Position numbers and translations under genes: made by a program
The notes under the pieces: generated by a model
Told to the model about the DNA's origin: nothing
The model's database searches: none
Seen by the model: only the letters and a program-made list of their open reading frames with translations
Source: a virus
Length of the DNA stretch: 26,623 bases
IMG/VR virus record: IMGVR_UViG_3300008107_000734
Location: 1 to 26,623 of that record
Direction: 5' to 3' (one strand)
Shown here: one piece after another, positions 1 to 26,623 of the stretch
How positions within the stretch are numbered: position 1 is the first letter of the stretch
Layout: every line of letters begins with the position of its first letter

Positions 1-1
1 C

Positions 2-388
2 GAATGGTTGGATGCGATTCTACCAGAGTTGCAGCGGCTGCGCGAAGAGAATCGAAGACTGCGGCAAGATCTTGACGACGAGCGTGGTATGAACCTTACG
101 CGTGCGCTGCGGGTGTATCTCGGGATGCAGGCAGGACCATACATCGTTGAAAAAGACCCAGAACGATTTGATCCGATTGCCGGGAAAAAGCGGAACGAAG
201 AGCGATTAAGGCATGCGGTCGCAGCAATCAAAAAGGCAGGCGATTCAGGGCTTCGGTCAAAAGACTTGCTTCGCATTGCTGACGTAAGCAAAGGCAGCTC
301 ATCAACCAAACTATACGAGGCTTTGCGAAAAGTGCCTGAGATCGAATACCGATCTATTTACCACACGTGGCATTGGGTGGATAACTGA
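2..388 (+). CDS. Coiled-coil/winged-helix protein, truncated at left edge
   Basis: I do not recognise the family. The reading frame is already open at base 2 (E-W-L-D...). The first in-frame start is a TTG at 8 with no visible ribosome binding site, so the true start is probably upstream of the window. The N-terminal ~30 residues are charged and heptad-like (LQRLREENRRLRQDL), suggesting a short coiled coil. The C-terminal half (about residues 70-125) looks like a winged helix, with AIKKAGDSGLRSKDLLRIA followed by a helix and a W-rich strand. A similar G-D-x-G-L-x-x-x-D segment occurs at the C-terminus of the primase downstream. Base composition is close to 50% G+C, clearly lower than the following genes. 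Its TGA overlaps the next ATG by one base. A DNA-binding accessory role in replication is inference only. Confidence 0.6.
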   Translation, partial: EWLDAILPELQRLREENRRLRQDLDDERGMNLTRALRVYLGMQAGPYIVEKDPERFDPIAGKKRNEERLRHAVAAIKKAGDSGLRSKDLLRIADVSKGSSSTKLYEALRKVPEIEYRSIYHTWHWVDN

Positions 389-840
389 TGCGCTACACCC
401 ACACCCCCCACCCCACCACCTACGCCGGCGTGCGCTTCCGCTCGCGCCTCGAAGCCCGCTGGGCGGCCTTCTTCGACTTGTGTCAGTGGTCGTGGGAGTA
501 CGAGCCCGTGGAGTTGGCCGGCTGGGCGCCGGATTTTCTGGTCACCATTCCGTGTGTGGCGAATGGACATCAGCTCTACGTCGAGGTGAAACCGTATCTC
601 ACTATCGAAGATTTCCACGAACACCCCGTGTGGTCGATGATAGACGGCGAGTATTCAATCCGCCCCGCCGCCTTCGGGAACTCGCCGCTGACGACGCACT
701 TCACCATGTGGGGATGTGCGTCATGTCATGACGTGTGGGACGGAAAACCTAGCCCGACGACGGTGATGGACTTCGTGCCCCACTGGGACCGCTTGTGGAA
801 GGACGCCGGCAACCGGACGCAGTGGAGGCGCCCCGTATGA
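388..840 (+). CDS. PDDEXK-type phage nuclease
   Basis: This 150-aa protein looks like a small phage endonuclease of the PD-(D/E)XK fold. The visible signature is FRSRLEARWAAFFD (E22), then PDF with D49, then VEVKP with E66 and K68. That is the usual helix acid, beta-strand Asp and E-x-K order, so a metal-dependent DNA-cleaving core spans about residues 12-70. The region after residue 90 carries a C-x-x-C pair (WGCASCHDVW, C110/C113) that could bind a metal or be structural. The start ATG overlaps the TGA of the preceding gene by one base, and its own stop overlaps the primase start by four bases, so it is translationally coupled to replication genes. A role in processing replication or recombination intermediates is inferred from context; the exact substrate is unknown. 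Confidence 0.65.
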   Translation: MRYTHTPHPTTYAGVRFRSRLEARWAAFFDLCQWSWEYEPVELAGWAPDFLVTIPCVANGHQLYVEVKPYLTIEDFHEHPVWSMIDGEYSIRPAAFGNSPLTTHFTMWGCASCHDVWDGKPSPTTVMDFVPHWDRLWKDAGNRTQWRRPV

Positions 841-3140
841 AGACGGCGGCCCTGCAGTATGCCGCGCGTGGGTGGCACGTGCTGCCCTTGTACGCGGCCT
901 TCGACCACGCGTGCGGCTGTGGCGACCCCACGTGCAAATCCCCCGGCAAGCACCCGCTCCGGTCGCTCGTGTACAACGGGCTCCTTGGGGCCAGTGCCTT
1001 CCCCGCGCACGTCGAGCGCTGGTGGACGGTGCACCCCGACGCCAACATCGGCATCCGGACCGGCCAAGCGTCGGACCTCGTCGTGATCGACATCGACGAC
1101 AAGCCCCACGAAGGGCGAGACGGCCCCAGCACGTGGCGCCGGCTGCTCACCATGCACGCGGACGGCGAAACGCCGAACACCGTCGAGGCGCTCACGGGGT
1201 CGGGTGGCCGGCACCTCTACTTTCGGGCGCCGGAAGGCACGGTGGTCCCGTCGTCCAAGGACGCGCTTGGCCCCGGTCTCGACGTCCGCGGCGAGAACGG
1301 CTACGTCGTGGCGCCGCCCTCGAGTCACGTGTCCGGCCGCACGTACGAGTGGGACAGCTTCTCCCACCCCGAAGACCTTGAGGTCGCCCCGCTGCCGGCG
1401 TGGCTCTTGGCGCTGCTGCGCACGCGCCTACCGAAAGAGGAGACGGCTGGGCGGGCCACCGCCATCCTCGACCCCATTGAGCTTGAGGAAATCCGCAGCG
1501 CGCTCGCCTGCCTCTCCTCCGACAACCGGGACGCGTGGGTGCAGGTGGGACTGGCCCTCCACCAAACCGGGGACGAAGAGCAGGGGTTTGGGGTGTGGGA
1601 TACGTGGAGCCAGACCTCACCCAAGTACGACGCCAAGGACGCCCGCCGCGTGTGGGCCTCGTTCCACGGGCGCCCGGACGGGCTGACCACCGCCACCATC
1701 TACGCCCGCGCGATCCAGGCGGGCTGGCAGAAGCCGAGCCTCGAGCAGCTCGCGGCTGCGGCGGGTCGGCCCTTGCCCATCCTCGACCTCCGACCACCAA
1801 CGCCCCCGGTCCGCCACGCCCCGCCCATCGCCTTCCCCACCCCTACGGACCCCATGGACGCGCCCCTCCCAGGCGCGCTCGAGGCCATCGCCCAATGGTC
1901 GATCGCCACCGCCCCGCACCCCGTGCGCGGCTACAGCGTGGCCGCGGCGCTGGCGCTGGGATCGGTCCTCGCCGCCCGCCGCTACAACACGGACGCGGGG
2001 AACTTTTCGTCCCTGTACTTCCTCGTGGTCGGCAAGTCCGGCACCGGCAAGGAGCACGTCCGCAAGACGATCGAGGACGTGTTGCACGCCGTGGAAGCGC
2101 CCGCCCTCATCGGGCCGAACAAGTGGACCAGCGACTCGGCGGTCTTTTCCGGCTTGCTGCAAGCCCCGCAGTCCGTGGCCGTGCTCGACGAGTTCGGCCA
2201 GTTCCTGGCGGGCGCCAGTGGCGCCTCGGACGGGGCCACCATGAAGGACGGGGTCCTTACCCAGCTCATGGAGCTCTACGGCCGGCTGCACGGGCGGGCA
2301 CAGTCGCCCCAATACGCCACGCTGACCATGAGCCCCAAACAGCTCGAGTCGGCCAAGCGCAAGTCGGTCGATCGACCAGGACTCACCGTGCTGGGCCTCA
2401 CCACGCCGGCCATGTTCTACGCGGCGCTCAAGAGCAGTCGGGTGGCCTCCGGCTTCCTCAACCGCTTTCTGGTGATCGAGCCCGCCGTGGCCCGCGGCGA
2501 CTTCGTGCTCCCCTCCATGGACCCCGTGCCGGCGGAGGTGGTGAACTGGGGCAGCCACCTGCTCGCCCAGCGCGGGGACCTCGACCTGCTCACCCGGGCC
2601 GAGTCGACCCCCGACCCCCGGCGCCTCACCCTGACCGCCGACGCCCACGCCTTGTTCGTCGCGTGGCGGCGGGACTGCAACAAGGAGGCCGACGCCCTCG
2701 AGGCCGAATCCTTGGGCGAGCTCCCCATGCGGGCGGCCGAGCAGAGCATGCGCCTCGCCCTTATCGCCGCGCTGGCCGAGGACCCGGCCGGGCACCGGGT
2801 CACCCCCAGCCATGCCGCGTGGGGGATTGAGGTGGCAAGAACGCTGCTCGCCCGCCTCATCCCGGCCGTCCAAGACCGCATGGCGGACTCACCCCTCGCC
2901 CTGCTCCGAAAGTCGTTCCTGGCGGCCGTCAGGGCCGCTGGCGACCGCGGATTGAGCGAGCGGGATGTCCGCCGGAGCGCGCTGTTCGGTGGGGTCGCCC
3001 GCCGGGACCGCGACGAGGTCATCACGTGGGCCCTGGAAAGCGGTCACGCGGAATGGACCGTCCGATCACACACCGGCGCCGGGCGCCCCACCCGAGTGCT
3101 CCGAATTATGGCAAATGCGTCAACCGAGGAGGCGGCCTAA
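837..3140 (+). CDS. Bifunctional primase-polymerase / PriCT-2 / helicase-type ATPase fusion
   Basis: This 767-aa replication protein combines priming and motor domains. Residues ~1-190 match prim-pol (archaeo-eukaryotic primase) proteins: a C-G-C-G...C-K-S-P-G-K-H-P segment near residue 30, the metal-binding D85-I-D87-D and GSGGRHLYF with H126. Residues ~216-295 resemble PriCT-2 (DNRDAWVQVGLALHQTGDE, then WDTWSQTS and RRVWASF). Residues ~350-700 form an ATPase domain of the phage/plasmid DUF3987 or D5-like type, with Walker A GKSGTGKE at ~399-406 and Walker B VAVLDEFGQF at ~447-456. The last ~70 residues form a winged helix. The frame extends upstream to 795, but ATG 837 gives a 4-nt ATGA overlap with the nuclease and begins the conserved MKTAALQYAARGWHVLPL segment, so I chose it. 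It probably primes and unwinds at the phage origin. Confidence 0.85.
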   Translation: MKTAALQYAARGWHVLPLYAAFDHACGCGDPTCKSPGKHPLRSLVYNGLLGASAFPAHVERWWTVHPDANIGIRTGQASDLVVIDIDDKPHEGRDGPSTWRRLLTMHADGETPNTVEALTGSGGRHLYFRAPEGTVVPSSKDALGPGLDVRGENGYVVAPPSSHVSGRTYEWDSFSHPEDLEVAPLPAWLLALLRTRLPKEETAGRATAILDPIELEEIRSALACLSSDNRDAWVQVGLALHQTGDEEQGFGVWDTWSQTSPKYDAKDARRVWASFHGRPDGLTTATIYARAIQAGWQKPSLEQLAAAAGRPLPILDLRPPTPPVRHAPPIAFPTPTDPMDAPLPGALEAIAQWSIATAPHPVRGYSVAAALALGSVLAARRYNTDAGNFSSLYFLVVGKSGTGKEHVRKTIEDVLHAVEAPALIGPNKWTSDSAVFSGLLQAPQSVAVLDEFGQFLAGASGASDGATMKDGVLTQLMELYGRLHGRAQSPQYATLTMSPKQLESAKRKSVDRPGLTVLGLTTPAMFYAALKSSRVASGFLNRFLVIEPAVARGDFVLPSMDPVPAEVVNWGSHLLAQRGDLDLLTRAESTPDPRRLTLTADAHALFVAWRRDCNKEADALEAESLGELPMRAAEQSMRLALIAALAEDPAGHRVTPSHAAWGIEVARTLLARLIPAVQDRMADSPLALLRKSFLAAVRAAGDRGLSERDVRRSALFGGVARRDRDEVITWALESGHAEWTVRSHTGAGRPTRVLRIMANASTEEAA

Positions 3141-3274
3141 GTGTATACATACCAGTATTGTAGCAATTATAACAACACTTCTCTCTCTCTCTTTCTATCT
3201 ACTGCGTACGCGCGTACGCGTAGGGAGGGGGTAAAAGGCCCCCCCGAAAAACACGGCGAAATTGCCATAATTCG
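3102..3274. repeat. 13-bp perfect inverted repeat bracketing an AT-rich island
   Basis: The left arm CGAATTATGGCAA lies at 3102-3114, inside the last codons of the primase gene. Its exact reverse complement TTGCCATAATTCG lies at 3262-3274, just before the RusA-like gene. The arms are AT-rich in otherwise very G+C-rich DNA, so an exact 13-base match within 175 bases is unlikely to be chance. No target-site duplication is visible at the outer edges, so I see no direct sign of insertion. The arms could be protein-binding sites (initiator, repressor), a long-range RNA stem, or remnants of a small mobile segment. Confidence 0.6.
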
Positions 3275-3295
3275 CGAAATGCAGGCGGGCACCCC
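3141..3295. other. Intergenic AT-rich island with palindrome; candidate replication origin or regulatory region
   Basis: This 155-base gap contains, in order: an AT-rich stretch at about 3142-3180 (with GTATAC and AATTATAAC), a CT dinucleotide run of six units at 3181-3192, a perfect 16-bp palindrome GCGTACGCGCGTACGC at 3204-3219, a G-run then C-run that can form a small hairpin (about 3225-3245), and the right arm of the inverted repeat. An AT-rich, repeat- and palindrome-containing gap directly after a primase-helicase gene is a typical place for a phage origin, but no iterons of a known initiator can be recognised. TATAAC-like hexamers could also serve a promoter for rusA and the packaging genes. 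Both readings are inference. Confidence 0.4.
3204..3219. repeat. Perfect 16-bp palindrome
   Basis: GCGTACGCGCGTACGC is identical to its reverse complement and is made of two GCGTACGC units. It lies in the gap between the primase and the RusA-like gene. It could bind a dimeric protein or extrude as a cruciform; function is unknown. Confidence 0.7.
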
Positions 3296-3700
3296 ATGCT
3301 GACCATCCGCCTTCGCTGCCCCGGTCAGCCGGTCAGCGCCAAGAACCACCAGGCCGCCACGCTCGCCCGGGGGAAAGGCGGGCGGCTGGTGCCCGTAGTG
3401 CGCCCAGGCAAGGCCATCACCAGCTGGTACGACCGGGTGGTGCCTGTGCTGGCCCGCCAGTTCGCGCAGTACCAGATCCCCGCCTTGTCCGGACCGCTGC
3501 ACATCACGGTCCACCAAGTACTGGAAAACGACCCGCTGGCGGTGGGCTCCCCGGACGGTGACAACGTTCAGTCCGGCGTGTGGGACGCGCTGCAGAAGGC
3601 GGGGGTGATCGAGAACGACCGCCAGTTCGTTGCGTGGGCCGGCACCCGCACCCACGGGGACCCCCACGTCCTCGTCGAGATCCGGAGACTGGCCGCATGA
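3296..3700 (+). CDS. rusA: RusA-like Holliday junction resolvase
   Basis: This 134-aa protein matches the RusA family of lambdoid phage endonucleases, which act as dimers and cut Holliday junctions symmetrically. The N-terminus TIRLRCPGQPVSAKN is the typical first strand. The catalytic region is DGDNVQSGVWDAL followed by GVIENDRQF. D87, D89 and D108 correspond to the three catalytic aspartates known in E. coli RusA (D70, D72, D91). Length is close to the family norm of about 120 residues. The gene follows the AT-rich island and is coupled by a 4-nt ATGA overlap to the next gene. It probably resolves recombination or replication branches before packaging. Confidence 0.9.
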   Translation: MLTIRLRCPGQPVSAKNHQAATLARGKGGRLVPVVRPGKAITSWYDRVVPVLARQFAQYQIPALSGPLHITVHQVLENDPLAVGSPDGDNVQSGVWDALQKAGVIENDRQFVAWAGTRTHGDPHVLVEIRRLAA

Positions 3701-4080
3701 CCATCACCCGCGTGATCCGCCTCAAGGCCCTCCGCCACCGCGTGGCCGTCAAGTTCCTCTGGTGGTACCTGACCGGGAGCTATGACCTCCGAGAACCCCA
3801 GGTCATCAAGATCCGGCCGACGGCGCTGGCTCTCGGCCTCAAGGTCCGCACCATGCGTCGCGCCCTCAGAGCCTTGGTGGCCGCCCGGTATCTCGACCCC
3901 GTGGTGCTGGCCACCAAGGGCACCCCGGGGGAGTACGTCGCTGGGCCACGGGCGTATCGGCTGCCCGTTGGGTCGACGCCCCGCCCCGCCACCCACAAGG
4001 CCCACCGTGGCCCCCGGCCGCACCCCGACCAACTAACGATGACGCTGCCTTCGCGCGAGGATTGTGACCATGCCGCGTAA
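3697..4080 (+). CDS. Small winged-helix-like protein, possible regulator
   Basis: This 127-aa basic protein is not assigned to a named family. The frame is open upstream, but ATG 3697 in the ATGA overlap with the resolvase is the natural start. After a basic N-terminus (TRVIRLKALRHRVAVKFLWWYL), the segment IKIRPTALALGLKVRTMRRALRALVAARYLDPV at about residues 33-66 reads like a helix-turn-helix with recognition helix, as in winged-helix phage regulators and replication accessory proteins. The tail is rich in Pro, His and Arg. It sits between recombination and packaging genes, a common place for a late-gene activator. That role is inference only. Its last 11 bases overlap the following gene. Confidence 0.5.
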   Translation: MTITRVIRLKALRHRVAVKFLWWYLTGSYDLREPQVIKIRPTALALGLKVRTMRRALRALVAARYLDPVVLATKGTPGEYVAGPRAYRLPVGSTPRPATHKAHRGPRPHPDQLTMTLPSREDCDHAA

Positions 4081-4504
4081 ACCGCGAGATGTGGAAAAGT
4101 CGCCTAGCAAGTCGCCTCGCCTGCGTGGCGTGGCGGCTGATCCGAGGCTGCGCGGCCCCGGGCGTGGTCCGGCACCAGGCGCCCCCAACGCCGGCCGCCC
4201 GCCGTCGGCGATCCGCGCCGCCATGCGCGAGTCGCTCGACGCCCGGCTGCACATCCTCGCCGAGATCGCGGACGATCCCAGCAAGACGCCCATTGAGCGC
4301 ATGAAAGCGCTGGACATGCTCGGCAAGTACGGCATGGGGACGACGATCACCGAGACGGACGGGGAGGGCAAGGACGTGCCCCGGTCGGTCCTCATGGTCC
4401 CCATGGCCCCGGACGCCGGCACGTGGGCGCTGGCCACCCAATCGCAGCAGACCGCGCTCGAGGAGAAAAAGCGCGCGCTGGCTGAGGCGCATGGGGTGGG
4501 TTGA
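4070..4504 (+). CDS. Probable terminase small subunit
   Basis: This 144-aa protein immediately precedes the large terminase and is the natural candidate for the DNA-recognition subunit of the packaging motor. About 45 N-terminal residues are Pro/Arg/Gly-rich and probably disordered. A helical segment follows (AIRAAMRESLDARLHILAEIADD...IERMKALDMLGKYG), and a charged helix ends the protein. No classic helix-turn-helix is obvious, so the call rests on position and size. A GTG at 4064 is in frame, but the GAGG at 4057-4060 is nine bases from ATG 4070 and only three from the GTG, which favours 4070. It overlaps the large subunit gene by 14 bases. Confidence 0.55.
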   Translation: MPRKPRDVEKSPSKSPRLRGVAADPRLRGPGRGPAPGAPNAGRPPSAIRAAMRESLDARLHILAEIADDPSKTPIERMKALDMLGKYGMGTTITETDGEGKDVPRSVLMVPMAPDAGTWALATQSQQTALEEKKRALAEAHGVG

Positions 4505-5945
4505 CGTGGTGGCCATCGCCGCCGCGGCGTCCATTGCGTGGCAGCCGCACCCCGGCTCGCAGACGCTGTTCCTCGCCTGCCCGGTCACCGAGTGCCTGTA
4601 CGAGGGCACCCGAGGCCCGGGCAAGACGGACGCGCTGCTCGTCGACTTCGCGCAGCACGTCGGCCAAGGGTTCGGGCCGGCGTGGCGCGGCATCCTGTTC
4701 CGCCAGAGCTACCCGCAGCTGGCGGACGTGGTGAGCAAGAGCAAGCGGATATTCCGGCTCGTGTTCCCCGACGCGCGATTCAACGAGGGATCGTACACGT
4801 GGAAGTTTCCGGATGGGGAAGAGCTGCTGCTGCGGCACATGGCCTCGCCGGATGATTACTGGAACTACCACGGCCACGAGTACCCGTGGATCGGGTTCGA
4901 GGAGCTCACGAACTGGCCAGACCTGTCGTGCTACGACGCGATGAAGGCGTGTCACCGGTCGTCGCGGCCGGGTATGCCGCGCAAGTATCGCGCGACCGCC
5001 AACCCGTTCGGGATCGGGCACCATGCGGTGAAAGCGCGGTTCGTGGACCCGGCGCCAGCGGGGGCCATTATCCGCGACGACGCCGGCAACGAGCGGGTGC
5101 GTATCCACGGGCATTGGTCCGAGAACACGACGCTTCTGGCCGCGGATCCCGGCTATCCGGCGCGCCTTGCGGGCGACCTCGATGCCAACCGCCGCAAGGC
5201 GTGGTTCGGGGGCTCATGGGATGTCGTCGCCGGCGGCTTCTTCGACGACGTGTGGGACGCGCGGTATCACGTGCTCAAGCCGTTCCGGATTCCGGCGAGC
5301 TGGCGCGTCGATCGCGCCTTCGACTGGGGTTCGTCGAAGCCCTTTTCGGTCGGCTGGTGGGCGGAGAGCGACGGAAGCCGCGTGGAGGTGGCGCCCGGTG
5401 TGTATCGCACGTTCCCCCGCGGCTCACTCCTCCGCATCGCCGAATGGTACGGGTGGAACGGGACGCCCAATACGGGGATCAAGATCCCTAGCTCCGCCGT
5501 CGCCAAGGGGATCAGAGAGCGCGAGTCCGCGTTCATCGCACGCGGGCCACGAGGCGAAGACTTGCCCATGCGGGTCCAGCCTGGCCCGGCCGACTCCAGC
5601 ATTTACGACGTCACCGACACCGGCTCGCGCTCTATCGCGGACACGATGCGGGAGCACGGCGTGCTGTGGGAGGAGGCTGACAAGAAGCCAGGCAGCCGGA
5701 AAAACGGATGGGAGCGGATCCGCGAAATGTTCGCCGCGTCCGCGTGTCCGGCGCCTGAGTTGCCCGGCCTGTGGGTATTCGACACGTGCCGTCAGTTCAT
5801 TCGCACGGTGCCGCTGCTGCCGCGCGACGACAAGAAGCCCGACGACATCGACACGAGCGCCGAAGACCACATCGGCGACGAATCGCGCTACCGCGTGCTC
5901 GCGGTTCCCAACACCGCCACCGTCTCCTCCTTCGACATCGGCTGA
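4491..5945 (+). CDS. terL: Terminase large subunit (packaging ATPase/nuclease)
   Basis: This 484-aa protein is the phage DNA-packaging motor. The N-terminal ATPase shows Walker A GTRGPGKT (residues 39-46), a following FRQSYPQL segment, and a Walker B-like strand YPWIGFEEL whose acids are E137/E138. The motif RATANPFGIGHH resembles the coupling motif region. The C-terminal RNase H-like nuclease begins at RAFDWGSSKPFSVGWW with the metal-binding D278, and continues to DSSIYDVTDTGSRSIADTM (D368, D373). Length fits the family. ATG 4491 lies within the preceding gene, consistent with coupling to the small subunit. The protein translocates DNA through the portal encoded next and cuts concatemers; whether packaging is cos or headful is not visible. 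Confidence 0.92.
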   Translation: MGWVDVVAIAAAASIAWQPHPGSQTLFLACPVTECLYEGTRGPGKTDALLVDFAQHVGQGFGPAWRGILFRQSYPQLADVVSKSKRIFRLVFPDARFNEGSYTWKFPDGEELLLRHMASPDDYWNYHGHEYPWIGFEELTNWPDLSCYDAMKACHRSSRPGMPRKYRATANPFGIGHHAVKARFVDPAPAGAIIRDDAGNERVRIHGHWSENTTLLAADPGYPARLAGDLDANRRKAWFGGSWDVVAGGFFDDVWDARYHVLKPFRIPASWRVDRAFDWGSSKPFSVGWWAESDGSRVEVAPGVYRTFPRGSLLRIAEWYGWNGTPNTGIKIPSSAVAKGIRERESAFIARGPRGEDLPMRVQPGPADSSIYDVTDTGSRSIADTMREHGVLWEEADKKPGSRKNGWERIREMFAASACPAPELPGLWVFDTCRQFIRTVPLLPRDDKKPDDIDTSAEDHIGDESRYRVLAVPNTATVSSFDIG

Positions 5946-5947
5946 CC

Positions 5948-7558
5948 ATGCCTGACACGCTGCAGCAGATCCCCGGCAATGCGCCGGCCGTCAACCGCCC
6001 CGACTATCGGCGCCCGGAATACGTGGACCTCGCGCCCGTCCGTCGCCTCTCGCGGGCGATGATGCAGGGCACCCGGGCCGTCCGCGCGCTCGGCACCGAC
6101 GCGCTCCCGAAGTGGCCGGACGAAAAGATGGGGTTCTACAAGCTCCGCTCGAGCATCGCCCAGGTGACGCGGTACTATGCGCGGACGCTCGAGGCACTCG
6201 TGGGCATGGTGGCCGGCACACCGCCCACGCTCGCCGAAGGCACGGACGCGCGCCTCGTGGCCGACTGGGAGGACATTGACCGGCGCGGGCGGCACGGGGA
6301 CGTGTTCGTCCGGGACCTCACCGAGGAGGCGTTGGTCGGCGGGTTTGCGGCCATCCTCGTCGACTGTCCCCCCGTCCCCGAGGGGATGCGCCTCACGCTG
6401 GAAAACGAGCAGCGGATGGGGCTCCGGCCGTACTGGGTGCTCATCACGGCCGACCAGATCGTGTCGTGGATCGTGGAGGCGCCGAACTGGCCGGCGCTGA
6501 TGAGCGCGTATCAGGCCGGCCAGCTCACCGACACGCAGGTGGGCGTGTTGGCCAGCCAGCAGATCATGCGGCAGGTCGTGCTGTACGAGCCGACGGATGT
6601 GGAGAACGGCGACTTCGGGGTGGTGGCCCGGGAGCGGTATCGGGTGCTCCGGCTCACCGACACCGGCGTCACGTTCGCGGTGTGGGAGAAGCGGAAGAGC
6701 GAAGGCGCCGCGGGCGAGTATTTCGCGATGGTGGATCAGGGCGTCATGACCGGCGCCAACCGCCGTCCGCTCCCGGCGATCCCGCTGGCCGTCTGCTACC
6801 CGAAGCGTCCACTCGCTCCGTTCGTGGCGGAACCGCCGGCCATGGGGGTGTGCGAGCTGAACCTCGATCATTACCAGCTCACCGCCGACCGGCGGTATCT
6901 CATCAAGCACACCCATTCCCCCACGCTATACCTGTTCGGCATCCAGACCGAGCGGGACGAGCACGGGCAGGAAAAGCCGATCCGCGTGGGCCCGAACAGC
7001 CTCATTCGCTCGAACAACAGCGACGCCAAGGCCGGGTACATCGTGGCGCCGGCGGACGCGCTCAACTCCTCGAAAGAAGAGCGCGACGAGATCGTGCGGC
7101 AGATCGCGGCGCTCGGCATGTCCTTCATCGGCAAGGACCGCCAGCAAGGGACGGAAACAGCGGCAGGGCGTCAGCTCGACCTGTCCGCCGAGCACGCCAC
7201 GCACGCGTCGATCGCCCGGGCCGTGCAGGACGCGCTCGAGCAGGCGCTGATGTTCCACGCGCTGCATCGCGAGGCGTCAGCCCCGTCCATCCAAATGCAC
7301 CCCGCCACGCCGGCGCCGGACGTCGACCCGCAGATCGCGGCGCTGCTGTGGCAGGGCGTGCTGAATGGGCGGCTGGATGTCGATTCGTGGCTGCACTACA
7401 TGCGCGCCGGCACGCTGCCCGATGATCTCGACACCGACGGGCTGACCGCGCGACTGCTGGCGGAAGCGGAGGCGTTGGACGCGGTCAACGCGGAACGGGT
7501 GCGGGACCAGCAGCCGGCGGGTGACGACGAGGAGGATGACGAGGCGCAGGCGGCATGA
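5948..7558 (+). CDS. Portal protein (DUF4055-like)
   Basis: This 536-aa protein is the probable portal, the dodecameric ring at the head vertex through which DNA enters and leaves. It resembles DUF4055 portal proteins: KLRSSIAQVTRYYARTLEALVGMVAGTPP at about residues 66-94, then PLAPFVAEPP and LNLDHYQLTADRRYLIKHTHSPTL further on, and a helical, acidic C-terminus (DDEEDDEAQ). The frame is open farther upstream, but that extension runs through the terminase gene and is Arg/His-rich shadow sequence. ATG 5948, two bases after the terminase stop, fits the family start. It directly follows terL and is coupled by 4 nt to the minor head gene, the standard packaging-portal-MuF order. Confidence 0.88.
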   Translation: MPDTLQQIPGNAPAVNRPDYRRPEYVDLAPVRRLSRAMMQGTRAVRALGTDALPKWPDEKMGFYKLRSSIAQVTRYYARTLEALVGMVAGTPPTLAEGTDARLVADWEDIDRRGRHGDVFVRDLTEEALVGGFAAILVDCPPVPEGMRLTLENEQRMGLRPYWVLITADQIVSWIVEAPNWPALMSAYQAGQLTDTQVGVLASQQIMRQVVLYEPTDVENGDFGVVARERYRVLRLTDTGVTFAVWEKRKSEGAAGEYFAMVDQGVMTGANRRPLPAIPLAVCYPKRPLAPFVAEPPAMGVCELNLDHYQLTADRRYLIKHTHSPTLYLFGIQTERDEHGQEKPIRVGPNSLIRSNNSDAKAGYIVAPADALNSSKEERDEIVRQIAALGMSFIGKDRQQGTETAAGRQLDLSAEHATHASIARAVQDALEQALMFHALHREASAPSIQMHPATPAPDVDPQIAALLWQGVLNGRLDVDSWLHYMRAGTLPDDLDTDGLTARLLAEAEALDAVNAERVRDQQPAGDDEEDDEAQAA

Positions 7559-8556
7559 CCCCCGCCGAACGCGCCCAGCGTCGCCTGCAGTACCTAGCCG
7601 ACCGGTTGGAGCCGAGTCTCCGAAAAGCGTTCTTGGAGATGGCGGCCAGCCTCTCCCCCGAATCGCTGGCGCAACTCATGCGCCTGCTGGAATCCGGGGA
7701 CATCGACGCGGCGGTGGCGTACCTCAGCGGCTCGACACGGGCGGTCGCGGCTGTCACAGCGGTGCGTGCGGCGTACGCGGGCGGGATCATTCGCACGGTA
7801 GCGGCTGTGGTGCGGGATATTGGCGCCGACGGGCCCCGCCGTCTCGTTATCGCCTCGCCGGTCGCGTCGCCGGACCTCATCGCGGCCGTACGCCGATGGG
7901 AGGATGGGGCGTTCGCCCGCGTGCAGCGCGAGGTGCGCGCCGGCCTGCGGGAAACCATCGCGAGCGAATTGGCCCGCGGCATCGGCCCCCGCCAGGTGGC
8001 GGTGAGCCTCAAGACGGGCATGGGTGGCGGCCTCACCGCGTACGACCGGAAGATTATCAACAGCTTCCGCGCGGCGTTGGAGGAAGGGCGGGTGGGGGAT
8101 GCCGCCCGCCGCACCCTCCGGGACCGGCGCCTCAAGATCAGCGACACCCTCACGCCCGCGCAGATCGACAAGGCTGTGGCCGCGTACGAGCGCAAGCTGA
8201 TCGCCTTCCGCGCCGAGACGTTCGCGCGGACCAGTGCGATGGCCGCGGCCAACGAAGCCAGCGGCGTGGGCTGGAAAGAGGCGGTGCGGCAAGGCGTGGT
8301 CCCGGCGGCGGAAGTGAAACGCTTCTGGGTCGTCTCTGCCGATGAACGGCTCTGCCCCACATGCGCACCTGTCCCCGGGCTGAATGAAAACGGGGTCGGC
8401 CTCGACGACCTGTTCACCACCCCCAACGGGCCGGCGCTGCACCCCCCGCTCCACGCAAACTGCCGATGTGTGGCCTACGTGCGCCGCGTTCGCGCCGGCG
8501 TTCGCCAACTTCCCGCGCCGGGCACGACCCGGCTTGTACTCCCCCGAACCGCCTGA
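7555..8556 (+). CDS. Mu gpF / SPP1 gp7-like minor head protein
   Basis: This 333-aa protein belongs to the phage minor head (head morphogenesis) family found next to portals. It is mostly helical. The C-terminal signature is ADERLCPTCAPVPGLNENG (C267, C270) followed about 30 residues later by HPPLHANCRC (H300, C303, C305), the conserved Cys/His metal-binding-like block of this family. Family members bind the portal or DNA inside the head and help procapsid assembly or DNA ejection. The ATGA overlap with the portal gene and the downstream scaffold and coat genes support this. There is no sign of an ADP-ribosyltransferase or protease fusion; the protein ends about 28 residues after the Cys block. 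Confidence 0.85.
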   Translation: MTPAERAQRRLQYLADRLEPSLRKAFLEMAASLSPESLAQLMRLLESGDIDAAVAYLSGSTRAVAAVTAVRAAYAGGIIRTVAAVVRDIGADGPRRLVIASPVASPDLIAAVRRWEDGAFARVQREVRAGLRETIASELARGIGPRQVAVSLKTGMGGGLTAYDRKIINSFRAALEEGRVGDAARRTLRDRRLKISDTLTPAQIDKAVAAYERKLIAFRAETFARTSAMAAANEASGVGWKEAVRQGVVPAAEVKRFWVVSADERLCPTCAPVPGLNENGVGLDDLFTTPNGPALHPPLHANCRCVAYVRRVRAGVRQLPAPGTTRLVLPRTA

Positions 8557-8564
8557 GGTGATCC

Positions 8565-8813
8565 ATGTCCGAACACGCCTTTGATCCGATCCCCGATGAA
8601 CAACACGACGACACGCCGGCCGTGGCCACCGAGTCGCCGCCGCCCAACGCCCGCGTGACGGTCAAGCAGCTACGCGCCGCCATCGAGGCGGGCCACTGGA
8701 CCCACGACGTACCCGGCACGGCGCTGTGGCTCAACACCTCGTTTCCGCCGGCGGGGCGTGAAGCCTCCGAGTTGCTCGTCGAGCTCACCGCGCACGGGAT
8801 CATGTGTCGCTGA
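8565..8813 (+). CDS. Small phage protein of unknown function
   Basis: This 82-aa protein is not recognised. The N-terminal ~30 residues are acidic and Pro-rich (IPDEQHDDTP), and the rest (VTVKQLRAAIEAGHWTHDVPGTALWLNTS...) appears to be a compact helical fold. A strong Shine-Dalgarno GAGGTGAT at 8555-8562 sits close upstream of ATG 8565, suggesting robust independent translation. It lies between minor head and scaffold genes and could be a head accessory factor; this is positional inference. Confidence 0.65.
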   Translation: MSEHAFDPIPDEQHDDTPAVATESPPPNARVTVKQLRAAIEAGHWTHDVPGTALWLNTSFPPAGREASELLVELTAHGIMCR

Positions 8814-8881
8814 CGTAGTCCCTAGCGGCCCCCGTCCTTCGTCGCCACCCATTGGTTCGCGCGGGAGGCACACGCATCGTG
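8814..8881 (+). repeat. Leader element copy A (similar to 23944-24011)
   Basis: The element starts immediately after the stop of the 82-aa gene. It contains CGTAG at 8814, CGGCCCCCGT at 8826-8835, CCCATTGG around 8848-8855 and CGCATCGTG at 8873-8881. A second intergenic segment at 23944-24011 has the same words at exactly the same offsets (0, 12 and 59 bases). Ungapped identity is 44 of 68 by hand count, with exact 10-mer and 9-mer matches. It precedes the scaffold-capsid genes and may be a shared promoter, operator or translational leader. Confidence 0.5.
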
Positions 8882-8914
8882 CGGCATCACCATCAACCCC
8901 TGCGGGGAACACTG

Positions 8915-9634
8915 ATGTTCAAGTATTTCGATACGAAGGACGCGGTCCCGGACGCGCAGCGCGAGTCCGCCGTGGAAACCAAGGAAGGCAAGTGGGCGGT
9001 CGTGGACAACGACGCGTTCCACGCGTCGAAGGAGCGCATCCTCGACGAAAAGAAGAAGCTCCAGGCGAAGTACGAGGAGCTGGAGCGGTCGCTCGGCGGG
9101 ATTTCCTCGGAGCAGATCCAGAAGTACCGCAGCGACATGGCGCGATTGGAGGAGGAGCAGGCCCGCAAGGCGGGCGACTTCGACAAGCTGCTCGAGAAGC
9201 GGATCGGCGAGACCAAGGCCGAATACGAGAAGCGACTGGCGGAAGCGGAGCAGTACAAGACCAAGTACGTCGACCGCGAAGTCGAGTTCGCGATTCGCGA
9301 CGCGGCCGCCAAGGCGGGTGTCCCGCCGGAAGACATCCCGTACGTGGTGGACCTGCACAAGGGCCGCCGGGTGCGGTACGACGAGAAGACCGGGAAGGCG
9401 ATCGTGTACGACAGGGACGGGGACCCGACCGGCCTGAGCGTGGAGAAGTTCTACGCCGAGTCGTTCAAGGCGGAGGCGCCCAAGTTCTACGCCAGCACGT
9501 CTGGCAGTGGTGGCGGCTCGACGGGCGGCGGCACGCGCGCGCCGGGTGGGGCGCCGGCCATCACGGACCAAGCGTCGTTCCTCGCGAATCTGGACAAGAT
9601 CGCGAAGGCAGAAGTGAAGGTCGCCACGACCTAA
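8915..9634 (+). CDS. Phage scaffolding protein
   Basis: This 239-aa protein is the probable internal scaffold that shapes the procapsid and leaves before DNA packaging. It is highly charged and helical, with a long coiled coil at about residues 38-125 (DEKKKLQAKYEELERSL, then RLEEEQARKAGDFDKLLEKR). A small folded region with VYDRDGDPTGLSVEKF follows, then a Gly/Ser linker (SGSGGGSTGGG) and a short C-terminal segment ending near KAEVKVATT that may contact the coat. The opening FDTKDAVPDAQRESAVETKEGKW resembles other phage scaffold N-termini and supports ATG 8915, preceded by GGGGAA. In-frame GTG 8879 is an alternative start. The major capsid gene follows after a structured gap. Confidence 0.8.
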   Translation: MFKYFDTKDAVPDAQRESAVETKEGKWAVVDNDAFHASKERILDEKKKLQAKYEELERSLGGISSEQIQKYRSDMARLEEEQARKAGDFDKLLEKRIGETKAEYEKRLAEAEQYKTKYVDREVEFAIRDAAAKAGVPPEDIPYVVDLHKGRRVRYDEKTGKAIVYDRDGDPTGLSVEKFYAESFKAEAPKFYASTSGSGGGSTGGGTRAPGGAPAITDQASFLANLDKIAKAEVKVATT

Positions 9635-9799
9635 TCGTGGCACGGCAGCGCTGCGCGCTGCCGGCTGTACCCGAAGGCCAGCGTCGCGCTGCGCGCGTGC
9701 TGATTCGCACTCCACATCGGAGCGCGCATCCGTGCGCGTTCGGCGCGATGGTCGTTTGTGGCCACGCTGACGCGCGACACTCACTGAGGATCGCTCATC
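9635..9799 (+). other. Structured intergenic leader between scaffold and major capsid genes
   Basis: This 165-base gap has no convincing gene. It is dominated by GC-rich structure: a 9-bp stem hairpin at 9643-9663, an 11-bp direct repeat GCGCTGCGCGC at 9648-9658 and 9686-9696, and a 6-bp stem hairpin at 9723-9738. It ends with a good Shine-Dalgarno GAGGA at 9786-9790, nine bases from the capsid ATG. Such a leader could partly terminate the scaffold message, stabilise the capsid message, or hold a capsid promoter. No clear -35/-10 pair is visible. Confidence 0.45.
9643..9663 (+). terminator. GC-rich hairpin after scaffold gene (attenuator-like)
   Basis: CGGCAGCGC pairs perfectly with GCGCTGCCG around a TGC loop, starting eight bases after the scaffold stop. 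There is no U-run after the stem, so it is not a canonical intrinsic terminator. It could be an attenuator, processing site or 3' stabiliser. Confidence 0.4.
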
Positions 9800-10912
9800 A
9801 TGCCCAACATTCTGCAGGACGTTGTCCCGATTCTGGTGGCCCAGGGCCTCCAGACGCTGCGCGCCGCGTGCGTCATGCCGCGACTCGTGAACTCCGACTA
9901 CAGCAACACGCCCGCCAATCAGGGCGACGTGGTCAACCTGTACATCCCGTCGGCTGCGACGGTGACGGACGTCTCGCCGACGGCAGCGCCGTATCAGGCG
10001 CCCGACATGCAGCCGGTGCGCGCGCCGATCCCGCTCAACCGGTGGCGCCGGTCGGGCTTCTTCCTGACCGACAAGGAGCAGGAAGAGATCGTAAACGGCA
10101 TCCAGTCGCGCCAGACGACGGAAGCCGTAAAGGCGCTGGCGCAGGACATCAACGCGTTCATTTTCAGCCGCTACACCCGCATCTCCGGGTTCGTCGGCAC
10201 CGCCGGCACCACGCCGTTCGCCACGGACGTGACCGGCGCCACCAACGCGCGGGCCCAGCTCAACCGCCAGACGGCGCCGCTCGCGGATCGTCGTCTCGTG
10301 CTCGACGTCAACGCCGAGGCCAACGCCCTCGCCCTGCCCGCGTTCGCGCAGGCGCAGGCGATCGGCAGCGCGCAGACGGTCATCGAGGGCACGCTCGGCC
10401 GCCGCTACGGCTTCGACGTGGCGATGGGCAACGCGACGGTCAACGGCGTGCAGGCGGTGAACGCCGGCTCGACGGACGGCGGGCGCACGGGCACGGTGAG
10501 CATCGCCAAGCTCACCAACACGTCGAACCTGGTGGCGGGCGACATCATCAGCTTCGCGGGTGACCCGAACACGTACACGGTCACGGCAAACACCACCCTG
10601 ATCGTGGGCAACACGACGGTGCCCATCGCGCCGGCGCTGCAGGTCGCGAAGGCGGGTGGCGAACTGGTGACGCTGCGCGCGTCGCACGTCGTGAACCTCG
10701 CCTTCCACCGCGACGCCTTCGGGTTCGTCTCGCGCCCGCTGCAGTCGAGCAACCAGAACACGCTCGAGATGATGAGCGTGGCGGACCCGGTGTCCGGCGT
10801 GGCGCTCCGCATGGAAGTCGTGCGGCAGAACAAGCAGACGCTGTTCGACTTCGACGTGCTCTACGGCGCCGCCTGCGTGCGCCCGGAGCTCGCCGTCCGT
10901 CTGGCGGGCTGA
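9800..10912 (+). CDS. Major capsid protein, P22 coat-like
   Basis: This 370-aa protein is the probable major coat protein of the P22 gp5-like branch of the HK97 fold. Features are the opening NILQDVVPILVAQGLQTLR, an N-terminal region with VNLYIPSAATVTDV, and a helix with QDINAFIFSRYTR. A beta-rich insertion (VSIAKLTNTSNLVAGDIISFAGDPNTYTV and following, about residues 230-300) corresponds to the I-domain-type insert of this family. The closing segment HVVNLAFHRDAFGFVSRPL is also typical. There is no N-terminal delta region and no protease gene nearby, which agrees with a separate scaffold as in P22. A strong SD (GAGGA) precedes ATG 9800, and a terminator-like hairpin follows the gene, consistent with high expression. 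Confidence 0.87.
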   Translation: MPNILQDVVPILVAQGLQTLRAACVMPRLVNSDYSNTPANQGDVVNLYIPSAATVTDVSPTAAPYQAPDMQPVRAPIPLNRWRRSGFFLTDKEQEEIVNGIQSRQTTEAVKALAQDINAFIFSRYTRISGFVGTAGTTPFATDVTGATNARAQLNRQTAPLADRRLVLDVNAEANALALPAFAQAQAIGSAQTVIEGTLGRRYGFDVAMGNATVNGVQAVNAGSTDGGRTGTVSIAKLTNTSNLVAGDIISFAGDPNTYTVTANTTLIVGNTTVPIAPALQVAKAGGELVTLRASHVVNLAFHRDAFGFVSRPLQSSNQNTLEMMSVADPVSGVALRMEVVRQNKQTLFDFDVLYGAACVRPELAVRLAG

Positions 10913-10923
10913 CCGGATTCGTG

Positions 10924-10948
10924 ACGGGGCGCCACTTCGGCGCCCCGT
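10924..10948 (+). terminator. Intrinsic-terminator-like hairpin after major capsid gene
   Basis: ACGGGGCGCC and GGCGCCCCGT form a perfect 10-bp stem with loop ACTTC, twelve bases after the capsid stop. The following sequence is pyrimidine-rich (TCTTCCCTCTCTCTT) rather than a pure T run, so termination is probably partial. It may set a high capsid-to-tail message ratio. Confidence 0.7.
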
Positions 10949-10969
10949 TCTTCCCTCTCTCTTCTCCTC

Positions 10970-11143
10970 ATGTCCACCGACTTCACGCCCGCCCTCGTCA
11001 CGCCGCAGCCCTGCCCGGAGACGGTCAAGATTGCGGACGCCGACTCCGAGCTGGGCTACGTCATCATCAACGCCAGCGATTTCGACGCGAAGACGATGAA
11101 GCTGTTCAGCGACAAGAAGGCCGCCCCCAAGGCCGACACGTAA
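10970..11143 (+). CDS. 57-aa head-tail region protein
   Basis: A short open frame reading MSTDFTPALVTPQPCPETVK and onward, with a compact core SELGYVIINASDFDAKTMKLF and a basic tail SDKKAAPKADT. The pattern GYVIINASDFD followed by a short helix resembles small uncharacterised proteins found directly after capsid genes in siphophages. It fills the gap between the capsid terminator and the adaptor gene, with three bases to the next ATG. There is no Shine-Dalgarno upstream; the leader is CT-rich (CTCTTCTCCTC). Function is unknown; a head-tail joining or capsid accessory role is positional inference. Confidence 0.65.
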   Translation: MSTDFTPALVTPQPCPETVKIADADSELGYVIINASDFDAKTMKLFSDKKAAPKADT

Positions 11144-11146
11144 CCC

Positions 11147-11638
11147 ATGCCGCTCACGCTCATTCCCGAGACCGGCGCCGGCATGGCGAACGCCAACACG
11201 TTCGCGAGTCGGCTCACCGTCACGGAGCGCCTCGAGGCGTCGCCGTACGCGGGGGCGTGGGCGGGCGTGGACACGACGACGCAGGATCAGTGCATCGCCG
11301 AGGCGTCCGCGTGGCTGTCGCGGCTCACGTGGGAAGGCCAGCGCACGATCGAAACGCAGGCGCTCGCGTGGCCTCGTGCGTGGATGACCACGCCGGACGG
11401 GTACGCGATCGCCTCGAACCTCGTGCCGGCGTTCGTCATTGAGGCCACCGCGCGCTTGGCCTTCTGGCTCTCGCAGCAGGAGAACCCGTACGTGTCGAAC
11501 GGCCTGCAGCCGGGGACGGAACTGCAACTGCCTGGCGGCCTTCGGCTGACGCCGGAATCCAGCACGACGCTGCCGGTGGATGTGCTGCAACTCATCCGCC
11601 CCTATCTGACGTCATCTGGCGTCGTGGTGTGGGGCTGA
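11147..11638 (+). CDS. DnaT_2-like head-tail adaptor protein
   Basis: This 163-aa protein resembles the phage family labelled putative DnaT-like (DnaT_2), which sits in the neck gene position occupied by adaptor proteins. Visible family features are a start with an N-A-N-T-F type segment, a helix around the A-W-L-S-R-L-T-W-E-G motif, the ALAWPRAWM...DGYAIASNLVP motif at about residues 75-95, and a helical segment ATARLAFWLSQQ. It follows the capsid genes and precedes the head closure gene. The DnaT name is historical; a structural adaptor role binding below the portal is more likely here, by gene order. Confidence 0.7.
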   Translation: MPLTLIPETGAGMANANTFASRLTVTERLEASPYAGAWAGVDTTTQDQCIAEASAWLSRLTWEGQRTIETQALAWPRAWMTTPDGYAIASNLVPAFVIEATARLAFWLSQQENPYVSNGLQPGTELQLPGGLRLTPESSTTLPVDVLQLIRPYLTSSGVVVWG

Positions 11639-11639
11639 G

Positions 11640-11996
11640 ATGAGCCTCGCGAAGATCGTGCAGAATGCGGTCAAGGCCGGCACGACCGCCGGCGTCACCG
11701 CCCCCATCACCATCACGCGCTCTCCCCTGCCCGACCCGATCACGGGGAGTACGACCGGGTCGTCCGTCGTGCAGACGCTGCGGGCGGTGCAAGCGGACAG
11801 CCGGAGGTACACCAAGGCCAGCGACGCCGCCTGGACGGGCGTGCGCACGGTGCTGCTCGTCGCGGCAGATGACTGCACGTTCACGCCGCGGCGGGGGGAT
11901 CTGGTGCTGTATGCCGGCCAGCAGCTGCGCGTCTCGGCCATCGAGGAGTTCGCACCGAACGGCACGCCCATCCAGTTCTTTCTGGGGCTCGGCTGA
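11640..11996 (+). CDS. Head closure / connector protein
   Basis: This 118-aa protein lies between the adaptor and the gp10-like gene, the usual position of the head closure (stopper) protein. It is beta-rich after an N-terminal helix, with TVLLVAADDCTFTPRRGDLVLYAGQQLRVSAIEEFAPNGTPIQFFLGL resembling the small beta-barrel seen in closure proteins (a D-x-V/L-x-x-x-G-x-x-x-x-V-x-x-I pattern). The start ATG 11640 follows the previous stop by one base, and its stop overlaps the next ATG. The assignment rests on position and the barrel-like pattern rather than on a strong motif. Confidence 0.6.
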   Translation: MSLAKIVQNAVKAGTTAGVTAPITITRSPLPDPITGSTTGSSVVQTLRAVQADSRRYTKASDAAWTGVRTVLLVAADDCTFTPRRGDLVLYAGQQLRVSAIEEFAPNGTPIQFFLGLG

Positions 11997-12475
11997 TGTT
12001 GAAAGAGTTCACCGACCAGCTGCGGGCGTTCGGGCAAGAGGACGTGCAGCGCCTGGGCACGCAGGTGTTCGGCGAGGCGGCACAGGCGGCGGCCGAAGCC
12101 GTGGTGATCGGCAACCAGTTCGGCCCGGGTGCGCCGCTGGATACGGGGTTCCTGCGCGCGAGCTTCCGGGTGAGCCGCAACCGACCCGAGGACGGCCCAA
12201 TCGTGGCGCCGCCCACCCCGGGCCGGAAGGACGGCGATCCGCCGATCTATCCCACGAACCTCGACACCGCGGCCATCGCCTCGGCGGTGCTCGGGGATGC
12301 GATCTACTGCACGACCGTGGCCGAGTATGCGGATTATCTCGAGGTGGGCGGGATGACCCGGCGGAACGGCCCGCCGGAGAACCGCGGCGCTCCGACGCAG
12401 TTCGTGGCGCCGGTGGAAGCGCGGTGGCCCGCCATCCTCGACGACGCCGCGCGGCGCGTGGGGTACGGGCGATGA
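11996..12475 (+). CDS. HK97 gp10-like tail completion protein
   Basis: This 159-aa protein matches the HK97 gp10-like family of neck/tail completion proteins. The diagnostic parts are a helical N-terminus followed by APLDTGFLRASFRVS (the P-x-D-T-G-x-L-R-x-S motif) and later CTTVAEYADYLEVGG, then QFVAPVEARWPAILDD. The middle contains a Pro/Gly-rich insertion (about residues 66-85) absent from the shortest members. It starts in a TGATG overlap and ends in an ATGA overlap with the tail terminator gene. It probably caps the tail at the head-proximal end or helps attach the tail. Confidence 0.82.
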   Translation: MLKEFTDQLRAFGQEDVQRLGTQVFGEAAQAAAEAVVIGNQFGPGAPLDTGFLRASFRVSRNRPEDGPIVAPPTPGRKDGDPPIYPTNLDTAAIASAVLGDAIYCTTVAEYADYLEVGGMTRRNGPPENRGAPTQFVAPVEARWPAILDDAARRVGYGR

Positions 12476-12873
12476 TCTATCAGCAGCTGCTGTCGGCGCT
12501 GCGCGGCGTACTGGTGACGGTCCCGGGGCTCCCGGCCGATCGCCGGTGGCTCAACACCACGGCACCCCCGCCGAGCGGACCGTTCGTCGACGATGGCTTC
12601 ACGTCGCTGGACTCCGCGTATGCGGAATGTGGTCCCAACGCGATGCGGCGCTGCGAGTGCACCTATCGCGTGTCGATCCGCGTCCCCGCCGGCACCGATG
12701 CGCACGCCGCGCTCACGGTCGCCGGTCATGTCGAAGACCATTTCGCGTCGATGACGCTCACCGTCGGCGGGAACCCCGTCGAGGTGCTGTCCACCCGATC
12801 CGGGCCAGCGCTCACCGAAAACGCGTGGCTGCATGTCCCGGTGTCGGTTTCCCTGACGTTCGACCACACGTAA
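12472..12873 (+). CDS. Tail terminator-like protein (DUF4128-like)
   Basis: This 133-aa protein occupies the tail terminator slot just before the tail tube gene. It begins with a short helix MIYQQLLSALRGVL. An alternating region follows with the segment CECTYRVSIRVPAGTDAHAALTVAGHVEDHF, a helix between strands as in gpU-like terminators, and it ends with a strand HVPVSVSLTFDHT. The frame is open a long way upstream, but that part is a shadow of the preceding two genes; ATG 12472 makes a 4-nt overlap and is the sensible start. Terminators form a hexameric ring that stops tail tube growth. Confidence 0.7.
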   Translation: MIYQQLLSALRGVLVTVPGLPADRRWLNTTAPPPSGPFVDDGFTSLDSAYAECGPNAMRRCECTYRVSIRVPAGTDAHAALTVAGHVEDHFASMTLTVGGNPVEVLSTRSGPALTENAWLHVPVSVSLTFDHT

Positions 12874-12888
12874 CCCCGAGGCTTCATC

Positions 12889-13824
12889 ATGTCCAGAGCC
12901 ACAGCCCGCGGCTACCGCGTGGCCTTTCTCGCTGAAGTGACGCAGGGCACGACGCCTGTGACCGCCCCCACGCTGCTCCGCACGACCGGCGGCGGGATGT
13001 CCGTGGCGGCTTCCTCGGTCGAGTCCGAAGAAGTCCAGCTGGTCGAAGTGCCGGACGTGATCCGCACGAACGTCGAGGGGACCGGCACGATCAACTTCGA
13101 ATACAGCTACGGCGGCATCCATCCGCTGCTCGAAGGGCTGTTCGCCTCCACCTGGACGACCAACGTGCTGCGTGTCGGCTCCACGCTCCGCACGTTCACG
13201 ATCGAAGACCAGTTCACCGACATCTCGCGGTTCCTCACCGCCCGCGGCTGCATCATCGAGTCGATCTCGATCACGTTGCAGCAGGGCAGCAAGATCACGG
13301 GGACGATCACCTACCGGGCGCTGACCCCGCCGACGGCGTTCGCCACGGCCACGGTGTTCGGCGCGGCGCCCACCGCGGCGCCCACGAACCCGATCATGTC
13401 GCCGGTCGGCAGCGTGCAGCTGATCCAGGAAGCGGGGTCGCTGAACCTCGGCCCCGCGGGCATCGGCACGCTCGGCATGACGATCAACATGACCCGTCAG
13501 GGCATCGCCATGCCGCAGGTCGGCACCACGGCGCTGGCCGGTCTGGATCAGGGCACGTTCGTGTGTACGGGCACGCTTTCGCTGTATGTGCCGATTGGCG
13601 CGACGTCCATCATCGACAAGTACCTGAGCGACACGAGCACCCAGCTCGCCCTGACGCTCGGCGGCGCGTCCACGCTGCGCGATGCCTACCTGTTCTCGAA
13701 CGTGAAGTTCACGGAAGGCGGGATTGGCGAGATGAGCCGGAACAGTCCTGCCAACCTGAACCTCAGCTGGCAGGCGCTCGCCTCCTCGCCGAACACGACC
13801 GTTCAGATCACGCGCACGCCGTAA
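12889..13824 (+). CDS. Major tail (tail tube) protein
   Basis: This 311-aa protein is the probable tail tube subunit. It is beta-rich and low in charge. The N-terminal part (RGYRVAFLAEVTQGTTPVTAPTLLRTTGGGMSVA, then a S-E-E-V-Q segment and GTINFEYSYGGIHPLLEGLF) and the closing L-N-L-S-W-Q-A-L plus QITRTP follow the pattern of siphophage tail tube proteins of the ~300-aa two-lobed type. GAGG upstream at 12878-12881 supports ATG 12889. The gene is followed by a strong hairpin and then by the tail assembly chaperone pair, the standard position. Its subunits stack as rings around the tape measure. Confidence 0.85.
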   Translation: MSRATARGYRVAFLAEVTQGTTPVTAPTLLRTTGGGMSVAASSVESEEVQLVEVPDVIRTNVEGTGTINFEYSYGGIHPLLEGLFASTWTTNVLRVGSTLRTFTIEDQFTDISRFLTARGCIIESISITLQQGSKITGTITYRALTPPTAFATATVFGAAPTAAPTNPIMSPVGSVQLIQEAGSLNLGPAGIGTLGMTINMTRQGIAMPQVGTTALAGLDQGTFVCTGTLSLYVPIGATSIIDKYLSDTSTQLALTLGGASTLRDAYLFSNVKFTEGGIGEMSRNSPANLNLSWQALASSPNTTVQITRTP

Positions 13825-13836
13825 GCGTGCAGCCAC

Positions 13837-13857
13837 GGGGGCGCGTGGTGCGCCCCC
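13837..13857 (+). terminator. Intrinsic-terminator-like hairpin after tail tube gene
   Basis: GGGGGCGC and GCGCCCCC pair perfectly around loop GTGGT, twelve bases past the tail tube stop, followed by TCTTCTCTCG. It parallels the hairpin after the capsid gene in spacing, composition and pyrimidine-rich downstream sequence. Partial termination here would raise tube protein over chaperone and tape measure levels. Confidence 0.7.
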
Positions 13858-13872
13858 TCTTCTCTCGAGTGT

Positions 13873-14379
13873 ATGGCCAAGATCGGAACACTGCGCCTCA
13901 AGCAGCAGGCGGAAGCGGGCGCGACCATGGTGGTGCGCGACGCGTTCGGCGAGCGCGACGAGGATGGGGAACTGCCGGCGCTCCTTGCGGCGGATGGCTC
14001 GCCCGCGACGTTGACACTCCTCGGCGCCGATAGCGACACCGCCAAGCGCCTCGACTACCAGCGGCAGGCGGCCGCGCAGACGCGCGTCGTGGCCACGATG
14101 TTCGGCGCGAAGAAGAAGTCGGCGACCGTCACGGCGGAAGACATCGCCGACCAAGCGGCGTTCGACTTGGAGAAGCTCGTCACCCTCACGGTCGGCTGGC
14201 ATGGCTTCGAGGATGAGGAGGGGGTCGCCATCCCCTTCTCCGCCGACGCCGTCCGCGACCTCTACGCGCAGAACGCCTTCGTCCGTGAGCAGGCCATGGC
14301 GTTCGTGGGTGACCGTCAGCGTTTTTTCGCCCGATCCTCGACGCCTTCCGCCGATTCGTTGACCACCACTTCGCCGTAG
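13873..14379 (+). CDS. Tail assembly chaperone, short (zero-frame) product
   Basis: This 168-aa protein occupies the lambda gpG position between tail tube and tape measure. It starts MAKIGTLRLKQQAEAGATMVV, is mixed in structure, and contains VAIPFSADAVRDLYAQNAFVREQAMAFVGDRQRFF near the end, a helix typical of G-type chaperones. Beyond the TTT TTC codons at 14323-14328 the zero frame adds only 16 low-complexity residues (Ser/Thr-rich) before TAG at 14377-14379. That fits a frame vestigial after the slip site. There is no strong Shine-Dalgarno, only GAG a few bases upstream. It should coat the tape measure protein during tail assembly. Confidence 0.8.
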   Translation: MAKIGTLRLKQQAEAGATMVVRDAFGERDEDGELPALLAADGSPATLTLLGADSDTAKRLDYQRQAAAQTRVVATMFGAKKKSATVTAEDIADQAAFDLEKLVTLTVGWHGFEDEEGVAIPFSADAVRDLYAQNAFVREQAMAFVGDRQRFFARSSTPSADSLTTTSP

Positions 14380-14714
14380 CCGAGCGACGCGAGCAGATGG
14401 CGTCCATGGCCTTGGTGCAGCCGGAGGTGATGGACGCCGTGGTGGACGAGTTGGTCGGTCCACCGATGCCGCCGCTCGCGGAACGGGCGTGGGACGTGTT
14501 CGGTCAACTGAGCGGCACCCGGGCGAGCGGCATGGGGGGCGTCGGCGCGATCACCTACACGGAGATGGATGCCTACCAGCGCCTGACGGGGACGACGCTG
14601 ACCGCCCTTGATGTTGCCCTCGTCCGCGAAGCCGACGCCGCGTTCCTGTCCTACGCATACCGCAAGCTGAAAGCCGCGGGCACCCGCGACGACGACGACT
14701 CTCCGGAGGACTGA
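13873..14714 (+). CDS. Tail assembly chaperone, -1 frameshift fusion product (gpGT-type)
   Basis: A slip of -1 at TTTTTTC (14322-14328) joins the first 152 codons of the short chaperone to the frame that runs from 14328 to the TGA at 14712-14714. The result is about 280 aa. The -1 frame is open right across the junction, reading ...QRFF then RPILDAFRRFVDHHFAVAERR and on to MASMALVQPEV. The added T-like part is 128 aa, mostly helical and acidic at its end (RDDDDSPED). Read alone, the second frame has ATG 14397, but this has no good Shine-Dalgarno, so fusion is the likelier expression. Known G/GT systems use this fusion to bridge tail tube and tape measure. Slip frequency cannot be judged here. 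Confidence 0.8.
14322..14328 (+). promoter_or_regulatory. Programmed -1 ribosomal frameshift slippery site
   Basis: The heptamer T TTT TTC is in the correct X XXY YYZ phase for the zero frame (codons TTT at 14323, TTC at 14326). After a one-base backward slip the codons are TTT TTT and the anticodons can re-pair. It lies 49 bases before the zero-frame stop. I saw no strong downstream hairpin or convincing internal Shine-Dalgarno stimulator. Confidence 0.8.
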
Positions 14715-17700
14715 TGGCCCGCGTAGCACGACTGGGAGTGGTGATTGATTCGTCCGGCGCGAAGCGGGGGGCGGATGAGACGAATACGGCGCTGAACGGC
14801 ATGTCGTCGACGGCGCTCCGTGCACAGCGGGCCATCGTGCAAGCCATGTCCGCGATCGGCGCCGCCATGGGCATTCGTGAAGTGGTGCAGCTGGCCGATT
14901 CGTGGACGCGGCTTGAGGGGCGCCTCAAGACCGTGACCACCTCGGCCGCAGAACTGGCCACCGTGCAGCGCCAGCTGGTGGCCGTCGCGAACACGACGCG
15001 GACGGGGATCGAGGAGACCATTACGCTCTACACGCGGCTGGCGCGGACCGCGGGCGAGCTGGGCATGTCGCAGTCGGATGTCGTGCGCCTCACCGACCTG
15101 ACCGCGAAGACGCTGGTGGTCTCCGGCACGTCCGCAACGCAAGCCTCCGGCGCCTTGCTCCAGTTCTCGCAGGCGCTGGGCGGCGGCGTCGTGCGCGCGG
15201 AAGAGTTCAACAGCATCCTCGAAGGCACGCCCGTCATCGTGCAGGAAGTCGCCAAGTCGATGGGGCTGACGGTTGCTGAACTGCGCCGGCTGGTGATCGC
15301 GGGGGAAGTCACCTCGCAGCAGTTCGCCGAGGCGTTCCTTGACGCGACCGGGCGCATCAACGACAGCTTTTCGGAGCTCGGCCCGACGGTCGAAGGGGCG
15401 CTGACGCAGCTGTCCAATGCGTTCGCGGAAGCAATCGGCCGGGGGAATGCGGCCGGGGGCGCTACGCAGGAGCTGGCCGCCGCCATCATCGAACTGGCGG
15501 CCATGATCCGCGAGAACCAGGCGACGTTCGACGCGATGGGCGAAGCGCTGGCCACCATGCTGCGCTGGGGCACCGCGGCGGCGGACGCGTTCATCAAGGC
15601 CGGGGACGCGGTCGACCGTCTCGGGGATTACATCGCCGGGGCGGCCAAGGCGACCGAGGGCCTTGCCAACTTCGACACGAAGGCGTGGACCGAAGGCATC
15701 ACGATGATGACCAAGGCCAACGCCGAGTATGAGGAGTCCGTCCGCCGGGTGGGGCGTGCGTTGGTCACGACCCGGAAGGAAGCCTCTGGCATGTCATCCG
15801 AAGGCGCGGCGTTCATGCGCAACCTCACCGGCGGGGGCATGGGCGGCTCACTGAGCGCCACCCCGTTCGGTATGATGGGCGGGCTTGGTGGGGGCGCTGC
15901 CGCCGCGTCGCGTGCCCGTGTCGCGCCGGCGGCCAAGGCGGACGCCGACGCCATGCGGGACGCCGCACGCGCCGCCAAGGAGCTGCAGGAGGCCCTCGAT
16001 AAGACCGCCTTCAGCAGCGGGCTGGCGCGTGAGCGCGCCCTCGAAAACGCCAACGCCCTCCGCCAGTTCGTGCAGCCGGTGAAGCTCACGTTCGCCGAAG
16101 TCATGAACCTGATCCAGGCGCAGGAGCGCGCGGCGAACGTGGCCGAAGCGCACGCGGCGGCCGTGCGGCTGGGGATTGCCGACACCATCGCATACAAGGC
16201 GGAGGTGATGACCGCGGCGCAGGTGGAAGACCTGCGGGCGCAAGGGATCAGCCTGACCACGGAGCAGTTGGAGCGACTGGCCGAGGCGAACCGCCGCGTG
16301 GTGGCGGCGCAGAGTGAAGGCGGGTCCTCCCCTGTCGCCGCGACCGAAGACTGGGCCAACTCGATCCGTGACCTCATCGGCGTCGTGCAGCTGCTGGGGC
16401 AAGCGTTCGGCGATGTCGGCCGAACCGTGTCCGGCATCGGCACCGGGGCACAGAGCATCGTGTCGGGGCTGCAGCGGGCGAGCCAGATCAAGAACGCGCA
16501 AGGGCAGGCCGTGGGGATCGGTGGGGCGCTGAGTGGCGCCGCCGGGGTGGCGGGTGTTGTCTCCGGGCTTGGCGCAGCCGGGGCGGTGGTCGGTGGCCTG
16601 GTCCAGATCGGCGACGCGCTTGACGTGTTCGGGCGGAAGGCCAAGGAGCGGGCGCGCGAAATCGCGGAAGCGACGAAGCGGTTCAACGAAGGGATTGCCG
16701 AGTTCCGCACACAGGCGCTTGGGCAGGGGTCCGGCGTCGGCAGCGCTATTCAGCAGGCGTCTCGCGAGTTGCAGGCGCTCATCGCCGAAGCGCAGAAGGC
16801 GTTCCGTGGCAGCGCCCTCAACCGCGAGACGTCCCGCGTGCAGGGATTGTACGACGCCACGCTCGACCGCATCGCCGGCGACTTCTTCACCTCGATCGAG
16901 GACGCGTTCGACCGCCTGAACGGCAACGAGCTGGCGATCAATATCCGGCGCGCTGGGGAAGAACTGCGCGAGCGCGAGAACGCCATCATGGCGCTTCGGA
17001 AGTCGGGCGCGATCACGGCGGAAGAGGAAGCCGCCGCGCTGGTGCGGATCAAGGACCTGTACGACCAGACCGTGGCGAGCATGGAAGCGGCCGCGGCAGC
17101 GGCAGCCGCGGCGGCGGATGCCGAACGAAAGCGCAGGGAAGAAGAGCAAGCCCGCGCCCGCACCGCCTTCGGCCTCGACCTCACCCAGCGCCGGCAGACG
17201 CTGAACGGGGACAGCCGGGGGGCGTTCATCACGGGCCAGACGATCGCGAACAACGCGGCGCTGGCGTCGGCGCAGGAACTGGTCGAAGCGGGCACGATCA
17301 CCCAACAGATGTTTGATGACCTGAAGGTGCTGCTGGGCGATGAACTGGTCGCCGCGCTCAAGGCGTTCGACGAGGCCGCCGCGGAAGCCAAAGTCCAGAC
17401 CATGGAGGACCTCGAAGTCCGGGCGCTGGTGGCGCAGGGCCGCACCGCGGAAGCCGAGCAGCGGCGGATCGAGATCGCCAACCGGCGGGAACTGCTGGGC
17501 GTCACAGACGAGGCGACCCGCGCCGAGATCCTTCGCGTGCAGGCGATCGAGGAAGCGGGGCGGATCGCCGCGGCCGCCGCTGAGGCGGAGCGCGTGCGGC
17601 AGGAGCAGAACGCCGACATCGATCGGCGGTTGATCGACGTGTATAAGATCCTCGACCCGGCCAAGGCCAAGGAACTCGAGCAGCGCCAGAAGGAGATCGA

Positions 17701-18340
17701 CCGCACGAACGAACTGAAAAACGCGGCCGACGATGCGACCCGGGCGCGGCTACAGGAGCTCTACGCCATGGAGGACGCGGCCGAGGCGGCGGTGAAGCTG
17801 GCGAAGGCTCAGGAGGAACAAGCCCGCATCGCCGAAGAGCTGGCGAGCTTCACGAGCTCCCTCAACGTCCAGTACCTCCGCAGCCAGGGGCGCGGGTTCG
17901 ACGCGGACGTGGCGGAGCTCGACGAGTGGCGCACGGAGCAGCGGAAGCGGGCCAGTTCTATCGGCGCGGGCCCGGACGCGTTCGCGCAGATCGACGCCAT
18001 CTACGCCAGTCGGTACAACGACCTCGTGAAGCGCTCCATGGGCATGAACGACCCGATCCAAACGCCGGAGCTGACGCCGTCACAGACGGACTCCACAGTC
18101 CTCGGTGAGGAAACCATCGCGGTGCGCAGTGCGCGCTCGATCACCGAATCCACCGCCCTGCAGCTGGTGGACTACTCGGCCTCGCAGCTGGCCGTACAGC
18201 GGGAGATTCTTGCCGAGATCCGTGGTCGACGCAGTGAAGGCGGGGCTCTCCTCGCCTCGCCCTCCCTCGACCTCATGGAGCGCCAGCTCGGCCAGCGGGC
18301 GAACACGGCAGCCATGCTGCTCGGCGGGAGTGTGCGGTGA
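14714..18340 (+). CDS. Tape measure protein
   Basis: This 1208-aa protein is the tail tape measure, which sets tail length and is ejected ahead of DNA. The N-terminal ~230 residues match the common phage tape measure domain (ELADSWTRLEGRLKTVT-like pattern, then QFSQALGGGVVRAEEFNSILEGTPVIVQ). A long helical body contains a glycine/alanine-rich hydrophobic stretch at about residues 602-636 (membrane-insertion candidate), an Ala run with charged heptads near 793-815, and repeated Glu/Arg/Ala coiled coils to about 1060. No peptidase or lysozyme motif was recognised. At roughly 0.15 nm per residue, the general rule, tail length would be near 180 nm (inference). SD GGAGGA at 14705-14710; ATG in a TGATG overlap with the fusion frame stop. 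Confidence 0.92.
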   Translation: MARVARLGVVIDSSGAKRGADETNTALNGMSSTALRAQRAIVQAMSAIGAAMGIREVVQLADSWTRLEGRLKTVTTSAAELATVQRQLVAVANTTRTGIEETITLYTRLARTAGELGMSQSDVVRLTDLTAKTLVVSGTSATQASGALLQFSQALGGGVVRAEEFNSILEGTPVIVQEVAKSMGLTVAELRRLVIAGEVTSQQFAEAFLDATGRINDSFSELGPTVEGALTQLSNAFAEAIGRGNAAGGATQELAAAIIELAAMIRENQATFDAMGEALATMLRWGTAAADAFIKAGDAVDRLGDYIAGAAKATEGLANFDTKAWTEGITMMTKANAEYEESVRRVGRALVTTRKEASGMSSEGAAFMRNLTGGGMGGSLSATPFGMMGGLGGGAAAASRARVAPAAKADADAMRDAARAAKELQEALDKTAFSSGLARERALENANALRQFVQPVKLTFAEVMNLIQAQERAANVAEAHAAAVRLGIADTIAYKAEVMTAAQVEDLRAQGISLTTEQLERLAEANRRVVAAQSEGGSSPVAATEDWANSIRDLIGVVQLLGQAFGDVGRTVSGIGTGAQSIVSGLQRASQIKNAQGQAVGIGGALSGAAGVAGVVSGLGAAGAVVGGLVQIGDALDVFGRKAKERAREIAEATKRFNEGIAEFRTQALGQGSGVGSAIQQASRELQALIAEAQKAFRGSALNRETSRVQGLYDATLDRIAGDFFTSIEDAFDRLNGNELAINIRRAGEELRERENAIMALRKSGAITAEEEAAALVRIKDLYDQTVASMEAAAAAAAAAADAERKRREEEQARARTAFGLDLTQRRQTLNGDSRGAFITGQTIANNAALASAQELVEAGTITQQMFDDLKVLLGDELVAALKAFDEAAAEAKVQTMEDLEVRALVAQGRTAEAEQRRIEIANRRELLGVTDEATRAEILRVQAIEEAGRIAAAAAEAERVRQEQNADIDRRLIDVYKILDPAKAKELEQRQKEIDRTNELKNAADDATRARLQELYAMEDAAEAAVKLAKAQEEQARIAEELASFTSSLNVQYLRSQGRGFDADVAELDEWRTEQRKRASSIGAGPDAFAQIDAIYASRYNDLVKRSMGMNDPIQTPELTPSQTDSTVLGEETIAVRSARSITESTALQLVDYSASQLAVQREILAEIRGRRSEGGALLASPSLDLMERQLGQRANTAAMLLGGSVR

Positions 18341-21300
18341 ACGTCACCCTCTGGACCGACTACAGCGCGGCCGGTGGCCAGCGGCTCGGGACGCTGGTGC
18401 TCGTGGAGGGGACAGAACGCACCCGCCTCGACGGGAACGAAACCACCACGCTGACCGTCGGCCGGCAGCGGTGGCTCGACCTCGGCGGCGACGTGCGCAT
18501 GGTGGTGCGGGTGGTGTGGCCCGACGGGTCGATCGTCGAGCGGCGCATTTCGCAGGTGGAGACCACGGACACCAGTCCGACCACGGACCTTACCCTCACG
18601 CCCGTCTTTGCCGATCTCGCCAGCGGCGGGCCCATCCTGCGCGTAGTGGCCGGTCGGGTGGCGACGCGCGTGGCGGGGGAGCTCGATGTGGTCACGGCGC
18701 TGGCCACGTATGTCGTGCCCCACAGCGCGGCGACGCGGCTGGGGATGGTGCTCGGCGAGGTGGAAAAGAACCCCGTCGTGCAGTTCGAGCTGGATGCGCC
18801 AACGCCTGCGGCCTTCCTTCTCGACCTGTTCGACAAGGCGAAGTTGGAGATGGAGATCGTCCGCACCAGCGACACGGTGTGGACGCTGCACGGCCGGGCG
18901 CGGCGGGGCAGCACGGTGCCGGCCCTGCGCATCACGGAGGCGCGGAACCAAGCCCGTCTGGCTCTCGCGGTAGACGAACAGCAGCTGGCCACGGTGGTGG
19001 TCCCGTTCGGGGATGCGGACAGCAACGGCGACCGGGCGACCATCGCCACGGCGCGGTGGCAGGTGGCGGGTGTATTGGCCGGTGGGTGGGTCCAACTCCG
19101 CGACCCGGACAATGCCAGCCGCACGCCGATTCTGGTCGACACGCAGTGGCAGGGCGCGTACGTGCGGGACCGCAGCGGCGTCAACGAGCAGATCCTGAAC
19201 TCGCGGGCCAGCGACGGCGCGGTACAACTGGCGAGCACGACGGGGCTGGGCATCGGCTCGCGCGTCTTCCTCGCGTCCGACCCGGCGGGGACGCCGCTGG
19301 TCGAGGTGTACGACGCGTCGGCGGTCGGATCGCGGCGGCGCGTGGTGCCCCTGACGTTGTCCGGAGTCCGCGGCGACGCCAACGAGATCCGCAACGGCCG
19401 CTTTGCCGACGGCCTCACCGACTGGGGCGCGGCCAACCCTACGACCCCGCCGTCGTTCGTCGAGATCCCGCGCAGTGAGCTGGGGGTGACGCGCAATGCC
19501 CAAGCGGATGGAGCGCGGGCAGCGAACATCGGGACCGGCACGCCATTCGCCGTGAAGGGGTTGCCCGCGAACAGCTTCGTGCGCCAGTGGGCCGAACTGC
19601 GCGTGGGTGGGGCGACCTTGCAGGTCAGTGCGGACGCGATCCCGGATATTGGCGGCGGGTTGACGCTGAGCGTGACTCCCGGCCTGCCCGGTGCCTACGT
19701 CGACGACACGCCCTTCACCCTGATCCGCCGAGAACAGCGCACGCTGCTGCTCGACGGGGCGCAGTCGGTGCTCCTCACGCGGCTGCGCTTTCAGGACTCG
19801 AACACCGATGGGCTGCTCGTCGGGCTGTCGGGGACGGTGACCGCCGCCGTCGGGGGATGGGTGTCGTTCCCGCTCACGCTCAGATACGCGACGCCGGGCG
19901 TGCAGGCGGGGGCACTGGTCATGGAGCAGCCGAACCTGACCGTGCCGGCGCTGAGCACCCTGCCGCTGTTTTTCAACGTGCAAAGCGCGACGGTTCCGAC
20001 ACCCACCGGCGCGACGACGGCCACGCTGCCATTCGGCGGGTCCAGCAGCGCCATCACCGTCGGCACCACGCGCCTGCGGTATCGCTTTACCAACAACGAA
20101 CTGTGCGTCTGCCGCGTGACGGCCAACAGCGGCGGGATCCTGACGCTCGAACTTGAATCGCACGCCGCATTTAACACACCGAACCCGACGTTCAGCGGCG
20201 GATTCTACCAGTACGAGGCCAGCGACCAAGTGCTCGCCAACGGCTCGACGTGGACGCTCGACATCACGCGCGAGACGCGCACGCTGCGGTGCAACGGCCC
20301 GCAGACGGCAGGCGCCCTCTCGGTCCCGTTCAAGGCGCAGACGAACATCACCACCCGGAACTGGGGGAGCGGGGATACCATTTCGCTCAATCGCGCGCTG
20401 AGTGCGACGCTGGCGCTGACGGGGGTCACGTCATACACGCCGTCGCCGGACGGCAATACGCTCGTCGTCACCTACGACGCGGCCACGAGCACCATGGACG
20501 ATCTCACCACCCCGGCCGACTGGGGCTTCGGCGACGTGTGGTTCGATTTCGGGAGCGGCGGCACGTTCCGGCTCGACAGCATTGGCGGAGGGACGGCGAG
20601 CTTCGCGGGCAGCGGCGGCAGCCCTACCACCCCGCAGACCGCCACAGCGAGCTGGGCGAAGGTCGACACGTACGCGCTGACGGGCAGTGCGTCGTGGGGC
20701 GCCAATGGGCGGGTGACGCTGAATCTAGCGTCACCTGTCCCTACCGGCCGCAGCTACGCGCGGGGGCTGCCCGTCAACGCCAACTGGGTGACGGGCGCCA
20801 TGCGACTGCACGTGGCGCTGAGCGCGGGGGCGACGAGTGTGCAACTCGCTGGCGTCGACTTCTTCGTGACGGGCAGCGACCCGGCGGCGTCCCTCCGCGG
20901 CGCGGTGTACCGCATTCCAGCGACCGTTTCCACCATCCCGATCCCAGGCAACACGCTGTATGCGGAGTCGACCACACAAGCCAACGGGAGCGGCGTAGCC
21001 TCCATCCCCCTCGTCGCGGCCAACCCCAACGCCATCGCCAACAACGAGGCGGTGACAATCGTCACGCCGCAAATGCTGCGGCCCTCCGACCCCACCACCG
21101 GGAGCGTGGTGCGGCTCACGAGTGCGGCGGGTGGCGGGTCGCATCCGAGCATCTCGGTCCTTACCACGCTGACCGGCGTGCCCGTGACCGTGCCGGCAGG
21201 CACCACCGTGCCGGTCACCGTCTTCGTGACGCTGTCGCTGAGCGCTGGCAGCTACTCGTTGTCCAGTCAACCAAGCGTCGCGCTCGTGGACGGCGCGGGC

Positions 21301-21804
21301 ACGGTGCTGCAGACGGGCGGCATCGCAAGCACCAACGTCACGGTGGCCCAGACGCCCACGATCGTGCGCGTGATTCTGCAGCGGACGCTGACCGAGTCCG
21401 CCACGCTCTTCGTGCGCATGGCCGGTCGCAACAACGACCGGGCCAGATGGATCACCCCGCTCGACGCCATGCTGGTGATCGGCGCCGATGACGACGTCCC
21501 GTTCGTCGCCGGCTCCTGGGCCAACGAACTCGCCATCCGGGGGGCGGAAGAACTCGCGGCCCGCCGCGACCCGGCGGTGGCGGTAACGCTCGACCTCGCC
21601 ACGCTGCGCCGCTGGTCGGATGCGCCAGATGGTGCGCCGGTGGTGGTCGGACAGACGGTGCAGCTGCCGGCCCTTGGGCTCACCCGGCGCGTGCTGACCA
21701 TCGACCGCAGCCTCACCGATCCCGACCGCGTGCGGGTCGAGGTGGGCGTGCAAACGGACCAGCTGACCACACAGGTCGGCCAACTTCTCTCGGGGGCGTC
21801 GTGA
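18337..21804 (+). CDS. Large tail tip/hub protein with long internal beta-rich insertion
   Basis: This 1155-aa protein starts at GTG 18337 in a GTGA overlap with the tape measure gene. Residues ~1-290 read like the N-terminal hub part of siphophage tail-associated proteins (SIVERRISQVETTDTSP, then PAAFLLDLFDKAKLEMEIV and NQARLALAVDEQQLATVVVPFG). The last ~95 residues (WANELAIRGAEELAARRDPAV, then LPALGLTRRVLTIDRSLTDPDRVRVEVG) look like the closing hub segment of the same fold. Between them lie about 700 residues of Thr/Ser/Gly-rich beta sequence. It includes NGRFADGLTDWGAAN near residue 353, a pattern common in carbohydrate-binding jelly-roll modules. It probably sits at the tail tip and may bind the cell surface. 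Exact domain borders are uncertain. Confidence 0.65.
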   Translation: MNVTLWTDYSAAGGQRLGTLVLVEGTERTRLDGNETTTLTVGRQRWLDLGGDVRMVVRVVWPDGSIVERRISQVETTDTSPTTDLTLTPVFADLASGGPILRVVAGRVATRVAGELDVVTALATYVVPHSAATRLGMVLGEVEKNPVVQFELDAPTPAAFLLDLFDKAKLEMEIVRTSDTVWTLHGRARRGSTVPALRITEARNQARLALAVDEQQLATVVVPFGDADSNGDRATIATARWQVAGVLAGGWVQLRDPDNASRTPILVDTQWQGAYVRDRSGVNEQILNSRASDGAVQLASTTGLGIGSRVFLASDPAGTPLVEVYDASAVGSRRRVVPLTLSGVRGDANEIRNGRFADGLTDWGAANPTTPPSFVEIPRSELGVTRNAQADGARAANIGTGTPFAVKGLPANSFVRQWAELRVGGATLQVSADAIPDIGGGLTLSVTPGLPGAYVDDTPFTLIRREQRTLLLDGAQSVLLTRLRFQDSNTDGLLVGLSGTVTAAVGGWVSFPLTLRYATPGVQAGALVMEQPNLTVPALSTLPLFFNVQSATVPTPTGATTATLPFGGSSSAITVGTTRLRYRFTNNELCVCRVTANSGGILTLELESHAAFNTPNPTFSGGFYQYEASDQVLANGSTWTLDITRETRTLRCNGPQTAGALSVPFKAQTNITTRNWGSGDTISLNRALSATLALTGVTSYTPSPDGNTLVVTYDAATSTMDDLTTPADWGFGDVWFDFGSGGTFRLDSIGGGTASFAGSGGSPTTPQTATASWAKVDTYALTGSASWGANGRVTLNLASPVPTGRSYARGLPVNANWVTGAMRLHVALSAGATSVQLAGVDFFVTGSDPAASLRGAVYRIPATVSTIPIPGNTLYAESTTQANGSGVASIPLVAANPNAIANNEAVTIVTPQMLRPSDPTTGSVVRLTSAAGGGSHPSISVLTTLTGVPVTVPAGTTVPVTVFVTLSLSAGSYSLSSQPSVALVDGAGTVLQTGGIASTNVTVAQTPTIVRVILQRTLTESATLFVRMAGRNNDRARWITPLDAMLVIGADDDVPFVAGSWANELAIRGAEELAARRDPAVAVTLDLATLRRWSDAPDGAPVVVGQTVQLPALGLTRRVLTIDRSLTDPDRVRVEVGVQTDQLTTQVGQLLSGAS

Positions 21805-22580
21805 GTATCTGGATCGACAACCGGCCTGTGACGAGCATCGCCGGGGCGCGGCCGGTGCGGCTGAGCGGCTTCCTGACCGCCCCTCGGGGGCAGCGGACGG
21901 TGACCGGTGTGCCGGGGCGGCTGGCTCCGGTGGTGGGCTCACGGCAAGCCCCGGAACCCCGGCGTGGCGGCATGACGCTGCGGGTGCCGCTGGCCACGCT
22001 CACTGACCGCCCCGCGGCCATCGCGACCGTCGAGGCGGCACTGGCAGACGCGATCCGGAGCATCCGCACCGCCGACCGTCCTGGTGTCCATACGCGGTGT
22101 GTGGCGGAAAGCATCGTCTGGTCTGAAATCCCCAACGCGCCCGGCCTGACCATCCCTTCCCTGCTCTGCGACATCGTATGGCTGGCCGTGGATGGCGGCA
22201 CAGAGGACTGGCCGGCCGACCCGCCGGTGTTGCTCGGAACGGGTAGAACTTCTATCCCGCTCGGCTCCCTGCCCTCCGGCGGCTGGCTGTTCGCCTGGGG
22301 TGGCACGAGCCCGCTGACGATCACGTACACGCCGGCGAATGGGGTCACACCCTCCACGTGCACCATCACGCAAGCCCTCGCCACCGGGGAGCATCTCGCG
22401 GGCGATCTCGACACGGGCGACCTCTGGTTCGTGACCGCGTCGACGCGCACGCGCGTGTCGAGCGTCGTCGGCGAGTTGCCGGTGCTTGACCCGGCGGATG
22501 CCTTGGGGAGCGTCCCCCCCACACTGTCCCTCTCCTCCGGCACGGGATTGCTCCTCCCCTCCACCCGGTTTCGCCTCTGA
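21801..22580 (+). CDS. Distal tail (Dit)-like protein
   Basis: This 259-aa protein starts at GTG 21801 in a 4-nt overlap with the hub gene. The N-terminal half is consistent with a ring-forming distal tail domain (RLSGFLTAPRGQRTVTGVPGR, then MTLRVPLATLTDRPAAIATVEAAL). The C-terminal half has a galectin-like pattern seen in Dit proteins (GGWLFAWGGTSPLTITYTP... with HLAGDLDTGDLWF). The usual siphophage order is tape measure, Dit, hub; here the Dit-like gene comes after the large hub-like protein, so the order is altered or the assignments are swapped. It is probably a tail tip component; the Dit label is moderate. Confidence 0.55.
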   Translation: MSIWIDNRPVTSIAGARPVRLSGFLTAPRGQRTVTGVPGRLAPVVGSRQAPEPRRGGMTLRVPLATLTDRPAAIATVEAALADAIRSIRTADRPGVHTRCVAESIVWSEIPNAPGLTIPSLLCDIVWLAVDGGTEDWPADPPVLLGTGRTSIPLGSLPSGGWLFAWGGTSPLTITYTPANGVTPSTCTITQALATGEHLAGDLDTGDLWFVTASTRTRVSSVVGELPVLDPADALGSVPPTLSLSSGTGLLLPSTRFRL

Positions 22581-23320
22581 TGCGTGAATCGACCAAAGCG
22601 CTCGCTCCCCGCTCGCGGGCCCTCGAATCGCTCGACTTCCGCGACGGCGCGGTGTTCGAGCCGAGCACGGGGATCTTCGTCGCCCGCAGCGGCCAGCGGT
22701 ATACGTGGAGCCGAGGGGCCACCCTCGCCGGCGTGAACGCCGTGGGCGGCACCTACACCGCCCCCGCGACCCTGCCCGGCTTCGAGAGCGCGAACAACAC
22801 GCTCGGCCTGAACCTCGGGACGGCGGATGTGTTGCGTGGTCCGGTGGTCGGCTGGCTGCCGCAAGAGCTGTCGGGCGAGATGCTGTTCGTCGAGCGCGGG
22901 GCGCGCGTGGGCACCGCGGGCGATACGCTGCTGTCCATCGCCGGCGACGACCCGGGCACGGGGGTTCGGCTGTTCCTCGACACCACGGGGACGGCCTCGG
23001 GTTTCTACCGCCTCACGTACCACAACGGGAGCACGTCAGTCAGCGCCACGCTGTCCAGCGGGCAGCCCACCGCGGGGCAGCTGGTGCGCCTCCGGTGGCT
23101 CTGGAGCGCGGCGGGGCTGACCCTGCGCCAGAGCATCAACGGCGGCGCGTTCACGAGTGCGACGAGCGGGGCGCTGGCCCTGCCCGCTGCGTTCGCGGCC
23201 GGTACGCGCGTGCGCATTGGTCGTCGTGGCATCACGCAGAACCCCGCGCCGCTCACGCTGCTGTCGCTGCTCATCGCGCCAGGGACGCTCACCGACGCGC
23301 AGTTCGACGAGGGCTGGTAA
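22580..23320 (+). CDS. LamG / concanavalin A-like tail protein
   Basis: This 246-aa protein resembles a single concanavalin A-like jelly-roll module as found in phage tail fibres and tip proteins. The signs are strand-rich sequence with GEMLFVERGARVGTAGDTLLSI, then VRLFLDTTGTASGFYRLTYHNG, then GQLVRLRWLWSAAGLTLRQSINGG, followed by a strand-turn end TLLSLLIAPGTLTDAQFDEGW. The final segment matches the LamG tail phrase about a small arrow or fraction along the polymer in many such proteins. ATG 22580 overlaps the Dit stop by one base. A receptor or glycan binding role at the tail tip is inferred from fold and position. Confidence 0.65.
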   Translation: MRESTKALAPRSRALESLDFRDGAVFEPSTGIFVARSGQRYTWSRGATLAGVNAVGGTYTAPATLPGFESANNTLGLNLGTADVLRGPVVGWLPQELSGEMLFVERGARVGTAGDTLLSIAGDDPGTGVRLFLDTTGTASGFYRLTYHNGSTSVSATLSSGQPTAGQLVRLRWLWSAAGLTLRQSINGGAFTSATSGALALPAAFAAGTRVRIGRRGITQNPAPLTLLSLLIAPGTLTDAQFDEGW

Positions 23321-23610
23321 TGAGCACCCGAGTCCTGCAGGGGGTGGTCATCTCCACCACGCGCCCCACGCTCTCCCGCCTCGCGTTCCGCTGGCGCTAC
23401 ACGTTGGCCGAGCAGGTCGCGATTGAGGTGGCAGAGGAATCCCACGCCGACGCCACCGTCCGCGCGACGCTGCGCATTCTCCGGCAGTCACTGGCCGAAG
23501 CGTCCGACATCGACCCGACCGACCCGCGCACCGTGGAAGGCGTGCAGTATCACGCGGCGCTGGGCCTCATCGCCCCCGAGCGTGTCGCGCAGATTCTGGC
23601 GCCGGCATGA
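23320..23610 (+). CDS. Small helical tail-region protein, unknown
   Basis: This 96-aa protein is not recognised. It starts with a strand-like segment (RVLQGVVISTTRPTLSRLAFRWRYTL) and then is helical and acidic, with VEGVQYHAALGLIAPERVAQIL near the end. The open frame runs far upstream but that part is shadow of the LamG-like gene; ATG 23320 in a TAATG overlap is the sensible start. It is coupled by 4 nt to the DUF1353 gene. No function is proposed beyond membership of the tail operon. Confidence 0.7.
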   Translation: MSTRVLQGVVISTTRPTLSRLAFRWRYTLAEQVAIEVAEESHADATVRATLRILRQSLAEASDIDPTDPRTVEGVQYHAALGLIAPERVAQILAPA

Positions 23611-23948
23611 CCTTGTACTCTCCCATCCGGCTCGAGTTCCTCGACGGGCCACTCGTGATGGTGATCGACCCGATCGACTGGCGCGGGCCCTATCCGGAGG
23701 TGGTGCCGCGTGGCTTCATCTCTGACGGCGGCAGCAAGCCCTCCCTCACGTGGCCGTTCGTCGGCCATCCGCTCAGCAGGCGGGTGTTGATCTGTTACCT
23801 GCTCCACGATCTGGATCTGGCGCGGGAGGTCTCGTGGACAACGGCGACTGTTCGCTTCGATGCGCGATTGCGCGCGGTCGGCTGCCCGGATGCACGGCGA
23901 TGGGCGATGGTGGCGGCCGTGCGACTGCGCGGCTGGATGAGAGCGTAG
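23607..23948 (+). CDS. DUF1353 family phage protein
   Basis: This 113-aa protein matches DUF1353, a small phage family often between tail and lysis genes. The signature is VPRGFISDGGSKPSLTWPFVG at about residues 34-54 followed by a helix with LICYLLHDLDLA (the H-D of the family at 67-68). The function of DUF1353 is not established. The gene is the last of the tail operon; its stop overlaps the start of the second leader element, which precedes the lysis genes. Confidence 0.8.
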   Translation: MTLYSPIRLEFLDGPLVMVIDPIDWRGPYPEVVPRGFISDGGSKPSLTWPFVGHPLSRRVLICYLLHDLDLAREVSWTTATVRFDARLRAVGCPDARRWAMVAAVRLRGWMRA

Positions 23949-24011
23949 CCCCCAACGGCCCCCGTGCGCCCGCCATCCCCATAGGACACGCGCGAAGGGA
24001 CGCGCATCGTG
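23944..24011 (+). repeat. Leader element copy B (similar to 8814-8881)
   Basis: This copy has CGTAG at 23944, CGGCCCCCGT at 23956-23965, CCCATAGG near 23978-23985 and CGCATCGTG at 24003-24011, at the same offsets as copy A. The GTG at its end is the proposed start of the first lysis-region gene, preceded by GAAGGGA at 23994-24000. The copy fills the 60-base gap between the tail and lysis operons, so a promoter or translation leader shared with the scaffold gene is plausible. Confidence 0.5.
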
Positions 24012-24221
24012 TGGGGCATGGCGCCCACCCCAACGAGCGAGTACAAGAGCGCGATCGGCCAGAACAGCTACGTCAGCTTGGGGTTGGTGATCGCCCTGCT
24101 GACGGGCGCGGTTGCGTTCGGTCAAGGCTTGGAGCGGCTCAAGACGATCGAGAAGAAGGTCGACGAGCTGACGGTGGATTTGAAGCGCCTCCAATCGGGT
24201 CCATCATCCACCGGGAGGTGA
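24009..24221 (+). CDS. Small membrane protein with coiled-coil tail (lysis region, XhlA/holin-like)
   Basis: This 70-aa protein has one hydrophobic helix (YVSLGLVIALLTGAVAFGQGL, about residues 21-41) and then an amphipathic coiled coil (RLKTIEKKVDELTVDLKRLQ). This resembles small holin-associated proteins such as XhlA, although the order here is membrane segment first. GTG 24009 is eight bases after GAAGGGA (23994-24000), whereas ATG 24018 is 17 away, so GTG is preferred. The gene opens the lysis cassette. A holin or holin partner role is inferred from position and topology. Confidence 0.6.
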   Translation: MWGMAPTPTSEYKSAIGQNSYVSLGLVIALLTGAVAFGQGLERLKTIEKKVDELTVDLKRLQSGPSSTGR

Positions 24222-24223
24222 TC

Positions 24224-24505
24224 GTGTCTCCGCTGTCCAAGGTGTGGGGAAAGTGGCTGCTCGTCGGCCAGTACGCGAACGTCGTGCTGATGCTGCTCAT
24301 GGCCTTCGGGTCGCTCGCCACCGACATCGCGTGGCTGCAGGCGTGGAAGGGGCACGCGCTCGAGATCCACGCGGGCATCACCGCGGTGCTCGGCACGCTG
24401 CAGGCCATGGCCAAGGCGCTGCCGGATAGCGACGGCGACGGACGCCCCGACCTGTTCGACGACACGCCGCACGGTCTGCCGGTCGCGCCGACTGAGGGCG
24501 TGTAA
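24224..24505 (+). CDS. Holin-like membrane protein with Asp-rich calcium-type loop
   Basis: This 93-aa protein has a hydrophobic helix at about residues 11-38 (WLLVGQYANVVLMLLMAFGS...) and a second weaker helix at 50-65 (AGITAVLGTLQAMAKAL), placing it as a holin candidate just before the endolysin. A cytosolic or external tail contains D68-S-D70-G-D72-G-R-P-D76-L-F-D79, the spacing of thrombospondin type 3/EF-like calcium loops. The frame is open upstream; GTG 24218 abuts the SD GGGAGG (24212-24217), while GTG 24224 has six bases of spacing and is preferred. The preceding stop overlaps this region. Confidence 0.6.
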   Translation: MSPLSKVWGKWLLVGQYANVVLMLLMAFGSLATDIAWLQAWKGHALEIHAGITAVLGTLQAMAKALPDSDGDGRPDLFDDTPHGLPVAPTEGV

Positions 24506-24507
24506 GC

Positions 24508-25026
24508 GTGTCCCGGCTCCCCGCCCCGCCGGCTGAGGTGCCGGTCGAATCCTCGGTGCACACCCTCGCGCCGCGGTTCCGCGAGGCGGTGGGCCGGGTG
24601 TGTGCCGACCTGACGGCGTGGGGCTATGCGCCGCGGGTGTTCGAGACGTTGCGCACGGAGGCGCGGCAACGCTTCCTCTTCGGCTTCGGCCGCACGTACG
24701 ACGACGGGCGCGGGGTGGTGACGCAGAGCGCCACGGCGATCGACACGTGGCACGGGTACGGGTTGGCGGTCGACATCATCTGCGCGCGTCGGGTGTGGAA
24801 CGCCCCGCGCGATTTCTGGGAAGTGCTGGGCACCAGCGCGCGACGCCATGGCCTCGTGTGGGGCGGTGACTGGAACGGCGACTGGTCGAGCACCGACGAG
24901 CGCTTCGTCGACCGGCCGCACATCCAGTGGGGCGCGCCCGCGCGGCGGTCACCGTCAGCCCGCGCGGCCGAGCTGCTCCGCACGGGCGGGATGGCCGCAG
25001 TCTGGGCCGAGGTGGACGCCGCATGA
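24508..25026 (+). CDS. Endolysin, peptidase M15 (D-Ala-D-Ala carboxypeptidase / L-Ala-D-Glu endopeptidase type)
   Basis: This 172-aa protein is a peptidoglycan-cleaving endolysin of the zinc peptidase M15 family. Zinc ligands are visible: H82 and D89 in TWHGYGLAVDII, and H138 in DRPHIQW. The usual N-terminal VFETLRTEARQRFLFGFGRT segment of phage M15 enzymes is at residues 44-63, with D135 or a nearby acid in the catalytic set. Length matches family members and there is no separate cell-wall binding domain or signal peptide, so a holin should be needed. GTG 24508 follows the previous stop by two bases. Its stop overlaps the next small gene by four bases. Confidence 0.9.
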   Translation: MSRLPAPPAEVPVESSVHTLAPRFREAVGRVCADLTAWGYAPRVFETLRTEARQRFLFGFGRTYDDGRGVVTQSATAIDTWHGYGLAVDIICARRVWNAPRDFWEVLGTSARRHGLVWGGDWNGDWSSTDERFVDRPHIQWGAPARRSPSARAAELLRTGGMAAVWAEVDAA

Positions 25027-25112
25027 TCGCCCGCGCGAAAGCCATCGGCTCCGGCTTCGTGCTGGGCCTCGCCATCCTGTCCGTCGGCCTGCTCCTGGGG
25101 ATGATCCTGTGA
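25023..25112 (+). CDS. 29-aa single-helix membrane peptide in lysis cassette
   Basis: The frame starting at ATG 25023 encodes a peptide with a short basic N-terminus (MIARAKAIGSG) and a hydrophobic helix (FVLGLAILSVGLLLGMIL) to the C-terminus. It overlaps the endolysin stop by ATGA and the next gene's start by GTGA, so it is tightly coupled on both sides, which supports real translation. It could be a small holin, antiholin or a membrane anchor accessory. The family is not recognised. Confidence 0.55.
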   Translation: MIARAKAIGSGFVLGLAILSVGLLLGMIL

Positions 25113-25687
25113 GCACCCCCCGCTGGTATCGCGGCACGCCCCCGTGGCTCTGTGGCGTCGTGATCTCGCTGGCCCTGCTCTGTGCCCTCGGCTGGGGCGG
25201 CTGGCTCACGCTGTCGTGGGCGCGGGCGGATGAGCGCGCGGCGGTCGTACGCGAGGGGGATGCGCTGACGCGTCTTGCCCTCGCCCGTGGCGATTCGCTG
25301 GCGCGTGAGGCGGATAGCCTCCGGGCAATCGTCGCGCACGTGGACACCGTGCTCGTGACGCGCATCCGGCGCATTCGCGACACCGCCTGGCTACCGGCCG
25401 ATACGGCGCCGGCGGTCGTGCTCGGGGCCTGCCGGTCGCAGCTCGACAGCCTCGCCACCGACTGTGACACCTTTCGGCGCGCGGCCAGCACGGCGCTCGC
25501 CCAGGCCGACACGATCACTCGGCGCGATGCGGCCGCGATCGCTGGCCTGTCTTTGCAGCTCGCCGCAGTGCGGCGGGCGGATTCCATCCGCGCGACGCAG
25601 GGGCAGCGTCGTTCGCGGTTCCGGCTTGCGGCTGACGGCGTGTGCGTCGGTGCCGTAGCCGCTCACCTCTTTCAGTGGAGCAGATAG
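25109..25687 (+). CDS. Rz-like inner-membrane spanin candidate
   Basis: This 192-aa protein begins at GTG 25109 in a GTGA overlap. It has an N-terminal membrane anchor at about residues 12-35 (PPWLCGVVISLALLCALGWGGWL) and a long helical, periplasm-type region with heptads (ARGDSLAREADSLRAIVAHVDTVLV and TALAQADTITRRDAAAIAGLSLQLAAVRR), matching the topology of Rz inner-membrane spanins. Two cysteines in ACRSQLDSLATDCDTF might form a disulfide. It directly follows the endolysin block. I did not find a convincing embedded Rz1 lipoprotein gene, so the spanin call is by topology and position only. A weakly hydrophobic segment lies near the C-terminus. Confidence 0.5.
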   Translation: MSTPRWYRGTPPWLCGVVISLALLCALGWGGWLTLSWARADERAAVVREGDALTRLALARGDSLAREADSLRAIVAHVDTVLVTRIRRIRDTAWLPADTAPAVVLGACRSQLDSLATDCDTFRRAASTALAQADTITRRDAAAIAGLSLQLAAVRRADSIRATQGQRRSRFRLAADGVCVGAVAAHLFQWSR

Positions 25688-26272
25688 ATGGCGATCCAGC
25701 TTGCAACTACCACGCGCAATCGGCTGCGCGACGGCTACGTCGCGGCGTTCCCGGCCGGCGCAGTCCTGTCCATTCGCACCGGTGCCCCTGCGGGAGTCGG
25801 CGGCGCGGCCGGCGGCACCCAGCTCGCCGCGATCACGCTGCCCACCACGCCGCTCACCAGCGGCACGGGTCAGGTCACGCTCAACGGCACGTGGTCCGTG
25901 CCCGCGACGGCCGCTGGCACGGCGCGTAGTTATCGCCTGACGAACGGCAGTGACATCGAGGAGGGCGACGTCTTTCAGGCGGTGAACCTCACCACCAACG
26001 CGATCACGGCGGCGAACGGCAACGTGCTGACCTTCGCGGCCACGACGGGCGTGGTGGTCGGCATGACCGCGACGGGGACTGGCATCCCAGCCGGCGCGAC
26101 CGTGCTCGCGGTGGCCGCCACGACCGTCACGCTGAGTCTCGCCAGCTCTGCCGGCGTCGCCAGCGGGGCCGCCATCGCGTTCGGCGGCGACATCACGCTC
26201 GACAACACCAACATCGCCAACGGCCAAAACGTGAGTATCACGTCCTGGACGCGCACGATGCCGGCAGCCTAA
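25688..26272 (+). CDS. Beta-rich phage structural protein, unknown
   Basis: This 194-aa protein resembles a family of small phage proteins that open with MAIQLATTTRNRLRDGY and contain a strand region with AVLSIRTGAP and T-Q-L-A-A-I-T-L-P. They close with GDITLDNTNIANGQNVSITSWTRTMP. A segment at about residues 112-165 (LTFAATTGVVVGMTATGTGIPAGATVLAVAATTVTLS) looks like an inserted small beta domain of the kind found in tail fibre and decoration proteins. The gene follows the lysis cassette, with the start three bases after the spanin-like stop. Probably a virion component; its exact role is unknown. Confidence 0.6.
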   Translation: MAIQLATTTRNRLRDGYVAAFPAGAVLSIRTGAPAGVGGAAGGTQLAAITLPTTPLTSGTGQVTLNGTWSVPATAAGTARSYRLTNGSDIEEGDVFQAVNLTTNAITAANGNVLTFAATTGVVVGMTATGTGIPAGATVLAVAATTVTLSLASSAGVASGAAIAFGGDITLDNTNIANGQNVSITSWTRTMPAA

Positions 26273-26290
26273 CCCTCTCCGGGACTTCGG

Positions 26291-26623
26291 ATGCTCCGAC
26301 TCCTTGTGCTCCCCCTCGCGGGTCTGGCGGCCATGGCCGCGCAGATCGTGTCATACCGCCACGTCGCGCTCCGGCAGCAGACGGCCGACAGCGTCACCGT
26401 CGTGGCCTCGTGGACGGCCCGCCACGCCGACAGCGTACGCGTGGCCTACGGCAACGGCATCACCCGCACCCGTGGCCCGCGTGGGCGCGACTCGGTGCGC
26501 GTGGCGCGGCCGAGCGTGGCGACCAATTTCTCCCTCACGCTGACGCCGGTGCGCGGCAGCGTTTCGGGCACCGTGCGGACGTTGAGCATCGCGCTCCCCG
26601 TGCGCCCGCAGCCCGCGCCGACG
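26291..26623 (+). CDS. Secreted beta-sandwich protein, truncated at right edge
   Basis: The frame from ATG 26291 stays open to the end of the window (111 codons). The N-terminus MLRLLVLPLAGLAAMAAQ looks like a signal peptide or anchor. It is followed by beta strands with alternating hydrophobics (DSVTVVASWTARHADSVRVAYG, then RDSVRVARPSV and NFSLTLTPVRGSVSGTVRTLSIALPV) reminiscent of an Ig or fibronectin type III-like fold. No ribosome binding site is evident. It could be a phage surface protein or an exported moron product; the missing C-terminus prevents a call. Confidence 0.45.
   Translation, partial: MLRLLVLPLAGLAAMAAQIVSYRHVALRQQTADSVTVVASWTARHADSVRVAYGNGITRTRGPRGRDSVRVARPSVATNFSLTLTPVRGSVSGTVRTLSIALPVRPQPAPT

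Follow-up and report, generated by a model that had tools for sequence, protein, structure and literature searches.

What is made from the two overlapping reading frames that lie between the tail tube gene and the tape measure gene of this phage: two separate proteins, or a short protein together with a longer one that runs from the first frame into the second? The window, i.e., the whole 26,623-nucleotide stretch analysed, is a separate 26.6-kb virus record with terminase, portal, head, and tail genes. The neighbours of the two frames are recognizable by family. The upstream gene (12889..13824, + strand) encodes a tail tube protein (Pfam PF18906 Phage_tube_2, 2e-24; PHROG 290, 4e-40), and the downstream gene (14714..18340, + strand) encodes a tape measure protein (Pfam PF20155 TMP_3, 3.7e-60; NCBIfam TIGR02675). 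The products of both frames between them fall in tail assembly chaperone families. The first frame (13873..14379, + strand; 168 aa), called G-like here, matches PHROG 313 (Tail assembly chaperone, 4.5e-11), and relatives of it are known from other contigs. The T-like extension in the -1 frame (14328..14714, + strand; 128 aa after the slip) is conserved in that frame in relatives and matches Pfam PF23812 (Phage_TAC_18, 7.3e-14) with 52.1 bits, above the 27-bit gathering cut-off; the family model itself is silent on frameshifting. Along the DNA the genes follow one another as tail tube, G, T, and tape measure. When the two pieces are joined into a fusion of 280 aa, the fusion matches PHROG 15027, a further tail assembly chaperone family, weakly (5.7e-4) over residues 28-258, a range that spans the junction, and this family was not among the matches of either the G-like or the T-like piece searched singly.

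Two other proteins of the tail region may be mentioned here. One, encoded at 23607-23948 among the late tail genes and far from the G/T pair, is a second protein with a match to a tail assembly chaperone family (PHROG 1158, 8e-12). The other, of 1155 aa (18337-21804), has no Pfam match and a marginal match to PHROG.

The frame that begins with ATG at 13873 ends with TAG at 14377-14379. It contains the heptamer TTTTTTC (14322..14328, + strand) in exactly the phase of a slippery site, X_XXY_YYZ, the codons around it being CAG CGT TTT TTC GCC (Q R F F A). From 14328, the -1 frame reads CGC CCG ATC CTC (R P I L) and stays open to TGA at 14712-14714, which overlaps the ATG of the tape measure gene at 14714 (TGATG), so a slip back by one base is predicted to give a fusion of 152 + 128 aa. 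Since the -1 frame is closed by a stop only 5 codons ahead of the heptamer, the two frames overlap only briefly. The original prediction had described two tail chaperone frames, placed between genes for tail tube and tape measure, with T TTT TTC in exact slippery phase and a -1 frame open through 14714 to give a fusion of about 280 aa, and all of this stands.

How much should be made of the heptamer? It occurs once in the window, considering both strands, at 14322-14328 only. By itself the string is unremarkable, as 25 of 100 dinucleotide shuffles of the window have at least one TTTTTTC, and because a quarter of the shuffles contain it by chance, its weight must rest on its phase, its place, and its conservation. 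What is remarkable is the choice of codons, given the bias against TTT in this genome (GC = 69%). Phenylalanine is encoded by TTT in just 19 of 165 cases (11.5%), NNT codons make up 7.4% of those for arginine, and TTC TTC encodes five of the seven Phe-Phe pairs. Judging from the codon usage of the genome, the sequence Arg-Phe-Phe would be encoded as CGT TTT TTC with a probability of about 0.0075.

A comparison of homologous loci had been proposed as a check, and it was made with a close-relative set of 10 related viral contigs (6 or 7 distinct sequences). TTTTTTC is found in the same phase in all of the close relatives (L003/L004, L005, L006, L007-L009, L010, L011/L012, and L032), and both heptamer and phase are invariant down to 43-59% identity. 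The most distant of those that keep the heptamer, L032, is 59% identical to the window in G and 43% identical in T. Single-base errors are common in runs of T, and one might therefore suppose that a sequencing error, or else a real frameshift mutation, has split what was a single gene. The same arrangement, however, is present in at least seven independent contigs (6 distinct sequences) as well as in isolated phages of Vibrio and Acinetobacter. This refutes an origin by error or mutation, whose probability can be regarded as negligible.

The variation among the close relatives also bears on which frame is read past the heptamer. Upstream, 16 of the 33 variable columns are at zero-frame third positions, while downstream 11 of 23 are at -1-frame third positions, a switch in the expected direction but from few columns and borderline when taken alone (Fisher p = 0.053). 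Counted pairwise (counts that are not independent), 73 of 133 differences are at -1-frame third positions. Relatives conserve, in the -1 frame, the first 15 residues past the slip (RPxLDAFRxFVxHHF), and in the window no start codon was found in that frame ahead of 14397. Since the 15 conserved residues precede any start codon there, independent initiation cannot explain the conservation of the -1 frame. Perhaps T is nonetheless translated separately, with no fusion made, by ribosomes that reinitiate past the stop of G at ATG 14397 or at some later start. The distance from that stop (14377) to ATG 14397, 17 nt, is inside the range for reinitiation, but no Shine-Dalgarno sequence is found ahead of 14397 (CGAGCGACGCGAGCAG), and the first start in the -1 frame varies in relatives (ATG at +69, TTG at +90, ATG at +99), coming in any case after the conserved residues. 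Moreover, with a separate start for T, the heptamer would have no reason to be invariant. Separate translation of T is accordingly judged very unlikely.

The second frame stands at -1 to the first in remote phage relatives too, and annotated records of relatives enter each frame as a hypothetical protein in its own right. At the end of G, TTTTTTC is found in phase in Vibrio phages 230E39-1 and 1.151.O (L014 and L055) and also in L037, and AAATTTC or AAATTTT is found there, likewise in phase, in many others (L013, L033, L038-L040, L042, L048, L050, L051, and L058-L061). These latter sites help to decide what it is that slips. Transcriptional slippage also happens on nucleotide runs, and the six T's could in principle lead RNA polymerase, rather than the ribosome, to produce a shifted message. 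Six is a short run for RNA polymerase slippage, however, and in the many relatives with AAATTTC/T the long run is absent while the ability of tandem tRNAs to re-pair is kept. Slippage by the polymerase seems to us even less probable than a separate start for T.

No canonical heptamer was found at the end of G in six remote relatives (L036, L047, L049, and L052-L054). In all six of these, G ends NNT TTT A and T is kept in the -1 frame. Such an end would suit the slip of a single tRNA on T_TTT.

Two kinds of possible stimulator were considered, a local stem downstream of the heptamer and Shine-Dalgarno-like pairing upstream. A stem of 6-7 bp (CUCGACG...CGUCGAG) lies 8-9 nt past it in the window and relatives. 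In the window this potential stem (14338..14362, + strand; 9 nt 3' of the heptamer) is weak (-4.8 kcal/mol), and 90% of synonymous shuffles give folding as good or better. The same is true for at least two thirds of the synonymous-codon shuffles of every sequence considered, and no sequence has a local stem that beats its shuffles. The stem follows from the conserved codons of LDAF..FVE, and as a stimulator it is not supported. Nor is an upstream Shine-Dalgarno-like stimulator, the pairing being weak and not conserved across the sequences examined. A stimulatory RNA element is not required in all members of the G/GT type.

That the two products belong to chaperone families, that the genes stand in this order, and that relatives conserve the heptamer along with its phase and the -1 relation all favor the original reading of the locus, namely programmed -1 ribosomal frameshifting as in lambda G/GT, which would make both G and a GT of 280 aa. 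We would give this a probability of roughly 0.93, on the strength of sequence comparison. Against it count the six remote relatives in which no canonical heptamer was found and the failure to find a convincing stimulatory structure or a conserved Shine-Dalgarno-like element. By this reading, most ribosomes would translate 13873-14379 to yield the short chaperone G, and a fraction, on reaching CGT TTT TTC, would move back by one base, the two tRNA-Phe in the P and A sites re-pairing on TTT TTT. The slipped ribosomes would then continue to 14714 and produce the GT fusion. What is seen directly is the anatomy of the sequence, its phase, and its conservation; slippage in this phage, its efficiency, the ratio of the products, and their roles are inferred. 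On the model of lambda, G would serve as a coat for the tape measure protein, and GT, through its T part, would bring in the tail tube protein; GT made in a low, constant proportion would connect these two proteins.

The likeness to lambda lies in how the genes are arranged (tail tube, G, GT, tape measure), in a -1 shift close to where G ends, and in a T that is open up to the tape measure gene. The slip sites differ, TTTTTTC here and GGGAAAG in lambda, and the protein sequences are unrelated at the level tested. The roles of the lambda chaperones G and GT have been reviewed (PMC5009743). A T-run slip site with a -1 shift at the position of a tail chaperone is shared with the E / E+E' genes of P2 and with P2-like prophages (PMC3931495). 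P2 uses T6G, xanthomonad P2-like prophages related to Smp131 use T7C, and T7G is also among the P2-like sites (PMC3931495). P2 differs in having a contractile tail, in T6G where the window has T6C, and in its protein families. The original remark that TTTTTTC with no obvious hairpin is a less common version holds as regards the hairpin, the best local stem being no better than synonymous-codon shuffles. One qualification is that T-run sites such as T6G and T7C are nothing unusual among tail genes.

The site in the window is best taken as a new member of the known group of G/GT frameshifts, ordinary in kind. T-run slip sites in tail genes were known already. The principle of the frameshift is established, and the general view of it is unchanged. 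What is provided is correct gene calls for the tail chaperone pair in an uncultivated group of GC-rich phages, together with slip sites from one protein family that can be compared with each other. A more speculative idea, which we consider rather doubtful, is that the heptamer works without a cis stimulator in this GC-rich phage and that slip sites across the family change type, from tandem (T_TTT_TTC, A_AAT_TTY) to single-codon (T_TTT_A) and back, with the -1 frame kept, in which case the type may set the ratio of G to GT.

The surroundings of T differ in some phages. In Vibrio phages L047 (2425-2703) and L049 (2428-2748), a gene on the opposite strand separates the T frame from the tape measure gene, and the same is seen in Rhizobium phage RHph_N28_2 (L053, 2184-2468). 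The distant G alignment (A3) varied too much to be used for scanning genomes; when genomes were scanned with the T alignment, two alphaproteobacterial matches came up in other gene contexts, and these were not counted as evidence. Also, in L034, L041, and L044-L046, which were left out of the comparison for want of a G partner in place, alphaproteobacterial or viral contigs carry a T frame resembling Phage_TAC_18 with no overlapping G. These partnerless frames sit after other tail genes or after the tape measure gene.
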